64,000 nucleotides of DNA, from NCBI RefSeq assembly GCF_000710345.2, contig NZ_JHEL01000015.1, positions 930,001 to 994,000 on the forward strand. The letters are read 5' to 3'. The translations under genes were made by a program, and so were the position numbers. The notes beneath the pieces are model-generated. The model did no database searches, was not told where the DNA came from, and worked only from the letters and a program-made list of their open reading frames with translations. Source of the DNA: Curtobacterium sp. S6 (GTDB lineage: Bacteria > Actinomycetota > Actinomycetes > Actinomycetales > Micrococcaceae). Position 1 is the first letter of the stretch, and each line of letters begins with the position of its first letter. Positions 1-64,000 of this stretch are shown piece by piece.

Positions 1-224
1 CCCGTGAGGATCATCCCGAGGTCACGGCCCGCGATGCCCGCCTCGTCGAGGATTCGTCGAATGCCGGGGGCCATCGCTTCGGCGTGGGATCGCGTGTCCT
101 CGGTGTGAAAACTTCCCAGGACCTCGACCGGACCGGCATAGCCGCCGCCTTCCGCCGCGGCGTCGTCGACGCGCATCAAGGCGCCGCTGGCAATGGACGA
201 TGTATCGCAACCGAGAATGAACAC
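1..224 (-). CDS. tsaB: TsaB, tRNA t6A threonylcarbamoyl-transferase complex subunit (partial, C-terminus off window)
   Basis: From a GTG at 222-224 the frame reads VFILGCDTSS, the ASKHA-fold opening of the TsaB/YeaZ family, and stays open to base 1 (about 74 codons). Family members run about 200-240 residues, so most of the protein lies beyond the left edge. TsaB partners TsaD and TsaE to make N6-threonylcarbamoyladenosine at tRNA position 37. It follows tsaE by 25 bases on the same strand, matching the common alr-tsaE-tsaB order in actinobacteria. The start is inferred from the conserved N-terminus, because longer readings give unrelated arginine-rich sequence. Confidence 0.85.
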   Translation of the reverse strand, partial: MFILGCDTSSIASGALMRVDDAAAEGGGYAGPVEVLGSFHTEDTRSHAEAMAPGIRRILDEAGIAGRDLGMILT

Positions 225-249
225 GGCCCACAGTCTACCGTCAGCCGAC

Positions 250-834
250 TCAGCCCATGGCCGCGTTGCGCACTTTGCCGTGCAGGTCGGCCACCTCGCG
301 CTCGCCCCACCTCGGGCCCACGAACCTCATGGTCAGACGGCGCGGCTCGGTGTCTTCCTCCTCGCCGCTCACGGGAACCGCTTCCTGGCCGAGGGATCGT
401 TCCAGATCGATCTCGACCCGAGATTCGTGAAGATGCTCCACGAGCCCGGCGCCCCACTCGACCACGGTCACGGATCGGTCCATCGAATATTCGAGGTCGA
501 GGTCGTCGACCTCTTCCGGGCTGTTCAGCCGGTACGCGTCCACGTGCACCAGGTCCGGGCCGCCGGGCCGGGATCCGTCCGGATCGTTCGGATGGATGCG
601 GGAGAGCACGAACGTCGGGGAGATCACGCCACCCCGCACCCCGAGGCCGTCCCCGAGCGCCCTGGTCATGGTCGTCTTTCCCGCGCCGAGCTCCCCCGTG
701 AGGATGACCAGATCTCCGGCGCGCAGATTCCCTGCGAGCGCGTGCGCCACGCGCGCGGTGGCCTCCCGGCTATCCAGGATCAGCTCGAGCGAGCGCGGGA
801 TCGCGCCGTCGGTCTCCGACAAGGGCTGGGTCAT
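250..834 (-). CDS. tsaE: TsaE, ATPase subunit of the tRNA t6A complex
   Basis: A 194-residue protein with a Walker A motif GELGAGKTT at about residues 47-55, then SPTFVL and HVDAYRL, all typical of TsaE/YjeE. TsaE hydrolyses ATP to help TsaB-TsaD modify tRNA A37. The chosen ATG (832-834) overlaps the alr stop as ATGA, which supports it over a longer in-frame reading lacking family similarity. The C-terminal tail carries an acidic GEEEDTEP stretch before the last beta strand. It sits in an alr-tsaE-tsaB operon and is probably translationally coupled to alr. Confidence 0.93.
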   Translation of the reverse strand: MTQPLSETDGAIPRSLELILDSREATARVAHALAGNLRAGDLVILTGELGAGKTTMTRALGDGLGVRGGVISPTFVLSRIHPNDPDGSRPGGPDLVHVDAYRLNSPEEVDDLDLEYSMDRSVTVVEWGAGLVEHLHESRVEIDLERSLGQEAVPVSGEEEDTEPRRLTMRFVGPRWGEREVADLHGKVRNAAMG

Positions 835-2081
835 GATCGCGACTCCTTGAGGTAGACGCGGTCGAGCCGAGGCGACATCCGCGTGACGATCTCGTAGTTG
901 ATGGTCCCGGCGGCGTGCGCCCACTCGTTGACCGACGGGTTCTCGCCGGAACCGAAGAGGACAACCGGTGCGTGGAGATATCCCAGCTCGGGGTCCGAGA
1001 GCCCCGGACGTCCCAGGTCGACGACCATCTGGTCCATCGCGATCCGGCCGACCTCGGCGTAGGTCGCGGAGGCGTCCCCCGTGGGATAGATGCGAACAGG
1101 GCCGCCGGTCGCGACGCGGGGAACGCCGTCGGCGTACCCGACGGGGACGAGCGCCAAAGTGGTCGCGCGCTCGGTGCGGTAGCGGAGGCCGTAGGAAACC
1201 CCCTGACCGGCCGGGACCTCCTTGACGGAGCTGACGAAGGTCTGGACGGTCATGGCCGGTCGCAGCCCCCAGTCCTCCGGCGTCGTGTCTTCAAGCGGCG
1301 AGAGCCCGTAGAGGCCCAAACCCACGCGAACGGCGTCGCGAGTGATTCGGTTTCCGTGGCTGTCCGCGTATCGGGACGCGGTGAGCATTCCGGGGGTATT
1401 GGCGATGTGCACCGTCTCGGGGCGCAGGCCAGCGTCGCGGGCAATCCGCTCGGCGGCGTCCAAGTGGTCCAGCTGTTCGAGGGTCTGCGGTCGTTCGGGC
1501 TCGTCCGCGACCGCCAGGTGAGAGAAGATGCCGACGACGCGGATCAGCCCCTGGGCCTCCAGCTCGACGGCGCGACCGACCATCGTCGGCCATTGGGCGA
1601 CGGTGCACCCGTTGCGTCCGAGTCCCGTGTCGATCTTGAGGTGCACCTTGGCCGGGATGCCGGTCCGGGCCGCGGCCTCCGCCGCCGCCTCGAGGTCCCA
1701 GCCGGAGACGCCGATCTCGATGTCGGCCTCGAGCGCGGCGTCGAAATCGGTCGTGCCCGTGTGCAACCAGGCGAGCATCCTCCCGTCGACGCCGGCGGCC
1801 CGCAGTTCAAGGGCTTCCCGGATATGGGCCAGGCCGAGCGCCTGGGCGCCGGCCTCAAGAACCGTCCTGGCCACCGGCTCCGCGCCGTGCCCGTAGGCAT
1901 CCGCCTTGACGACCGCGATCAGTCCCGCATCGCCGATGAGCTCTTGAATCCGCCGAACATTCGAGGCGATCGCGTCCAGATCCACGAGCGCCGCGCGTTC
2001 CGGCGGCGCTTGGTCGAGCAGGAACTCGTGACGGTAGTTTTCGGGCTCCTCCGGAGCCATGGGGGAATGAGGGGACTGCAT
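831..2081 (-). CDS. alr: Alanine racemase
   Basis: A 416-residue PLP enzyme interconverting L- and D-alanine for peptidoglycan. The PLP lysine lies in VVKADAYGHG (Lys59) and the second catalytic base is the tyrosine of GVSYGLRYRT (about Tyr297). Length is slightly above the usual 360-390 because of a roughly 28-residue N-terminal extension; a start at the internal Met8 is also possible. It leads the minus-strand alr-tsaE-tsaB operon and is divergent from mshA, with only about 80 bases between them, so both promoters must lie in that gap. Confidence 0.95.
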   Translation of the reverse strand: MQSPHSPMAPEEPENYRHEFLLDQAPPERAALVDLDAIASNVRRIQELIGDAGLIAVVKADAYGHGAEPVARTVLEAGAQALGLAHIREALELRAAGVDGRMLAWLHTGTTDFDAALEADIEIGVSGWDLEAAAEAAARTGIPAKVHLKIDTGLGRNGCTVAQWPTMVGRAVELEAQGLIRVVGIFSHLAVADEPERPQTLEQLDHLDAAERIARDAGLRPETVHIANTPGMLTASRYADSHGNRITRDAVRVGLGLYGLSPLEDTTPEDWGLRPAMTVQTFVSSVKEVPAGQGVSYGLRYRTERATTLALVPVGYADGVPRVATGGPVRIYPTGDASATYAEVGRIAMDQMVVDLGRPGLSDPELGYLHAPVVLFGSGENPSVNEWAHAAGTINYEIVTRMSPRLDRVYLKESRS

Positions 2082-2163
2082 GTCGACATTCTCTCACCCG
2101 CCCGCGGAGCCTCCGAACCGTGTGTCCCGGCAGGGGCCGTAACACCCGGCTCCTTCACGTAAG

Positions 2164-3486
2164 GTGGGGAGAGTGTTGGATTCCGGGGAACGTCAGCGAG
2201 GGTCGGTGCATCTGTTCAGCATGCACACCTCTCCCCTCGCCCGTCCCGGGGAGGGCAACGCCGGTGGGCTGAACGTCTATGTTTCACACCTCTCCCAGGC
2301 CCTCGCGCGGAGCGGCTATTCGGTGCACGCTTTTACCCTGGCCACCGACATCCGGGACGTCCCGCGCCACCACGGAGACCCCGACCGAGCCGATGCCGGC
2401 AGAACCCCGGTCGTCCCCGGGTACACGGTTCACACGATCTACGTGCCGGAAGCCCGCGACGCGACCAAAGAGGACCTGGCGGATCTGCCCGATCGATTCG
2501 GGCGCGCATGTGCCCGATACGCCGCGGACCAGGGGCTCTCCCCCGATGTGCTCCACGCGCATTACTGGCTCTCCGGCGAGGCGGCACGATCCTACCGGCG
2601 GGCCCTCGGCTCCGGGGCGCCGCTGGTCCTGACGCTCCATACCACGGGCGAGGCCAAAAACCTCCAGTCCGGTGACGGCGAGACGCCGGAACCGCAGCGG
2701 CGAATCGATGCGGAGCGCGCGCTCCTGTCGACGGCCGAAGCGACGGTCGTGAACACCTCTGACGAGCGCGATCAGATGCGAAGCCTCTACGGCGCCCCGG
2801 AACAAAACCTGCACATCATCCCTCCCGGGGTCGACATCTCGACCTTCCACCCGGCCACGGCCCCGCGTGCGGAGGGGAACGACGAATTCCGGGTCGTCTT
2901 CGCCGGCCGTCCTCAGCCGCTCAAGGGCCCCGAAATCCTCATCGACGCCGTGGCCCTGGCCGCAGCGGACGTCCCCGACATTCGGCTGGATATCCGTGGA
3001 ACGGCCGCCCCCGAGTATCTCGACGGCCTCAAGGCGCGCACCCGCGAGCGTGGGATCTCGGATCGCTGCCGCTTCCTTCCCGCGAGCGGGCGCAGCGAGC
3101 TGGCCGAGGCGTTCCGCGCGGCCGACGCCGTCGCCTGTCCGTCGTCCTCGGAGACTTTCGGTCTGGTCGCACTGGAGGCCCAGGCCTGCGGCGTGCCGGT
3201 GTTGGCCTCGGACGTCAGCGGGCTGCGCGCCGCCCTCGACGACGGCGCGGCGGGTCTCCTGGTCCCGCAGCGGACCCCCGAGGCGTGGTCGCGCGCCCTC
3301 GCCGAGCTCGCCGGAGACCCCGAGGCTCGCGAGCGGCTGTCCCGGGCCGGCATCGCCCACGCGCGGACCCTCGATTGGGACCACGCCGCACACGCCACGG
3401 CGGCGCTGTACGACCACCTCATCGCCGCGTCGGAGCCCCCGGCGCCTGACGCCTTTCGATACGGACATCACACCACCCAGAGTTAA
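2164..3486 (+). CDS. mshA: D-inositol-3-phosphate glycosyltransferase (mycothiol step 1)
   Basis: A GT-B retaining glycosyltransferase of 440 residues. Landmarks shared with MshA are MHTSPLARPGEGNAGG near residues 20-35, HYWLSG, a histidine/KN donor-pocket segment, GDGETPEPQRR, VNTSDE, IPPGVD, GRPQPLKGPEIL and the ETFGLVALEAQACG nucleotide-sugar motif. MshA transfers GlcNAc from UDP-GlcNAc to 1D-myo-inositol 3-phosphate, the first committed step of mycothiol, the actinobacterial low-molecular-weight thiol. Start is GTG at 2164; an in-frame GTG at 2173 is equally plausible. The gene following 10 bases downstream is a phosphatase-family member. The family call is firm, the substrate is by homology. 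Confidence 0.88.
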   Translation: MGRVLDSGERQRGSVHLFSMHTSPLARPGEGNAGGLNVYVSHLSQALARSGYSVHAFTLATDIRDVPRHHGDPDRADAGRTPVVPGYTVHTIYVPEARDATKEDLADLPDRFGRACARYAADQGLSPDVLHAHYWLSGEAARSYRRALGSGAPLVLTLHTTGEAKNLQSGDGETPEPQRRIDAERALLSTAEATVVNTSDERDQMRSLYGAPEQNLHIIPPGVDISTFHPATAPRAEGNDEFRVVFAGRPQPLKGPEILIDAVALAAADVPDIRLDIRGTAAPEYLDGLKARTRERGISDRCRFLPASGRSELAEAFRAADAVACPSSSETFGLVALEAQACGVPVLASDVSGLRAALDDGAAGLLVPQRTPEAWSRALAELAGDPEARERLSRAGIAHARTLDWDHAAHATAALYDHLIAASEPPAPDAFRYGHHTTQS

Positions 3487-3496
3487 GGAGACACCC

Positions 3497-4270
3497 GTGC
3501 CACACCTGGATCGAGAAGCCCTCGGCCGCCATCTCGAGCAGACCAAGATCACCGGCCAGGTCGCGACCGCCCGCGAGATCAACCTGGCTCACATCACGGG
3601 TTTCCTCGACGGCAACGAGCACCTCGAATTCGGGGTGGATATGCGTCGATTCTGGACGTGGGACGAGGTCTTCGACCTGATGGTCGAGCGGTGCGGCATC
3701 GACCCGGATCGCGATCACCGCGAGGGGCAGGACACGATCGGCACGCGACAGTGTCTGGACGCGCTCGAACGATACCGGCGCCGCTTCTGGTCGGCCGTCG
3801 ATCAGGGCGCGGACATCCTCTTCGCCACGGGGCACCCCGCTGGGCTCTTTCCGATCTACCAGCATCTCGCGGCGGCCGCCCGCGAGCACGGCGCGCGGGT
3901 GCTCCAGATTCGCGAAGGCATCGGCTTCAACGGCGGCGATCTGCGGCAGATCAACGACGTCGTGATGTTCCAGCAGTACGGCTCCCTCGCCCACACGCAC
4001 TACCCGGAACCCATGCGCCTGGTGTTGGCGCAGCTCTCCGAGGCGGGGACACCCCCGAGCTTCGTCGTGGCCGACCACGGCTGGGCCGGCGCCGCCGCGT
4101 CGGCGGGCATCCCCACCATCGGCATCGCGGATTGCAACGACCCGGGGCTCTTCGTCTCCGAGGCGCAGCGCGACCTCGAGGTGTGCGTTCCGATGGACGA
4201 CAACGTGCTGCCCGGGTATTACTCGGAAGTAACCAATCACATACTCGAGGGCCGGTCGCCGGCTTCCTAG
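3497..4270 (+). CDS. Phosphatase-family protein (actinobacterial PF15698-like), cotranscribed with mshA
   Basis: A 257-residue soluble protein starting at GTG 3497, seven bases after a strong AAGGAG (3485-3490) that overlaps the mshA stop. Conserved blocks include ATAREINLAHI near residue 20, FATGHPAGLF, FVVADHGWAGAAAS and IADCNDPGLF, the pattern I associate with the actinobacterial family called Phosphatase in Pfam. There is no signal peptide, so it should be cytoplasmic. Substrate is not known from sequence. Its tight coupling to mshA suggests dephosphorylation of the MshA product, a mycothiol step for which I know no assigned enzyme. That is inference from context. Confidence 0.7.
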   Translation: MPHLDREALGRHLEQTKITGQVATAREINLAHITGFLDGNEHLEFGVDMRRFWTWDEVFDLMVERCGIDPDRDHREGQDTIGTRQCLDALERYRRRFWSAVDQGADILFATGHPAGLFPIYQHLAAAAREHGARVLQIREGIGFNGGDLRQINDVVMFQQYGSLAHTHYPEPMRLVLAQLSEAGTPPSFVVADHGWAGAAASAGIPTIGIADCNDPGLFVSEAQRDLEVCVPMDDNVLPGYYSEVTNHILEGRSPAS

Positions 4271-4288
4271 GCGCCATATACTGATGAT

Positions 4289-4336
4289 TTGTACCTAACG
4301 GTACAAGGTTTCCTCGCCTACCGACTGGTAGCGAGG
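4289..4336 (+). promoter_or_regulatory. 18-bp palindrome plus hairpin in the leader of the sugar transferase gene
   Basis: TTGTACCTAACGGTACAA (4289-4306) is a dyad with 7-bp perfect arms and a 4-base centre. It follows a TATACT hexamer (4277-4282) that could be a -10 element. Next comes a hairpin at 4312-4336 (CCTCG, one bulged C, CTACC; loop GACT; GGTAG CGAGG). Both precede the gene starting at 4376. The first looks like an operator near the transcription start, the second like an RNA stem. Confidence 0.45.
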
Positions 4337-4375
4337 TGCGTCGCAGGCTTCTGGGGGTAGGGGGACCACCGAGCT

Positions 4376-5860
4376 ATGTTTTCATTCCGGGGCGATGCCG
4401 AGCCCGCCAAAGCATCACCGCACCGCATGACGTGGAACGTCAAGGCGGTTAAGGTTCTATCGGCGACCGACGCCGTGGCCATCGTGGTGGCCGTCTTCGC
4501 GGCCCAGTTCCTGCGGTTCGGCTCATCGGATGCCGCGGCCCTGCCCATCGAGAATAAGGATTCCGTCGGGTATTCCATCGTTTCGGCGGCGCTGTGCCTC
4601 GCGTGGTGGATCGCTCTCTGGCTCGGTGGCTCCCGTGACGCCCGCATCCTCGGGGCCGGCAACGACGAATATCGAAAAGTCATCTCGTCCTCGCTCTGGG
4701 TCTTCGCCGCGCTGGCGATCGCCGCCTACATCACGAGCCTCGAACTGGCACGAGGCTACGTCCTCATCGCCGCGCCCTTGGGCATCGCGGTTTTGACGGC
4801 CCAGCGGTGGCTTTTTCGCGCCTGGATCGTCCGGCGTCGCCGCGATGGCCGAGCCCTCATCCGGGCACTCGTCATCGGCGACCCCAAGTCGACCACGCAT
4901 CTGGTCGAAACCATGAAGGGCGCCCGGAACTACGGATACACCCCCGTCGGCGTGTACTTCGCCGGGGTGGATACCGGCACGGATAGCGAATACGGCGGCG
5001 TCCCTCTCCTCGGCCGGAGCATCAAGCCCGAAGACATCATGCAGACCGTCCGAGAGCACGCGATAGACGTCGTGGCCATCTCGACCGGACACATGATCTG
5101 GCCTCGTAATCTTCGCCGGCTCGGCTGGCTGCTGGCGGACGAGCACGTCGGCCTCATCATGGCCCCGGCCCTGACCGATATTGCGGGTCCGCGGTTTCAC
5201 ACCCAGCCGCTTAACGGCCTGCCCTTGATCCACGTCTCGACCCCGCGGATGAGGGGACCGGCGGCCTTCGCCAAACGGGTGTTGGACATCCTGCTCAGCG
5301 GATTCGCGCTGTTGGTGCTGTCCCCCGTGTTCCTGGTATTGGCCGCCGCCATCAAGATCGATTCGCCGCGAGGCCCCGTCTTTTTCACACAAAAGCGCGT
5401 GGGGTACTGCGGCCGGGCCTTCTCGATGTACAAATTTCGCTCGATGGTCCCCAACGCCGAGGAGCTCAAGAATCAGCTGCTTTCCCAGAATGAGGGAAAC
5501 GGCGTCCTGTTCAAGATGACCAATGACCCCCGCGTCACCCGCGTGGGGCGCATGATGCGCCGCTATTCGCTCGACGAGCTTCCCCAGCTGTGGAACGTTC
5601 TCGTGGGAAATATGTCCCTCGTCGGGCCTCGTCCGCCGCTGAAGGACGAGGTTTCCCGATACGAGGCCGATATCCACCGCCGTCTGCTCGTCAAGCCCGG
5701 GATCACCGGGCTGTGGCAGATCTCCGGCCGGTCGGACCTCTCCTGGGAGGAGTCGACCCGGCTCGACCTGTACTACGTCGAGAACTGGTCGATCCTCGGC
5801 GACGTTCTGGTGCTCCTCAAGACCGTGCGCGCGGTGATCCGTAGCAGCGGCGCGTACTAG
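4376..5860 (+). CDS. Polyprenyl-phosphate sugar-1-phosphate transferase (WbaP/exopolysaccharide priming type)
   Basis: A 494-residue integral membrane protein. Four or five hydrophobic segments lie between residues 27 and 150, followed by a nucleotide-binding-like CoA-binding region (about 160-290) and another membrane helix near 303-327. The C-terminal bacterial sugar transferase domain shows KFRSMVPNAEE (about 353), DELPQLWNVL and MSLVGPRPP. Such enzymes load the first sugar-1-phosphate onto undecaprenyl phosphate to start an exopolysaccharide, teichoic or glycoprotein glycan. No flippase, polymerase or other glycan gene is nearby, so its polymer is unknown. The stop overlaps the convergent nnr stop as CTAG. 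Confidence 0.9.
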   Translation: MFSFRGDAEPAKASPHRMTWNVKAVKVLSATDAVAIVVAVFAAQFLRFGSSDAAALPIENKDSVGYSIVSAALCLAWWIALWLGGSRDARILGAGNDEYRKVISSSLWVFAALAIAAYITSLELARGYVLIAAPLGIAVLTAQRWLFRAWIVRRRRDGRALIRALVIGDPKSTTHLVETMKGARNYGYTPVGVYFAGVDTGTDSEYGGVPLLGRSIKPEDIMQTVREHAIDVVAISTGHMIWPRNLRRLGWLLADEHVGLIMAPALTDIAGPRFHTQPLNGLPLIHVSTPRMRGPAAFAKRVLDILLSGFALLVLSPVFLVLAAAIKIDSPRGPVFFTQKRVGYCGRAFSMYKFRSMVPNAEELKNQLLSQNEGNGVLFKMTNDPRVTRVGRMMRRYSLDELPQLWNVLVGNMSLVGPRPPLKDEVSRYEADIHRRLLVKPGITGLWQISGRSDLSWEESTRLDLYYVENWSILGDVLVLLKTVRAVIRSSGAY

Positions 5861-7494
5861 TTCATCAGCAGGGCAATGGCCTCGGGGATCCGAGCGGCGG
5901 CGATGCTCGGGGGAATCGGCCCCGCGTGCAGCGTGCTGACGCGACGCTGGACGAGGAGGGCGCCGGCGGCGACCCTGCCCCAGGAATCGTCGTCATGCTC
6001 GATGTCTCCCCGTTCCACGCGGGCCGCCCACGCCGCGATTCCCGCGCCGAGGATCCCGGTGAGGGTATCGCCGGATCCCGCCGTGGACAGCCACGGGCTG
6101 TTGCCCGAATGTGCCCAGCTCAGGGTCGGGCCGGCCACGATGGTGGTCGGCCCCTTGAGCAACACCGTTCCGCCCAGAACCTTTTGGGCCGCCCTCGCCC
6201 AGACGAGCGGGGCCTCTTCGATCTCTTCTCGCGTCGGGAAACCCTGGTCGGGGAAGCGACCGTCTTGCAGATCCGAGGCGTTCGCGGCCTCCTGCAACAC
6301 CCGCGCGCCCCGCTGATTCAGCCTGACGAACCACTCCAGGCACTGCGCCAGCTCGCCGGCATGAGGTGTCATCACGACCCGAGGATCGGCGGGTCGCCCC
6401 TCGGCCGCGTCCCGTGCCAGAACATCGAGGGCGGCGGCGTCGGCCACGAGTGGAAGACCGGAGTCGATCGCTTCGCGAATATCCGGCTCCCGGTCCCTGC
6501 CGGTTGCGCCCGATCCCACGGCCCAGGCCTGCACGCGATGCGCGCCGACCGACGGGGTCCGCACGGCCTCCGGGCAAGAGATTCCGACGAGCCCCGCGAA
6601 GGAGTCGCCACCCGTGTAGCGAACCATGCCGGTGCCGGAGTTCAAGGCCGCACGGATGCACATCAGGCCCGCGCCAGGGAATTCGTCCGAGCCTACGACG
6701 GTGCCCAGCACGCCACGGGTGTATTTGTGATCGCCCTCGTATGGGAGGGGCCACACCGAGGAGAAGTCGTTGTCGTACAACGCACGGACCGTCGATTCCG
6801 GCAGGTCCTCGTCCAGACCGAGGGGGACGTCCACGACGCGGCCCACGAGCCCGCGGTGCGGCGTCGCCACCAGGCCCGACTTGGCGCCGATGAAGGATAC
6901 CGTCACGTCCGCGGGGAGCACCGGCCCGAAGACCTCGCCCGTGGTCGCGTCCATTCCTGACGGCGCGTCACAGGCCATCACGAGCGGGTTGCACCCCTCG
7001 CCGTTCGACCGGCGCGTCCATCCCAGCCTCGACACGATGCCCTCGACGATGTCCCGCGCCGCGCCGCGGAGGGCCCCGCGTCCGCCGGTTCCCAGGATTC
7101 CGTCGATGATCACGTCGGCACCGACGGCAAGGTCGACGGCCCGCTCCTTGGCTGCGTCGCTCTCCGAGCCGTCGACCCGGAGCACGGTCCCGCCAGCGGC
7201 CTCGAGGGCGCGGCGGCCTTCCTCGTGGCAACGATCTTCCATGAGAACCGCGGTCACGGACACGCCCTGGGAACGCATGTACGCGCCGGCGAACAGCGTA
7301 TCTCCCCCGTTATTGCCCTTACCGACGAGCAGGACGGCATGCTTGCCGAACGCGGTCCGGGTGCGGTTGGCAAGCATCCGGACGACGGACTCGCCGAGTC
7401 TCCGCGATGCCCGCTCCATGAGCGGCACACCCGCCTCGATCGCCGGTGCTTCGGCCTCCTGAATCTGCCGTGCCGAGTAGGTCTTCAACCCCAT
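5857..7494 (-). CDS. nnr: Bifunctional NAD(P)HX epimerase / ADP-dependent NAD(P)HX dehydratase
   Basis: A 545-residue fusion. The N-terminal YjeF_N epimerase domain (about 1-235) carries GKGNNGGDTLFAG and CDAPSGMDATTGE; the C-terminal ribokinase-like dehydratase domain (about 250-545) carries TPHAGELAQCL, LKGPTTIV and STAGSGDTLTGI. Together they repair hydrated NADH and NADPH. The gene overlaps the downstream acpS by 10 bases, so the two are cotranscribed. A large insertion around residues 390-425 of the dehydratase part (NASDLQDGRFPDQG) is somewhat unusual. Convergent with the sugar transferase gene with no room for a terminator between them. Confidence 0.93.
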   Translation of the reverse strand: MGLKTYSARQIQEAEAPAIEAGVPLMERASRRLGESVVRMLANRTRTAFGKHAVLLVGKGNNGGDTLFAGAYMRSQGVSVTAVLMEDRCHEEGRRALEAAGGTVLRVDGSESDAAKERAVDLAVGADVIIDGILGTGGRGALRGAARDIVEGIVSRLGWTRRSNGEGCNPLVMACDAPSGMDATTGEVFGPVLPADVTVSFIGAKSGLVATPHRGLVGRVVDVPLGLDEDLPESTVRALYDNDFSSVWPLPYEGDHKYTRGVLGTVVGSDEFPGAGLMCIRAALNSGTGMVRYTGGDSFAGLVGISCPEAVRTPSVGAHRVQAWAVGSGATGRDREPDIREAIDSGLPLVADAAALDVLARDAAEGRPADPRVVMTPHAGELAQCLEWFVRLNQRGARVLQEAANASDLQDGRFPDQGFPTREEIEEAPLVWARAAQKVLGGTVLLKGPTTIVAGPTLSWAHSGNSPWLSTAGSGDTLTGILGAGIAAWAARVERGDIEHDDDSWGRVAAGALLVQRRVSTLHAGPIPPSIAAARIPEAIALLMN

Positions 7495-7889
7495 GTCATG
7501 TCCTCCAGTACCTGTGCTGCGGCCAATTCCTCATCGGTGAGCCGCTCCGCGATAACGCTCGCGACGGCCACTCCGCCGTCGTGAGTGATGCTCACGTGCC
7601 ATCGATTAATGCCCAGTCGGGCAGCCGTCTCCTGGATGGTCCCGGTGACCACCAGGCGCGGGGCGCCATACCTATTCTTCTCGATCCAGCAGTGCCGCCA
7701 AATCATTCCCGGGGGCGCGTGCAGTGCCTTGGCCGTGGCCTCACGCACCGCGAAGCGCCCGGCCAGGGAACGGTCCGGCAGGTCGTGCTCTTCCCGGGTG
7801 AAGAGTCGGTCGCGTAACCGCGGGGTGCGGGCGAGTATCTGGGCGAAACGATCGATGTCGACCACGTCCACCCCGGTTCCCATGATCAC
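7485..7889 (-). CDS. acpS: Holo-[acyl-carrier-protein] synthase
   Basis: A 134-residue 4'-phosphopantetheinyl transferase. The motifs are GTGVDVVDIDRF at the N-terminus (Mg-binding Asp) and GRFAVREATAKAL (catalytic Glu and Lys). It activates fatty-acid ACP with the CoA phosphopantetheine arm. Start chosen: GTG at 7887-7889, because GGAGG stands six bases upstream; the ATG at 7881-7883, two codons in, is the alternative. A longer in-frame extension to about 8006 runs through arginine/cysteine-rich non-homologous sequence and is rejected. It overlaps the nnr start by 10 bases. Confidence 0.9.
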   Translation of the reverse strand: MIMGTGVDVVDIDRFAQILARTPRLRDRLFTREEHDLPDRSLAGRFAVREATAKALHAPPGMIWRHCWIEKNRYGAPRLVVTGTIQETAARLGINRWHVSITHDGGVAVASVIAERLTDEELAAAQVLEDMTWG

Positions 7890-7967
7890 TGAGCGCCTCC
7901 AGCATGTCGTGGTGTTGTGTGATGCGGCCCGGCACCTCCTCATCGGGGCCGACCGGAGCCGATACGC

Positions 7968-8004
7968 GAAACGCCCGCCACACCGAGATGTAGCGGGCGT
8001 TTTC
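7968..8004 (-). terminator. Terminator-like hairpin after glmS
   Basis: An inverted repeat pairs 7968-7978 with 7994-8004 (GAAACGCCCGC and GCGGGCGTTTTC) around a loop of about 14 bases. It begins nine bases past the glmS stop in the direction of transcription. The U-tract is short. Confidence 0.65.
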
Positions 8005-8012
8005 ACGTGGTC

Positions 8013-9887
8013 TTATTCGACCGTGACCGACTTGGCCAGGTTACGCGGCTGATCGACGTCGTAGCCCTTGGCTCCGGCGAGAGCGCACGCGAAAATCTGC
8101 AACGGGACCGTGGCCAGGAGCGGCTGCATGAGAGACGGCGCCTGCGGCACGTAAATGATGTGATTCGCGTATTGCTGGACGTCCTCGTCGCCCTCCTCCG
8201 CGATGACGATGGTGATCGCCCCACGCGCCCGGATCTCCTGAATGTTGGAGACGACCTTGGCGTGCAGCGAATCCCGCCCGCGGGGCGAGGGAACGATCAC
8301 GAAGACCGGCTGGCCTTCCTCGATCAAGGCGATCGGACCGTGCTTGAGCTCACCGGCGGCGAAGCCCTCCGCGTGGATGTACGCGATCTCCTTGAGCTTG
8401 AGCGCGCCCTCCAGTGCCACGGGGAAGCCCACGTGGCGACCGAGGAACAACACCGAGGAGGCGTCGTGCATCTGAACGCCGAGATCCTTGACCTGCTGTT
8501 CGGCGTCGATGACCTCCTGGACCTTCTCCGGCATCTTCTGGAGCTCGTCGAGGATCTCGACGATCTCGTCCGAATACATGTTTCCGCGCAGTTGCGCGAG
8601 GTACAGGCCCAAGAGATAGGCCGCGGTGATCTGCGCGAGGAACGCCTTGGTCGAGGCGACCGCAATCTCGGGACCCGCGTGGGTGTACAGCGACGCATCG
8701 GACTCACGCGGGATCGAGGAGCCGTTGGTGTTGCAGATCGCGATGACCTTGGCGCCCTGTTCCCGGGCGTGACGGATCGCCATCAGGGTGTCCATGGTTT
8801 CGCCGGACTGCGACAGGGCGACGACCAGCGTCTTCTCGTTGACGATGGGGTCCCGGTAACGGAACTCGTGGGCAAGCTCCACCTCGGTGGGGATCCTGCA
8901 CCAGTGCTCGATCGCGTAGCGCGCGACCTGTCCGGCGTAGGCGGCCGTGCCGCAAGCGATCACGACGATCTTGTCCACCGAGCGAAGCACCGACTCGTCG
9001 ATATGGATCTCGTCGAGGGTCAAGCGACCCTTCTCGTCCAACCGGCCCAGCAGGGTGTCCCTGACGGCGGCGGGCTGGTCGTGGATCTCCTTGTCCATGA
9101 ACGAGGAGAAGCCGCCCTTTTCGGCCTGGGTGGCGTCCCACTTGACCTCGAAGGGCTTGCCCTCGGCCGGGTTCCCCTCGAAATCGGTGATCTGGTAGTC
9201 GGTCGCGGTGACGGTCACGACCTGATCGTTACCCATCTCGACGGCCTGCTTGGTGTAGTCGATGAAGCCGGAGACGTCGGATCCGAGGAAGTTCTCCCCG
9301 TCGCCGACACCGATCACCAACGGTGAATTACGGCGGGCGGCCACGATGCGGTCTTCCTGATCCGCGTGGACCGCCAGCAGGGTGAACGCGCCCTCGAGTC
9401 GCTGCGAGGTCAGTCGCATCGCCAGGGTGAGGTCGTGCTGCGCCTGCCCGTTGTAGATGTCGGCGAGCAGAGTCGCGGCGACCTCGGTGTCCGTCTCGGA
9501 GACGAATTCATACCCTTTGGCGCCGAGCTCTTTGCGCAGCTCGGAGAAGTTTTCGATGATGCCGTTGTGCACCAGGGAAAGACGGCCCTGGTCCACCACG
9601 TGCGGGTGGGCGTTCAGGTCGGTGGGGCCGCCGTGGGTGGCCCACCGGGTATGTCCGATGCCCAGGGTCGAGTTCGGGAGGGGTCGGGCCTCCAGCTCGG
9701 CGTCCAGGGCAGCGACCTTTCCGGCCTTCTTGCGGTACTCGACGCTTCCGTCGGCGACGACGGCGACGCCGGCCGAGTCGTAGCCTCGGTATTCGAGACG
9801 GCGAAGGCCCTCTAGGACGACATCAAGTGCATAGTACTGACGAGCGGCCGAGTCGGGCTGGCCTACGTATCCAACGATTCCACACAT
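8013..9887 (-). CDS. glmS: Glutamine--fructose-6-phosphate aminotransferase (isomerising)
   Basis: A 624-residue enzyme with MCGIVGYVG at the N-terminus (Cys2 is the glutaminase nucleophile after Met removal), a class II amidotransferase domain to about residue 220 and two SIS sugar-isomerase domains (about 290-430 and 460-600; TSQSGET-like segment SQSGETMDT). It ends in LAKSVTVE, the conserved catalytic tail. It makes glucosamine-6-phosphate for UDP-GlcNAc, which feeds peptidoglycan and mycothiol. glmM, the next enzyme, is in the same window at 15.0 kb. No obvious Shine-Dalgarno precedes the ATG, so a short or absent leader is possible. Confidence 0.97.
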   Translation of the reverse strand: MCGIVGYVGQPDSAARQYYALDVVLEGLRRLEYRGYDSAGVAVVADGSVEYRKKAGKVAALDAELEARPLPNSTLGIGHTRWATHGGPTDLNAHPHVVDQGRLSLVHNGIIENFSELRKELGAKGYEFVSETDTEVAATLLADIYNGQAQHDLTLAMRLTSQRLEGAFTLLAVHADQEDRIVAARRNSPLVIGVGDGENFLGSDVSGFIDYTKQAVEMGNDQVVTVTATDYQITDFEGNPAEGKPFEVKWDATQAEKGGFSSFMDKEIHDQPAAVRDTLLGRLDEKGRLTLDEIHIDESVLRSVDKIVVIACGTAAYAGQVARYAIEHWCRIPTEVELAHEFRYRDPIVNEKTLVVALSQSGETMDTLMAIRHAREQGAKVIAICNTNGSSIPRESDASLYTHAGPEIAVASTKAFLAQITAAYLLGLYLAQLRGNMYSDEIVEILDELQKMPEKVQEVIDAEQQVKDLGVQMHDASSVLFLGRHVGFPVALEGALKLKEIAYIHAEGFAAGELKHGPIALIEEGQPVFVIVPSPRGRDSLHAKVVSNIQEIRARGAITIVIAEEGDEDVQQYANHIIYVPQAPSLMQPLLATVPLQIFACALAGAKGYDVDQPRNLAKSVTVE

Positions 9888-9944
9888 ACGGTCAGCTTAT
9901 CCCACGTGGAGCCCGCATTTGGCCAAGAAACCCGTGATGAACAA

Positions 9945-9978
9945 CGCGGCCCCTCTCCCGTCGAGGAGAGGGGCCGCG
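9945..9978 (-). terminator. Rho-independent terminator after mtlD
   Basis: A 14-bp perfect stem (9945-9958 with 9965-9978, CGCGGCCCCTCTCC) with a six-base loop lies 19 bases beyond the mtlD stop. It separates the mtl operon from glmS. Confidence 0.88.
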
Positions 9979-9996
9979 TGGTTGCGATCGGGAGTC

Positions 9997-11139
9997 CTAC
10001 GCCTGCGCGAAGACCTCCGAGAGCTCGCCGAAGAGCGGATGCCCTGAGTCGATTCCCGTCAACTCCGTGGCCAAGGCGTCCGTGGCGGAACGATCCCCGC
10101 GGGCTTGCGCGAGCTTCCCCTGAAGCTCGACGGACTCCGCGTCTTCCGGGACATCAAAGGCCAGCGCGGCGCCGACGGCCGAGAGCAGCGCGGTGGCCTG
10201 CTCCCCGCGCTCGGCGAGTTCCGCGGCCGGCCCGATGAACCGCTCGTTCCGCGAGATCTTCCGCAAGGGAGCGCGGCCCACGCGGTCGACCGTATCCGGC
10301 AGGTGCGGATTCGTGAAGCGAGTCAGGATCTTGTCCACATAGGCTTGCTGCACCTCGGGGGCGAACCCAAACTTCGCGACCAGCAAGGTCTTGGTCTCGG
10401 CCAGCACCGCTTCTACCTGGCTGCGGACCTCCGGCGCGGCGAGGGCATCGGAAATCTTCTCGATACCCGCCCGGTAACCGAAATAGGCCGTCGACGCGTG
10501 GCCGGTGTTGACCGTGAACAGCTTGCGCGTGATGTACGGCGCGAGGTCGTCGACCCACGTGATGCCGGGAACCTCGGGGGTCTGCCCGGCGAAGGGTTCC
10601 GCGTGAACCGCCCACTCGTGGTAGGTCTCCACCGTGACGTCCAGGCCCTGCCCCGGCTCCTGGTTCGGGACGATCCGGTCGACCGCGGTGTTCGCGAAGA
10701 TCGCGACGTCGTCGGCCTCCGGGTACACCTCGCGGATCGCCGCGGCGAGCCCGTCCGTCGCATTGATCGCGTTTTCGCAGGCCATCACGGCCACCTTGCC
10801 CGCACCCGACTCCGCGCGGGCCTTCAGGCCCTGGGCGATGGCGGGGGCGATGAGCTTCAGGACCGTGGGCCCCACGGCGGTCGTGACGATGTCCGCCGTG
10901 CGGATCTGCTCGGTCAGGGCCTCAGGGTCGGTCGCGGAATTGACCCCGCTGAAGTTCGTGACCGGGATGTCCCGAGGCTCGGCGCCGACCTCGTGCACGG
11001 TGTACGTGCTTTCCGAGTTCAGCGAATCGATCAGGGGCTGCGCCACGTCGGCGAAGACGAGGTCGTATCCGGCCTCGTGGAGCAGGACCCCCACGAAACC
11101 GCGGCCGATGTTTCCGGCGCCAAAATGCAGGGCTTTCAT
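9997..11139 (-). CDS. mtlD: Mannitol-1-phosphate 5-dehydrogenase
   Basis: A 380-residue member of the long-chain mannitol dehydrogenase family. It opens with MKALHFGAGNIGRGFVG, the dinucleotide-binding loop, and has the NTAVDRIVP block and KLFTVNTGH catalytic region containing the conserved lysine, asparagine and histidine. It oxidises mannitol-1-phosphate to fructose-6-phosphate with NAD. Its start overlaps the mtlA stop (ATGA), so phosphorylation by the PTS and oxidation are coupled in one transcript. The product feeds glycolysis and GlmS. Confidence 0.96.
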   Translation of the reverse strand: MKALHFGAGNIGRGFVGVLLHEAGYDLVFADVAQPLIDSLNSESTYTVHEVGAEPRDIPVTNFSGVNSATDPEALTEQIRTADIVTTAVGPTVLKLIAPAIAQGLKARAESGAGKVAVMACENAINATDGLAAAIREVYPEADDVAIFANTAVDRIVPNQEPGQGLDVTVETYHEWAVHAEPFAGQTPEVPGITWVDDLAPYITRKLFTVNTGHASTAYFGYRAGIEKISDALAAPEVRSQVEAVLAETKTLLVAKFGFAPEVQQAYVDKILTRFTNPHLPDTVDRVGRAPLRKISRNERFIGPAAELAERGEQATALLSAVGAALAFDVPEDAESVELQGKLAQARGDRSATDALATELTGIDSGHPLFGELSEVFAQA

Positions 11140-13193
11140 GAATTCACCTTTCCGAAGATGTCGAGGATCTCCTCGGGCGACTGAGCCGCCTCCAGCTGCG
11201 CCACGGCCTCCTTGCTCGAGAAGGTCTTGGCGATCTTCTGCAGGAGGCTCAGGTGCTCGCCGCCCGCGCCGGCAATGCCGATCACGAAGCGGGCTTCTTT
11301 ACCGTTCCACTCGACGCCGTCGTCGTAGCGGACGAAGGACATCGCGGAGGAATGGATCGCCGACTTGGCCTCGTTGGTTCCGTGGGGAATCGCCAGGCCG
11401 TTGCCCATGAACGTGGACACCGAGGCCTCACGCTCATGCATGGACTCCAGGTACGACGGGTCGACCTTTCCGGTCTCGATCAGCAACTTCCCGGCCTCGT
11501 CGATGGCGGCGTCGCGGTCGGTGGCCCGCCCGCCCAGAACGATCGAGGAGCGGTCCAGAATGACCCGATCACCGGCGGCATCCGAGGCCTCGCCGTCGGA
11601 GGAGGCCGTCGCCGTGGCGGCGGTCGCGCCGGCCGCCGAACCCGTCGCGGTCGCCTCTGCGGCGGTGCCCGAGGCCGAGGCCTCTGCAGCACCCTTCGAG
11701 GCGCCCTCGTGCTGCTCGCGAATCAGCTCCACGATCTCGTCGTAGCGCGGCGAGCTCATGAAGTTGTCCACCGCGACGTGCTGCGCCGAGGGTGTCGGCG
11801 CCGCGGCGCGGTCGGCCAGGTCCTCGTGGGAGACCAACAGGTCGTAGTCGTCCTGCAGCGAGTTGATGGCCTTGTTGACGACCGTGACGTCCTGACCGTA
11901 CCCGGCATCCTTGATTTTGTTGCGGAGCACCGAGGCACCCATCGCGGAAGATCCCATGCCGGCATCGCAGGCGAAGACGATCGAGCGGATCACCGTGTTC
12001 TTGGAGCCGTCTCCCACTAGGGCGCCGGAGACCGATGACTTCTTGCCCTTCATGGACTCCATGTCGGCGGTCGCCTTCGCGAGGTCACCGTCGTCCTTCT
12101 TGGAGACCTTGAGGATGATCGAGGCGACCAGGAGCGAGACGATCGTGGCCGTGAGCCACCCGAGGGTGACGCCGAGGATCGCGTTCGGCGGGGCGTTCAC
12201 GTAGAGGAAAATCAGGGACCCCGGCGCCGCTGGCGAGCGGAGGCCGGCGTGGAAGATCAGCTCGACGAAGACGCCGGACATGCCGCCCAGAATCGTGGCC
12301 GCCAGCAACTGCGGCTTCATCAGAACGTAGGGGAAGTAGATTTCGTGAATACCGCCGAGGGCGTGAATCAGTGCGGCGGCGGGAGCGCTGGCCCGTGCGG
12401 CGCCGCGACCGAAGAACGTGTAGGCCAGCAGAATTCCCAGGCCCGGCCCGGGATTCGCCTCGAGCAGGAACAGGATGGACTTACCCTGTTGGAGCGCCTG
12501 GTCCGTGCCAAGGGGCGTCAGGATGCCGTGGTTGATCGCGTTGTTGAGGAACAACACCTTGGCCGGTTCGATCAGGATCGAGGCCAAGGGCAGAAGCTTC
12601 ATGTCGATGAGCCAACCGACCGCGCCGCCCGCGATCTCCATGAGCCAGTGCATGATCGGCGCGAGCCAGAACATCGAGGCGATCGCCAGCGCCGCCCCGA
12701 TGATGCCCGAGGAGAAGTTGTTGATCAGCATTTCGAAGCCGGGCTTGATCCGGCCTTCCATGAACTGGTCGAATTTCTTGACCACCCAGGCGCCCAAGGG
12801 ACCCATGATCATCGCGCCCAGGAACATGGGCGATCCGGGCTTATCGCCGATGAAGACCGGCGAGGAGGTGGCCAGGATGACGCCCATGGTGGCGACGGCG
12901 CCGACGACGCCGCCTCGCACGTCGTGGATCAGCTTGCCACCGGTGTATGCGATGAGGATCGGCAGCAAGTAGGTCACCATCGGGCTGATGGCGGAGTTGA
13001 TGTATTCGTTGGCAAACGGCCCGTGCCCGCCCTGCGGATCATCGGACCAGAGGAAGAGCGCCGTGAGCAGGCCCCAGGCGATGAAGGCGCCAATATTGGG
13101 CATGATCATGGACGAGAGGAAGGTGCCGAATTTTTGCACGCGCACGCGCGTGCCGACCTTCTTCTTCGGGGAGGTTGTAGCGGTGGTAGACAA
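11136..13193 (-). CDS. mtlA: PTS mannitol permease EIICBA (mtlA)
   Basis: About 685 residues from a TTG at 13191-13193 preceded by GGAG; upstream in-frame sequence is arginine-rich and non-homologous. EIIC occupies about residues 20-365 with the GIHEIYFPYV motif near 281. EIIB has its phospho-cysteine in FACDAGMGSSAMG (about Cys409). EIIA has its phospho-histidine in GLAIPHGTNEAK (about His604). An alanine/threonine/serine/glutamate-rich linker (about 499-541) joins B and A. It imports and phosphorylates mannitol at the membrane using phosphate from HPr. No mtlR-type regulator is adjacent, and no ptsH or ptsI is in the window. Confidence 0.95.
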   Translation of the reverse strand: MSTTATTSPKKKVGTRVRVQKFGTFLSSMIMPNIGAFIAWGLLTALFLWSDDPQGGHGPFANEYINSAISPMVTYLLPILIAYTGGKLIHDVRGGVVGAVATMGVILATSSPVFIGDKPGSPMFLGAMIMGPLGAWVVKKFDQFMEGRIKPGFEMLINNFSSGIIGAALAIASMFWLAPIMHWLMEIAGGAVGWLIDMKLLPLASILIEPAKVLFLNNAINHGILTPLGTDQALQQGKSILFLLEANPGPGLGILLAYTFFGRGAARASAPAAALIHALGGIHEIYFPYVLMKPQLLAATILGGMSGVFVELIFHAGLRSPAAPGSLIFLYVNAPPNAILGVTLGWLTATIVSLLVASIILKVSKKDDGDLAKATADMESMKGKKSSVSGALVGDGSKNTVIRSIVFACDAGMGSSAMGASVLRNKIKDAGYGQDVTVVNKAINSLQDDYDLLVSHEDLADRAAAPTPSAQHVAVDNFMSSPRYDEIVELIREQHEGASKGAAEASASGTAAEATATGSAAGATAATATASSDGEASDAAGDRVILDRSSIVLGGRATDRDAAIDEAGKLLIETGKVDPSYLESMHEREASVSTFMGNGLAIPHGTNEAKSAIHSSAMSFVRYDDGVEWNGKEARFVIGIAGAGGEHLSLLQKIAKTFSSKEAVAQLEAAQSPEEILDIFGKVNS

Positions 13194-13439
13194 GGTATCT
13201 CCAGGTTCAGAGGGTTCACTTTCTCCGAACCGGGAACCGGGCCCGGACCGCCGGCGCCACCGTTGACGCCGACGCATCGAATCAGTGAATGCGTCATGGC
13301 GAGGATCCACGAGTAATTCTCGGCGGCCCCCAATCTGGCACTATCATATCCATTTCCGGCGATCTCGAACCGGGCTTGCGGGATCACGGGACACGCATCG
13401 AATTCGAATTCCCCGGACGCGGGTCGTAAACTGCGTGAA

Positions 13440-14396
13440 ATGACCCACTTGACGGCGATCTCTCGCACCTCTCCGTTCGTGTCGCTCGACCGGGAAACGT
13501 GGTCGCGCCTTTCGGACGAGATCGAAGTTCCCCTCTCCGGCGATGAAATCGAGAGGCTCCGTGGCCTCGGCGAGACCCTCGATGTCGAGGAGGTCCGCCA
13601 GGTTTACCTGCCGATATCGCGCCTGTTGAACCTCTACGCGAATTCGGTCGGGGAACTCAATCAGCAAACCAACCGATTTCTTCACGAGGATCACCAGCGC
13701 ACACCCTTCGTGATCGGCGTCGCGGGTTCGGTGGCGGCCGGCAAGTCCACGACCGCGCGCCTCCTCCGGGCCCTGATGAGCCGCTGGCCCACGACCCCCA
13801 ACGTCCAGCTGGTCACGACCGACGGATTCCTCTATCCCAACGCCGAGCTCGAGGCCCGCGGCCTGATGCAACGCAAGGGATTCCCGGAGTCCTACGACAG
13901 GCGGGCCCTGTTGCGCTTCGTCTCGGAGATCAAGTCCGGCTCTCCCGTGGTCACGGCGCCCAAGTACTCGCACATGACCTACGACATCCTCGAGGACGAC
14001 GAAACCGTGGTCACCCGCCCGGACGTGCTGATCGTCGAGGGCCTTAACGTGCTTGCCCCCGCGCAATTGCGTCCCGACGACACGGCCGCCCTCGCCCTGA
14101 GCGACTTCTTCGATTTCTCGATCTACGTCGACGCGCGGACGAGCGATATCGAGCACTGGTATGTCGAACGATTCCTCAAGCTCCGGAGCTCGGCATTTAC
14201 GGATCCGGAATCCTATTTCCGTAAATATGCGGATCTCTCCGACGACGAGGCGCGCAGCACGGCCCGCGATATCTGGCGCCGGATCAACGAGCCCAACCTG
14301 GTCCACAACGTGCGACCGACCCGTGGCCGCGCCAAGTTGATCCTCTCCAAGGATGCCGATCACTCGACTCGGCGGGTTCTTCTTCGCAAGAATTAG
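13440..14396 (+). CDS. coaA: Type I pantothenate kinase
   Basis: A 318-residue P-loop kinase with GSVAAGKST at about 96-104, followed by [10 protein letters not shown] and RKGFPESYD, all signatures of bacterial CoaA. It phosphorylates pantothenate, the first and regulated step of CoA synthesis. It is divergent from mtlA across about 245 bases. No clear Shine-Dalgarno sequence precedes the ATG at 13440. The length matches E. coli CoaA (316). Confidence 0.96.
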
Positions 14397-14518
14397 CGAT
14401 GTTGTGAAACCCCGGTGGATCTATTTCATTTTTTAGCAATCACCGGTATCGGGGTGATGTAGCGCTCCACAGGTCGAAATGCATTCCTTGAACCGAAATG
14501 CATGTGTACGATAACGAC

Positions 14519-14941
14519 ATGCTTAAAGGTTTCAAAGAATTCATTATGCGGGGCAACGTCATCGACCTCGCGGTCGGTGTCATCATCGGTGGCGCGTTCA
14601 GCACCGTCGTGACGGCCCTCGTCCAGTCGGTCATCATGCCCGCGATCTCGATGCTCGTCGGCTCCCCCAATTTCGATTCGTTCCTGGCCTTCGGGGACAT
14701 CAAGGTCGGCGTCTTCCTGACCGCCGTCGTCAACTTCCTTCTGGTCGCCGCGGCCCTCTACTTCTGCATCGTCATGCCGATCAATGCGATGAATGCGCGC
14801 CGCGCCAAGAAGCTGGGTCTGGAAGACGAAGACGAGACCGAGCCCGAGGTCGCGCTGCTCACCGAGATTCGCGACGCCCTGCTGGCCAATAAGAACGTCA
14901 CGGGGGCCGATTCCTACATCGATCCCGACCACAAGAACTAG
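14519..14941 (+). CDS. mscL: Large-conductance mechanosensitive channel MscL
   Basis: A 140-residue membrane protein. The first transmembrane helix follows MLKGFKEFIMRGNVIDLAVG, and the second is near residues 66-90 (VNFLLVAAALYFCIVM). A charged C-terminal helix follows. The pentamer opens under membrane tension to release solutes during osmotic downshock. The ATG at 14519 matches the conserved family N-terminus; an ATG at 14498 would add seven residues. It ends in a strong terminator shared with the convergent glmM. Confidence 0.95.
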   Translation: MLKGFKEFIMRGNVIDLAVGVIIGGAFSTVVTALVQSVIMPAISMLVGSPNFDSFLAFGDIKVGVFLTAVVNFLLVAAALYFCIVMPINAMNARRAKKLGLEDEDETEPEVALLTEIRDALLANKNVTGADSYIDPDHKN

Positions 14942-14955
14942 TCCCCCGCTAACGC

Positions 14956-14996
14956 AACGGGCCCCGCACCACATGGTGCGGGGCCCGTTTTCTTTC
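14956..14996. terminator. Bidirectional terminator between mscL and glmM
   Basis: A GC-rich inverted repeat (14956-14971 with 14974-14989) forms a stem of about 14-15 bp with a small loop. TTTTCTTT follows on the plus strand. It lies 15 bases after the mscL stop and nine bases before the glmM stop. Confidence 0.9.
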
Positions 14997-15004
14997 GGGT
15001 GGCG

Positions 15005-16363
15005 CTACAGGGCAAGCTCCTTCGCCACGACGTCGGCCAAGCGGGTCGCGTGGCGGTCCACCGTGGGCTGATCCGGCCCCTCAACCATGACGCGCACGAG
15101 CGGCTCGGTCCCGGAGGGGCGCAAGAGAACGCGTCCGTCCGCCCCGAGTTCGGTCTCGACGGCCTGGACGGCCGCCTGAACCGCCTCATTCGAATCCGCC
15201 GAGGCCTTGTCCACGCCGGGCACGTTGATCATGGTCTGCGGGGCGCGTTCGAAGCGGTGCGCGAGGGTCGACAGGGACAGACCCGTGCGGTTAATCTCCG
15301 CCGCCAGGTGCAGGCCCGTGAGGATACCGTCGCCCGTGGTCGCGTAGTCGCTCATGATCACGTGACCGGACTGCTCGCCGCCGAGGTTGTATCCGTTTTC
15401 CTTCATGGCCTCGAGCACGTACCGGTCACCGACCTTCGTGCGGATCAGCGAGATCCCCTCGGACGCGAGGTATTGCTCCATCCCCAGGTTGGTCATCACG
15501 GTCGCGACCAACGTGTTGTCTTTGAGCTTCCCCGCATCGCGACGCGCAATGGCCAGAATGGACATGATGATGTCGCCGTCGACGATCTCACCGCGTTCGT
15601 CCACGGCCAGGCAGCGGTCGGCATCGCCGTCGTGGGCGATCCCGAGGTCCGCTCCGAGCTCGCGAACCTTCGCCTGCAGGCCGGCCAGGTGAGTCGAGCC
15701 CACCCCGTCGTTGATGTTGGTTCCGCTCGGTTCGGCCGCCACGACGTGGACCTTGGCCCCCGCGATGTGGAAGGCGTCCGGCGAACACCCCGAGGCCGCG
15801 CCGTTGGCGCAGTCCAGAACGATCGTCAGGCCTTCGAGGGCCAGCCGTCCGGGGAGCGTCGAGAGCAGGTGCGTCACGTAGCGATCCTCAGCATCCGCGA
15901 AGCGCGAGATCTTTCCGACCTCTCCCCCATCCGGGTACCTGAATTCCTTGGACCGGTAGACCGCCTCGATGCGGTCCTCGATCTCGTCGGGCAGCTTCTT
16001 GCCGCCGCGGGCCAGGAACTTAATGCCGTTGTCGTAGAACGGATTATGCGAAGCGGAGATCATGACGCCAAAATCGGCGTCCAGGTCCGCGACAAGATAC
16101 GCCGCGGCCGGGGTCGGGAGCATCCCGGCGTCATACACATCGACGCCCGAGGACGCGAGGCCCGCCATGATGGCGGCGCCGATGAATTCACCGCTCACGC
16201 GCGAATCGTGAGCGATCACTGCCTTGGGTCGAGACCCCTCGGCGACTTGGTCGAATCCAAGGACCAGTGCTGCCGCCTGTGCCAATTCCAAAGAGGACAG
16301 GGCGCACATTTTGTCGCTGTTCGCGCGGGCTCGTACACCGTCGGTACCAAATAATCTAGACAT
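15005..16363 (-). CDS. glmM: Phosphoglucosamine mutase
   Basis: A 452-residue alpha-D-phosphohexomutase. The N-terminus [11 protein letters not shown] is diagnostic of GlmM, the phospho-serine lies in ISASHNP (about Ser105), the metal loop is DGDADR, and the C-terminal phosphate-binding loop is [11 protein letters not shown]. It converts glucosamine-6-phosphate (from GlmS) to glucosamine-1-phosphate on the way to UDP-GlcNAc. It lies 11 bases downstream of ppk2 on the same strand and is probably cotranscribed with it, rather than forming the rpsI-glmM arrangement common elsewhere. Confidence 0.97.
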
Positions 16364-16374
16364 CGTTGGTCATT

Positions 16375-17526
16375 CTACGCATGTCCCCGCTCAACTTCGG
16401 ACTTGACTACGGGAAACCCCTCACGGTTGCGTTCTTCTTCTTCGAAGACCTCGGTAGCGGGCCCCACGATGAGGCCGTCCGGCGTCCCGACGACGTCGTG
16501 GTCTTTATTGGGGTAATCGAACTGGGACAGCACGTACTTCATCGCTTCGAGCCGGGCGCGCTTTTTGTCGTTCGACTTCACGATGGTCCACGGGGCGTCG
16601 CCGGTGTTCGTGTAGAAGAACATCGCTTCCTTGGCCTCGGTGTAATCGTCCCACTTGTCCAGGGAGGCCAAGTCGGTCGGTGAGAGCTTCCACTGCCGCA
16701 CCGGATCCGTTCGGCGGGCCTCGAAACGGGCCAATTGCTCGGCGCGGGTCACCGAGAACCAAAACTTGATGAGGTGGATCCCCGAGTTGACGAGCATCCG
16801 CTCGAGCTCAGGGGCCTGCCGCATGAATTCGTAGTATTGGTGCGGCGTGCAGTAGCCCATGACGCGCTCGACGCCGGCCCGGTTGTACCAGGACCGGTCC
16901 ATCAGCACGATCTCGCCTCCCGAGGGGAGATGCTGAATATACCGCTGGAAATACCACTGCGTCTGTTCGATCTCGGTGGGCTTCTCCAGGGCGACCACCC
17001 GCGAGCCGCGAGGATTCATGTGCTCCATGAATCTCTTGATCGACCCGCCCTTACCGGCGGCATCTCGGCCCTCAAAGATCAGCAGAATCTTCTGCCCGGA
17101 CTCCTTGACCCACAGCTGAAGCTTCAGCAGCTCGATCTGCAGGGAGCGTTTGGTTCTCTCGTACTCTTTGCGTTTGAGCTTTTCGTCGTAGGGATAATCA
17201 ATGCTCCACACGTCGGATGCGGAATGGTTCTTGTGCAACCGATGCGTCAGGGAGGCGATCTCGTCGAGTTCCGCAGCGTAGTCCTCGGTGACCGAGCGCC
17301 GTCGGGCCTGTTTCTTCAAGGCCTCGTCCACCGCCGGGGTCTCCTCCTGTCCGGGTTTGGTCGGGGCTTGGCCTCCGGCCATGACCCGAGCGGCCTGCCG
17401 GCTCCGCTCCGAGGGCCGGGTCGTCTCGGTGTCCCCGCGTGGGTCCTCGGCCCGCTTCGCCGTCGAGGCGGGCTTCCCGGAGGCCCCGGGCCCCCGCGGA
17501 TCGTTCCGATGAGTCTTCTTCGCCAT
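16375..17526 (-). CDS. ppk2: Polyphosphate kinase 2
   Basis: A 383-residue PPK2-family protein. After a charged, low-complexity N-terminal region (about 1-75), the core has Walker A GRDAAGKGGS (about 153-162), FMEHMNPRG, and VLMDRSWYNRAGVE with the Walker B aspartate. A lid with RRTDP follows, then WTIVKSNDKKRAR. PPK2 enzymes use polyphosphate to phosphorylate nucleotides, usually GDP or ADP; the preferred nucleotide cannot be read here. Start ATG has AAGGAG upstream. It sits directly before glmM and after the rpsI terminator, so it probably has its own promoter. Confidence 0.92.
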   Translation of the reverse strand: MAKKTHRNDPRGPGASGKPASTAKRAEDPRGDTETTRPSERSRQAARVMAGGQAPTKPGQEETPAVDEALKKQARRRSVTEDYAAELDEIASLTHRLHKNHSASDVWSIDYPYDEKLKRKEYERTKRSLQIELLKLQLWVKESGQKILLIFEGRDAAGKGGSIKRFMEHMNPRGSRVVALEKPTEIEQTQWYFQRYIQHLPSGGEIVLMDRSWYNRAGVERVMGYCTPHQYYEFMRQAPELERMLVNSGIHLIKFWFSVTRAEQLARFEARRTDPVRQWKLSPTDLASLDKWDDYTEAKEAMFFYTNTGDAPWTIVKSNDKKRARLEAMKYVLSQFDYPNKDHDVVGTPDGLIVGPATEVFEEEERNREGFPVVKSEVERGHA

Positions 17527-17592
17527 CAGGATTCTCCTTCTCCTCGGCTCCAGTCAGGTCATTTTATCCCGAGGCGGGCGGCCCTTAAACGA

Positions 17593-17628
17593 CAAACCCC
17601 TCCCCGCCCGAGGGCGAAGAGGGGTTTG
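17593..17628 (-). terminator. Terminator after rpsI
   Basis: A 10-bp stem, CAAACCCCTC (17593-17602) with GAGGGGTTTG (17619-17628), lies 17 bases past the rpsI stop and is followed in the minus direction by a U-rich GUCGUUUAA. Confidence 0.82.
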
Positions 17629-17644
17629 CGCGGTTCCGGGCGAA

Positions 17645-18148
17645 TTAACGCTTGGAGAACTGCGAGGCCTTGCGGGCCTTCTTGAGGCCGGCCTTCTTGC
17701 GCTCGATGACGCGGGCGTCACGAGTCAGGAATCCTGCCTTCTTGAGGGCCGGACGATTGTTTTCGAGGTCGATCTCGTTCAGTGCACGAGCCACGCCGAG
17801 GCGCATCGCACCGGCCTGGCCGGAGGGGCCACCACCGTGCACGCGGGCGATGACGTCGTACGATCCCTCGAGCTCGAGGAGCTTGAACGGATCGTTGACT
17901 TCCTGCTGGTGCAGCTTATTCGGGAAGTAGACATCCAACGGGCGACCGTTGACGCTCCACTGACCCGAGCCGGGGATGACCCTAACGCGGGCGATGGCCT
18001 GCTTGCGACGGCCAACGGCCGCACCCGAAACGGTCAACGCGGGGCGCTCGGCGGGAGCGGTCTCGGCGACGGTTTCGGTGGACTCGGAGGTGTACGAGGT
18101 CATCTCCTCGCCCTCGGGGTTGATCTGGTCTTCAGTATTCTGAGCCAC
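17645..18148 (-). CDS. rpsI: 30S ribosomal protein S9
   Basis: A 167-residue protein with [24 protein letters not shown] and a C-terminal [12 protein letters not shown] ending in the family SKR, which contacts P-site tRNA. An acidic 45-residue N-terminal extension is usual in actinobacteria. Start GTG at 18146-18148 follows AGGAGA. It is second in the rplM-rpsI operon, 32 bases after rplM. Confidence 0.97.
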
Positions 18149-18180
18149 GATTTCTCCTGACAGTTTCTTCGTAGGCCCGA

Positions 18181-18624
18181 TTACTGGGCGATCTGGTCAA
18201 ATTCGTAGGTCTTCGGCTGCTGGGCAGCGTGCGGGTGCTCGGCGCCCGCGTAGACCTTGAGCTTCTTGATCTGCTCGGCGGCCAGCTTGTTCTTGGGCAG
18301 CATGCCCTTGACGGCCTTCTCGACAGCCTTGGTCGGGTTCTTGTCGAGCAGTTCCATGTAGGAAACCGAACGGAGGCCACCCGGGTAACCGGTGTGGCGG
18401 TAGGCCCGCTTCTTCTCGAGCTTGGCACCGGTCAGGGCGACCTTGTCGGCGTTGATGATGATGACGAAGTCACCGGTGTCCACGTTAGGAGCAAAGGTCG
18501 GCTTGTGCTTGCCGCGCAGCAGTGTTGCGGTCTGGCTGGCAAGACGACCCAGGACAACGTCGGTGGCGTCGATGACATGCCACTGGCGATTGATGTCGCC
18601 GGGCTTCGGAGTGTACGTACGCAC
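18181..18624 (-). CDS. rplM: 50S ribosomal protein L13
   Basis: A 147-residue protein from a GTG at 18622-18624. [20 protein letters not shown] matches L13 N-termini and [15 protein letters not shown] matches its body. L13 binds 23S rRNA early in 50S assembly. A longer open frame upstream has no homology and is rejected. It leads the rplM-rpsI operon; the 290 bases up to truA must hold its promoter, but I could not single out convincing -35 and -10 boxes. Confidence 0.96.
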
Positions 18625-18914
18625 GTTAATTTGCCTTCGTGTCGGAATTACTTCATTGGCGCTAGTTGGGTATCGCGCCAGGTCAGGTGCGCTCGAAGGG
18701 GTCTGGGTGAGGGCCAGACAACATCCGTTCCGTCCCGATGTCTCGCCGCCCGAGCCATTCGTGGGCCCTGCAACTGGGCGAATGTCTTGGGCGCATGAAC
18801 CGAGGTGGGACACGCACAACAGCTAGTAACTATACCTAAGTAGCCTGCCTTAATCCACAGCTGTGCGGAACGAAGTGGCGATCTCGCCCACATCGCGGTG
18901 GCACACGTCCTCCG

Positions 18915-19928
18915 TCAGGACCCCGAGGCTGTTCTTTTGGCCCGTGTCTGCTCGGCTCGCCACGCCCACAGGCCCGGGTCTTCCGGGTAGTCGACCCGCT
19001 CGAGGATCAGGCCTTCCGGGGGTGCGAGCCTCACCGAGGAGTCTCGGACCGGCTCGGCCAGGCGCGAGTCGAGCCACGCCAGGTCCCGTTTACCTTCGGC
19101 AACCAACACGCAGGACCCCACGATGGCGCGCACCATGTTGTGGCAGAAGGCGTCGGCGCTGATGCGCGCCTCGATCAACCCGGTTGCCGCCCGCCGGAAT
19201 TCCACCGATTGAACGTTCCTGATCGTCGTCGCACCCGCCCGCGGTTTACAAAAGGACAAGAAGTCGTGGAGGCCGACCAACCGATCCCCCGCGGCGTTCA
19301 GCACGCTCACGTCCAGTGCCGTCTTGGTCCAGTACGACGTGGCCCGGTTCAGCGGCGACTGACGGGCCAGACCGTCGGCGATGCGATACGTGTACGACCT
19401 GGAAAGCGCGGAAAACCTGGCGTCAAAACCCGGGTCCACACGCCGGGCTCCGTGAACCACGATGGCGCCGACGCCTCGGGATGGCGCCCCCGGCCGATCC
19501 GGCGGGAAGCGAGCGGAGAGAATCCGCGAGAGCGCCCCGTTGAACTTACGAACCAGGGATGCGCCGGATTCGTCGGTGCCCACCCCGTCGGCTCCGCGCC
19601 GCCCGGGAAGCCGCTCCCAGACGTCCGCGGACAGGTCGAAGTGCACCACCTGATGGGCCGCGTGCACTCCCGCGTCGGTCCTCCCCGCGACGGTCAGTTT
19701 GATCGAGTCCCTCAGGACGAGGTGGGCCGCCTCTTCGAGGCAGCCCTCCACGGTGATCAACCCCGGTTGCTTGGCCCAACCGGAAAAATATCCGCCGTCG
19801 TATCCGAGGTCGAGTCGCACGCGTACCAAGGCCTGACCGCTGACGGGATCGGCCACCGAGACGGCTCCCAACGGGTGCTCCCAGGCTTCCCCCGACGCGT
19901 GCACGGGCTCATCGTCACGCTCGTTCAT
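18915..19928 (-). CDS. truA: tRNA pseudouridine(38-40) synthase
   Basis: A 337-residue pseudouridine synthase with LDLGYDGGYFSGWAKQPG near the start, catalytic aspartate in AGRTDAGVHA, then SYTYRI, and FCHNMVRAIVG. It isomerises uridines in the anticodon stem-loop of many tRNAs. It is longer than E. coli TruA (270) because of N-terminal and internal insertions (GRRGADGVGTDESG), as in other actinobacteria. GAGGAG precedes the ATG. It follows rplQ after a terminator, so it is probably a separate or read-through unit. Confidence 0.94.
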   Translation of the reverse strand: MNERDDEPVHASGEAWEHPLGAVSVADPVSGQALVRVRLDLGYDGGYFSGWAKQPGLITVEGCLEEAAHLVLRDSIKLTVAGRTDAGVHAAHQVVHFDLSADVWERLPGRRGADGVGTDESGASLVRKFNGALSRILSARFPPDRPGAPSRGVGAIVVHGARRVDPGFDARFSALSRSYTYRIADGLARQSPLNRATSYWTKTALDVSVLNAAGDRLVGLHDFLSFCKPRAGATTIRNVQSVEFRRAATGLIEARISADAFCHNMVRAIVGSCVLVAEGKRDLAWLDSRLAEPVRDSSVRLAPPEGLILERVDYPEDPGLWAWRAEQTRAKRTASGS

Positions 19929-19970
19929 GGCATCTCCTCGTCGTCGGCTCTGCGCAGGCCCCTACAGAAT

Positions 19971-20011
19971 ACTCAAGCCCCGCCCACCACGGGGGTGAAC
20001 GGGGCTTGAGT
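19971..20011 (-). terminator. Terminator after rplQ
   Basis: A 12-bp perfect stem, ACTCAAGCCCCG (19971-19982) with CGGGGCTTGAGT (20000-20011), begins 25 bases past the rplQ stop. Confidence 0.85.
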
Positions 20012-20036
20012 CACGGCGTTGCTCGCGAGGTATTTC

Positions 20037-20750
20037 CTACTCGGAAACCTTCTGGGCAGCGGCGCCGCCGGCCGGTGCGTATCCGGCTGCGATAGCGGAA
20101 TCCGCGGTATCGAACCAGATCTCGGCGCGGGTGTTTTCATACCAGCGCGAACCGGGGACGTGGTACTTCATCGAGTCGCGGTTGCCCTTGATCTGGAAGC
20201 CTTCGGGGGCGTCCCCGGACTCCAGCGGCGCGTGCGAACCCGCGGGCAAGTCCGAAGCGGTCGCCTCGGCCGCAGCGGATTCCTCGACGACCGGCTCGGC
20301 CGGTGCCTCGGCTGCCGGGGCAGCGGCCTGGTTCGACGCCGCAGCGGCGTTCGCGGCCTGGGTGGCCTCGTCGACTACCGACTTGGACGCAACGGGCTCC
20401 ATGACGAGCTCGATGACGGCCATGGGGGCGTTGTCGCCCGACCGGTAACCGATCTTGGTGATGCGGGTGTATCCACCGGGACGCTCGGCCATGGCCGGGG
20501 CGATGGTGGTGAACAGCTCGTGCACCACGGACTTGTCCGTGAGGCTACGCATCACGCGGCGACGCGAGGCGAGATCGCCGCGCTTCGCGAACGTGATGAG
20601 GCGCTCCGCCACCGGACGAAGGCGCTTGGCCTTGGTCACCGTGGTGGTGATGCGCTTGTGCTCGAAGAGCTGCTGGGACATGTTCGCCAGAATCAGGCGC
20701 TGGTGCGAGGGGCTACCGCCGAGGCGCGGCCCCTTAGTGGGAGTAGGCAT
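20037..20750 (-). CDS. rplQ: 50S ribosomal protein L17 with a C-terminal extension domain
   Basis: The first 120 residues are standard L17 ([30 protein letters not shown]). They are followed by an alanine/glutamate-rich linker (about 125-175) and a 40-residue module ([39 protein letters not shown]). That module resembles the small IKGN/YHxPGS domain found on several actinobacterial proteins, which I believe is called the sunset domain. E. coli L17 is 127 residues, so nearly half of this protein is extra. The extension's role is unknown. Last ribosomal gene of the alpha operon before the terminator. Confidence 0.95.
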
Positions 20751-20847
20751 ATGACTGTTTCTCCATTGGTCACGGTTCCCGCGTATTCAGCTCGCGGGGA
20801 CCAAAGATTGTGGTGTGAACTGTGGTCGGCTCGTTGCCGTTCCGAAG

Positions 20848-21855
20848 CTAGAAGGACTCTTCTTCGTCGCCCTCTTCGTCCTCGGCAACTCGCGCCGCCA
20901 GGTCGAAGCCGGCGGGCGAATCCTTGAGGGACATCCCCAACTCAGCCAGCTTGTCCTTGACCTCGTCGATGGACTTCGCACCGAAGTTACGGATATCCAT
21001 CAGATCGGCCTCGGACCGAGTCACGAGCTCACCCACGGTGTGGATGCCCTCGCGCTTCAGGCAGTTGTACGAACGCACGGACATGTCGAGATCCTCGATG
21101 GGCAGCGCCATGTCGGCGGCCATGGACTCGTCGGCCGGCGACGGTCCAACCTCGATGCCTTCGGCTTCGGTGTTCAGCTCACGGGCCAGGCCGAAGAGCT
21201 CAACCAGCGTGCTGCCGGCGGAGGCCACGGCATCGCGGGGAGCGATGGCTGCCTTGGTTTCGACGTCGAGCACGAGGCTGTCGAAGTCGGTGCGCTGTTC
21301 CACACGGGTAGCTGCGACGCGGAAGGTCACCTTGAGGACCGGAGAGTAGATCGAGTCGACCGGGATGCGGCCAATCTCGGATTCTCCCGTGCCGACCTTG
21401 TTCTGCGAGGCGGACACGTAACCGCGTCCACGCTCGATGGTCAGCTCGGCGTTGAAGGTTCCCTTGGCGTTGAGGGTCGCGATGTGCAGATCCGGGTTGT
21501 GGATCTCCACACCGGCGGGCACCTCGATGTCCGCCGCGGTCAATTCGCCCGGTCCCTGCTTGCGCAGGTAGGCGACGACCGGCTCGTCGTTCTCCGAGGA
21601 GACCGAGAGCTGCTTGATGTTCAGGATGATCTCGGTGACATCTTCCTTCACACCGTCCACGGTGGAGAACTCGTGCAGCACACCGTCAATGCGGATGCTG
21701 GTCACGGCGGCACCGGGGATGGAGGACAAAAGCGTGCGACGCAGGGAGTTACCCAGCGTGTAGCCGAATCCGGGTTCGAGAGGCGAGATCGTGAAGCGCG
21801 AGCGGTTTTCCTCGACGACTTCTTCACTCAGGGTAGGGCGCTGTGCAATGAGCAC
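20848..21855 (-). CDS. rpoA: RNA polymerase alpha subunit
   Basis: A 335-residue protein from a GTG start (21853-21855) preceded by AAAGGAAAC. The N-terminal assembly domain has [20 protein letters not shown], and the C-terminal DNA- and activator-binding domain has [16 protein letters not shown] and [11 protein letters not shown]. The final residues are strongly acidic ([11 protein letters not shown]). It scaffolds RNA polymerase and contacts UP elements. Located between rpsK and rplQ as in most bacteria. Confidence 0.98.
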
Positions 21856-22028
21856 TGATGTTTCCTTTCAGCGAGCATCCGCTATATGACGCAACACAGG
21901 TTGGGGAAAACAAGGGATAAGGCACCGCGGGCGCGGCACCCGGATAGTTCGCGGCGACGACCGCGAACCCCCAGGCTTGCGATTCCCACATGAGGGAGAC
22001 ACCAGCCTGGTGGACGGCAACGCCTCTA

Positions 22029-22433
22029 TTAGACGCGGCGGCGCTTCGGGGGGCGGCAACCGTTGTGCGCGCTCGGGGTGACGTCCGAGATGGAGCCAAC
22101 CTCGAGGCCGGTGGCCTGAAGCGAACGAATAGCGGTTTCGCGGCCCGAACCCGGGCCCTTCACGAACACGTCCACCTTGCGCATGCCGTGCTCCTGAGCA
22201 CGCTTCGCGGCGGTCTCCGCGGCCATCTGAGCGGCGTAAGGGGTCGACTTACGCGAACCCTTGAAGCCCATCTCACCGGCGGAGGACCAGGAAATCACGG
22301 CACCCGAGGGGTCGGTGATCGAAACGATGGTGTTGTTGAACGTCGACTTGATATGCGCCTGACCGGCGGCAATGTTCTTCTTATCCTTGCGGCGGGGCTT
22401 ACGAGCGGCCGCAGCACGAGTCTTTGGGGGCAT
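22029..22433 (-). CDS. rpsK: 30S ribosomal protein S11
   Basis: A 134-residue protein with [36 protein letters not shown] and the C-terminal CRPPKRRRV characteristic of S11. It binds 16S rRNA near the platform of the 30S subunit. GGAGAAG lies upstream of the ATG. The 173 bases between rpsK and rpoA are longer than the other gaps here and show no clear promoter. Confidence 0.98.
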
Positions 22434-22462
22434 TAAAAACTTCTCCTACGCGAAAAGGGTGA

Positions 22463-22831
22463 TTACTTCTTCTTGCCGGCGACCGTGCGCTTCGGACCCT
22501 TGCGGGTGCGAGCGTTGGTCTTGGTGCGCTGGCCGTGAACGGGAAGACCGCGGCGGTGGCGAAGTCCCTGGTAGCTGCCGATCTCAACCTTGCGGCGGAT
22601 ATCGGCCGCCACCTCGCGGCGGAGGTCACCCTCAACCTTGAAGTTGCCTTCGATGTAGTCGCGCAGCTGAACCAGCTGAGCGTCGGAGAGATCCTTGACG
22701 CGGATTTCCGGGCTAACGCCGGTCGCGGCCAAGGCCTCATCGGCACGGGTCTTACCCACGCCATAGATGTACGTGAGAGCAATTTCCACGCGCTTTTCGC
22801 GGGGAAGATCTACTCCTGCGAGACGAGCCAT
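22463..22831 (-). CDS. rpsM: 30S ribosomal protein S13
   Basis: A 122-residue protein beginning [20 protein letters not shown], with [10 protein letters not shown], and ending [24 protein letters not shown]-like basic sequence. S13 sits in the 30S head and touches the P-site tRNA and L5. The ATG at 22829-22831 is chosen on the conserved N-terminus; the frame is open 31 codons further without homology. Confidence 0.97.
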
Positions 22832-22984
22832 AGTGGCGGTTCTCCTTGTAGTTGATCCAGAGGTTTGTGGCATCGCTTCCCGAGTTTCCTCGGTCTCCGG
22901 CCTCTGTATCCGGAGGTGTCCCACTGATGGGGAGCGGTACCTTGTAGATGTGCCGACCTGGGTCGGCGTGCGTCGAACGGGCTA

Positions 22985-23098
22985 TTAGCCCTGACGCTGC
23001 TTGTGGCGCGGGTTACTGCAGATAACCATGACCACGCCGTGGCGGCGGATCACTTTGCAGCTATCGCAGATCGGCTTCACGCTCGGCTGAACCTTCAT
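22985..23098 (-). CDS. rpmJ: 50S ribosomal protein L36
   Basis: A 37-residue protein, [17 protein letters not shown] then [11 protein letters not shown]. Cys11, Cys14, Cys27 and His32 form the zinc ribbon, so this is the zinc-binding (C+) form. It lies between infA and rpsM as usual. A short palindrome (22952-22967, GCCGACCTGGGTCGGC, essentially self-complementary) follows its stop and may form a weak RNA stem. Confidence 0.96.
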
Positions 23099-23230
23099 CG
23101 CATTCCTTTGCGTTGTTGCAACTTGTAGTTGTTCCGGGGCCCGGAGAGCATCCGGTCCCCTTTCACGCAGACAGGCACCACCCATAGGGGTAGCGCCCTT
23201 CATCCGCCGCACGGGGCGACGGTATGAGAT

Positions 23231-23452
23231 CTACTTGTAGCGGTAGACGATGCGACCACGCGAGAGATCGTACGGAGAGAGCTCAACAACCACGCGGTCC
23301 TCGGGGAGGATCCGAATGTAGTGTTGACGCATCTTTCCGGAGATGTGTGCAAGAACCTTGTGGCCGTTGTCCAGCTCCACGCGGAACATCGCGTTGGGCA
23401 GGGCTTCCACCACTGCGCCTTCAATCTCGATTACGCCGTCTTTCTTGGCCAT
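23231..23452 (-). CDS. infA: Translation initiation factor IF-1
   Basis: A 73-residue OB-fold protein, [20 protein letters not shown], with [20 protein letters not shown] and [19 protein letters not shown]. Length and sequence are standard. IF-1 occupies the ribosomal A site during initiation. It leads infA-rpmJ-rpsM-rpsK-rpoA-rplQ. The 236 bases upstream contain a TTGACT hexamer (minus strand, plus coordinates 23557-23562) that may be a -35, but no good -10 at normal spacing. Confidence 0.97.
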
Positions 23453-23629
23453 ATCCTCCGCTAACGTCGGTGACCCACGCTGAGTGCGCGGGGCATGCTT
23501 TTGATTCTTTCCGCCTGTCCGAGCAGGAAAATACACGGATGGCAGACACAACCAACAGTCAAGTGTACGCCATACCTTGCTGTATGTTAACCCGGAGTTG
23601 GGGCAGAGGCATCTGTGACGTTGGTCGCC

Positions 23630-23685
23630 ACGACGCCGCGCCCCGGCGGGCCGGGCGTCGCGACGGCGGGTCGTCGCGGCGTCGT
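23630..23685 (-). terminator. Hairpin after rlmN
   Basis: An 11-bp inverted repeat (23630-23640, ACGACGCCGCG, with 23675-23685) starts four bases beyond the rlmN stop. The 34-base loop is itself GC-rich and can fold further. No U-tract is visible, so it is only a probable terminator separating rlmN from infA. Confidence 0.5.
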
Positions 23686-23688
23686 CTC

Positions 23689-24864
23689 CTAGCTCGCGGC
23701 GGCGAGCTGCCCGCAGGCCCCGTCGATGTCCGATCCTCGGGTATCGCGCACGGTCGTCGGGATGCCGTGCGCGCGCAAGCGCTCCACGAAGTTCTGCTCG
23801 ACACCGGGTCGCGAGGCGGTCCACTTGGATCCGGGGGTCGGGTTCAGCGGGATCGGGTTCACGTGAACCCAGCCTCGTCCGCGCTGGGCCAGCTTCTTGC
23901 CCAAGAGATCCGCGCGCCAGCCCTGATCGTTGATATCGCGGATGAGCGCGTATTCGATCGAGACCCGGCGTCCGGTCTGGCGGTAGTAGTCGTAGGCCGA
24001 GTCGAGCGCCTCATCGACCTTCCACCGGTTGTTGATCGGGATCAACTCGTCGCGCAGCTCATCGTCCGGGGCGTGCAGGGACAGCGCCAAGGTCACCGGC
24101 AGGTTCTCCTGCGTGAACTTGTACATGCCGGGAACCAGGCCGACCGTGGACATCGTGATGCCACGAGCGGAGATTCCCAGGCCCTCGGGCGACGGATCGA
24201 TGAGACGGTGTACGGCCCCGAGCGAGGACTTATAGTTGGCCAACGCCTCTCCCATGCCCATGAAGACAATATTGGAGATACGCAGGGGCTTGGTCTCTTC
24301 GGGGCCGTTCTCGGCGCCTTCGAGGCCCTCCATCTCCTTGACCATCCGGGCGCCGGCCACGACCTGCTCGACGATCTCGGCCGTCGAGAGGTTGCGGGTC
24401 AGCCCGGCCTGGCCGGTCGCGCAGAACGGGCAGTTCATCCCGCAACCCGCCTGCGAGGAGATGCACATGGTCACGCGATTCGAATACCGCATGATCACGG
24501 ACTCCACGAGGGCCCCGTCGAAGAGGCGGTGAACCAACTTCAGGGTGTCTCCCCCGTCGGCCTCCAGCGTATTGACGGTCGTCAGCAGCGTGGGCATCGC
24601 ATCGGAGACCATCTGCTCGCGCGTCGCGGCGGGCAGGTCCGTCATATCCGCCGGGTCGGTCACGAGCCGTTCGAAGTAGTGCTTGGACAGCTGGGAGGCG
24701 CGGAAGGGCTCGTAGCCAAGTTCCTTGAGGAACTCCTTACGACCCTTGAGATCGAAGTCCGCGATGTGGCGGGGAGGCTTGCCGCGGCGGGGCGCCTGGA
24801 GCAGAATTTTGCCCGGCTCGGGGCGGGTGGTGATTTCGACGGGCGTCGACGTCTCAGATGACAT
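23689..24864 (-). CDS. rlmN: Dual-specificity 23S rRNA/tRNA adenine-C2 methyltransferase RlmN
   Basis: A 391-residue radical SAM enzyme. The iron-sulfur motif CGMNCPFC (CxxxCxxC), [23 protein letters not shown] and the late cysteine in [11 protein letters not shown], which forms the protein-RNA intermediate, are all present. It methylates 23S A2503 and tRNA A37. Its position between map and infA inside the ribosomal region is unusual: in other actinobacteria it normally sits near frr and dxr. It follows map by 38 bases on the same strand. Confidence 0.95.
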
Positions 24865-24902
24865 GATGGTGCCCCTTCTTCCTCGGTGCGGTGTGATGGT
24901 GT

Positions 24903-25730
24903 TCAGTCAGGGATGGGGGCTACGGTGACCCCGAGTTTGGCCAGTTCTTCGGCGCCGCCGTCTTCGGCGGTCAGGACCCAGATGCCATCCCGGTGGAATG
25001 CGACCGAGTGTTCCCATTGGCTCGCGTGAGATCCATCGACGGTCTTGATGGTCCAGTCATCGTCGAGGGTCACGGTCTCCGTCGATCCTGTCACAAGCAT
25101 CGGCTCGATGGCCAGGGCCATCCCCGCCTTGATCCTGGGACCTGAATCACGGGTCCGGTAATTCGGAACGTCCGGCGCCATATGCATCTCGGTGCCGATC
25201 CCGTGACCCACAAAGTCTTCGATGATTCCGTAGGTTCCGCCGGACTCCTGACGGATGTAGGCCTCGATCGCGTTGCCGATCTCGCCCACGCGGTCGGCCG
25301 AGGCCGCCGCCGCGATCCCCCGCCACATCGCCGCACGCGTCATCTCGGAGAGGTCCGCATCGGCGGTGCTCGCCTGCCCGACGAGCACCGTGCGCGCGGA
25401 GTCTCCGTGCCATCCGTCGACGATCGCTCCCCCATCGATCGAGATGATGTCCCCGTCCGCGAGCGGCTCGTCGTTCGGGATTCCGTGAACCACAACGTCG
25501 TTGGGAGAAGCGCAAACGGTCGCGGGGTACCCGTAGTATCCCAGGAAGTTCGAGGTTGCCCCGTACTCGCTCAACACCTCCCGGAACGCCCGGTCGATGT
25601 CCAGCGTGCTCACGCCGACCGCGGTCGCCTCGACCGCCGCGTCCAGAGCACGCGAGGTCACGACTCCCGCGCGCACCATTTTTCGGAGTTGATCATTGCT
25701 CTTGTACTCGATTTTGCGTCGACCGAACAT
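24903..25730 (-). CDS. map: Methionine aminopeptidase, type I
   Basis: A 275-residue metalloprotease. Metal ligands appear in order: [14 protein letters not shown] (two Asp), GHGIGTEMH (His), IEPML (Glu) and QWEHSVAF (Glu). It removes the initiator methionine from new proteins. GAGGAAG lies upstream of the ATG. A strong hairpin separates it from adk, so it may be transcribed partly from its own promoter. Downstream is rlmN rather than the usual infA. Confidence 0.96.
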
Positions 25731-25788
25731 GCCGCACTTCCTCGTTGCCGGTTCTCAGATGATGGAGGGGATGATCCCCGATGCGAAG

Positions 25789-25821
25789 CGGGCCCCCGAC
25801 GCCATGGCGGTCGGGGGCCCG
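25789..25821 (-). terminator. Strong hairpin between adk and map
   Basis: A 12-bp perfect GC-rich stem, CGGGCCCCCGAC (25789-25800) with GTCGGGGGCCCG (25810-25821) and a nine-base loop, lies 33 bases past the adk stop. It lacks a good U-tract, so it may attenuate rather than fully stop transcription into map. Confidence 0.7.
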
Positions 25822-25854
25822 TCGCGATGCCCTCACGCGAGGGTTACGCCGTGG

Positions 25855-26418
25855 TCAGCGGACGGCCGACAAAAGCCGCTCGGTGACCTCGTCAATCGTG
25901 CCGAGTCCGTCGACGCGGGTCACGATGCCGCGGGCCTCGTAAAGGTCCACGATCGGCTCGGTCTCCTCGGCGTAGACGTCGAGACGATGACGGATGACCT
26001 CTTCGGTGTCGTCGCTGCGACCCTGATCGGCTGCACGACCCAGGAGGCGCTGCACGAGCTCCTCGTTATCGGCGGTCAACAACAGGACGGCGTCGATTTT
26101 CTGATCCAGGTCGGTCAGGATCGAATCCAGCTCTTCGACCTGTGCGGTGTTTCGCGGGTAGCCGTCGAGGAGGAATCCGCGGGCGGCGTCGTCTTGAGCC
26201 AGACGATCCCGAACCATGCGGTTGGTCACCGAGTCCGGGACCAGGTTCCCGGCGTCGATGTACTCTTTCGCCTCGCGGCCCAGCTCGGTCTGGTTCTTGA
26301 TGTTGGCACGGAAGATGTCCCCCGTGGAGATGGCCGGAATGGACAGCTCCTCGGAGATCTTGGTCGCCTGGGTGCCTTTTCCGGCGCCGGGAGGGCCGAT
26401 GATGAGCAAACGGTTCAT
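25855..26418 (-). CDS. adk: Adenylate kinase
   Basis: A 187-residue short-form kinase: P-loop GPPGAGKGTQA (8-18), AISTGDIFRA, GFLLDGYPRN and the aspartate/arginine switch RSDDTEEVIRHR. It lacks the zinc-binding LID insert of the 214-residue form, as is usual in actinobacteria. It balances ATP, ADP and AMP. Its start overlaps the secY stop (ATGA), so the two are translationally coupled. Confidence 0.97.
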   Translation of the reverse strand: MNRLLIIGPPGAGKGTQATKISEELSIPAISTGDIFRANIKNQTELGREAKEYIDAGNLVPDSVTNRMVRDRLAQDDAARGFLLDGYPRNTAQVEELDSILTDLDQKIDAVLLLTADNEELVQRLLGRAADQGRSDDTEEVIRHRLDVYAEETEPIVDLYEARGIVTRVDGLGTIDEVTERLLSAVR

Positions 26419-27725
26419 CGCAATAGTCCTTCGTAGTGTCGTTGTTGTAGCTGTGCATCGATCTGCTTAATCGTGTCCAACCCGACGCCGACGACGATCA
26501 GCAACGACGTACCACCGAACGGGAAGTTCTGGTTCGCGTTGAACATCACCAGAGCGATCAACGGAATCAGGGCAACGATGCCGAGGTACAGCGAACCGGG
26601 CAGGGTGATGCGGTTGAGCACGTAGCCAAGGTATCGCTCGGTCGGCCGGCCCGCACGAATGCCGGGGATGAAGCCGCCGTACTTCTTCATGTTGTCCGAG
26701 ACTTCCTGCGGATTGAACGTGATCGACACGTAGAAGTACGCGAAGCCGACGATCAGCAGGAAGTACAGGATCATGTAGATCGGGTGGTCGCCCTTGACCA
26801 GGTTGGCGTTGATCCAGTTGACCCATTCGGGCGGCGGGGTGCCGTCCTTGGGCGTCGAGAACTGCGCCAGAAGGCCGGGAAGCATGAGCAACGACGACGA
26901 GAAGATCACGGGGATCACGCCGGCCATATTGACCTTCAGCGGGATATACGTGGTCGTTCCGCCGATGGTTCGGCGTCCCACCATGCGCTTGGCATACTGC
27001 ACGGGGATTCGTCGCTGGGACTGCTCCACGTAGACGACCGCGATGATGACGACGAGCCCGATGCCCAGGATCGCGGCGAAGATGCCCCAGCCCTGAGTCT
27101 TGAAGATCTGGCCGAGCGCGGTCGGGAAGGAGGCGGCGATCGAGGTGAAGATCAGCAGGGACATGCCGTTGCCCACGCCGCGCTCGGTGATCTGCTCGCC
27201 GAGCCACATGATGATTCCCGTGCCGGCGGTCAGCGTGATGATGATGATCAGGACCATCAGGATCGAATCGTCCGGGATGACCGGCAAGGGGCAATTGCCC
27301 AACAGCGCGCCGGAGCGGGCCAGGGAGATGATGGTGGTCGCGTTGAGCAGGGCCAGACCGATGGTCAGGTAACGCGTGTACTGCGTCAGCTTCTGCTGGC
27401 CCTGGCCGCCTTCCTCGTGCAACTCCTGGAATCGGGGAATCACCACGCGGAGCAGCTGAACGATGATCGATGCCGTGATGTAAGGCATCACGCCCAGCGC
27501 AAAGATCGACAGCTGGAGGAGCGCGCCGCCGCTGAAGAGGTTGACCATGTCGTAGATACCACCCGTGGTACCGCCCATGGCGATGCACTGCTGCACGTTC
27601 CCGTAGTCGACCCCCGGCGCCGGCACGAAAGTACCGGCGCGGTAGATCACGATGACCGCGAGCGTGAACAGCAGCTTGCGTCGTAGATCGGGGGTTTTGA
27701 ACGCCCGTCCGAAAGCGCCGAGCAC
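26415..27725 (-). CDS. secY: Preprotein translocase subunit SecY
   Basis: A 436-residue ten-helix membrane protein starting MLGAFGRAFKTPDLRRKLLFT. It has the plug/ring region PYITASIIVQLL, and the cytoplasmic loops EGGQGQQKLTQYTRYLT and QRRIPVQYAKRMVGRR. It forms the Sec channel with SecE and SecG. Start GTG follows a strong AGGAGG. It begins its own unit after the rplO terminator. A DtxR-like GGTTAGTCTAAC sequence lies in its leader (see findings). Confidence 0.98.
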   Translation of the reverse strand: MLGAFGRAFKTPDLRRKLLFTLAVIVIYRAGTFVPAPGVDYGNVQQCIAMGGTTGGIYDMVNLFSGGALLQLSIFALGVMPYITASIIVQLLRVVIPRFQELHEEGGQGQQKLTQYTRYLTIGLALLNATTIISLARSGALLGNCPLPVIPDDSILMVLIIIITLTAGTGIIMWLGEQITERGVGNGMSLLIFTSIAASFPTALGQIFKTQGWGIFAAILGIGLVVIIAVVYVEQSQRRIPVQYAKRMVGRRTIGGTTTYIPLKVNMAGVIPVIFSSSLLMLPGLLAQFSTPKDGTPPPEWVNWINANLVKGDHPIYMILYFLLIVGFAYFYVSITFNPQEVSDNMKKYGGFIPGIRAGRPTERYLGYVLNRITLPGSLYLGIVALIPLIALVMFNANQNFPFGGTSLLIVVGVGLDTIKQIDAQLQQRHYEGLLR

Positions 27726-27800
27726 TTGGCCTCCTGTAAGAGTATGTTCGCACGGGATCGCGTCGCCGCCCCTCCTGGAGGCAGGCCGATCCCATTAGTC

Positions 27801-27819
27801 CTTGGTTAGTCTAACGGCA
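27801..27819. promoter_or_regulatory. DtxR/IdeR-box-like palindrome upstream of secY
   Basis: CTTGGTTAGTCTAACGGCA matches the consensus TTAGGTTAGCCTAACCTAA at 13 of 19 positions by hand count, including the GGTTAG and CTAAC half sites. It lies about 75 bases before the secY GTG. A weak -35 TTGCCG (minus strand) overlaps it. Binding is not established and chance is possible. Confidence 0.3.
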
Positions 27820-27883
27820 ATGCCCCGCGGGAGCCCGATTCTGTGAGACAGCCCGCTGAATCAACCGAAAGTTCTCGGGACGC

Positions 27884-27922
27884 AACAAGGTCCCTCCCCG
27901 GTATCCGGGAAGGGACCTTGTT
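27884..27922 (-). terminator. Terminator after rplO (end of spc operon)
   Basis: AACAAGGTCCCTCCC (27884 on) pairs with GGGAAGGGACCTTGTT (to 27922) with one mismatch, giving a stem of about 15 bp around a short loop. It lies 38 bases past the rplO stop and separates it from secY. Confidence 0.88.
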
Positions 27923-27960
27923 CCTAAGAACTGGAGTCGAGCATCAGCTCAACCGCAGAA

Positions 27961-28431
27961 CTACTTGCCGGTGACGGTCGCGGTGCCGCCTGCGGCTTCG
28001 ATCTTCTCCGCCGCGGTGGCGGAGAACTTGTCCGCGGTGACGTTGACCTTAACGGTCAGCTCACCCTGGCCGAGGACCTTGACCGGCTGGTTCTTGCGAA
28101 CCGCACCCTTGGCCACGAGGTTCTCGACGGTGACGTCGCCACCTTCGGGGAACAGTTCCGAGATGCGCTCCAGGTTAACAACCTGGTACTCGACGCGGAA
28201 CGGGTTCTTGAAGCCACGGAGCTTCGGAAGGCGCATGTGCAGCGGAAGCTGCCCACCCTCGAAGCCGGCCTTGACCTGGTAACGAGCCTTGGTGCCCTTG
28301 GTTCCTCGACCAGCGGTCTTACCCTTTGATCCCTCGCCGCGACCCACACGGGTCTTGGCCTTGTGGGATCCCTGGGCGGGACGCAGGTCGTGGAGCTTGA
28401 TGGCCTGGCGTTCTTCGTTCGTATCTGCCAT
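27961..28431 (-). CDS. rplO: 50S ribosomal protein L15
   Basis: A 156-residue protein with [35 protein letters not shown] and [20 protein letters not shown], the standard L15 blocks. It is a late 50S assembly protein binding 23S rRNA. It is the final gene of the spc operon, two bases after rpmD, and is followed by a terminator instead of running into secY. Confidence 0.98.
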
Positions 28432-28433
28432 TT

Positions 28434-28643
28434 TTACTTGACCTCCTCAACCTTCACGAGGTGAGCGACGGTGTTGACCATACCGCAGGTCACCGGATCG
28501 GCGGTGCGAACAACCTTGTTGCCCGGACGCTTGAGTCCCAATGAGCGCAGAGTATCGCGCATGTTCTGCTTCTGGCCAACATAGGACTTCAACTGCGTGA
28601 TCTCCAGCTTCGCATCGCTGGGCTGAATACGCTTTCCGATCAT
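28434..28643 (-). CDS. rpmD: 50S ribosomal protein L30
   Basis: A 69-residue protein with [34 protein letters not shown] and [14 protein letters not shown], typical of bacterial L30. Its ATG overlaps the rpsE stop by one base (TAATG), implying coupled translation. Confidence 0.97.
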
Positions 28644-29353
28644 TACGCACCTGCCTTTTCATCGCGCAGCAGGTAGCTCGGGATGACCTCGTCGTTCGGC
28701 AGACCACGGCGGGCCGCAACGGCGACGGGCTCTTCGAGCATACGCAGGGCCTCAATGGCCGCGTGCACGATATTGATCTGGTTCGAGGAACCGAGGGACT
28801 TGGACAGCACGTCGTGGATGCCGGCGCACTCGAGCACCGCGCGCACCGGACCACCGGCGATAACACCGGTACCAGCGGTTGCGGGACGGAGCATCACGAC
28901 ACCTGCGGCCGCTTCACCCTGCACGCGGTGCGGGATGGTGCGGTCCTCGACGCGGGGCACGCGGAAGAAGTTCTTCTTGGCTTCTTCGACGCCCTTGGAG
29001 ATGGCCGAGGGAACTTCCTTGGCCTTTCCGTAGCCGACGCCGACCAAACCGTTGCCGTCGCCAACGACGACGAGAGCGGTGAAGCTGAAGCGACGGCCGC
29101 CCTTGACGACCTTCGAGACGCGGTTGATGGTGACAACCTTCTCGATGTACTTGTCCTTCTCCTCGTCGCGGCCACCGCGTCCACCGCGGCCACCACGATC
29201 GTTGCGGTCATTGCGACCACGGCCGCCGCGTTCACCGCGGTTGCCGCCGCGACGGTCGTCGCGCTTGGAGGAGTTCTCGGTCTCGGAGTTCTCGGTTGCA
29301 GCGTTGTTCTCTGCCACCTGATTTTCCTTTTCGTTTGCAGTCTGCTCGCTCAC
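28643..29353 (-). CDS. rpsE: 30S ribosomal protein S5 with an RGG-rich N-terminal extension
   Basis: A 236-residue protein. The core has [35 protein letters not shown] and [26 protein letters not shown]5 acts in decoding accuracy and mRNA unwinding at the entry site. The first 65 residues are an extra acidic segment followed by an arginine/glycine-rich tract (RGGRGGRG), the kind of flexible RNA-binding sequence common in actinobacterial S5. Start GTG overlaps the rplR stop (GTGA). Confidence 0.98.
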
Positions 29354-29712
29354 AGTGCCAGCCCACCTTCCCGGGCGCCTTCAGCAACAGCGGCCACACG
29401 GCCGTGGTACTTGTTGCCGCCACGATCGAATACAACGGACTCGACGCCCGCGGCCTTGGCACGCTCGGCGATGAGCTCGCCGACGCGCTTGGCCTTAGCG
29501 GTCTTGTCCATATCGGTTGCGGAACGCAACTCGGCTTCCAGCGTGGAGGCCGAGGCCAGCGTGTTGCCCTGGGCGTCGTCGATGACCTGCACGAACATGT
29601 GCTTGGTCGAACGGAACACCGAGAGACGGGGACGCGCGGCGGTACCGGAGACGTGCTTGCGAACGCGCGTGTGACGGCGCTTGCGAGCAGCGAACTTCGT
29701 CTTGTTAGCCAT
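29350..29712 (-). CDS. rplR: 50S ribosomal protein L18
   Basis: A 120-residue protein with [36 protein letters not shown] and the C-terminal [25 protein letters not shown]18 binds 5S rRNA with L5 and L25. Two bases separate it from rplF upstream. Confidence 0.98.
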
Positions 29713-29714
29713 GT

Positions 29715-30251
29715 TTACTTACCAGCCTTTCCGACCTTGCGGCGGATCTGCTCGCCCTCGTAGCGAACACCCTTGCCCTTGTAGGGGTCGGGAGCGCGGA
29801 GGCTACGAATGTTGGCGGCCACCTGGCCGACCTGCTGCTTGTGGATACCGGAGACGGTGAGCTTGTTGTTGCCCTCGACCGTGAAGGTGATTCCTTCCGG
29901 AGCCTTCACAGAGACGGGATGGCTGTAGCCCAGCGCGAATTCCAGGTCCGTGCCCTTGGCCAGCACACGGTAACCGGTGCCGACGATCTCGAGCTTCTTG
30001 TTGTAGCCCTGGGACACACCGACGATCATGTTGTTGATCAGGGTGCGGCTGAGGCCGTGGAGCGAGCGGGACTCGCGCTCATCGTCGGGACGGTTGACAG
30101 TGAGGGTATCTCCATCGAGGGAGACGGTGATCGGCGAGGCGATCTCCTGGGAGAGTTCTCCCTTGGGCCCCTTCACGCTCACGAGGGAGCCGTCGATCTT
30201 TACCTCAACACCAGCCGGCACCGAGATGGGGAGACGTCCAATACGTGACAT
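29715..30251 (-). CDS. rplF: 50S ribosomal protein L6
   Basis: A 178-residue protein with [29 protein letters not shown] and the C-terminal [21 protein letters not shown] signature. It binds near the sarcin-ricin loop where elongation factors dock. Standard spc position between rpsH and rplR. Confidence 0.98.
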
Positions 30252-30278
30252 TCTTCTCTTCCTTTCTCTTGTGACCGA

Positions 30279-30677
30279 CTACCAGACGTAGGCGAGGACT
30301 TCGCCGCCCACGCCCTTCTTGGAGGCCTGCTTGTCGGTAAGCAACCCCGAAGAGGTGGACAGGATGGCGATGCCGAGTCCACCGAGAACCTGAGGAAGGT
30401 TGGTGGACTTCGCGTAAACGCGCAGGCCCGGCTTGGAAATGCGACGAACCCCGGCGATCGAGGTCTCGCGGTTCGGACCGAACTTGAGGTCGAGGGCGAG
30501 GGTCTTGCCGACCCGGGCCTCTTCCTCGTGCCAATCCTTGATGTAGCCCTCGGCCTTGAGGATGTCAGCGATCCGGGCCTTGAGCTTGGAGTACGGCATG
30601 GACACGGATTCGTGGTGTGCCGAATTTGCGTTGCGCAGACGCGTCAGCATATCTGCGACAGGATCTGTCATGGTCAT
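30279..30677 (-). CDS. rpsH: 30S ribosomal protein S8
   Basis: A 132-residue protein with [36 protein letters not shown] and [27 protein letters not shown]8 nucleates the 30S platform and, in E. coli, represses the spc operon. It directly follows rplE; no rpsN lies between them. Confidence 0.98.
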
Positions 30678-30748
30678 GTGGGCACTTGCCCTTCCTCGTT
30701 ACGGTTTCCGTCACCCCGGAGGCCGGGAGCGGACCTGAAACGTAGCAG

Positions 30749-31309
30749 TTAGTTGGTCTTGAACGGGAAGCCGAGCTGGCGGAGCAGCGCGCGGCCTTCG
30801 TCGTCGGTCTTGGCGGTGGTGACCACGGTGATGTCCATACCGCGCACGCGATCGATCGCGTCCTGGTCGATTTCGTGGAACATCGACTGCTCGGTCAGAC
30901 CGAACGTGTAGTTACCATTGCCATCGAACTGGCGATCCGAGAGTCCGCGGAAGTCGCGAATACGGGGCAGCGCCAGGGAGATCAGGCGATCGAGGAATTC
31001 CCACATGCGGTCTCCACGCAGCGTCGTGTGGCAGCCGATCGGCTGTCCCTCACGCAGCTTGAACTGCGCGATCGACTTCTTGGCGCGGGTGACCTGCGGC
31101 TTCTGACCCGTGATGAGGGTCAGATCCTTGACGGCCGAATCGATGAGCTTGGAGTCGCGTGCTGCGTCTCCCACACCCATGTTGACGACGACCTTGACGA
31201 GCTTCGGGGACTGCATCGGGTTTCCGTAGGAGAACTCGCTCTGCAGCGCCGGAACAACCTCGTCCTTGAACTTGGTCTTGAGGCGGGGGGTGATCTTGGT
31301 TTCGGTCAT
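30749..31309 (-). CDS. rplE: 50S ribosomal protein L5
   Basis: A 186-residue protein with [54 protein letters not shown] and [17 protein letters not shown]. It binds 5S rRNA and contacts P-site tRNA. Its ATG overlaps the rplX stop by one base (TAATG). The 71-base gap to rpsH holds no S14 gene. Confidence 0.98.
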
Positions 31310-31644
31310 TAGAGGTCCTTACCCGAGCTCTTGGACACGCGCACGCGAACGGTGCGGTCGCGTCCATCACGCTCAACGGTCTCTTCGCGGTAGCCAACGC
31401 GGCTGGCCTTCTTGGTCTCGGGGTCCACGATCGCGACGTTCGAGACGTGGATCGAGGCCTCAACCTTCTGGATGCCGCCACCTTCGCCGGTGTTCGGGTT
31501 GGCCTTGGTGTGCTTGGTGACAACCTTGACGCCCTCGACGAGAACGCGGTTGGTCTCCGGGAAGACCTTCAGGACCTTGCCCTGCTTGCCCTTGTCGGAA
31601 CCTGAAATGACCTGTACCAGGTCACCGCTCTTGATCTTAGCCAT
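31309..31644 (-). CDS. rplX: 50S ribosomal protein L24
   Basis: A 111-residue KOW-domain protein, [22 protein letters not shown], with [12 protein letters not shown] and [23 protein letters not shown]24 is an assembly initiator near the polypeptide exit tunnel. Three bases after rplN. Confidence 0.98.
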
Positions 31645-31647
31645 AAG

Positions 31648-32019
31648 TTAGAGCACCTCCGGAGCAAGCGAAATGATCTTCATGAACCGCTTATCGCGCA
31701 GCTCGCGACCGACCGGCCCGAAGATACGGGTACCGCGGGGCTCGCCGTCGGTGTTCTTGAGGATCACTGCTGAGTTCTCATTGAACTTGATGTAGGAGCC
31801 GTCCGAACGACGGGTCTCCTTCTTGGTACGAACGATGACGGCCTTGACGACGTCACCCTTCTTGACGTTGCCGCCAGGAATTGCGTCCTTGACGGTGGCG
31901 ACGATGATGTCGCCGATACCTGCGTAGCGACGGCCAGATCCACCGAGAATACGAATGGCAAGGATTTCCTTGGCACCCGTGTTGTCGGCGACCTTGAGCC
32001 GTGACTCCTGCTGAATCAC
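31648..32019 (-). CDS. rplN: 50S ribosomal protein L14
   Basis: A 123-residue protein with [39 protein letters not shown] and [29 protein letters not shown], standard L14. It sits at the intersubunit bridge with S12 and 16S rRNA. It is the first gene of the spc operon; rpsQ, normally just upstream, is 10 kb away. Confidence 0.98.
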
Positions 32020-32565
32020 TGGTTACTCCTGTCGTCTCACCGGTTCTCACGCCGAGGCAGGCTTTGCCTGCTCGATCGCCGTGGGCCTTGTGGAACAGCT
32101 GGTCGGGGTTGATGACGCACCGTTTCCCCTGCTGACCGACGTCGAGCAGAATATTCTGCCCTCGTAGGAAAGGGTCAGCGGTACGCCTGGGAATTCTTCA
32201 TGCCAGGAACATCGTGAACCGCTGGCTCACCGACCGAACGTGGCTGGTGCCCGCGTCATTATGCACTGGCACGGAAAAATTCCGTGGAACATGTGTGGCA
32301 CCGCGCCACACCGCCGAAGGCATACGCCGCCGAAGTGAGGGCACGGAAAGTCCACACAAGGTCAATACTCTACCAGTTCCTCTCGACGAGTTAAAGGGGC
32401 GGTCGCCGCGGCGACCGTGATGATTCTCGTCACGAAGAACGCCCCAGAAGGGATAAACGAGGGGGTGCGCCCGGCCTTGACCGGGCACACCCCCTCTAGC
32501 TTCCACGCGAGAGGCCCTGGTTGTGGCTATCGGCCGCCCGCCGGGCCGGGCCTCCCCGCGTCAGG
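32020..32565. other. Gene-free stretch: spc operon leader and surface-protein terminator
   Basis: No coding region is supported here. On the minus strand it should carry the spc promoter: a CATAAT hexamer is visible in the 32260s and a TTGACC further upstream, but not at normal spacing from each other. Two compact stems lie in the leader: 32270-32286 (CACGGAA/TTCCGTG, three-base loop) and 32293-32311 (GTGTGGC/GCCACAC, five-base loop). A perfect 18-bp palindrome CGGTCGCCGCGGCGACCG is at 32400-32417, and the terminator of the surface-protein gene is at 32460-32495. Confidence 0.6.
32460..32495 (-). terminator. Terminator after the LAxTG surface-protein gene
   Basis: Fifteen paired positions (32460-32474 with 32481-32495, AGGGGGTG core, one G-U wobble) around a six-base loop lie 70 bases past the stop at 32566. 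UCGUUUA follows in the minus direction. Confidence 0.88.
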
Positions 32566-34911
32566 TTAGGCCGTCCGACGGCGGCGCAGCACGACCAAGG
32601 TCGCACCCGCCGCGAGCGCAATTGCGCCGGCGCCGATCATCCAGCCGATGCCACCGGCACCCGTGTAGGCCAGCTGACCCGACGGGGAGTCGGACTTGGC
32701 GCGGGTGGAGTTGACGGCCGGAGCCTGAGCCTGGGGCTGAGCCGAGGAATTTCCGTTCGAGGCGACACCCGGGCCACCCTGACCGCCGTCCATCCGCGGA
32801 GCGTCAGCCGCGGGGGCGCTCTCGGCGGAGTCCTTCCGGTCCCCCGCGGGGGCGGAGATCTTCTGCTCGTCCGACGTGGGGGTCGCCTCGTTCTTCACCT
32901 CCGGAGCGGCAGTGGAGTCCTTCTCGGGCTTCGCGTCGTTCTTTGCGTCGGCCTTTTCCTCCGGCTTGGCCTTCTCATCAGGCTTCACCTCAGGCTTGGC
33001 CTTGTCATCGGGCCGAGGCTCCGACTTCATCTCCAGCCCCTTCGTGGAGTCCACGTAGGTTCCGTACCCCTGGAAGGCAACCTCCATCGGCCGCACGGCC
33101 TGGGCCTCCGGGGCGGTCACCTCGGTCTTGCCGCCCGCCGCGATGGTGACCTCGACGTTGACCCCGCGGGATTTATCTCCATCCTTCGACGAACCCGAGA
33201 GGAAGGAGATCGTGTGCTTGGTGCCTGGATCCCAGGTTCCCGCCGCCGCGTTGGAGTTCTCCGCGGTGGGGAAGGGCAGGGTCGCCTCCCACTTTCCGTT
33301 CGCGTCCGCCTGGATCGTGGCGATCTCGGTCGATCCATTGACCGACACCCGGTTCTTGTCGTATTTGGCGACCACCGTGGAGCCGGCCGATCCATCCTCG
33401 ACCTTCCAACCCTCACCGGTGAACTTGATGCCCTGACCCTGCGGCAGAACGGTCGCCCCTGTCACGGTCGCGTTGGCGTCCTGCCGGGTGGCGATCGTCT
33501 TGACCTCGGTGGCCTCAACCTGGGCGGTCTCCGTGTGCCCCGGAACCATACCGTTCTCCGTGACCTCTACCTTGGTGATAGTGTCGGCCTTGATCGGGGT
33601 AGCGTCCTTGAGTTTCCACACCGGGTCTTCGCCCTTGGCCGCCGTATTGGTCACCCCGGAAATTTCGGTCGCCGAGGGGCGGTTTTGCCCGGTGGTGTAA
33701 TCGATGGTGAACGGAACCTCTCCCGCAAGGTAGGCCTCGCTCTTGTCGAGGGTAATCGCTCCGTAAGGCGTCGCGACGACGTCGTTCACTCCGAAGGCCG
33801 TCCCCATGGGGTTCTGCGACACGACCGCGGCGATATTCTGGGTCTTCCCGTCGAGGACGTAGAGACCGCGGTCCCGGCTGTTCTTGGCGCGATCGAAGTT
33901 CGTCACGTAGACGAGGTCGTGCTCCTCATCGTTATCCACGGCCAACGTCGTGCCGCCGAGCTCGATCCACTTCTTCAAGGCACCCGTCGACAGGTCGTAG
34001 ATCCCCACCCCGGAGTTCTTGCCGTCCTTGCCCTGAGAGGTCACGTACATCTCGTTCAGCGAGTGGTCTACGGCGATATCCGAGGGCATGAACGTCGCCG
34101 AGCTATCCTCGCCGCCCTCCAGGGTCAACGTTTGCGGAGCCTCGTCCAGGTTGTTGAGGTTGACGACCTTGACCTGACGGGTGATCCGCAGCGGGAAGTA
34201 GGCCTTTCCGTCCTTCTCATCGAAGTAGCTGTTCATGACGGCGAACTGCCGGTCTTGGACATCGGCGAGCTTCAAGGTCTTGAGGTGCTTGTACGTACCG
34301 GCGTCGAAGACGATCACCTGCCCCCTCACGCCCACGAACGCCATGCCCCGGGCGACGTGCACCTCGCGGGGGTGGATCATCCCGAGGGCTTCTCGCTCCC
34401 CCTGGGGCAGATCCCGCGTCGTGAAGACCTTCTTCATGGTGGTCTGGTCGTAGACGGTGATCGAGTCGTCCAGGGTGTTCGTCACCCAGACGGTGTTATG
34501 CGCGTCATCGACGCCCACCCCGTAGGGAGTCGCCAGGCGATGACCCGTCGGCGTCGTACCACCGCGCGGAATCGAGTCCACGACGTCCATCGACACGGTG
34601 TTCTCAATCTTCATGGTCTTCGGGTTGACCTTGGCCAAGGTGCCGGTCACGGCTCCCCACGCCGAGGAGGTAACCCATAGCGCATCGTTCTTCGCCGAGT
34701 ATCCGGCCTGGTACTGGCCCGGCAGACCCTGAGTCTGCTGGGCCTGCACCTGGAAGGAGCGGTACTGCGTGGGAGTCTGTCCAGCAGCGGGTGCCTGAGC
34801 CGCCAGCGCCGACGGGGCGAAGGTGCCGCCAACGAGTAGTGCCATGGAGCTCGAGGCAAGGGCCATCCGGCGGAAAGCCGTCGAAGAGGGTTTATTGCAG
34901 GAGAAAATCAT
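32566..34911 (-). CDS. LAxTG-anchored surface protein: beta-propeller plus beta-sandwich module
   Basis: A 781-residue secreted protein. The signal peptide ends near ALAAQA (about residue 38). Residues about 70-400 form repeated blades with WVTN and YVTN signatures (VWVTNTLDDSITVYD, LVYVTNFDRAKNS), as in YncE-type beta-propellers. A beta-sandwich module (about 485-591; FTGEGW, GSTVVAKYDKN, KHTISFLSGS) follows, then a lysine/proline/glutamate-rich wall-spanning region (600-740). It ends with the sortase signal LAYTG (747-751), a hydrophobic helix and RRRR. LAxTG is typical of class E sortase substrates. It is downstream of an iron-chelate importer with its own promoter region. The ligand is unknown; heme or siderophore capture is inferred. 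Confidence 0.85.
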   Translation of the reverse strand: MIFSCNKPSSTAFRRMALASSSMALLVGGTFAPSALAAQAPAAGQTPTQYRSFQVQAQQTQGLPGQYQAGYSAKNDALWVTSSAWGAVTGTLAKVNPKTMKIENTVSMDVVDSIPRGGTTPTGHRLATPYGVGVDDAHNTVWVTNTLDDSITVYDQTTMKKVFTTRDLPQGEREALGMIHPREVHVARGMAFVGVRGQVIVFDAGTYKHLKTLKLADVQDRQFAVMNSYFDEKDGKAYFPLRITRQVKVVNLNNLDEAPQTLTLEGGEDSSATFMPSDIAVDHSLNEMYVTSQGKDGKNSGVGIYDLSTGALKKWIELGGTTLAVDNDEEHDLVYVTNFDRAKNSRDRGLYVLDGKTQNIAAVVSQNPMGTAFGVNDVVATPYGAITLDKSEAYLAGEVPFTIDYTTGQNRPSATEISGVTNTAAKGEDPVWKLKDATPIKADTITKVEVTENGMVPGHTETAQVEATEVKTIATRQDANATVTGATVLPQGQGIKFTGEGWKVEDGSAGSTVVAKYDKNRVSVNGSTEIATIQADANGKWEATLPFPTAENSNAAAGTWDPGTKHTISFLSGSSKDGDKSRGVNVEVTIAAGGKTEVTAPEAQAVRPMEVAFQGYGTYVDSTKGLEMKSEPRPDDKAKPEVKPDEKAKPEEKADAKNDAKPEKDSTAAPEVKNEATPTSDEQKISAPAGDRKDSAESAPAADAPRMDGGQGGPGVASNGNSSAQPQAQAPAVNSTRAKSDSPSGQLAYTGAGGIGWMIGAGAIALAAGATLVVLRRRRTA

Positions 34912-35027
34912 GTTTCCTCGTTCTCTAGTATGCGGTGAATTGCGTCTCGGGCCGTGACGGAGCCACTGCGCCGTCGGCTCTATTCATCACCAGCGACGAG
35001 AAAAGCAACGGCACCTTCCACGCGCGT

Positions 35028-35046
35028 ATAAGTTTACCTAACCCCG
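35028..35046. promoter_or_regulatory. DtxR/IdeR-like half site at the surface-protein promoter
   Basis: ATAAGTTTACCTAACCCCG shares 12 of 19 positions with TTAGGTTAGCCTAACCTAA by hand count, including an intact CCTAACC half. It lies in the AT-rich patch expected to hold the promoter. An iron repressor here would fit the neighbouring importer, but one half site is degenerate. Confidence 0.3.
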
Positions 35047-35157
35047 TATTAAAGCAACCCTTATTTTCTGACCGAGACGCTTCCTCAGGCGCCCCCGCAC
35101 GGGCACGAATTCGTTCGCGCACGTCAGGCCCATGACCCGGGAGGTCGAGCCCCCAGA

Positions 35158-35171
35158 GTGATCTTGATCAC
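35158..35171. promoter_or_regulatory. CRP/GlxR-type palindrome
   Basis: GTGATCTTGATCAC is a 14-base palindrome with 6-base arms fitting the GTGA-N6-TCAC core of CRP-family operators (GlxR in corynebacteria). It lies about 250 bases upstream of the surface-protein start and about 55 bases after the ATPase stop. Confidence 0.4.
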
Positions 35172-35226
35172 CACACTGCGGTCACCCTCCGATCGGACGG
35201 CTCCCCCACTACCTGATCGCGACCCC

Positions 35227-36075
35227 TCATGTGTCGGCGGGAGTGGCCTCCGGCCGACCGCGTTTCGTGTCGAGCGGCACCACCAAGGGGCCGCCCGTCG
35301 CGGGATCCTCGATCACCACGTTCGGCAGGTCGAAAACCCGCTCCACCAGGGAAGAGGTCACCAACTGAGCCGGCCTCCCCTGCGCGATGACGATCCCCTC
35401 CTTCATCATCACCAGGTGGGTCGCATAGCGCAGGGCAAGGTTGAGGTCGTGCAACACCACGACCACGGTCCGCCCCTCCTCGTGGAGGCGGCGAGTGACG
35501 TCCAAGACCTCGATTTGATGCGTGATGTCGAGGTACGTGGTCGGCTCGTCCAGAAGGATCACCGGGGTGCTTTGGGCCAGGGTCATGGCGATCCACGCGC
35601 GCTGCCGTTGCCCACCGGACAGGGATTCCACCGGCCGGTCGCGCAGGTCCCAGACGTTCGTCGCGGCCATAGCGCGCCGACAGGCTTCCTCGTCCCGCGA
35701 GGTCCACGAGTTCACCAGGGATTGGTGCGGATATCGCCCGCGGGCGACGACGTCGGCGACGGTCACCCCGAGAGGGGCCTCCGGGGTTTGGGGTAGCATC
35801 GCAAGCTCGCGAGCGAGCGCCCTGCTACGAATGCCCTTGAGCGGCCTGCCGTCGAGCGTCACGAACCCCTCATGCGGCTCGACGACCCGCGCGAGCGCTT
35901 TCAGAAGCGTCGACTTGCCGCACGCATTGGGGCCGAGGATCACGGTCAGCTCCCCGTCGAGGACGGCGAGGTCCAGCGAACGCAGCACGGTCCGGGAACC
36001 GTAGCCGCAACTGATGTGGTGGGCCGCGAGGCGATGATCGGCCGCCCCGGTGGGAACGCTCACGGGGTGATTCAC
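35227..36075 (-). CDS. Iron-chelate ABC transporter ATP-binding protein (FepC type)
   Basis: A 282-residue ABC ATPase from GTG 36073-36075, overlapping the permease stop (GTGA) and preceded by GGAG. Walker A is GPNACGKST (48-56), the form typical of siderophore/heme importers. Next come a Q-loop MLPQTP, signature LSGGQRQRAWIAMTLAQ, Walker B ILLDEPTTYLD and H-loop VVVLHDLN. The frame is open much further upstream, but that part only shadows the permease. It powers the two permeases encoded just upstream. It is the last gene of the six-gene operon; the surface-protein gene follows after 315 bases. Confidence 0.93.
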   Translation of the reverse strand: MNHPVSVPTGAADHRLAAHHISCGYGSRTVLRSLDLAVLDGELTVILGPNACGKSTLLKALARVVEPHEGFVTLDGRPLKGIRSRALARELAMLPQTPEAPLGVTVADVVARGRYPHQSLVNSWTSRDEEACRRAMAATNVWDLRDRPVESLSGGQRQRAWIAMTLAQSTPVILLDEPTTYLDITHQIEVLDVTRRLHEEGRTVVVVLHDLNLALRYATHLVMMKEGIVIAQGRPAQLVTSSLVERVFDLPNVVIEDPATGGPLVVPLDTKRGRPEATPADT

Positions 36076-37142
36076 AATTTTCTCCGTTCCACCAAGATCA
36101 CGTAGACCAGATACAGTCCTCCGACCGCGCCGGTGATCACCCCCGCGGGCAGGTGCAGACCAAAGGCGTGGGCACCGAAGAGATCCGCGGCGAGCACCAG
36201 GGCGGCCCCCGTCAGCGCCGAGGTGGCAAGCCCCGCCCCGGAAGTCCTCGTCAACGCCCTGGCCAGATGAGGGGCCGCCATCGCGACGAAGGCCAGCGGC
36301 CCGGAGGTTGCGGTCGCGACGCTGACCAGCATGATGCCGACGATCAGCATGACCGCGCGCCATCCCGGCGGGACGCCGAGGCCGACCGCGGTCGCGTCTC
36401 CGAAACGCAGGGTCCCCAATGGGCGAGCGCCGGCGACGATCACCGGGCCTAGAACCGCCACGCCGATCACCACGACCAGGGTCTTCGACCAGGTCATCGT
36501 GTTGAACGAACCGACCAGCCACATCTGGGCGGCCTGGGCCAGGGCGGATTCCGCGCGAGAGACCAGGAGCGTGTTGACGGCCCCGAGGGTCGCCCCGATC
36601 CCTACCCCGACGATCACGAGCCGGTGCCCTCGGACGCCGTTGCTGCGGGTGGCGAGATAGATGACTCCGGCGGTGACGATCCCGCCGAGGACGGCTCCCA
36701 GCGCAATCCCGGAAGGATCCGCCTGAACCAGAATGATCATCACCACCGCACCCGTGGCCGCGCCCCGGCTGACGCCGATAATGTCGGGGCTGCCCAGCGA
36801 ATTTCCCGTGATGATTTGGAAGATCGCGCCGGAGACCCCGAATGCCGCGCCCACGGCGGTGGCCGCAATCGCCCGCGGCAAGCGGACCTGGTTCACAAAA
36901 TAGATATCCAGCCGGTTTCCCTGGCCCCACAGGGCGGCCCAGACCTCGCCGCCGCGGAGATCGCGCTCCCCCAAGGCGAGGGACCACGCGACCAGCCCGA
37001 GGATGCCCGACAGCAGGATCACCTGAATCACCACCGCCCTGACCGATACCCGGGCGTTGACGACCCCCCGCAGGGTGAGGGAGGGCCTGGTCCCCAGATC
37101 GGGCCCGCAGGATAGCGCGGTCTTTCCCACCGACCCCCTCAT
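36072..37142 (-). CDS. FecCD-family iron-chelate permease (second subunit)
   Basis: A 356-residue membrane protein with about ten helices. RLPRAIAATAVGAAFGVSGAIFQ, NSLGSPDIIGVSRGAATGA, SGPLAFVAMAAPHLAR and ADLFGAHAFGLHLPAGVITGAVGG are FecCD/BtuC motifs. Start ATG 37140-37142 overlaps the preceding permease stop (ATGA); upstream in-frame sequence is non-homologous. It pairs with the preceding gene as a heterodimeric channel (FepD/FepG or FhuB-like arrangement). Confidence 0.93.
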   Translation of the reverse strand: MRGSVGKTALSCGPDLGTRPSLTLRGVVNARVSVRAVVIQVILLSGILGLVAWSLALGERDLRGGEVWAALWGQGNRLDIYFVNQVRLPRAIAATAVGAAFGVSGAIFQIITGNSLGSPDIIGVSRGAATGAVVMIILVQADPSGIALGAVLGGIVTAGVIYLATRSNGVRGHRLVIVGVGIGATLGAVNTLLVSRAESALAQAAQMWLVGSFNTMTWSKTLVVVIGVAVLGPVIVAGARPLGTLRFGDATAVGLGVPPGWRAVMLIVGIMLVSVATATSGPLAFVAMAAPHLARALTRTSGAGLATSALTGAALVLAADLFGAHAFGLHLPAGVITGAVGGLYLVYVILVERRKL

Positions 37143-38125
37143 AGCGCGAGGACCCGCCGTCGCATCATCAGCGCCACGAAGAGTGGAGCCCCCAGCAGGG
37201 TGGCCAGGACCCCCACCGGCGCTTCCTGGGGCGCGAGGATCACGCGGGCCACGACGTCCGCCCCGAGAACCCACGCCGGACCGAGGATGATCGACCCCAC
37301 GTTGACCCACCGGACGTCGTTGCCGAGAACCGACCGGACGACGTACGGAACCGCCAGGCCCACGAACGCGATCGGCCCGATCGCGGCGGTCGTGGTTGCC
37401 GAGAGCAGGGCCACCGCCACGAGGGCCACGGTCCGGGTCCGTTGAACCGAGACCCCCAGGGAGATGGCCACCTCATCGCCCAGCGCCAACGCATGAAGGG
37501 ACCTGGTCACCGACAGCGCCAGAAGTACCCCCACGAGCTGGACGGGCACGACGTGCGCCACGACCGACAGCCCGCGCCCTTCCAACGAGCCGGCGATCCA
37601 TACCCGGAATTCATCAAAGGCATCGTGATTCGCCAGAATCATGGCCTCGGTCAGGGACATGAGCGCCGCGGAAAGGCCGATTCCCGCCAGGATGAGTCGC
37701 ACGACGTTCCGTTGGGCACCGCCTCCCAGGGAAAAGGCCAGCGCCGCGGTCACGCTCGCCCCCACCCAGGCGGCCAGCATGTAAGCCGGAAGGGAGGCCG
37801 AGCCCGTCACCACCACCAGGAGCACCACGGCGGCCGCCGCACCCGCGTTGAGCCCGAGGATCCCGGGTTCCGCGAGCGGATTGCGCGTCAACGTTTGCAT
37901 CAGGGACCCTGCCAGGCCCAGGGCCATCCCGCAGGCTACCCCCAGGATGGTCCGCGGTATGCGCTGTTCCCACAGGATGGTCCGTGCCAGAGAGCTGGCC
38001 GACCCCGAGAGGGCCCGCGTCACCTCGCCGACGGGCAAGGCATGTGATCCCCAGTAGAGCGAGGCCAGCACGGTGACAAGGCTCAGGGCTCCCATGCCCA
38101 GGAGCCACATCGGCCTGCGGTACAC
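37139..38125 (-). CDS. FecCD-family iron-chelate permease (first subunit)
   Basis: A 328-residue membrane protein starting GTG at 38123-38125, directly abutting the stop of the upstream surface-protein gene. It has RIPRTILGVACGMALGLAGSL, NPLAEPGILGLNAGAAAAV, GPIAFVGLAVPYVVRSVLG and APQEAPVGVLATLLGAPLF, typical of FecCD permeases. Helix count is about nine or ten. It forms the importer with the following permease and ATPase. Confidence 0.93.
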   Translation of the reverse strand: MYRRPMWLLGMGALSLVTVLASLYWGSHALPVGEVTRALSGSASSLARTILWEQRIPRTILGVACGMALGLAGSLMQTLTRNPLAEPGILGLNAGAAAAVVLLVVVTGSASLPAYMLAAWVGASVTAALAFSLGGGAQRNVVRLILAGIGLSAALMSLTEAMILANHDAFDEFRVWIAGSLEGRGLSVVAHVVPVQLVGVLLALSVTRSLHALALGDEVAISLGVSVQRTRTVALVAVALLSATTTAAIGPIAFVGLAVPYVVRSVLGNDVRWVNVGSIILGPAWVLGADVVARVILAPQEAPVGVLATLLGAPLFVALMMRRRVLAL

Positions 38126-39142
38126 TCACTCCCCTCCATCGACCGGAGCCGACGGGTCCGCCGTGGATGGGGACCGACGGCGCATCCACATGGCCGCCGC
38201 GACCGCAACGGCCAGGACCAGGACGATCGTCCCGGCCCACGGGAAGGCCCCGGCCTCGCGGTCCCGGTGCTCGGTGGAGGCGGCCTGCGCCGTGGGCGCC
38301 GAGACCTCGGCTGCGGTCGATTTCTCCGCCCCGCGTGTTCCCGACGGGCTCGCGGCCGTCGCCGAGGCCGACGGGCTCACGGTGACCGAAGACGATCCGG
38401 AGCCTTCGGCTTGACGCCGCGCATATTCCTCCGCCGAGATGGGCCGGCCGGCCTCGTCGAGATACTCGACGGCCTGGTCCTGGCCCCGCGAATCGCCCTG
38501 CGCTCCGTCCCGCCCGGAAGCCCCCTGCGCGTCGGCCGGGGACCCGTTGCCCGAGGACTCCCCGAGACGTCCCGAACCTTCTCGATCCGTGCGATTCGCG
38601 GGGGTGCCCGCCCCGGAGGAACCGCCCGCCCCGGCGGCGATGTCCTTGGCATCCACGGAATATACCCGCCCGCCGACCGACGACTCGTTGACCCCCTGGA
38701 CCGTGAATCCGGGGCTCTCGTTGGTATACCCCTTGGTGCCCTTCCCATCGGGCAGCAGTGCCGTGGCCAGGAAACGCAACGTGTGCGTTCCCTCGGAGAG
38801 ATCCCGCGGAAGCACCAGGGAGCCTTCGACGCGACCGGTGCCGTCGGACTTCTGCTGATGAACGACGCACGCCCCCTGCGGCGAGTCCGCCGGGCAGGCC
38901 TGACCGTTATCAATCTTGATATATACCTGCTCATTGCGGGGAAAACCGGTGAGATCAAACCCGATGGTGTCCCCCGCTTTGAGGACCTGGGGGGCTACGG
39001 TCGAGCTCGTCCCCGGGGTGTTGACCCCGGCGCCCGTCGGGGGAAGCGCCTCGCCGGCGGGGGCTCCCCACACCCCCAACCACAGGGCCGAGACGAGTGC
39101 ACCGAGCGAGAGACCCCCGAGTCGACGTTGAACGACGGACAT
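38126..39142 (-). CDS. Membrane-anchored surface protein with one beta-sandwich module
   Basis: A 338-residue secreted protein. The signal peptide lies at about 1-32 (LSLGALVSALWLGVWGAPAG) and a module at about 50-150 (GFDLTGF, VYIKIDNG, SLVLPRDLSEGTHTLRFLA, PGFTVQG). Cys83 and Cys92 could form a disulfide within it. A serine/glycine/alanine-rich stalk runs from about 155 to 297, and one helix (about 301-318) is followed by RRR with no sortase motif. The module resembles those in the neighbouring 646- and 781-residue proteins. It lies between the other surface protein and the permeases with no gap, so a role in ligand hand-over is likely but unproven. Confidence 0.75.
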   Translation of the reverse strand: MSVVQRRLGGLSLGALVSALWLGVWGAPAGEALPPTGAGVNTPGTSSTVAPQVLKAGDTIGFDLTGFPRNEQVYIKIDNGQACPADSPQGACVVHQQKSDGTGRVEGSLVLPRDLSEGTHTLRFLATALLPDGKGTKGYTNESPGFTVQGVNESSVGGRVYSVDAKDIAAGAGGSSGAGTPANRTDREGSGRLGESSGNGSPADAQGASGRDGAQGDSRGQDQAVEYLDEAGRPISAEEYARRQAEGSGSSSVTVSPSASATAASPSGTRGAEKSTAAEVSAPTAQAASTEHRDREAGAFPWAGTIVLVLAVAVAAAMWMRRRSPSTADPSAPVDGGE

Positions 39143-39145
39143 GAC

Positions 39146-41086
39146 CTATTCCCTTTCTTCCGTGGTCTGCATCGGTGACGCCGGCCGGCGGCGCGTCGTG
39201 GCCACGGTCGCCACGAGCACGACGACGCCCGCCAGCGCCAGGAGAACGTTGTCGGCCGAGAAGATCCGGGCCCCGGAACGCGAGGAGACGGCATCGGCCG
39301 GCCGAGGGCGCGCTACGTTAGGCCCCTCGACGAGCGTTGAACCGGGGGTGTGGGGAACCTCCGTGACGTGCGGACGCGGCGACGCGACATCTTCCACAGC
39401 AGCCTGCTGCGCGACCGGCCTCGGCCTCAGGCGAAACACCTGGCGCGCGGGGCGTGCCGATCCCGCGAAGCGTTCCAACGCGCTCTCGACGCGCGGACCG
39501 CGCCCACCGGCATCCGCGTGGTGCGCCGGCATCGCCTCCGGCCGATCCCGCGCTCCCCCGGAGGCACGCTCCGCGTCGTCGTGGAGGCCAGGCGAGGGCA
39601 CGGACGCATGATCGTGGGCCTCCACGGCCGAGGCCGTTGCTCGCGCCGGATCTGGGGCCCCGGCTTCTCCACCGCCCGCGGGTGCGCGCGAGGTCTCCTC
39701 GACGTCGAGCCAGTCCCAGCCGGCGACCTCGCCGAGAAGGCCCAGGTCTCCTCGCTGAACCACGAGCCGGTATTTTCCGCCCGCCATCGCGGAGGGGAGG
39801 TCGTAGGCAAAGGTCCCGTCCTCCGACAGCCGCATCCATCCGCTGCCCCACTGCGGCCGAGCGGAACCGGCGATGTAGGGCGTCGCGATGACCCACTCAC
39901 CGCCCGATGCATCATTCAGACGCACGGTCACCCGGCGCTCGGATCGAGACACGCTGATGTGACGACCGGGCTCAGGGCCGAGATCGGCCAATCCCACGGT
40001 GTCGGGCAACCCGTTGGGCCGATAGTCACCCACGGTGAAGTTCAGCGTGGCGGGGCCTCCGTAACTGGTATGCAAGTCCCCTTCGCGGAGAGACCCCGAG
40101 AGCAGCCGGAGAGAGTGCAGCCCAGGGCCCAGCGCGGGAGAGGAAGCGGCGTCGGACCCATCCGGTAGATCGATCCACACGTCCAGGCGCCCGGTCTTCG
40201 CGTCGGGATCCACGATCGCCCACACGGTTCTGTTCGAAAAGACGGCGTCGTCGGTCCGGGCGATCTTCCCCTCGTCGATTTTGATGGCGACGCGGGGAGC
40301 CCCGCCGCTCTCGACGGGATTGCACCAACCGTCGCCCACCAGGTGCAGCTTGCCGCCGGGGGCAACGGAGCGGTTTTCAATGGTCGCGACGGGCTTCTCC
40401 ACATCCGAACGGCACGTCCCGGCGGACTCGTGCGCGAGTTCGGGAGCCGCGAGGCCGTCCACCGGGATCGGGCGGGACACGCCGCGCCGCTGCACGTCGT
40501 GCCTCATGATGTGCCCCGACTGCGCCGTGACCGTGACGTAATGCCCCGGCCGCGCGTGCGCCAGCTCCTCGGGGGCCTTGACCGTGATGTCGAAGGAACC
40601 ATCCCGGCGAACCGAGAAGATCCCGTGGTCCGGATCCTCCGGGCCGGCGCCTTCGGGCCGCACCAAGGCCCAGATCGTGGGGTCCTCGGCCTGTCCGAGG
40701 GATGACAGATAGGCGCCGATGGCGCCGTCCGGGCGCCGGAGCTGACGAGGCTTTCCGTTCCCGTCGAGATCGTTGATTTTCAGGGCAAGGGTCGATCCGG
40801 AATCTCCGGCCGCGGACAACCACCCGGTTCCGGTGATCCTCAGCGTGGCTGCCTCCCCGGTGGTAATGGGCTCCACGCGGAACTCGGCCGGCGGCCTGCC
40901 GCCGTCAGAGGGAATCGTGGTGGCGACCCAATCGGAGGTATCGACGGCGGATGCCTGCGGGGTCTGCGGGATATCGGCCGACCACGCGGGTAACGGTGTG
41001 GCCACACCGACGAGAATTGTGGTCAATCCGGCGCACCACACGGATAGCTCACGGACATTCGGTCGGGAAGGAGTTCGTTGTTTCAT
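39146..41086 (-). CDS. Membrane-anchored surface protein with three beta-sandwich modules and a His-rich stalk
   Basis: A 646-residue secreted protein: signal peptide to about ADIPQ (residue 37), modules at about 70-210 (ITGTGWL, GSTLALKIND), 235-355 (LVGDGWC, RVAIKIDEGK, GLHSLRLLSGSL) and a divergent one at 375-460. Cys225 and Cys255 may pair. A stalk (465-610) contains a histidine-rich part (EAHDHASVP, PAHHADAG) that might bind metal or heme. A final helix (about 614-632) ends in TTRRR without a sortase signal. It follows the binding-protein gene by 55 bases and precedes the 338-residue gene by three. I know no named family for it. Confidence 0.75.
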   Translation of the reverse strand: MKQRTPSRPNVRELSVWCAGLTTILVGVATPLPAWSADIPQTPQASAVDTSDWVATTIPSDGGRPPAEFRVEPITTGEAATLRITGTGWLSAAGDSGSTLALKINDLDGNGKPRQLRRPDGAIGAYLSSLGQAEDPTIWALVRPEGAGPEDPDHGIFSVRRDGSFDITVKAPEELAHARPGHYVTVTAQSGHIMRHDVQRRGVSRPIPVDGLAAPELAHESAGTCRSDVEKPVATIENRSVAPGGKLHLVGDGWCNPVESGGAPRVAIKIDEGKIARTDDAVFSNRTVWAIVDPDAKTGRLDVWIDLPDGSDAASSPALGPGLHSLRLLSGSLREGDLHTSYGGPATLNFTVGDYRPNGLPDTVGLADLGPEPGRHISVSRSERRVTVRLNDASGGEWVIATPYIAGSARPQWGSGWMRLSEDGTFAYDLPSAMAGGKYRLVVQRGDLGLLGEVAGWDWLDVEETSRAPAGGGEAGAPDPARATASAVEAHDHASVPSPGLHDDAERASGGARDRPEAMPAHHADAGGRGPRVESALERFAGSARPARQVFRLRPRPVAQQAAVEDVASPRPHVTEVPHTPGSTLVEGPNVARPRPADAVSSRSGARIFSADNVLLALAGVVVLVATVATTRRRPASPMQTTEERE

Positions 41087-41141
41087 GTCAGGTACTTCGT
41101 GATGTTCGGGTCGAGGGCCCGGAAGGCGGGCCCCGTGAGGC

Positions 41142-42188
41142 CTAGGAAGCCAAGAGGGCCTTGGCGACGTCGTCGACGATGCCGTCCATCAGGAGCGGCC
41201 CGCCGGTCGAGGTCCACAGGGAGCCGTCGACCAGAACGATGTTGCCGGAGCGATAGGCTCGCAGGTCTTTGAAGCCCGAGACCCCTTCCGCCGTCTCCAA
41301 GGCTTTGCGGGCCGAGTCCAGGCCGGGGTCGTCCTCCGAGTGAGGATTCGCTTGGCTCGCGCCGCCCAAGGTCCCGAAGAACATGTAGTCGGCATCGATC
41401 GTTGACAGGCTTTCCAATGACACGGGTTCGGAGTGCCCGCGGCCTTCACGGTTCTGCGGTTCCGGCCGGCGCAGCCCTAGGGCGTCCAGGGCTTCTCCCG
41501 CCGGAAGCTCCTTGAGGATCAGTGACGGGCCGCTCCCCTGCCAGCGGACGATCGAAAAGGTCTTCTCGGAGTATTTGCCCTCCAAGGCCTGGCGCTTGTC
41601 GGAGACCTTCTCCTCAAATCGTCGCTTGAATTCGACCCCCTGGTCCGCCAGGTTCAGGGCATCGGCAACATGGTCAAAGTTCAGCTCCCACCGGCCTCCC
41701 GCGTATCCCGTGAAGACCAGCGGAGCAATCTTCTTGAGGATGTCCAGGATGTCCGGCCGGTTGTTGACGCTCGTCCCGTCCACCACGATGAGATCGGGGT
41801 CCAGCGACGAGATCTTTTCGTAGTCGAGGTTGCCAATGGTTCCGACCAACGGGATACCCTCGGCCAGATCCCCCAGGTAGTGCGGGGCCCGGGCCTGACC
41901 GCGGCCCGCGACGGTGCCGACGGGCTTGACGCCCAGCGCCAACGCGGCGTCGAGGGTCGGTTCCGACAGGGTCACCACGCGCTGCGGGTGCTCCGGAACC
42001 GTCACCTCGGCGTCGTCGATGTCCTTGACGACCCTGGTTAGCCCCTGGCTACCGGCGTCTTCGGTGGTCGCCGCGACACCGCAGGCCGTCAGCGCCAAGA
42101 GAAGCACGAGACCCGCGACCAGCGCCTTTCCGACCCGGCGCTGAGCGCTCCCCACGCGATACATAACAAGGCTTAGCACACCGTGCAT
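41142..42188 (-). CDS. Iron-chelate ABC transporter substrate-binding lipoprotein (FecB/PeripBP type)
   Basis: A 348-residue lipoprotein with lipobox LTAC (33-36), so it should be tethered by Cys36. It has PQRVVTLSEPTLDAALALGVKPVGT, ISSLDPDLIVVDG, and a C-terminal GGPLLMDGIVDDVAKALL, typical of class III siderophore/heme binding proteins. Start ATG 42186-42188 has a G-rich Shine-Dalgarno at good spacing; ATG 42164 is an alternative that better fits the signal length. It is the first gene of the operon feeding two permeases and an ATPase. Chelate specificity cannot be read from sequence. Confidence 0.9.
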   Translation of the reverse strand: MHGVLSLVMYRVGSAQRRVGKALVAGLVLLLALTACGVAATTEDAGSQGLTRVVKDIDDAEVTVPEHPQRVVTLSEPTLDAALALGVKPVGTVAGRGQARAPHYLGDLAEGIPLVGTIGNLDYEKISSLDPDLIVVDGTSVNNRPDILDILKKIAPLVFTGYAGGRWELNFDHVADALNLADQGVEFKRRFEEKVSDKRQALEGKYSEKTFSIVRWQGSGPSLILKELPAGEALDALGLRRPEPQNREGRGHSEPVSLESLSTIDADYMFFGTLGGASQANPHSEDDPGLDSARKALETAEGVSGFKDLRAYRSGNIVLVDGSLWTSTGGPLLMDGIVDDVAKALLAS

Positions 42189-42223
42189 TAAGTCCCCCCA
42201 CTCCTGGCACTAAGTGTCCCCTC

Positions 42224-42252
42224 AGTTTAGCGAAGATTCCGCACCACGTCAC
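42224..42252 (-). promoter_or_regulatory. Candidate promoter of the iron-chelate operon
   Basis: On the minus strand GTGACG (plus 42247-42252) and TAAACT (plus 42224-42229) are 17 bases apart, about 36 bases before the binding-protein start. CACTTAGTG, a short odd palindrome, lies just after the -10 and could be an operator. I found no convincing full DtxR box here. Confidence 0.45.
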
Positions 42253-42331
42253 CGTGTCCGGGGCCGCACCGAGCGCGCTTCCCGGCCCCGGCGGGCGAAT
42301 TCGGACACGCGGCACGGCGCAATGCACGCAA

Positions 42332-42367
42332 AAAGGCCCCCTCCCGATCTCTCGGGAGGGGGCCTTT
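42332..42367 (-). terminator. Strong terminator after rpsQ (end of S10 operon)
   Basis: A 16-bp perfect stem (42332-42347 with 42352-42367, AAAGGCCCCCTCCCGA) with a four-base loop TCTC is followed by a U-run on the minus strand. It starts 29 bases past the rpsQ stop, so the S10 transcript ends here and not in the spc operon. Confidence 0.93.
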
Positions 42368-42396
42368 CCTTGGGCTATCGAGCCGGGAGAGCCAAT

Positions 42397-42669
42397 TTAC
42401 TTGGCCTTCTCCAGGATCTCGACGATGCGCCAACGCTTGGAGGCCGACAGCGGCCGGGTCTCCATGATGCGCACGAAGTCGCCGACGCCAGCAGTATTCT
42501 GCTCGTCGTGCGCCTTCACCTTGCTGCTGCGGCGCAGGACCTTGCCGTAGAGGCCGTGCTTGACGTGGTCCTCCACCTCGACGACGACGGTCTTGTCCAT
42601 TTTGTCGGACACGACGAAGCCGCGACGGGTCTTGCGGAGATTACGCTCTTCCGTCTTCTGTTCACTCAC
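42397..42669 (-). CDS. rpsQ: 30S ribosomal protein S17
   Basis: A 90-residue OB-fold protein with [39 protein letters not shown] and [17 protein letters not shown]. It binds 16S rRNA early in assembly. Its ATG overlaps the rpmC stop (ATGA). It is the last gene of the S10 operon; the usual next gene, rplN, is displaced by the 10-kb accessory block. Confidence 0.98.
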
Positions 42670-42992
42670 TTGGCATCACCTTCGGTAGCGCTAGCCTTGT
42701 CGGCCTTTTTCGCTGCCTTAGCAGCCTTCTTGTCGGCCTTCTTGTCAGAGGCGTCACCGGCGGGCTCTGCCTCGGGGCGAATGCCCAATTCGCGCTCACG
42801 CATCACCGTGTAGATGCGCGCGATATCGCGCTTGACAGCCTTGAAGCGGCCCGCGTTCTGGAGCTGCCCCGTGGCCTTCTGGAAACGGAGGTTGAACAAC
42901 TCTTCCTTGGCCGAACGCAGCTTCTCGGTGAGAGCCGCGTTGTCCAGCTCTGCGAGCTGATCGATCGAGAGATCCTTGGATCCTACTGCCAT
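42666..42992 (-). CDS. rpmC: 50S ribosomal protein L29 with a lysine/alanine-rich tail
   Basis: A 108-residue protein; the first 70 residues are L29 ([40 protein letters not shown]), near the tunnel exit. The remaining 35 residues ([17 protein letters not shown]) are an extra basic, low-complexity tail seen in some actinobacterial L29 proteins. Two bases separate it from rplP. Confidence 0.97.
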
Positions 42993-42994
42993 TT

Positions 42995-43411
42995 CTATTC
43001 ACCACCTTCGCGACGCACGATGCGTGCCTTCATGGGGAGCTTGTGGATTGCCAGGCGAAGTGCCTCTTTCGCGACTTCGTCGCTGACGCCACCCAGCTCG
43101 AAGACAACGCGACCGGGCTTGACGTTGGCGACCCACCACTCGGGGGAACCCTTACCGGAACCCATACGGGTTTCGGCGGGCTTCTTGGTCAGCGGGCGGT
43201 CCGGGAAGATGTTAATCCAGACCTTACCGCCACGCTTGATGTAGCGGGTCATGGCGATACGGGCAGCCTCGATCTGACGGTTGGTCACATACGCGGGTGC
43301 CAGTGCCTGAACGCCCCAGTCACCGAATGTCACGGTGGTGCCGCCCTTGGCGACGCCGCTGCGCTTCGGGTGGTGCTGCTTGCGGTACTTTACGCGACGG
43401 GGAATCAGCAT
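42995..43411 (-). CDS. rplP: 50S ribosomal protein L16
   Basis: A 138-residue protein, [19 protein letters not shown], with [40 protein letters not shown] and [17 protein letters not shown]16 helps position A-site tRNA. Its ATG directly abuts the rpsC stop (TAAATG). Confidence 0.98.
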
Positions 43412-44236
43412 TTATGCCTCACCGTTTTCTGCAGTCTTGGCTTCGGCCGCCGGGGCTTCCGAAGCGCCATTCTGCTGCTCGTTGCGTCCTCCGCGACGAC
43501 CGGCTCCACCGGTGTTGCGACGACGACGCTCGCCGCCTCCGCGACGATCGTTACCGCGGCGGTTGCCCTGCGCGGCCTGCTGAGCAGCAAGTTCCTTATC
43601 GGTCATGTCACCCTTGTAGATCCACACCTTGACACCGATGCGACCGAAGGTGGTCTTGGCCTCGAAGAAGCCGTAATCGATGTTGGCGCGGAGGGTGTGC
43701 AGCGGCACGCGTCCTTCTCGGTAGAACTCCGAGCGGGACATTTCGGCGCCGCCGAGGCGACCCGAGCACTGAATACGGATGCCCTTGGCCCCGGCCCGCT
43801 CAGCGGACTGGATGGCCTTCTTCATCGCGCGGCGGAATGCCACGCGGGAAGCGAGCTGCTCCGCAACGCCCTGAGCAACGAGCTGGGCGTTGACCTCGGG
43901 GTTCGAGACCTCGAGGATGTTCAGCTGGATCTGCTTGCCGGTGAGCTTTTCGAGCTCGCCGCGGATGCGGTCTGCTTCGGCGCCACGACGGCCGATCACG
44001 ATGCCGGGGCGTGCCGTGTGGATATCCACACGCACACGATCACGGGTGCGCTCGATCTCGACGTTGGCGATGCCGGCGCGCTCCATGCCGTTCGACATGA
44101 GCTCACGGATCTTCACATCCTCGCGGATGAAGTCCCTGTAGCGCTGGCCTTCCTTGTTGGAGTCAGCGAACCAATGCGACTTGTGGTCCGTGGTGATCCC
44201 CAGTCGGAATCCGTGCGGGTTGATTTTCTGTCCCAC
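43412..44236 (-). CDS. rpsC: 30S ribosomal protein S3
   Basis: A 274-residue protein from a GTG adjoining the rplV stop. [20 protein letters not shown], the KH domain with [18 protein letters not shown], and [13 protein letters not shown] are standard. S3 helps form the mRNA entry channel. The last 50 residues are an arginine/glycine-rich then acidic tail (RRGGRNEQQ), longer than in E. coli (233 residues). Confidence 0.98.
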
Positions 44237-44602
44237 TTAGCGGTCCTCCTCGTTCTCCGGGGTAGCGAGCACCACGGTGATGTGGCTGGTTCGCTTGTTG
44301 ATGCGGTATGCACGACCCTGAGCACGCGGCTGGAACCGCTTCATGGTCGGGCCTTCGTCGACGTAGGCTTCGCTGATGAAGAGTTCTTCTTCTTTGTAAG
44401 CTACGCTGTCGCGGTCCGCGAGCTGGCGGGCGTTAGCCACTGCCGACTCGACGATCTTGAAGACCGGTTCAGAAGCGCCCTGCGGGGCAAACTTCAGAAT
44501 CGCCAGAGCCTCATTCGCCTGCTTGCCACGAATCAGGTTGACGACGCGCCGGGCCTTCATAGGCGTCACGCGAACGTAGCGCGCAGATGCCTTGGCTTCC
44601 AT
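44237..44602 (-). CDS. rplV: 50S ribosomal protein L22
   Basis: A 121-residue protein with [36 protein letters not shown] and [20 protein letters not shown]. Its beta hairpin lines the exit tunnel where macrolides bind. It lies 58 bases after rpsS. Confidence 0.98.
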
Positions 44603-44660
44603 TGCCTATCTCTCTTTCGTCTTATGCCGAAGAGTGAACGTTGCTAATCGGTTGCCCGAT

Positions 44661-44942
44661 TTAGCGACGCTTACCCTTGCGGTCGTCCTTCACATGGCCG
44701 CGGAAAGTCCGCGTGGGAGCGAATTCGCCGAGCTTGTGCCCGACCATCGACTCCGTGATGAACACGGGTACGTGCTTGCGTCCGTCGTGCACTGCGATCG
44801 TGTGGCCGAGCATGTCGGGGACGATCATCGAGCGACGGGACCACGTCTTGATGACGTTCTTGCTGCCCTTATCGTTCTGAGCGGCAACCTTCAGGAAGAG
44901 GTGCTGGTCGACGAAAGGGCCCTTCTTCAAACTACGAGGCAT
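44661..44942 (-). CDS. rpsS: 30S ribosomal protein S19
   Basis: A 93-residue protein, [19 protein letters not shown], with [20 protein letters not shown] and [20 protein letters not shown]. It sits in the 30S head with S13. It lies 12 bases after rplB. Confidence 0.98.
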
Positions 44943-44954
44943 GTTTCAGGCTCC

Positions 44955-45794
44955 TTAGCGCTTGTTCTTGCCAGTACGACGACGACGCACGATGAGCTTG
45001 TCGCTTTCCTTATTGGGGCGACGGGTGCGTCCCTCGGGCTTGCCGTTCGGGTTGACGGGGTGACGACCACCGGACGTCTTGCCCTCGCCACCACCGTGGG
45101 GGTGGTCGACGGGGTTCATGACGACACCGCGGACGGTCGGGCGGATGCCCTTCCAGCGGTTACGACCGGCCTTGCCCCAGCTGATGTTGGTCTGCTCGGC
45201 GTTGCCGACCTCGCCAATCGTCGCGCGGCAACGAACGTCAACGTTGCGGATCTCGCCGGAGGGAAGACGGAGCTGTCCGTACTTTCCTTCCTTGGCGACC
45301 AGCTGAACCGACGCACCGGCGGAACGTGCCAGCTTGGCACCGCCACCGGGACGCAGCTCGACCGCGTGAATCACGGTACCGACGGGGATGTTGCGCAGCG
45401 GCAGGTTATTGCCGGGCTTGATATCCGCGTTGGGGCCGGACTCGACGACGTCGCCCTGCTTCATGCGATTCGGGGCAACGATGTAGCGCTTGGCGCCATC
45501 GACATAGTGCAGCAGCGCGATGCGCGCCGTGCGGTTGGGATCGTATTCGATGTGTGCGACGCGGGCATCGATGCCGTCCTTGTCGTGACGACGGAAGTCG
45601 ATCAAGCGGTATGCGCGCTTGTGTCCGCCGCCCTTGTGACGGGTGGTGATGCGACCGCTGTTGTTGCGTCCGCCGGTCTTGCTGAGCGGACGGATCAACG
45701 ACTTTTCGGGAGTCGCACGCGTGATTTCTGCGAAGTCGGCAACGCTCGAGCCGCGACGGCCCGGGGTTGTCGGCTTGTATTTACGGATAGCCAT
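44955..45794 (-). CDS. rplB: 50S ribosomal protein L2
   Basis: A 279-residue protein, [20 protein letters not shown], with [20 protein letters not shown], and [19 protein letters not shown] containing the conserved histidine near the peptidyl transferase centre. Length and order are standard, between rplW and rpsS. Confidence 0.98.
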
Positions 45795-45828
45795 AGTTTA
45801 GTTCCTCGTTAAAGTGGTCTCCGCGGCG

Positions 45829-46131
45829 CTAGGCCTGCGGACCGCCGAAGATATCGATGGTGCCTTCGCGCAGGGTCACAATCGCACGCTTGGTGCTCTT
45901 GCGGGCGCCCCAGCCGAAGCGAGTACGCTTCCGCTTTCCAGCACGGTTGATGGTGTTGACGGTCGAAACCTTGACGCCGAAGATACGCTCCACGGCATCC
46001 TTGATTTCCGACTTATTCGAACGGGTGTCGACCTCGAAGGTGTACTTACCTTCGTCGATCAGCCCGTAGCTCTTCTCCGAGACGACAGGCGCAATGATGA
46101 CGTCGCGGGGATCCTTGATGGTGGCGCTCAC
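45829..46131 (-). CDS. rplW: 50S ribosomal protein L23
   Basis: A 100-residue protein with [40 protein letters not shown] and [20 protein letters not shown]. It is the docking site for trigger factor and SRP at the tunnel exit. Its start overlaps the rplD stop (ATGA). Confidence 0.98.
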
Positions 46132-46751
46132 TTGGCGTCCTCCTGGTTCTTTCCAGCCTTGCTGGCGAATGCCACAAATACGTCGAACGCATCCTTGGTG
46201 AAGACCACGTCGTCGGCGCGCAACACGTCGTAGGTGTTGAGCTGATCCGCGTACAGAACGTGGGCGAACTCGAGGTTGCGGACGGACAGGGCGACGTTAT
46301 CTTCCTTGCGGTCGATAACCACCAGCACCTTATTGCGAGAGGTGATGCCCCTCAGGGCTGCCTTGGCGGCCTTGGTGGAGATCTCCTCGACGAGCGAGCT
46401 GACCACATGGATGCGGCCGTGATTCGCGCGGTCGGAGAGAGCACCGCGGAGAGCCGCGGCCTTCATCTTCTTCGGGGTGCGCTGCGAGTAGTCACGCGGC
46501 ACGGGCCCGTGAACGACGCCACCGCCGGTGTGCTGCGGCATGCGGACCGAACCCTGACGGGCGCGGCCGGTGCCCTTCTGCTTGAACGGCTTGCGACCCG
46601 AACCGGCGACCTCGCCGCGGTTCTTGGCCTTGTGCGTGCCCTGGCGGGCAGCGGCCAACTGAGCGATGACGACCTGGTGCATCAACGCTTCGTTGGGCTC
46701 GACACCGAAGACATCGGCCGGCAGGTCGACCTTGACGGTTTCAGTAGCCAT
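46128..46751 (-). CDS. rplD: 50S ribosomal protein L4
   Basis: A 207-residue protein with [40 protein letters not shown] and [20 protein letters not shown], the tunnel-loop sequence of L4. In E. coli L4 represses the S10 operon; whether that applies here is unknown. It lies five bases after rplC. Confidence 0.98.
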
Positions 46752-46756
46752 TGGAG

Positions 46757-47413
46757 TTAGGCTCCCTTCACAGCGGTGCGAACCAGAACCACGCCGTTCT
46801 TGGGGCCGGGAATGGCACCCTTGATCAGCAGAACGTTGTTCTCGGTGTCGACACCCTGAATCGTGAGGTTCTGGGTGGTGTGACGGTTGTTGCCCATACG
46901 TCCCGCCATGCGCATTCCCTTGAACACGCGGGCGGGGTAAGAGGCGCCGCCGATGGAACCCGGCTTGCGGTGGTTTTTGTGCGCACCGTGCGAGGCGCTC
47001 ACGCCCTTGAAGCCGTGACGCTTCATCACACCGGCAAAGCCCTTGCCCTTGGTCTTACCCACGACGTCGACGCGCTGGCCAACCTCGAAGATATCGACGG
47101 ACAGTTCCTGTCCGAGGGAGTACTCAGCGGAGTCGGCAGTGCGGATCTCGACGAGGTGACGACGCGGGGTGGTCCCGGCCTTCTCGAAGTGTCCGGCCAA
47201 CGGCTTGGTGACCTTGCGGGGGTCGATCGCACCGTAGCCGATCTGGACAGCGTTGTAGCCGTCGGACTCTTGGCCGCGCAGCTGGGTGACGACGTTGGAA
47301 TCGGCCTTGACGACGGTGACCGGCACAAATTTGCCGTTCTCGTCCCAGACCTGGGTCATGCCAAGCTTGGTGCCCAGCAGGCCCTTCACCTGGCGCTCGA
47401 ATTTGGTAGTCAT
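46757..47413 (-). CDS. rplC: 50S ribosomal protein L3
   Basis: A 218-residue protein with [60 protein letters not shown] and [13 protein letters not shown]. It reaches the peptidyl transferase centre and starts 50S assembly. It lies 16 bases after rpsJ. Confidence 0.98.
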
Positions 47414-47429
47414 TGGGATGAGATCCTCT

Positions 47430-47738
47430 TTACAGCTTGATTTCGATGTTCACGTCTGCCGGCAGGTCCAGGCGCATGAGCGAGTCAACTGCCTTGGGCG
47501 TGGGGTCGACGATGTCGATCAGCCGCTTGTGCGTACGCATCTCAAAGTGCTCGCGGCTGTCCTTGTACTTGTGCGGCGAGCGGATTACGCAGTACACGTT
47601 CTTCTCGGTGGGCAGCGGCACGGGGCCGACAACCGTCGCACCTGCGCGCGTCACCGTCTCAACAATCTTCCGGGCCGAAGAGTCGATGACCTCGTGGTCA
47701 TACGACTTCAGCCGGATGCGGATTTTCTGTCCCGCCAT
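47430..47738 (-). CDS. rpsJ: 30S ribosomal protein S10
   Basis: A 102-residue protein, [20 protein letters not shown], with [20 protein letters not shown] and [20 protein letters not shown]. It functions in the 30S head and, as NusE, in antitermination. It opens the S10 operon, with a leader of more than 300 bases from the proposed promoter. Confidence 0.98.
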
Positions 47739-48199
47739 CTGTCGGACTCTCTTTCTTCAAGTACTTCCCTGTGTCGGAACCTCGTGGGTTCCTCTGTATG
47801 GCGTCTTCAGGCAGTCCTTCACATCTCAAGGCTTACGCGAAGTGATGTGAATTTCCGGCGCCGCCTCACACGAACTGAATCCGGCATTCCCGGGTTCCTC
47901 AATTCGTTGAAGCACCGACCCCCGTACTCGGGCGTGTCGCGCAATGCTCGCGCGATAATCCCTAGCTTCCGGACCGGGTCATTTTGGGCTTGCGCGGATC
48001 ACCCGTGCGACCAAGAAGGTCGGATGGGGCAATTCAACGCGGACAAGCGCTTGAACAACGTCCTCCATCTTGCCAGAGCTTGTCATGCCTTGGCAACCCA
48101 TAATTCACGAAGTGGTTAGCGACACACGCGGAAGGCGTGCGATTCCGGGCGGGGCGGCCCCAGCTTCCCAGGCCGAGGGCTCCCCGACACCGATGCCGC
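47739..48199. other. S10 operon promoter and long leader
   Basis: No gene is supported in these 461 bases. The proposed S10 promoter is at 48067-48096. The leader contains a hairpin next to rpsJ (47776-47781 with 47787-47792, GGAACC/GGTTCC, five-base loop) and several shorter inverted repeats, which could be a regulatory target. No clear terminator for the 209-residue protein gene was found. Confidence 0.6.
48067..48096 (-). promoter_or_regulatory. Candidate S10 operon promoter
   Basis: Minus-strand TTGCCA (plus 48091-48096) and CAAGAT (plus 48067-48072) are separated by 18 bases, a sigma-A-like arrangement about 330 bases upstream of rpsJ. It is the best pair seen in the region. Confidence 0.5.
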
Positions 48200-48829
48200 C
48201 TAGATCCAACCACCAAATCCGGGAACGTATCCCATCTTGTCGTCGCGGGAGGCGGTCGCGCCGCCCTCCCCCGCGGTCTCGACGGTCACCAGGACGTTGA
48301 ACGTGACGTTGCGGAAGGGTGGGTTCACGAAGTATCGCAGAGGCACATTGATCGCCTGGCCCGGCGAAATGGTGCCGCGATAGGTCACCCCGAAACGCGC
48401 CCCTTCCCTGGAACCGATCCGCGTGCGTTCCTCCTGGACACTCACCTGGGCCATCGGCGAGGTCACCTTGAACTGGTTGGCGCCCACCGGGGCATAGTCC
48501 GATCCATAGTCTCGCATGGTCACGGTCATGCGGCCGGACGGGTCCGTCACGGGTGCCGTTCCTTCGTTCCTCAGCACGACCGAAGGTGGCAGGGAAGCAA
48601 GGGTCCGGACGTTGTTGCCCGTCGCGAATCGGTAGACCGGAACCGTCCGTTCCGGGTCGAAGGTGCCAAAATTCACGGGCGGATCCGACAGCAGCATCCG
48701 GAGGCCCGCCCCGGTCGAACTTGCGGCATGGGCCGGGACGAGGCTCGTCGCGGCGATCGCCGGGGCGCTCCACATGATGGCTCCGACGAATCGCCGACGC
48801 GGCGTGGCAAGGGTATCTGAATCAGTCAT
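48200..48829 (-). CDS. Secreted protein of unknown function linked to cholesterol oxidase
   Basis: A 209-residue protein. PRRRFVGAIMWSAPAIAATSLVPAHAAS at the start, with an arginine cluster and AxA cleavage site, looks like a Tat-type or Sec signal peptide (about residues 1-36). The mature part is predicted mostly beta strand, with two stretches resembling an Ig-like sandwich (VVLRNEGTAPVTDPSG, VPLRYFVNPPFRNVTFNVLV). It has no cysteine or recognised catalytic motif. It starts 12 bases after the cholesterol oxidase stop, so the two are one operon. I do not recognise the family. Confidence 0.75.
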   Translation of the reverse strand: MTDSDTLATPRRRFVGAIMWSAPAIAATSLVPAHAASSTGAGLRMLLSDPPVNFGTFDPERTVPVYRFATGNNVRTLASLPPSVVLRNEGTAPVTDPSGRMTVTMRDYGSDYAPVGANQFKVTSPMAQVSVQEERTRIGSREGARFGVTYRGTISPGQAINVPLRYFVNPPFRNVTFNVLVTVETAGEGGATASRDDKMGYVPGFGGWI

Positions 48830-48841
48830 TGACGAATGCTC

Positions 48842-50488
48842 CTAGAATCGACGGCCCGCGAGGAGCCTGTCCATATTTCTCTCGGCGAGGGCCGTGATGG
48901 TCACGAACGGGTTGACGCCGATCTTTCCGGGGATCAGCGAGCCGTCCATCACGAACAGGCCCGGAACGCCCTTGACCTCGCCCGAGAGGTCCGTCACCTC
49001 GCCGAGAACGGCACCACCGAGCGGATGATAGGAGAAGTAGTCCGCAAATTCCTGGTGCCTCTCGAAGACGTCGGACCGATAGCTGGTGTTCCTGCTGGCC
49101 CGGTTGATGCGGTCGAAGAATGCTCGTGCGGCGTCGACCCCCGGCTTGGCCTTGCCCCTATCCCAGTTCAAGCGCAGGGTGTTGGTCTGGGCGTCCCAGC
49201 TGAATTCTCCGTGGTTCGGATTATTCGTGATGGCCAGGTAGACCCCGGTATACAGCTCGATGCCAGTGGGGAACGGCGCGATCTCGGCGAAGACCGACTG
49301 CGGGGAGTCGTCCCAGTTGGTCACGCCCATGACCGGGATCGTCGATTGATGCGCGCCGGTCGGCGTGCCCCAGAGGCGCCGCGCGACCATCACGTTCCCG
49401 TTGGGGCCCCACCCGCCGCCGAGGCCAGGCGGCAGATGTTTGATCGTCCCCTGGTGCTGGGCCTTCGCGAGGAGCCGCGCCGTGCCGATCGATCCGGCCG
49501 CGAGGACCACGCGGTCATAGGTCGCGGTGCGCTCCTCGAGGAGGCTTCCCCAGAAGTCGATCCTCCGCAGGCTGAGGTCAAAGGCACCGTCGGGCCGCTG
49601 AGTCAGCCGCGTCACCTCGGTCATCGGCATGAGGTTGACGCGCCCGGTCGCCAACGCCTCCCGAAGGATCGATTTGGGCAGGGAATTCTTGCCATAGTTG
49701 TTGCCGAACATCACCTCCGCCGCCAGGGCCGACCGAGGCACCTGCCCGAAGGTTTCCCGGCGCAGATAGTCGAAGTCGTACACGTTCGGAACCATGCGGT
49801 GCCCGTAGCCGGCCCGCTTGGCCTGCTGCGCGCTGACTCGCGCGAACTGGTACCACGGGGAATTCAGCACGATATCCGCGGGCGGGTCGGTCACGATCAG
49901 GTTCCGCCGCGCCCTCGGGAAGTACGTCGAGTACATTTCTTCGGCGTCGACCTGCGGAAGGACCTTCTCGAAGAAAGAGCGCACTGGCGTCACGGCCATG
50001 CCGCCGTTGACCAGGGACCCGCCGCCGACGCCGCGCCCCACGTACACCTTCATCTCGGCGAAGGTTTCGACGTCCAGCACGCCGGCGCCGGGCTTGATGG
50101 GGCGGTTCACGATATCCATGCCACCCAGGTAGCTGAACGGCATGTCGGTTCGGCGTTTAAACCACATCGAGCGTTCGTTGGGCGACCGCATGGAAGTGAA
50201 GACAGCGCCCTTGCCGGACGCCATGGCCTCCCAGTCCGCCCCCATTTCGATGAGATCGACCCGACGCCCCGCCTGGGCGAGGCTCCGGGCCGCCACGGCT
50301 CCCCCGTATCCAGAGCCGATGATGGCGATTCGGGGGCCGGTGCGCACCTCGGCCGGGGTGGCCAGTGCGGGCTCCGCCGCGGCCCCGAGCGCAACTCCGG
50401 CGCCGGCGGCCACGGTGGTGGTGACGAATGTTCGACGAGAAAGTGACGGAGACAATTCGACTGCTTTCCTCATGAATTGTTCGGCCAC
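48842..50488 (-). CDS. choA: Secreted GMC-family cholesterol oxidase
   Basis: A 548-residue flavoenzyme. A twin-arginine signal SRRTFVTTTVAAGAGVALG precedes cleavage near residue 43. FAD-binding GSGYGGAVAARSL is at 58-70 and YVGRGVGGGSLVNGG at about 149-163. The catalytic glutamate, histidine and asparagine of Streptomyces-type cholesterol oxidase align with Glu402 (VFAEIAP), His488 (SYHPLGG) and Asn526 (GVNPFVT). It oxidises cholesterol to cholest-4-en-3-one with hydrogen peroxide release. The usual cysteine after HPLGG is alanine here. Start GTG 50488 or ATG 50473 are both possible. It lies between tuf and rpsJ. Confidence 0.88.
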   Translation of the reverse strand: MAEQFMRKAVELSPSLSRRTFVTTTVAAGAGVALGAAAEPALATPAEVRTGPRIAIIGSGYGGAVAARSLAQAGRRVDLIEMGADWEAMASGKGAVFTSMRSPNERSMWFKRRTDMPFSYLGGMDIVNRPIKPGAGVLDVETFAEMKVYVGRGVGGGSLVNGGMAVTPVRSFFEKVLPQVDAEEMYSTYFPRARRNLIVTDPPADIVLNSPWYQFARVSAQQAKRAGYGHRMVPNVYDFDYLRRETFGQVPRSALAAEVMFGNNYGKNSLPKSILREALATGRVNLMPMTEVTRLTQRPDGAFDLSLRRIDFWGSLLEERTATYDRVVLAAGSIGTARLLAKAQHQGTIKHLPPGLGGGWGPNGNVMVARRLWGTPTGAHQSTIPVMGVTNWDDSPQSVFAEIAPFPTGIELYTGVYLAITNNPNHGEFSWDAQTNTLRLNWDRGKAKPGVDAARAFFDRINRASRNTSYRSDVFERHQEFADYFSYHPLGGAVLGEVTDLSGEVKGVPGLFVMDGSLIPGKIGVNPFVTITALAERNMDRLLAGRRF

Positions 50489-50606
50489 GGCTCCGAGAGA
50501 GCCGAGCTTTCACGGAAGAATGGGTTATTCAACTTTTAATCAGATGGACACCAAGATACTCCCGACCGCATCGCACCGCCACCAATCCGGCGTCGAGGGC
50601 ACGCAA

Positions 50607-50633
50607 AAGGGCCCCGGCATAGCCGGGGCCCTT
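50607..50633 (-). terminator. Terminator after tuf
   Basis: A 12-bp perfect stem, AAGGGCCCCGGC (50607-50618) with GCCGGGGCCCTT (50622-50633), and a U-rich CCUUUUGCG in the minus direction. It lies 56 bases past the tuf stop and isolates choA from the str operon. Confidence 0.92.
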
Positions 50634-50689
50634 GAGGTCCGAATTTCAGGAACGACTAGTCATTCCCGGTTCGGCATCATCACCGAAGA

Positions 50690-51880
50690 CTACTTGGTGA
50701 TCTTGGTAACGCGACCCGAACCAACGGTGCGGCCACCCTCGCGGATAGCGAAGCCGAGGCCCTCTTCCATAGCGATGGGCTGGATCAGCTCAACGCTCAT
50801 CTCGGTGTTGTCGCCGGGCATAACCATCTCGGTGCCCTCGGGCAGCGTGATGACACCGGTGACGTCCGTGGTGCGGAAGTAGAACTGCGGACGGTAGTTC
50901 GAGTAGAACGGGTTGTGACGGCCACCCTCGTCCTTCGAGAGGATGTAGACGTTCGCCTCGAAGTTGGTGTGCGGGGTGATCGAGCCGGGGGCTGCGACAA
51001 CCTGGCCACGCTCGACATCGTCGCGCTTGAGGCCACGAAGGAGCAGACCACAGTTCTCGCCGGCCCATGCCTCGTCGAGCTGCTTGTGGAACATCTCGAT
51101 ACCGGTCACGGTGGTCTTCTGAAGGTCGCGGATACCGATGATCTCGACATCCGAGTTGAGCTTCAGGGTACCGCGCTCTGCACGGCCGGTCACGACGGTG
51201 CCGCGGCCGGTAATCGTGAAGACGTCCTCGATCGGCATGAGGAAGGGCTTGTCCTTGTCGCGGACCGGGTCCGGAATGAACTCGTCCACGGCCTCCATGA
51301 GGTCCTCAACCGACTTGACCCACTTCTCGTCGCCCTCGAGGGCCTTGAGAGCGGACACGCGGATGACGGGAGCGTTGTCGCCGTCGAACTCCTGCGAGGA
51401 CAGCAGTTCGCGGACCTCCATCTCGACGAGATCCAGGAGCTCCTCGTCCTCAACCATGTCGGACTTGTTCAAGGCGACGAGGAGGGAGGGGACGCCGACC
51501 TGACGGGCGAGCAGAACGTGCTCGCGAGTCTGGGCCATGGGGCCGTCGGTAGCGGCGACCACGAGGATTGCGCCGTCCATCTGGGCAGCACCGGTGATCA
51601 TGTTCTTGACGTAGTCAGCGTGACCGGGGGCGTCAACGTGTGCGTAGTGACGCTTGTCGGTCTGGTACTCGATGTGAGCGATGTTGATGGTAATGCCGCG
51701 CTGCCGCTCCTCGGGAGCGGAGTCGATCATACCGAAGTCCTGCTTCTCGTTCAGGTCCGGGAACTTGGTCGCCAGAACCTGAGAGATGGCCGCCGTCAGC
51801 GTGGTCTTACCGTGGTCAACGTGACCGATGGTACCGATGTTGACGTGCGGCTTGGAGCGCTCGAACTTTGCCTTAGCCAC
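50690..51880 (-). CDS. tuf: Elongation factor Tu
   Basis: A 396-residue GTPase: GHVDHGKTT (19-27), [22 protein letters not shown] and [15 protein letters not shown]. It delivers aminoacyl-tRNA to the ribosome. GTG start at 51878-51880 follows a strong AGGAGG (plus 51887-51892). It is the last gene of the str operon, 181 bases after fusA, with a large inverted repeat in its leader. Confidence 0.99.
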
Positions 51881-51904
51881 TATGTTCCTCCTAGAACGTT
51901 TGAT

Positions 51905-52005
51905 GGAAGCTTGCGCTGGCTTTCTGCGCAGTCCGTGGTTGAAGACGGATTCCTGATCAACAATAACGGAAAAGACTTCCCGTATGAAAACCAGCGCAAG
52001 CTTCC
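51905..52005. repeat. 15-bp inverted repeat in the fusA-tuf spacer
   Basis: GGAAGCTTGCGCTGG (51905-51919) is exactly complementary to CCAGCGCAAGCTTCC (51991-52005); allowing one mismatch the arms reach 20 bases. The loop is 71 bases. The right-hand arm in plus coordinates comes first in the transcript, and the other arm ends about 12 bases before the Shine-Dalgarno of tuf. Confidence 0.85.
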
Positions 52006-52061
52006 GAGGCTGTATTTGATGGATTAGGTCAGCGGCCCAGAAGAGCCGCCGTGCTGCAGAA

Positions 52062-54176
52062 TTATTCTCCGCGGCTCTTCTGGATGATTTCCTCGGCGAC
52101 GGCCTTCGGAACCTCTGAGTAGCTATCGAAGGTCATCGAGTACACCGCGCGGCCCTGCGTCTTGGAACGCAGGTCGCCGATGTAGCCGAACATTTCGGAC
52201 AGCGGAACCAGAGCCGAGACCAGCTTGACGCCGGCGACATCTTCCATGGACTGGATGTGGCCACGGCGCGAATTCAGGTCGCCGATGACGTCACCCATGT
52301 ACTCCTCCGGAGTACGGACCTCGACGGCCATCAGCGGCTCGAGCAGTACCGGGTTGGCGCGACGAGCGCCTTCCTTGAATACCATCGAACCGGCGATCTT
52401 GAAGGCCATCTCGGAGGAGTCGACGTCGTGGTAGGCGCCGTCCACCAGGGTGGCCTTCACACCAACCACGGGGTATCCCGCGAGAATGCCGAGCTGCATC
52501 GCATCCTGGATGCCGGCATCCACCGACGGAATGTATTCACGGGGCACGCGGCCACCGGTGATCTTATCCTCGAACTCGTAGAGCTCTTCGGAGTCGAGCG
52601 CGATCGGCTCGAAGTTCATCTGCACCTTAGCGAACTGACCGGAACCACCGGTCTGCTTCTTGTGGGTGTAGTCGACCTTCTCGACGGCCTTCTTGATCGT
52701 CTCGCGGTAAGCAACCTGCGGCTTGCCCACGTTCGCCTCCACGCGGAATTCGCGCTTCATGCGGTCCACGAGGACGTCCAGGTGAAGCTCGCCCATGCCG
52801 CCGATCTCGGTCTGGCCGGTCTCGTCGTTGAGGTTGACCGTGAAGGTCGGGTCCTCAGCGGAGAGCTTCTGGATAGCCGTCGAGAGCTTTTCCTGGTCGC
52901 TCTTGGTCTTCGGCTCGATGGCCACGAAGATCACGGGCTTGGGGAAGGTCATCGACTCGAGAACGATCGGGTTGGCCTGATCGCACAGGGTGTCGCCGGT
53001 CGTGGTCTCCTTGAGGCCGATCGCGGCGTAGATGTGACCCGCCTGGATCTCCTCGACCGGATTCTCCTTGTTGGAGTGCATCTGGAAGAGCTTGCCGATG
53101 CGCTCACGACGCTGCTTGGTCGAGTTGAGCACCTGCTGGCCGGAGCTGGCCACACCCGAGTAAACGCGGATGTAGGTCAGCTGACCGTAGAACGGGTGGG
53201 CCGCAACCTTGAACGCGAGAGCGGAGAACGGCTCGTCCTTGGCCGGACGACGGGTCAGCTCGACCTCTTCGTCCTTGGGATCGTGGCCGATCATCGGCGG
53301 CACGTTCAGCGGCGAGGGCAGGTAATCGATCACGGCGTCGAGCATGGGCTGCACACCGCGGTTCTTGAAGGCCGAGCCACAGAACACGGGGTACGCGGCG
53401 TTGTCGACGGTCAGCTGGCGGATGCCATCCTTGAGCTCGTCGATCGTCAGCTCTTCACCCTCGAGGTACTTCTCCATGAGCTCCTCGGAGGACTCGGCAA
53501 CCTGCTCGACGAGCTTGTTGCGGTACTCCTCGGCACGCTCCTGAAGGTCCGCGGGGATTTCCTGGGTCTCGTAGGACTGTCCGAGCGTGACGTCACCCTT
53601 GGCGTCGCCGTGCCAGACGTAGGCCTTCATCTCGAGCAGATCCACCACGCCGACGAAGTCGTTCTCTGCACCGATGGGCAGCTGCATCACGAGCGGGGTA
53701 GCACCGAGGCGCTTGATGATCGTGTCCACGGTGAAGTAGAAATCCGCGCCGAGCTTGTCCATCTTGTTGACGAAGCAGATGCGGGGGACCTCGTACTTGT
53801 CCGCCTGACGCCACACGGTTTCGGACTGCGGCTCAACGCCTTCCTTACCGTCGAAGACGGCAACGGCGCCGTCGAGCACGCGGAGCGAACGCTCCACCTC
53901 GACGGTGAAGTCGACGTGACCCGGGGTGTCGATGATGTTGATCTGGTTGTTCTTCCAGAAGCACGTGGTCGCCGCGGACGTGATGGTGATGCCGCGTTCC
54001 TGTTCCTGGGCCATCCAGTCCATCGTGGATGCACCGTCGTGGGTCTCACCGATCTTGTGGTTGATACCGGTGTAGTACAGGATGCGTTCGGTAGTGGTGG
54101 TCTTGCCGGCATCGATGTGGGCCATGATGCCGATATTGCGGACCTTGTTCAGGTCGGTAAGCACGTCAAGTGCCAC
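52062..54176 (-). CDS. fusA: Elongation factor G
   Basis: A 704-residue translocase GTPase: [53 protein letters not shown], then domains II-V with [15 protein letters not shown] and ending near [19 protein letters not shown]. It moves tRNA and mRNA after peptide bond formation. Start GTG 54174-54176 follows AAAGGGAC. It lies 66 bases after rpsG. Confidence 0.99.
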
Positions 54177-54242
54177 GATGTGTCCCTTTCAGGTGGATCA
54201 GCCGGAAGGCCCGCCCGAATCGAGCGGGCCAACAGGATGAAA

Positions 54243-54713
54243 TTACCAGCGATAGTGTGCGAAGGCCTTGTTGGACTCGGCCATCTTGTGGGTATCTTCG
54301 CGACGCTTCACAGCGGCACCGAGACCATTGGAGGCATCCATGATCTCGTTCATCAGGCGCTCGGTCATGGTCTTCTCGCGGCGAAGCTTGGAGAAGCCCA
54401 CGAGCCAACGCAGGGCCAGGGCGGTCGAACGGCCCGAACGGACCTCGACCGGAACCTGGTAGGTTGCGCCGCCGACGCGGCGGGAACGGACCTCGAGGGA
54501 AGGCTTGATGTTGTCCATCGCCTTCTTGAGGGTGGTGACTGCGTCGGAACCGGTCTTCTGAGCCACGCCTTCGAGGGCACCGTAGACGATGCGCTCGGCG
54601 GTGGACTTCTTGCCGTCCTGCAGGACCTTGTTGATCAGCTGCGTCACGAGCGGGGATCCGTAGACGGGATCGACGACGAGCGGACGCTTGGGGGCGGGAC
54701 CCTTACGAGGCAT
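54243..54713 (-). CDS. rpsG: 30S ribosomal protein S7
   Basis: A 156-residue protein, [20 protein letters not shown], with [39 protein letters not shown] and AFAHYRW at the end. It nucleates the 30S head. Its ATG overlaps the rpsL stop by one base (TAATG). Confidence 0.98.
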
Positions 54714-55087
54714 TACTTCTTCTCCTTCTTGACGCCGTAGCGCGAACGAGCCTGGCCGCGGTTCTTGACACCCTGGGTGTCCAGCGCGCCACGGACGATG
54801 CGGTAGCGAACACCGGGGAGGTCCTTCACACGACCGCCGCGAACGAGCACGATCGAGTGCTCCTGGAGGTTGTGACCCTCGCCCGGGATGTATGCCGTGA
54901 CCTCGATGCCGCCGTTGAGCTTGACGCGAGCGACCTTACGCAGAGCGGAGTTCGGCTTCTTGGGGGTGGTGGTGTACACGCGGGTGCAAACGCCGCGCTT
55001 CATGGGGCTGCCCTTAAGCGCGGGCGCCTTGGTCTTGACGACCTTGGGAGTCCGGCCCTTGCGGACCAGCTGCTGAATTGTAGGCAA
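54713..55087 (-). CDS. rpsL: 30S ribosomal protein S12
   Basis: A 124-residue protein, [20 protein letters not shown], with [20 protein letters not shown] and [20 protein letters not shown]. The streptomycin-determining lysines appear wild type: Lys in [10 protein letters not shown] and Lys in [10 protein letters not shown]. It controls decoding accuracy and opens the str operon. Confidence 0.98.
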
Positions 55088-55469
55088 TTTCGAGTTCTCC
55101 GTTTGATCTTGGCGGCCCTCGCGGGTCGCCTTGAAATGTATGCCTCGTGCGGTGTGAGCCGCGCTGAGGGCACTGATAACCGGTCTAGCGTTATCGGTAA
55201 ATGGGCATAGTTAACTGATGGCATTTTGGCACAAAAATAAAAAAGAGTGCCAGAGGACCGTATCCATACCTGCCATTGATTCTGAAGCCCATCCCGGTCG
55301 CGTACCGCGGTGATTCCGCCGACCACGCTGTTCGGAGAGAATACCGTCAACGTCCTGGTCGGAGCTACCTCGCACAGCACACTCGCACTGAGACTGAGTA
55401 CTTCGGCATCAACACTACCCCAGATCCCCCGACTTGGCGAACGCATGTGGCGCACACAACGCCGGTGGT
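55088..55469. other. str operon leader and promoter region
   Basis: No gene is supported in these 382 bases. An AT-rich segment at 55227-55252 (TGGCAC, 14 A/T-rich bases, GTGCCA) looks like an UP element or small hairpin next to a possible -35 TTGTGC (minus strand). A dyad GATAAC...GTTATC lies at 55175-55195 in the presumed leader. I saw no terminator for the upstream pca operon, whose last gene ends at 55470. Confidence 0.55.
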
Positions 55470-56255
55470 TCAGGGCTGAACGCTGAGGCCAACGCCTGAT
55501 CGATACGCGTGTCCGATCCGCCGAGCGGTTTCCTCCAGGCGCGGAACGATGTGCTCGACCATCGTGTCCGCGCGGGCGTTCTCCGTGCCGACGCGCATGG
55601 ACACGTTGATCGCCGCGATGTGGGCGCCGCGGGCGTCCTTGACCGGCGCGGCGACGGATCGAAGCCCCATCTCGAGCTCCTGATCGACCATCTCCCAGCC
55701 CCGCTCCCGCGCGCGTCGGATGCGGGTGCGCAGATCCTGCACGTCGGTGATGGTCCGATCCGTGATGCTCTCCGGCCGCTGCCGAGCCAGGTATTCCTCG
55801 AGGCGGTCCTCGGATAGTCCGCTCAGCAGGACGCGACCCATGGACGTCGCGTGGGCCGGAAAGCTCGTCCCGACGCTGATCGCCACGTGCATGATGCGAC
55901 GCGCGTGGACACGGGCCACGTAGATGATGTCGTCGCCCTCCAGGACCGACATCGAGGTCGACTCCCCGATCCTGCCCGAGAGCTCCCGGAGATGCGGGTA
56001 CGCCAGGTCGGGCAGGGAGAGGCTCGACAGGTAGGAGTAGCCGATGCCCAACACGGTCGGGCTCAATCGGAATTCCTTGTCGACCTGGTGAACATAGCCG
56101 AGGTCGACCAGGGTGTGCAGGAACCTCCGGGCGGTGGCCCGCGTGAGGTCCGTCCGTTGGGCCACCTCGGACAGCGACATGCTCGCGTGGTCGGCGTCGA
56201 AGGCCCGCAGGACCGAGATCCCACGGGCCAGCGACTGCACGAAGGCGTCGCTCAT
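55470..56255 (-). CDS. pcaR: IclR-family pca regulator (PcaR/PcaU/PobR type)
   Basis: A 261-residue protein. The N-terminal winged helix-turn-helix has SLARGISVLRAFDADHASMS and LTRATARRFLHTLVDLGYV. The C-terminal IclR effector domain has HVAISVGTSFPAHATSMGRV, LLSG and AAINVSMRVG. This subfamily responds to protocatechuate, beta-ketoadipate or 4-hydroxybenzoate. ATG 56253-56255 overlaps the pcaJ stop; the longer open frame upstream is arginine-rich noise. It is the last gene of the pca operon, so its level should follow pathway expression. The exact effector is not determined. Confidence 0.88.
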   Translation of the reverse strand: MSDAFVQSLARGISVLRAFDADHASMSLSEVAQRTDLTRATARRFLHTLVDLGYVHQVDKEFRLSPTVLGIGYSYLSSLSLPDLAYPHLRELSGRIGESTSMSVLEGDDIIYVARVHARRIMHVAISVGTSFPAHATSMGRVLLSGLSEDRLEEYLARQRPESITDRTITDVQDLRTRIRRARERGWEMVDQELEMGLRSVAAPVKDARGAHIAAINVSMRVGTENARADTMVEHIVPRLEETARRIGHAYRSGVGLSVQP

Positions 56256-56953
56256 CGGGTCGAGGCCTCTTCCGAGGCCCCACCGAGCGGGCCCAGCAGT
56301 TCGACGTCGAGCTCTTCGGCGAGTTCCGCCGCGGTCACGCCGAAGGTCTCGCGCACGTGCACGCCGTCGGCGGCGATGTCGAAAACGGCCGCTTCCGTGT
56401 AGACCCGTGAGACGCACCCCACGCCGGTCCGGGGAAAGGTGCACTCCGGGACGAATTTGGCCGAACCGTCCTTGGATCGAAGGTTCATCATGACGAACGT
56501 CTGCTTGGCGCCGATCGCCAGGTCCATGGCCCCTCCGACCGCGGGAATCGCCCCGGGTTCCCCGGTGGACCAGTTGGCGAGGTCGCCGTTGGCCGCGACC
56601 TGGAAGGCACCCAGGACGCAGATATCCAAGTGACCGCCGCGCATCATGGCGAACGAATCCGCGTGATGGAAATACGAGGTCCCCGGGGTCTCCAGGACCG
56701 GGATCTTGCCCGCGTTGATCAGGTCGGGGTCGATATCCTCCCCGTGGGCCTCGGGCCCCATGCCCAACATGCCGTTTTCGGTGTGCAGGGTCACGCCTTG
56801 GTCGACGTCGAGGTAGTCGGCGACCTTAGTCGGCTGGCCGATCCCCAGGTTCACGAAGGCCCCCGTGGGGATGTCGCGGGCCACCGTCTGGGCCATGTCT
56901 TCGCGGGTCAGGGCCGACTCGCGCGTCTGAGGGGTCTCTGTCACCGTGCTCAT
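56252..56953 (-). CDS. pcaJ: 3-oxoadipate CoA-transferase subunit B
   Basis: A 233-residue class I CoA-transferase beta subunit. The catalytic glutamate is in LHTENGMLGMGP (Glu59); VNLGIGQPT and MDLAIGAKQTFVMM are also family motifs. With PcaI it moves CoA from succinyl-CoA to 3-oxoadipate. Its start overlaps the pcaI stop (ATGA) and its stop overlaps pcaR, indicating tight coupling. Confidence 0.94.
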   Translation of the reverse strand: MSTVTETPQTRESALTREDMAQTVARDIPTGAFVNLGIGQPTKVADYLDVDQGVTLHTENGMLGMGPEAHGEDIDPDLINAGKIPVLETPGTSYFHHADSFAMMRGGHLDICVLGAFQVAANGDLANWSTGEPGAIPAVGGAMDLAIGAKQTFVMMNLRSKDGSAKFVPECTFPRTGVGCVSRVYTEAAVFDIAADGVHVRETFGVTAAELAEELDVELLGPLGGASEEASTR

Positions 56954-57636
56954 GCCTGGTCACCTTTCTGCGTCTGGGGGTCGATCGCGACGACGGTATC
57001 CACATAGATCCCGGGGGTCACGACCGCTTCCGGGTCCAATCGGCCGGTCTCGACCCTTTCGGCCACCTGAACGATGGAGTGCCGCGCGGCGGAGGCCATG
57101 ATCGGCCCAAAGTTCCGGGCGGTCTTGCGATACGTCAGGTTGCCGACGCCATCGCTCGTCTGCGCCTTGGTCAGCGAGAAATCCGCCCGCAGGGGCCGCT
57201 CCAGGACGTAGTGAACGCCGTCGATCTCCCGGGTTTCTTTTCCTTCCGCGAGTTGGGTGCCGTAGCCGGTCGGCGTGAAGAATCCCCCGATCCCCGCCCC
57301 GGCGGCGCGGATCCTCTCGGCGAGATTGCCCTGAGGCACCAGCTCCAGCTCGATCTCCCCGGCCCGATATTTTTCATCAAAATGCCAGGAGTCCTTTTGG
57401 CGGGGGAAGGAACAGATGACCTTGCTGACGCGTCCGAGCTGGATCAGGCGGGCCAGGCCCACGTCCCCGTTGCCAGCGTTATTGTTGACCACCGTCAGGT
57501 GCCTCGCGCCCTGGTCGATCAACGCATCGATGAGTTCCACGGGTTGCCCGGCCACCCCGAATCCGCCGATCATCACGGTCGATCCATCGGTGATGTGTCG
57601 GACGGCCTCGGTCGCGGTCTGCGCGAATTCCGTCAT
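56950..57636 (-). CDS. pcaI: 3-oxoadipate CoA-transferase subunit A
   Basis: A 228-residue CoA-transferase alpha subunit with STVMIGGFGVAGQPVELIDA, LTVVNNNAGNGDVGLARLI and GIGGFFTPTGYGTQLAEGKE. It pairs with PcaJ. Three bases follow the pcaF stop in the direction of transcription. Confidence 0.94.
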   Translation of the reverse strand: MTEFAQTATEAVRHITDGSTVMIGGFGVAGQPVELIDALIDQGARHLTVVNNNAGNGDVGLARLIQLGRVSKVICSFPRQKDSWHFDEKYRAGEIELELVPQGNLAERIRAAGAGIGGFFTPTGYGTQLAEGKETREIDGVHYVLERPLRADFSLTKAQTSDGVGNLTYRKTARNFGPIMASAARHSIVQVAERVETGRLDPEAVVTPGIYVDTVVAIDPQTQKGDQA

Positions 57637-57639
57637 GGT

Positions 57640-58842
57640 TCAGTTCTTCCCTTCAACGTTTTCGAGGACGACGGCCAATCCCTGGCCGACGCCGATGCAG
57701 ATCGCCGCGACGCCCCAGCGCCGGCCCGACGCCTGGAGTGAACGCGCGAGCGTGCCCAGAATGCGGGTTCCTGAGGCACCCAGGGGATGCCCGATCGCGA
57801 TGGCCCCGCCGTGGCGGTTCACGATCATCGGATCGATGTCCCACGCGCGAATGCACGCGAGGGACTGGGCGGCGAAGGCCTCGTTGAGTTCGACGGCCCC
57901 GACCTGGCTCCAGTCGATCCCCGCCTGTTCGAGCGCGCGGTGGGCCGCTTCGACCGGCGCGTATCCAAAGAATTGCGGTTCGTTGGCCGCGGTCCCGCGT
58001 CCGGCGATGCGGGCAATCGGCGCACGCCCAATGCGGTCGGCGGCCTTCTCGTTGCCGAGCAGCACGGCCGAGGCGCCGTCGTTGAGGGGCGAGGCGTTCC
58101 CCGCGGTGACCCGCCCGCCGTCGCGGCGGAAGACCGTCTTGAGCCCGGCCAGGGTCTCCGGGGTGCTCCCCGGCCGCAACGACTCGTCGCGTTCGAGGTC
58201 GGTCCCGGGCATCTGCTCGACCAAGTCGTCGTAGAATCCTTCGTCCCAGGCCGAGGCCGTGCGCTGGTGCGAGGTCGCGGCGAACTCGTCCATGTCCTCG
58301 CGTTCGACGCCGTAGCGATCGGCCAGCCGTTCCGTGGCCTCTCCCAGGGACACGGTCCAGTCCTCTTCCATCCGCGGGTTCACGAGCCGCCACCCGAGCG
58401 TGGTCGAGGCCAGGTTGAGGTCCCCCGCGGGGAACGGCTTGCTCGTCTTGGGCAGGACCCAGGGCGCCCGAGACATCGACTCGACGCCGCCGGCGACGAC
58501 GATCTCGGCGTCACCGACCGCGATGGACCGGCTCGCCTGCATGGCGGCGTCCAGCGAGGAGCCGCAGAGACGGTTGATCGTGGTTCCCGGCGTCGATACC
58601 GGGAATCCGGCCAAGAGCGCCGCCATTCGGGCCACGTTGCGGTTCTCCTCCCCCGCCCCGTTGGCATTGCCGAGCATGACCTCGGAAACCTCCGCGGCGT
58701 CGAGGGCCTCGGAGCGCTCGACCGCACGGCGCACCACGAAGGCCGCCAGATCATCGGGGCGCGTGCCGGACAGGGCGCCTCCGTATTTGCCAAAGGGCGT
58801 CCGGACCGCGTCGTAGATAAAAGTTGCGGTGGGGTCGGTCAT
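57640..58842 (-). CDS. pcaF: 3-oxoadipyl-CoA thiolase
   Basis: A 400-residue thiolase. The nucleophile is Cys93 in NRLCGSSLDAA, with GHPLGASGTR (His) and the late CIGVGQG (Cys). It cleaves beta-ketoadipyl-CoA into succinyl-CoA and acetyl-CoA, ending the pathway. ATG 58840-58842 follows AGGAGGAAC, supporting this start over an upstream GTG. It lies 25 bases after pcaL. Confidence 0.95.
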   Translation of the reverse strand: MTDPTATFIYDAVRTPFGKYGGALSGTRPDDLAAFVVRRAVERSEALDAAEVSEVMLGNANGAGEENRNVARMAALLAGFPVSTPGTTINRLCGSSLDAAMQASRSIAVGDAEIVVAGGVESMSRAPWVLPKTSKPFPAGDLNLASTTLGWRLVNPRMEEDWTVSLGEATERLADRYGVEREDMDEFAATSHQRTASAWDEGFYDDLVEQMPGTDLERDESLRPGSTPETLAGLKTVFRRDGGRVTAGNASPLNDGASAVLLGNEKAADRIGRAPIARIAGRGTAANEPQFFGYAPVEAAHRALEQAGIDWSQVGAVELNEAFAAQSLACIRAWDIDPMIVNRHGGAIAIGHPLGASGTRILGTLARSLQASGRRWGVAAICIGVGQGLAVVLENVEGKN

Positions 58843-58867
58843 GAGGTTCCTCCTGGTAGGCGCAGGT

Positions 58868-60127
58868 TCAGCTGATCTCGCCAAGATCGCGCAGGACGGC
58901 CTGCGCGCGGGCGAATGCGGTATTGGCTGCGGGGACGCCGCAGTAGATCGCCGATTGCAGGATGATCTCCTGAATCTGCGCGATGCTCACGTCGTTGCGG
59001 CGGGCCGCCTTGACGTGCATCTCGAATTCGGACCAGTGGCCCAGGGCGATCATCGCGGTCAACGTGACGGCGCTGCGCGTTTTGCGATCCAGCCCTGGCC
59101 GGGTCCAGATCTCTCCCCAGGCGTACCGGGAGATGAGGTCCTGGAAGGGCTCCGTGAAGGACGTGGTCGCGGATTCCGCGCGATCCACGTGCTCATCGGA
59201 GAGGACCTGGCGGCGAACCGCCATACCGTCCGCCTTGACCTCGTCGCGGGTCCTCGAAGGATCCGGCAGCGCGCCTGCCCCCGGCCCCGCGGTCGCGGAG
59301 CTTTCGGGCAGGTCGCGGAAGAATTCGGTCAGGTCCGCCGCGGCTTGGTCCGGAACCTCGGCGACCGCGAGATGCGACGCGTCGAGGTAGACCGCGGAGC
59401 GTCCCGCCTGGACCCCCTCGGCGATTTCCTGGAGGGATTCGGGCGGCGTCGCGGGGTCGTGACCGCCCGCGATGGTCAGCACCGGGACGTCGATCTCGGA
59501 CAACCTCTCGCGGACGTCATAGACCGCCAGGGCACGACACACCAGGCCGTAATTGGCCCGGTCGGCCTCCTGCAGGCTGTGCAGAAGTTCGGTGCCCACC
59601 ACGGGCTGTTGGTCGAGGAACCCGGGGGCGAACCAGGTCTTCGCGGAATTGATCACCTGCGTCGGCGTGCCCGAACCCTCCACGAGTTCGGCGCGGCCGA
59701 TCCAGCTCTCCGCCTGGCCGATTCTGGCGCCCGTGCAGATCGCCGCCAGGCCCTTGAGCTCCTCGCCGTGGGCCAGGGCCAGGGCGAGACCGACCGCTCC
59801 GCCGACCGAGACCCCCGCATACAGGTAACTCTCCTGGGGGCTGCCTCGTTCGGCACGGATCCGATCGGCCAGCCGGTGCACGCCTTCGGCAAGCTCCTCG
59901 ACCGTGAAAGGCTCGCTCACGGGCGTGCCCCGCCCGTGCCCGGGCAGTTCCCAGCCGACGACGTCGTAGTCCTCCCGCAGGTGCTCCGCGGCCGGGGCCC
60001 ACAGCGGCGTCACGGACGTCCCGAGGGACGGACCGACGATCAGCAGGGGTTTCGCCCGCCGCGAGGATGATTCCTCGCCGTCGAGATTGCTTCCGAGGGC
60101 CACCGAGGTCAGGTCCGGTACCGTCAT
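58868..60127 (-). CDS. pcaL: PcaL: fused 3-oxoadipate enol-lactone hydrolase and 4-carboxymuconolactone decarboxylase
   Basis: A 419-residue fusion. The N-terminal alpha/beta hydrolase (about 25-275) has the nucleophile elbow GVSVGG (Ser107), GGHDPATP and a histidine in DASHLAVAE. The C-terminal decarboxylase (about 300-419) has VRRQVLSDEHVDRA, TRSAVTLTAMIALGHWSEFE and GVPAANTAF. It performs the two steps from 4-carboxymuconolactone to 3-oxoadipate. The fusion is known from Streptomyces and Rhodococcus. Start ATG 60125-60127 overlaps the pcaB stop (ATGA). Confidence 0.94.
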   Translation of the reverse strand: MTVPDLTSVALGSNLDGEESSSRRAKPLLIVGPSLGTSVTPLWAPAAEHLREDYDVVGWELPGHGRGTPVSEPFTVEELAEGVHRLADRIRAERGSPQESYLYAGVSVGGAVGLALALAHGEELKGLAAICTGARIGQAESWIGRAELVEGSGTPTQVINSAKTWFAPGFLDQQPVVGTELLHSLQEADRANYGLVCRALAVYDVRERLSEIDVPVLTIAGGHDPATPPESLQEIAEGVQAGRSAVYLDASHLAVAEVPDQAAADLTEFFRDLPESSATAGPGAGALPDPSRTRDEVKADGMAVRRQVLSDEHVDRAESATTSFTEPFQDLISRYAWGEIWTRPGLDRKTRSAVTLTAMIALGHWSEFEMHVKAARRNDVSIAQIQEIILQSAIYCGVPAANTAFARAQAVLRDLGEIS

Positions 60128-61347
60128 GATTGCTCCTTTGCTGTGGTCCATCGGCGGGCGGCCGCGCGGGCCTGGTCCGCGCTGTTTCCCGTGTCCCGGC
60201 CCGCGGCCGAGGCCCCGTCGAGGTTGAGATTTCGGGTCATCGCCTCGGGATCGACGATGAGTCCGTCCGCCAGTTCCGCCGTCAGGGACGTCGCGATCAG
60301 CCCGTGGCGTGCGATCGTGCGTATCGGCTCCCATTCCAGGTGCCACGCGAGCTCCGACCGTTCCTCGACCGCGAGGGCCTCCGACTCGATCAGGGCGCCG
60401 ACCGCGCGCGAGGCCGCGACCCCGGACCGGCGGATCAGAATCGACAGGGTGGGATTCCGCTTGTGCGCCATCGCCGAGGAACCGCCACGGCCCTCGGCGG
60501 CCGGTTCGGCGAGCTCGGAGATCTCGTTGCGCGAGGAGATCACGACGTCGCCGGCCATTTTGGCGCAGGCGGCGGCGGCTCGGGCCATGGGCTCGACCGC
60601 ATCGATCATGGGGCGGCGCCGCGTGTGCCAGACCTGATCGGCGGCGGGCCCGTTGAGACCCAATCGGCGCGCCCAGAAGAGCCCGAGCCGATCCCCCAAC
60701 GACATGTCCAGGGCCAAGTCGGCGGCCGTGGATTCCAGGCCCAGCGCCGCGCGGTGGGTTCCGGCGGCGCCGCCGCCGGAAACGGGCAACCACGTGTGCT
60801 CGGGATCCGTCTGCCGGTAGGCGGCCGCGACGCCGTCGAGCCATCGACCGGCCCGGGCGCCAAAGGTCGTCGGCAGGGCGTGCTGGCCCAGCGTCCGGGC
60901 GATCATCTGCGTTTCGGCGTGTTCGGCGCATAGCCGGGCCAAGGAATCCCCGGTGCGACCCAGCGCATCGTGGCATCCCGCCAACGCCGAGGCGATGACG
61001 CTCATGAGCGCCGTATCCATCACGTCTTGGCTGGTCAATGCCCGATGAACGGCCACGGCGGCCTCTTCCGAGACCCGCTGCCCGACCGCGCGACGCAACA
61101 TCGCGACGAGCCCGATCACGGGGTTTCCCCCGCCTTCGGCACCGCTCGCGAGGGCCTCCTGGTCGATCTCTGCCTGCTCGATCGCGGAGGCGATGCGGGC
61201 GGCCAAAGGCGGATCCAGCACCCCGGCGTCGGCCTGGGCACGAACCCACTCGGCTTCCGTGGACACCAGCGCCCGGAGCACCGCGTCGTCCCCGACCACG
61301 GGCTCGGCGCGCTGCCCACCGGGGATCAGGAGATCACTGAAGGACAT
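60124..61347 (-). CDS. pcaB: 3-carboxy-cis,cis-muconate cycloisomerase
   Basis: A 407-residue member of the fumarase/aspartase superfamily. The signature is GGSSAMAHKRNPTLS, whose serine lies in the flexible catalytic loop; RALTSQDVMDTALM and RTLGQHALPTTFG also match. It lactonises 3-carboxymuconate. It lies one base after the pcaG stop. Confidence 0.93.
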   Translation of the reverse strand: MSFSDLLIPGGQRAEPVVGDDAVLRALVSTEAEWVRAQADAGVLDPPLAARIASAIEQAEIDQEALASGAEGGGNPVIGLVAMLRRAVGQRVSEEAAVAVHRALTSQDVMDTALMSVIASALAGCHDALGRTGDSLARLCAEHAETQMIARTLGQHALPTTFGARAGRWLDGVAAAYRQTDPEHTWLPVSGGGAAGTHRAALGLESTAADLALDMSLGDRLGLFWARRLGLNGPAADQVWHTRRRPMIDAVEPMARAAAACAKMAGDVVISSRNEISELAEPAAEGRGGSSAMAHKRNPTLSILIRRSGVAASRAVGALIESEALAVEERSELAWHLEWEPIRTIARHGLIATSLTAELADGLIVDPEAMTRNLNLDGASAAGRDTGNSADQARAAARRWTTAKEQS

Positions 61348-61348
61348 G

Positions 61349-61993
61349 TCAGCCGTCGATTCCGGGGTACGAGAGGAACACGGTCTCTGCCTCGCCCTGC
61401 AGGTGAATGTCGTGCCGCAACGTACCGTCCGGCTCGCGATCCGCGATCAGCGTGGCCCGACGGTCGGCCGGCAGGGAGGCCAAGAGCGGATCCTCATCCA
61501 GCGCCTCGGCATCGTCCGGCAGGTACACGCGGGTGAACAAGCGGTTGAGGAGGCCTCGGGCGAAGACGACCATGAGGAAATACGGCGCATGCCCGCGGTC
61601 CGTGGGACCGGGGTTGACGGTCGTGAACGAATAGGTCCCGAGCCGATCGACGGCGTCCCTTCCCCAGCCGGTGAAGGTGTAGCCGTCGCGATTCAGGGAC
61701 CCGGTTTCCTCGGGGATCGAGCCGTCCTCGGCGGCCTGCCAGATCTCGATCAGGGCATCGGGGACGACGTCTCCGTTGCCGTCGTAGACCTGCCCGGTCA
61801 GGCGCACCGCGCCCGGTCGCGAACGGTCCACGAGCTCGTTGCCGCCGCGATACGGCAGCCCGACGGCCTCGGCCGCGGTCGCGTAACCGAAAAAGGGGCC
61901 GATCGTCTGCCCCGGGGTGGGCGTGAGATCGTGCGGGCGGTCCGCCAGGGGCCGCCCCGTGCTGGTCGGACGCGTCGTCGTGTCGCGGCTCAT
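61349..61993 (-). CDS. pcaG: Protocatechuate 3,4-dioxygenase alpha subunit
   Basis: A 214-residue intradiol dioxygenase subunit with LTPTPGQTIGPFFGYA, IEIWQAAEDG, GYTFTGWGRD and APYFLMVVFARGLLNRLFTR. The alpha subunit shapes the active site but lacks the iron ligands. ATG 61991-61993 overlaps the pcaH stop (ATGA). Confidence 0.95.
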   Translation of the reverse strand: MSRDTTTRPTSTGRPLADRPHDLTPTPGQTIGPFFGYATAAEAVGLPYRGGNELVDRSRPGAVRLTGQVYDGNGDVVPDALIEIWQAAEDGSIPEETGSLNRDGYTFTGWGRDAVDRLGTYSFTTVNPGPTDRGHAPYFLMVVFARGLLNRLFTRVYLPDDAEALDEDPLLASLPADRRATLIADREPDGTLRHDIHLQGEAETVFLSYPGIDG

Positions 61994-62826
61994 TGCTGCT
62001 CCTCCTCGGGTTCCATCCAGGTCCGTTGGCTGCCACCGAGGACGATGTCCCAGCGGTAGCCCAGGAGCCATTCGTGCTCCGAGACCCCGTGATCGTAGGT
62101 CGCGACCAAACGGTCACGCGCCTTCTGATCCGTGATCGACTGGTAGATCGGATCCAAGCTGAACAGCGGATCACCGGGAAAGTACATCTGGGTGATCATG
62201 CGCTGCGTGAAGTCCGTGCCGAACAGCGAAAAATGCACGTGCGCCGGGCGCCAGGCATTGCGGTGATTCTTCCACGGGTAGGGCCCCGGCTTGATCGTGG
62301 TGAATTCGTAATTTCCGGCATCGTCGGTCAGGCACCGGCCCACGCCCGTGAAGTTCGGGTCGATCGGGGCCGGATGCTGGTCCCTCTTATGGATGTAGCG
62401 TCCCGCGGCGTTGGCCTGCCAAATTTCGACGAGCTGGTGACGGACCGGGCGGCCGGCGGCGTCCATGACCCGACCGGTGATCTTGATCCTTTCGCCCACG
62501 GGTTCTCCCCCGCCCTGGATCGTCAGGTCGGATTCGAGCTCGTGGACGTCGCGGTGCCCGAAGGCCGGAGACGTGAGCTCGATGAGCTCCGGATCCGTGT
62601 GGTGGAGGTCCTTGGTCGGGTGCCGCAATACCGAACTCCGGTACGGGGGAAAGTCCAGGCGGGGTTGCGTTTCGACCGATCCGCCGCTTCGAGCCGCCCG
62701 GTGCACCCGATCGATGTCGCGATTGATCGTTTCTTGGCTATCCGCGGCGGCGTCGGAATCCACCACCACCGGCTGGGTGAAGTTCTCCTCATCCAGATTC
62801 TTTTCGGCGTGTGACTCCTGTGTCAT
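61990..62826 (-). CDS. pcaH: Protocatechuate 3,4-dioxygenase beta subunit
   Basis: A 278-residue catalytic subunit. Non-heme ferric ligands are visible: Tyr144 (AAGRYIHKRD), Tyr183 (PGPYPWKNH), His196 and His198 (RPAHVHFS), with the known 13-residue Tyr-to-His spacing. It cleaves the protocatechuate ring between the hydroxyls using oxygen. A longer N-terminal region (about 60 residues before FPPYRSS) is typical of actinobacteria. It opens the pca operon downstream of the proposed PcaR operator. Confidence 0.96.
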   Translation of the reverse strand: MTQESHAEKNLDEENFTQPVVVDSDAAADSQETINRDIDRVHRAARSGGSVETQPRLDFPPYRSSVLRHPTKDLHHTDPELIELTSPAFGHRDVHELESDLTIQGGGEPVGERIKITGRVMDAAGRPVRHQLVEIWQANAAGRYIHKRDQHPAPIDPNFTGVGRCLTDDAGNYEFTTIKPGPYPWKNHRNAWRPAHVHFSLFGTDFTQRMITQMYFPGDPLFSLDPIYQSITDQKARDRLVATYDHGVSEHEWLLGYRWDIVLGGSQRTWMEPEEEQQ

Positions 62827-62877
62827 GCCGTCCTCCCTTCCTGTGCCCGAATCCGCTCGTGATCCGCGCCATGGTCA

Positions 62878-62926
62878 ATGTATCGACGAAAAGTTCGCTG
62901 TCAGAATTTCTGTGCGCAATGCGAAC
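62878..62926 (-). promoter_or_regulatory. pcaH promoter region with PcaR/IclR-type operator
   Basis: Minus-strand GTTCGCATTGCGCAC (plus 62912-62926) is a near-perfect palindrome and matches both ends of the Pseudomonas PcaR site GTTCGATAATCGCAC (10 of 15 by hand). A second GTTCGC half site is at 62893-62898. A TACATT -10-like hexamer lies at plus 62878-62883 (minus sequence), with a weak TTCTGA upstream. Operator near or upstream of -35 suits activation. Confidence 0.6.
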
Positions 62927-62960
62927 CCCCGGAGTGCCCGTCACGGGCCCGCGGGTCGCG

Positions 62961-64000
62961 TCACGAAACGGTTGGGTGAAACGGCCACCCCGTGTACTGC
63001 TCCGCGAGGTAGGCGCGCCCGTGCGGGGATTCCGTGACCGCCCGCAACTCCCCGAGGCGCCGCGCCGTCGCGAACTCCGTCTCCCCCGGCGCGGTGTGCA
63101 ACATCGTGGTCATCCAGTACGAGAAGTTTTGGGCCTTCCAGACCCTCGAGAGGGCGGTCTCGGAATATTCGCCCAAGAGGGTTTCGTCGCCGTCTCGGAC
63201 GGCCCGAATCAGGGCGGGGGCCAAGACCCTGACGTCGGCCAGCGCGAGATTCAATCCTTTGGCTCCCGTCGGGGGCACGGTGTGCGCCGCGTCCCCGGCG
63301 AGGTACAGACGGTGGTACCGCATCGGATCACACACAAATGACCGAAACTTCAGGACCGTGGACTCGATGATGGGCCCTCGGCGCAACGTCATCCCGTCCG
63401 GACCGTCGATCCGCGCCTGGAGTTCCTCCCAGATCTGGTCCTGAGACCAATCGGCCGGGTCCGTGGCTGGGTCGCACTGGAAGTACAAGCGTTGGACGGT
63501 GTCGCTGCGCTGCGAGATCAGCGCAAACCCGCGGGGAGACTGGGCATAGATCAATTCCGGGGCGCTCGGTGGCGTCTCCGCCAGGATGCCGAACCACGCA
63601 AAAGGGTATTCGGCGAAGTAGTCCCGGCGGATCTCGCGCGGTATGAGCCCGCGGGTCGCGCTCTTCGAACCGTCCGCCCCCACGACGTAGCGGCACCTGA
63701 TCTCGCGTGCCGAGCCGTCCGAGTCCGTGAATCGAATCCCGGGATGGTCCGTGGCGACGTCGAACGCCGAGGCATCGGCCACCCCGTATCTGACGTCCAT
63801 ACGGTGATGCTCGGCCGCCCGCGCGAGATCCCAGAAGACCTCGTTCTGAGGGTAGAGCCAGACCGACTCCCCCACGAGCTCCTGAAAGTCGATCCGGTGC
63901 GAGCGGCGACCGAACCGGAGGTCGATCCCGTCGTGCAGATGGCCGTCGGTCAGGACCCGGCTGCCCAGGTCCGGCTCGGCGAGCATCCGCACCGACTCGT
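62961..64000 (-). CDS. pobA: 4-hydroxybenzoate 3-monooxygenase (partial, N-terminus off window)
   Basis: The frame is open to the right edge; about 346 of the usual 390 residues are present, missing the N-terminal GAGPAG FAD loop. Visible blocks are the second FAD-binding motif CRYVVGADGSKSATRGLIP and LYLAGDAAHTVPPTGAKGLN, LNLALADVRVLAPAL, and YPFAWFGILAE. It hydroxylates 4-hydroxybenzoate to protocatechuate, feeding PcaGH. It lies upstream of pcaH on the same strand, 134 bases away, so it may share regulation. Confidence 0.9.
   Translation of the reverse strand, partial: ESVRMLAEPDLGSRVLTDGHLHDGIDLRFGRRSHRIDFQELVGESVWLYPQNEVFWDLARAAEHHRMDVRYGVADASAFDVATDHPGIRFTDSDGSAREIRCRYVVGADGSKSATRGLIPREIRRDYFAEYPFAWFGILAETPPSAPELIYAQSPRGFALISQRSDTVQRLYFQCDPATDPADWSQDQIWEELQARIDGPDGMTLRRGPIIESTVLKFRSFVCDPMRYHRLYLAGDAAHTVPPTGAKGLNLALADVRVLAPALIRAVRDGDETLLGEYSETALSRVWKAQNFSYWMTTMLHTAPGETEFATARRLGELRAVTESPHGRAYLAEQYTGWPFHPTVS

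What the first reader, a model, noticed from the sequence alone, without database searches (positions are those of the whole stretch)
32566..42188. Possible new cell-wall relay for heme or siderophore: three surface proteins sharing one module plus a FecB/CD/FepC importer
Sequence: the 646-, 338- and 781-residue proteins all carry a beta-sandwich module with the pattern TGxGW, GSxxxAxKID, LP..pGxHxLRFLSGS (TGF replaces TGxGW in the 338-residue protein). Two are membrane anchored with long stalks, one is wall anchored by LAYTG and has a propeller. The two stalk proteins are in the importer operon with zero to 55 bases between genes. Knowledge: Corynebacterium HtaA/HtaB-HmuTUV and Staphylococcus Isd use wall-to-membrane relays feeding this importer type. 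Inference: this is an analogous relay with an unrelated binding module; I see neither HtaA nor NEAT motifs.
Basis: partly seen in the sequence, partly recalled or inferred. Interest (0 to 1): 0.78.

Follow-up and report, generated by a model that had tools for sequence, protein, structure and literature searches.

The report
Enterobactin uptake locus with surface proteins
This stretch of a Rothia chromosome looks like the import half of an enterobactin-type iron-scavenging gene cluster, with three related cell-surface proteins, one of them a YncE-like propeller, that may help the iron carrier reach the importer; that role is still to be tested.

Summary
In detail: three surface proteins (646, 338, 781 aa) share one module, and two lie in a FecB/FecCD/FepC operon. 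Heme is not supported: the genome has a separate HtaA-HmuTUV locus. Siderophore is well supported by context.

In Rothia relatives the order lipoprotein-646-338-FecCD-FecCD-FepC is followed by Fes (enterochelin esterase) in 10 of 15 loci, with EntE in all ten. In one genome the set runs S17 | importer-Fes-EntE-ArCP-EntF-propeller | L14, so the window looks like this cluster without its Fes-EntF block. A genus of another order keeps the operon with Fes nearby and a divergent module-propeller gene. Three Streptomyces-like enterobactin clusters have a YncE-like propeller next to Fes or one gene away, one of them with a four-module membrane protein. Iron boxes precede several of these genes in relatives; in the window they are weak or missing.

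Best reading: a ferric-enterobactin-type importer with wall and membrane accessory proteins. The own ent cluster lies elsewhere, beside a HmuTUV-like importer.

The parts
41142..42188 (-). lipoprotein, siderophore substrate-binding protein (Peripla_BP_2)
   Evidence: Pfam PF01497 E=6e-18; nearest solved relative YfiY 3tny E=5e-30; groups with lipoproteins of Fes and ent loci
39146..41086 (-). 646-aa membrane-anchored surface protein: two modules (about 55-215, 222-354), domain D (about 362-468), stalk, C-terminal membrane segment
   Evidence: matches in 16 of 35 genomes of the genus
38126..39142 (-). 338-aa membrane-anchored surface protein: one module with a nearly invariant Cys pair (83, 92), stalk, C-terminal membrane segment
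37139..38125 (-). FecCD-type permease
   Evidence: PF01032 E=8e-82
36072..37310 (-). FecCD-type permease; the listed start is probably too early, with start codons at 37142 and 37130 more likely
   Evidence: PF01032 E=2e-66 over residues 104-406; start codons
35227..36075 (-). FepC/FecE-type ATPase, GTG start overlapping the permease stop
   Evidence: PF00005 E=1e-29; best NCBIfam profiles FecE and FepC, below their cut-offs; start read
32566..34911 (-). 781-aa protein: YncE-like beta-propeller (about 45-430), one module (about 478-603), stalk, LAYTG wall anchor
35028..35046 (-). weak DtxR/IdeR-like box (12 of 19) upstream of the 781-aa gene; chance level about 0.1
   Evidence: placed on the sequence
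42330..42369 (-). hairpin followed by a T-run after S17, between the ribosomal gene and the lipoprotein gene
   Evidence: -43.8 kcal/mol, z -4.5
32459..32496 (-). hairpin after the 781-aa gene, before L14, without a clear T-run
   Evidence: -46.8 kcal/mol, z -5.1

Best explanation
The locus is the uptake half of an enterobactin-type (catecholate tri-ester) siderophore cluster set between the S17 and L14 genes of a Rothia ribosomal protein cluster. Steps supported by homology and context: a lipoprotein, two FecCD permeases and a FepC-type ATPase import a ferric siderophore, and in relatives a Fes esterase encoded next in line frees the iron. Steps inferred: the wall-anchored propeller-module protein and the two membrane-anchored stalk-module proteins concentrate the ferric siderophore in the thick cell wall and hand it to the lipoprotein. 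In this genome the Fes-EntE-ArCP-EntF block that sits between FepC and the propeller gene in a relative is absent from this place; another ent cluster with its own Fes lies on another contig.
For: Six-gene order in 13 of 15 Rothia loci that had been picked by a 646-aa match; the other two are cut by contig ends. Fes follows FepC in 10 of 15; two further loci reached from Fes have it too, L108 with a 646-like module protein and L109 without one. Order S17|lipoprotein-646-338-FecCD-FecCD-FepC-Fes-EntE-ArCP-EntF-propeller|L14 in G028 (L024 and L115); propeller directly after EntF also in L031. Same six genes in a genus of another order, with Fes on the same strand beyond one opposite-strand gene, and a divergent module-propeller gene (L143, L146). 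YncE-like propeller next to Fes in two Streptomyces-like ent clusters and one gene away in a third, where that gene codes for a four-module membrane protein. Module and propeller fused in both orders: propeller-module in Rothia, module-propeller in L158/L159. Co-occurrence of the 646-aa protein with Fes in 35 Rothia genomes: 15 both, 1 only 646 (G016, 65% complete), 4 only Fes, 15 neither (Fisher 2e-5, not corrected for kinship). Lipoprotein tree. Iron boxes of 15-16 of 19 before the lipoprotein gene in 5 of 15 loci, 17 in the Streptomyces-like cluster. R. mucilaginosa makes enterobactin (PMC7190385, listing and passages).
Against: In the window itself no Fes or biosynthesis gene is adjacent, and the own ent cluster (C10) has a HmuTUV-like importer that could serve it instead. 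The own Fes is only 31% identical to the operon-linked type. The lipoprotein's closest solved relative, YfiY, was solved with ferric schizokinen, not a catecholate (PMC7337064 passages). No strong iron box in the window (10 of 19 before the lipoprotein gene, 12 before the propeller gene). The five strong Rothia boxes (L025-L028, L030) come from few lineages: three of these loci match named R. nasimurium contigs and one Ca. R. avicola, while L030 is unnamed. No ligand-binding residue could be assigned; generic Ig-like wall proteins resemble the module. Two Rothia genomes with Fes, G025 and G026, have no 646 match and no module near Fes. 38 of 43 Fes places outside Rothia have neither module nor strong propeller within the stretch scanned. 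Antarctic Rothia with enterobactin-like clusters made no detectable siderophore in the published tests (PMC13347742 passages).
Confidence: 0.6

Rival explanations
1. Siderophore importer as above, but the modules are passive Ig-like spacers or scaffold domains; the surface proteins position the lipoprotein or brace the wall and never touch the siderophore. Only the propeller or domain D, if anything, binds ligand.
For: Modules vary in number (two in the window's 646-aa protein, one more in relatives, four in the Streptomyces-like protein), as spacers do; Ig-like wall proteins of similar pattern occur in other genomes (L062, L065; their surroundings were not examined); positions shared by 60 aligned modules are mostly G, P and hydrophobic, apart from K (58), H (47) and D (44).
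Against: The 338-type module keeps a Cys pair, an H and two Q nearly invariant (90% or more of 18 rows) across two orders, more than a spacer seems to need.
Confidence: 0.3
2. Heme or hemoglobin relay analogous to HtaA-HmuTUV.
For: Same general architecture: membrane-anchored surface proteins plus SBP, FecCD permeases and ATPase; the ATPase also matches a heme ATPase profile below cut-off.
Against: No HtaA/NEAT match; HtaA-domain proteins with HmuTUV at another place of the same genome; operon next to Fes in relatives; lipoprotein apart from HmuT.
Confidence: 0.04
3. In this genome the system takes up xenosiderophores (enterobactin or its breakdown products from neighbours), while the own siderophore uses the HmuTUV-like importer of the C10 cluster. 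This does not exclude the best explanation.
For: The own ent cluster carries its own FecCD-type importer and a divergent Fes; the genus of another order (L143, L146) has importer and Fes with no ent biosynthesis gene in the 20 kb scanned.
Against: The ATPase of the C10 importer passes the cut-off of a heme ATPase family, which would leave the own siderophore without an importer.
Confidence: 0.3
4. The surface proteins are adhesins that happen to travel with the importer.
For: Wall anchoring, long stalks, Ig-like modules.
Against: Gene order inside the importer operon conserved across two orders near Fes; propeller kept near Fes in three large-genome ent clusters.
Confidence: 0.08

Closest known systems
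Enterobactin/bacillibactin importers: FepBDGC-Fes (E. coli), FeuABC-BesA (Bacillus) (names recalled; FeuA also in PMC13293324 passages)
   Same: SBP, two FecCD permeases and an ATPase, with an enterochelin esterase linked to ent genes in relatives
   Different: three extra surface proteins with a shared module; Gram-positive import is described as beginning with the SBP (PMC13293324 passage; that text has no 'cell wall', 'surface protein' or 'propeller')
HtaA/HtaB/ChtA-HmuTUV heme system of Corynebacterium (PMC12494546, passages)
   Same: membrane-anchored surface proteins sharing a repeated domain, plus a FecCD-type importer
   Different: module is not the HtaA (CR) domain; linked to Fes in relatives; this genome has an HtaA locus elsewhere
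Isd/NEAT relay of Staphylococcus (recalled; NEAT transfer mentioned in PMC12494546 passages)
   Same: wall-anchored protein and membrane-near partners
   Different: no NEAT domain found
E. coli YncE (PDB 3vgz)
   Same: propeller homologous in sequence; YncE is found in supernatants, overproduced in a fur mutant and of unknown physiological function, apart from reported single-stranded DNA binding (PMC5120174, PMC5476278, passages)
   Different: here wall-anchored and fused to a module, beside siderophore genes; far below the YncE family cut-off
Rothia enterobactin-like BGCs flanked by ribosomal protein genes (PMC13347742, passages)
   Same: same genus and ribosomal flanks as in several of our relatives
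   Different: its main text has none of the words FecCD, transporter, propeller, YncE or LPXTG; the window's site lacks the biosynthetic genes

Membership tests
FecCD-type ferric siderophore ABC importer | SBP, two FecCD permeases, FecE/FepC-type ATPase in one operon | tested here: met
   single transcript not tested
Enterobactin uptake system | adjacent enterochelin esterase (PF11806) | tested here: inconclusive
   met in 10 of 15 relatives plus L108, L109 and, beyond one opposite-strand gene, L143, L146; not adjacent in the window, own Fes on another contig
Enterobactin uptake system | binding and transport of ferric enterobactin | not testable with these tools
   needs bench work
HtaA heme family (PF04213) | HtaA domain in the surface proteins | tested here: not met
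   no match to E=1; module, D and propeller profiles do not match the long frames of the genome's own HtaA loci at E up to 10
NEAT/Isd | NEAT domain | tested here: not met
   no NEAT in the Pfam scan to E=1
YncE (NF052280) | score above the curated equivalog cut-off | tested here: not met
   47.7 bits against 400; Streptomyces-like propeller 103.9; homologous, not the equivalog
Sortase-anchored wall protein | LPXTG-like motif, membrane segment, basic tail | tested here: inconclusive
   LAYTG and tail present; TIGR01167 14.5 of 15.9 bits, NF058582 22.8 of 27
DtxR/IdeR regulon | 19-bp iron box upstream | tested here: inconclusive
   window 10 and 12 of 19, relatives up to 16, Streptomyces-like cluster 17; the consensus used is recalled

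The most novel reading that the evidence does not exclude
A wall-to-membrane ferric-enterobactin relay: a YncE-type beta-propeller is the outer receptor that captures ferric enterobactin (or opens its lactone), and module-bearing stalk proteins pass it through the wall to the lipoprotein. It would be a Gram-positive counterpart of the outer-membrane enterobactin receptor and would point to a function for the YncE family.
Probability: 0.28. Interest if true: 0.85.

Novelty: new variant of a known kind. Interest (0 to 1): 0.6.

Why it matters
Gram-positive siderophore import is described as beginning with the membrane lipoprotein (PMC13293324 passage), which leaves passage through the wall open. 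Surface proteins tied to enterobactin genes in three actinobacterial lineages make that question testable, and they offer a concrete lead for YncE-like propellers, which in E. coli are secreted and iron-regulated without a known physiological role. At least one oral Rothia makes enterobactin, so the system may bear on iron competition in the mouth.

Tried and rejected
Heme relay: rejected on (no HtaA/NEAT; separate HtaA locus with HmuTUV; lipoprotein tree). Anti-phage defence: no PADLOC match for the three surface proteins. Solved structures for the 338 and 646 families: none credible. Plasmid-borne relatives of the Streptomyces-like module protein: no match. Weaker propellers at L122, L149 and L131 (E 4e-18 to 1e-7) were not counted. 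Of the 10 genomes matched, eight were not credited: I read four of the loci (L062, L063, L065, L067), two of them generic Ig-like wall proteins; L061, L064, L066 and L068 were judged by score and place in the profile only. In the lipoprotein tree hits with under 180 aligned residues were dropped, among them the lipoprotein of G426, which lies across two fetched stretches. Lactone opening by the propeller: only a sub-threshold virginiamycin B lyase match of the Streptomyces-like propeller, kept as part of the novel case. The promoter and terminator scan gave no promoter-like site and no excess of terminator-like sites. Literature: searches listed no paper, judged by titles and starts of abstracts, that couples these surface proteins or a propeller to enterobactin uptake in actinobacteria; the library holds open-licence papers only, and of the papers opened I saw passages found by word search.
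Full report
WHAT IS THERE. The seven genes between 32566 and 42188 read on the minus strand and lie between the S17 (42397-42669) and L14 (31648-32019) genes of a ribosomal protein cluster (ribosomal genes named by eye). Order: lipoprotein, 646-aa protein, 338-aa protein, two FecCD permeases, FepC-type ATPase, a 315-bp gap, and the 781-aa protein. Gaps inside the first six are 55, 3 and 0 bp, then overlaps. Stable hairpins stand after S17 and after the 781-aa gene; the consensus scan of the region gave no promoter-like site and no more terminator-like sites than shuffles. The genus is Rothia by its relatives: a named-genome scan with the 338-aa family returned 11 loci, 10 titled Rothia and one 'Kocuria sp. 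36'. The window species itself is not named.

THE SHARED MODULE. Pfam finds nothing above cut-off in the three surface proteins and NCBIfam only a weak YncE match and near-threshold sortase signals in the 781-aa protein. Profile-profile comparison of module sets links them: 781 module with an N-terminal module that relatives of the 646-aa protein have and the window's lacks 99.9%, third 646 module with 781 module 98.7% and with the 338 module 95.1%, second with third 97.5%. The direct 338-781 comparison is weaker (74.3%) and second 646 module against 338 fails (0.6%). Domain D (about 362-468 of the 646-aa protein) stays apart (55.4% at best). Generic Ig-like wall proteins elsewhere look similar.

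RELATIVES. The 646-aa protein has matches in 16 of 99 genomes, all among the 35 of the same genus. Of 15 loci fetched around them, 13 hold all six genes in order and two are cut by contig ends. Fes follows in 10 of the 15, with EntE in 10 of those 10, a carrier protein in 9 and EntF in 8. L025-L028 and L030 also hold EntA, EntB, EntC and an Sfp-type protein. The five without Fes are L021-L023, which are the window's closest kin in the lipoprotein tree, and L028 and L030, which stop at contig ends. In G028 (L024 and L115) the whole cluster, propeller gene last, lies between S17 and L14. In the window and L021-L023 the propeller gene follows FepC. I infer loss of the Fes-EntF block from this place; gain in the others is not excluded. 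A published comparison also places some Rothia enterobactin-like clusters beside ribosomal protein genes, and reports no siderophore from Antarctic strains under its test conditions (PMC13347742, passages).

CO-OCCURRENCE. Fes is found in 19 of 35 Rothia genomes. Against the 646-aa protein: 15 both, 1 only 646 (G016, 65% complete), 4 only Fes, 15 neither; Fisher 2e-5, and 6e-7 if the two Fes-only genomes in which a profile found the 338-type protein (G010, G015) are moved. Kinship is not corrected. Of the other two, G025 has a HmuTUV-like importer near Fes and G026 a Fes-EntE-ArCP set between ribosomal genes without importer. They were not searched genome-wide for the 338-aa protein.

BEYOND THE GENUS. 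The 338-aa profile matched 10 of 396 genomes of the phylum at E up to 0.001, of which I credit two, the window's genome and G339. G339 belongs to a genus (g58) of 7-10 Mb genomes that I take for Streptomyces; no call names it. There a protein with four modules and a membrane segment starts 122 bp from the divergent Fes gene of an ent cluster and is followed by a secreted YncE-like propeller. Starting instead from Fes: 45 places in 39 of 394 genomes of the class. I fetched and scanned the 43 places outside Rothia, about 20 kb each with some cut by contig ends. Strong propeller matches (E below 1e-30) occur at 5 of 43 places, that is 5 of 37 genomes; modules at 3 of 43; the six-gene operon at 2 of 43, both from one genus. 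Of five genomes with EntA, B, C, E, F and Fes together (G339, G426, G615, G541, G202), three have the strong propeller, one a weak one, one none. In L143 and L146, from another order, the operon lipoprotein-646-338-FecCD-FecCD-FepC is followed by Fes on the same strand beyond one opposite-strand gene, which I read by eye as a GntR-type regulator; a divergent gene fuses the module in front of the propeller. Fusion in either order and adjacency as separate genes suggest that module and propeller work together.

SUBSTRATE. A tree of 37 lipoproteins, drawn mostly from Rothia operons and Fes loci, places the window's with L143/L146 (support 0.99), then with lipoproteins of other Fes or ent loci (1.0, 0.97), apart from HmuT. 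Against this, the nearest solved protein is YfiY, solved with ferric schizokinen (PMC7337064, passages). The own genome has EntA, EntB, a divergent Fes, a HmuTUV-like importer, EntE, ArCP and EntF on contig C10, and HtaA-domain proteins with HmuT, HmuU, HmuV and a gene that I read by eye as heme oxygenase on C12. So heme is unlikely, an enterobactin-type siderophore likely, own or foreign siderophore open.

REGULATION. With a recalled DtxR/IdeR consensus, boxes of 15-16 of 19 stand before the lipoprotein gene in 5 of 15 loci tested (14 relatives and the window); the start used for L025 was an estimate. The other ten score 10-12, which chance gives. Propeller genes have 12-14 in 6 of 6, with chance estimates 0.10 (window), 0.07, 0.01, 0.02, 0 of 400 and 0.005, so four of six stand out. 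The Streptomyces-like cluster has 17 between Fes and the module gene. Iron control of the window's own genes is therefore not shown.

MECHANISM. Shown by sequence: importer, anchors, module kinship, linkage. Inferred: ferric enterobactin is the ligand; the propeller-module protein in the wall and the two stalk proteins at the membrane raise its local concentration and hand it over. E. coli YncE is found in supernatants, is overproduced in a fur mutant and has no known physiological function (PMC5120174, PMC5476278, passages); an expression-based method put it with siderophore-iron transport (PMC2585105 passage). None of this shows binding.

VERDICT. The finding is real, and its context points to enterobactin rather than heme, but its most interesting step, capture and hand-off at the wall, is untested.

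Noticed in passing
48200-50488 (-): A 209-aa protein without Pfam match, Tat-signal-like by eye, and a GMC oxidoreductase (548 aa) sit between the S10 gene and tuf.
   Followed up: partly
23689-24864 (-): An RlmN-like gene (by eye) lies inside the ribosomal protein cluster near a methionine aminopeptidase-like gene.
   Followed up: no
L056 8038-19899: The own ent cluster carries a HmuTUV-like importer between Fes and EntE; L112-L114 hold the same kinds of genes, L110 some of them.
   Followed up: partly
L058 9650-13760: In G003 a second FecCD-type permease and a lipoprotein lie between S17 and the operon described here.
   Followed up: no
L036 6649-11660: G009 keeps a propeller-module gene and a second propeller-like frame after S17, while its importer and ent genes lie elsewhere in the genome.
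   Followed up: partly
L146 14638-17986: The 646-type gene appears as two overlapping frames, intact in its sister L143; left as is.
   Followed up: no
L111 9528-12906: G026 has Fes-EntE-ArCP between ribosomal genes, without importer or surface proteins found there.
   Followed up: no
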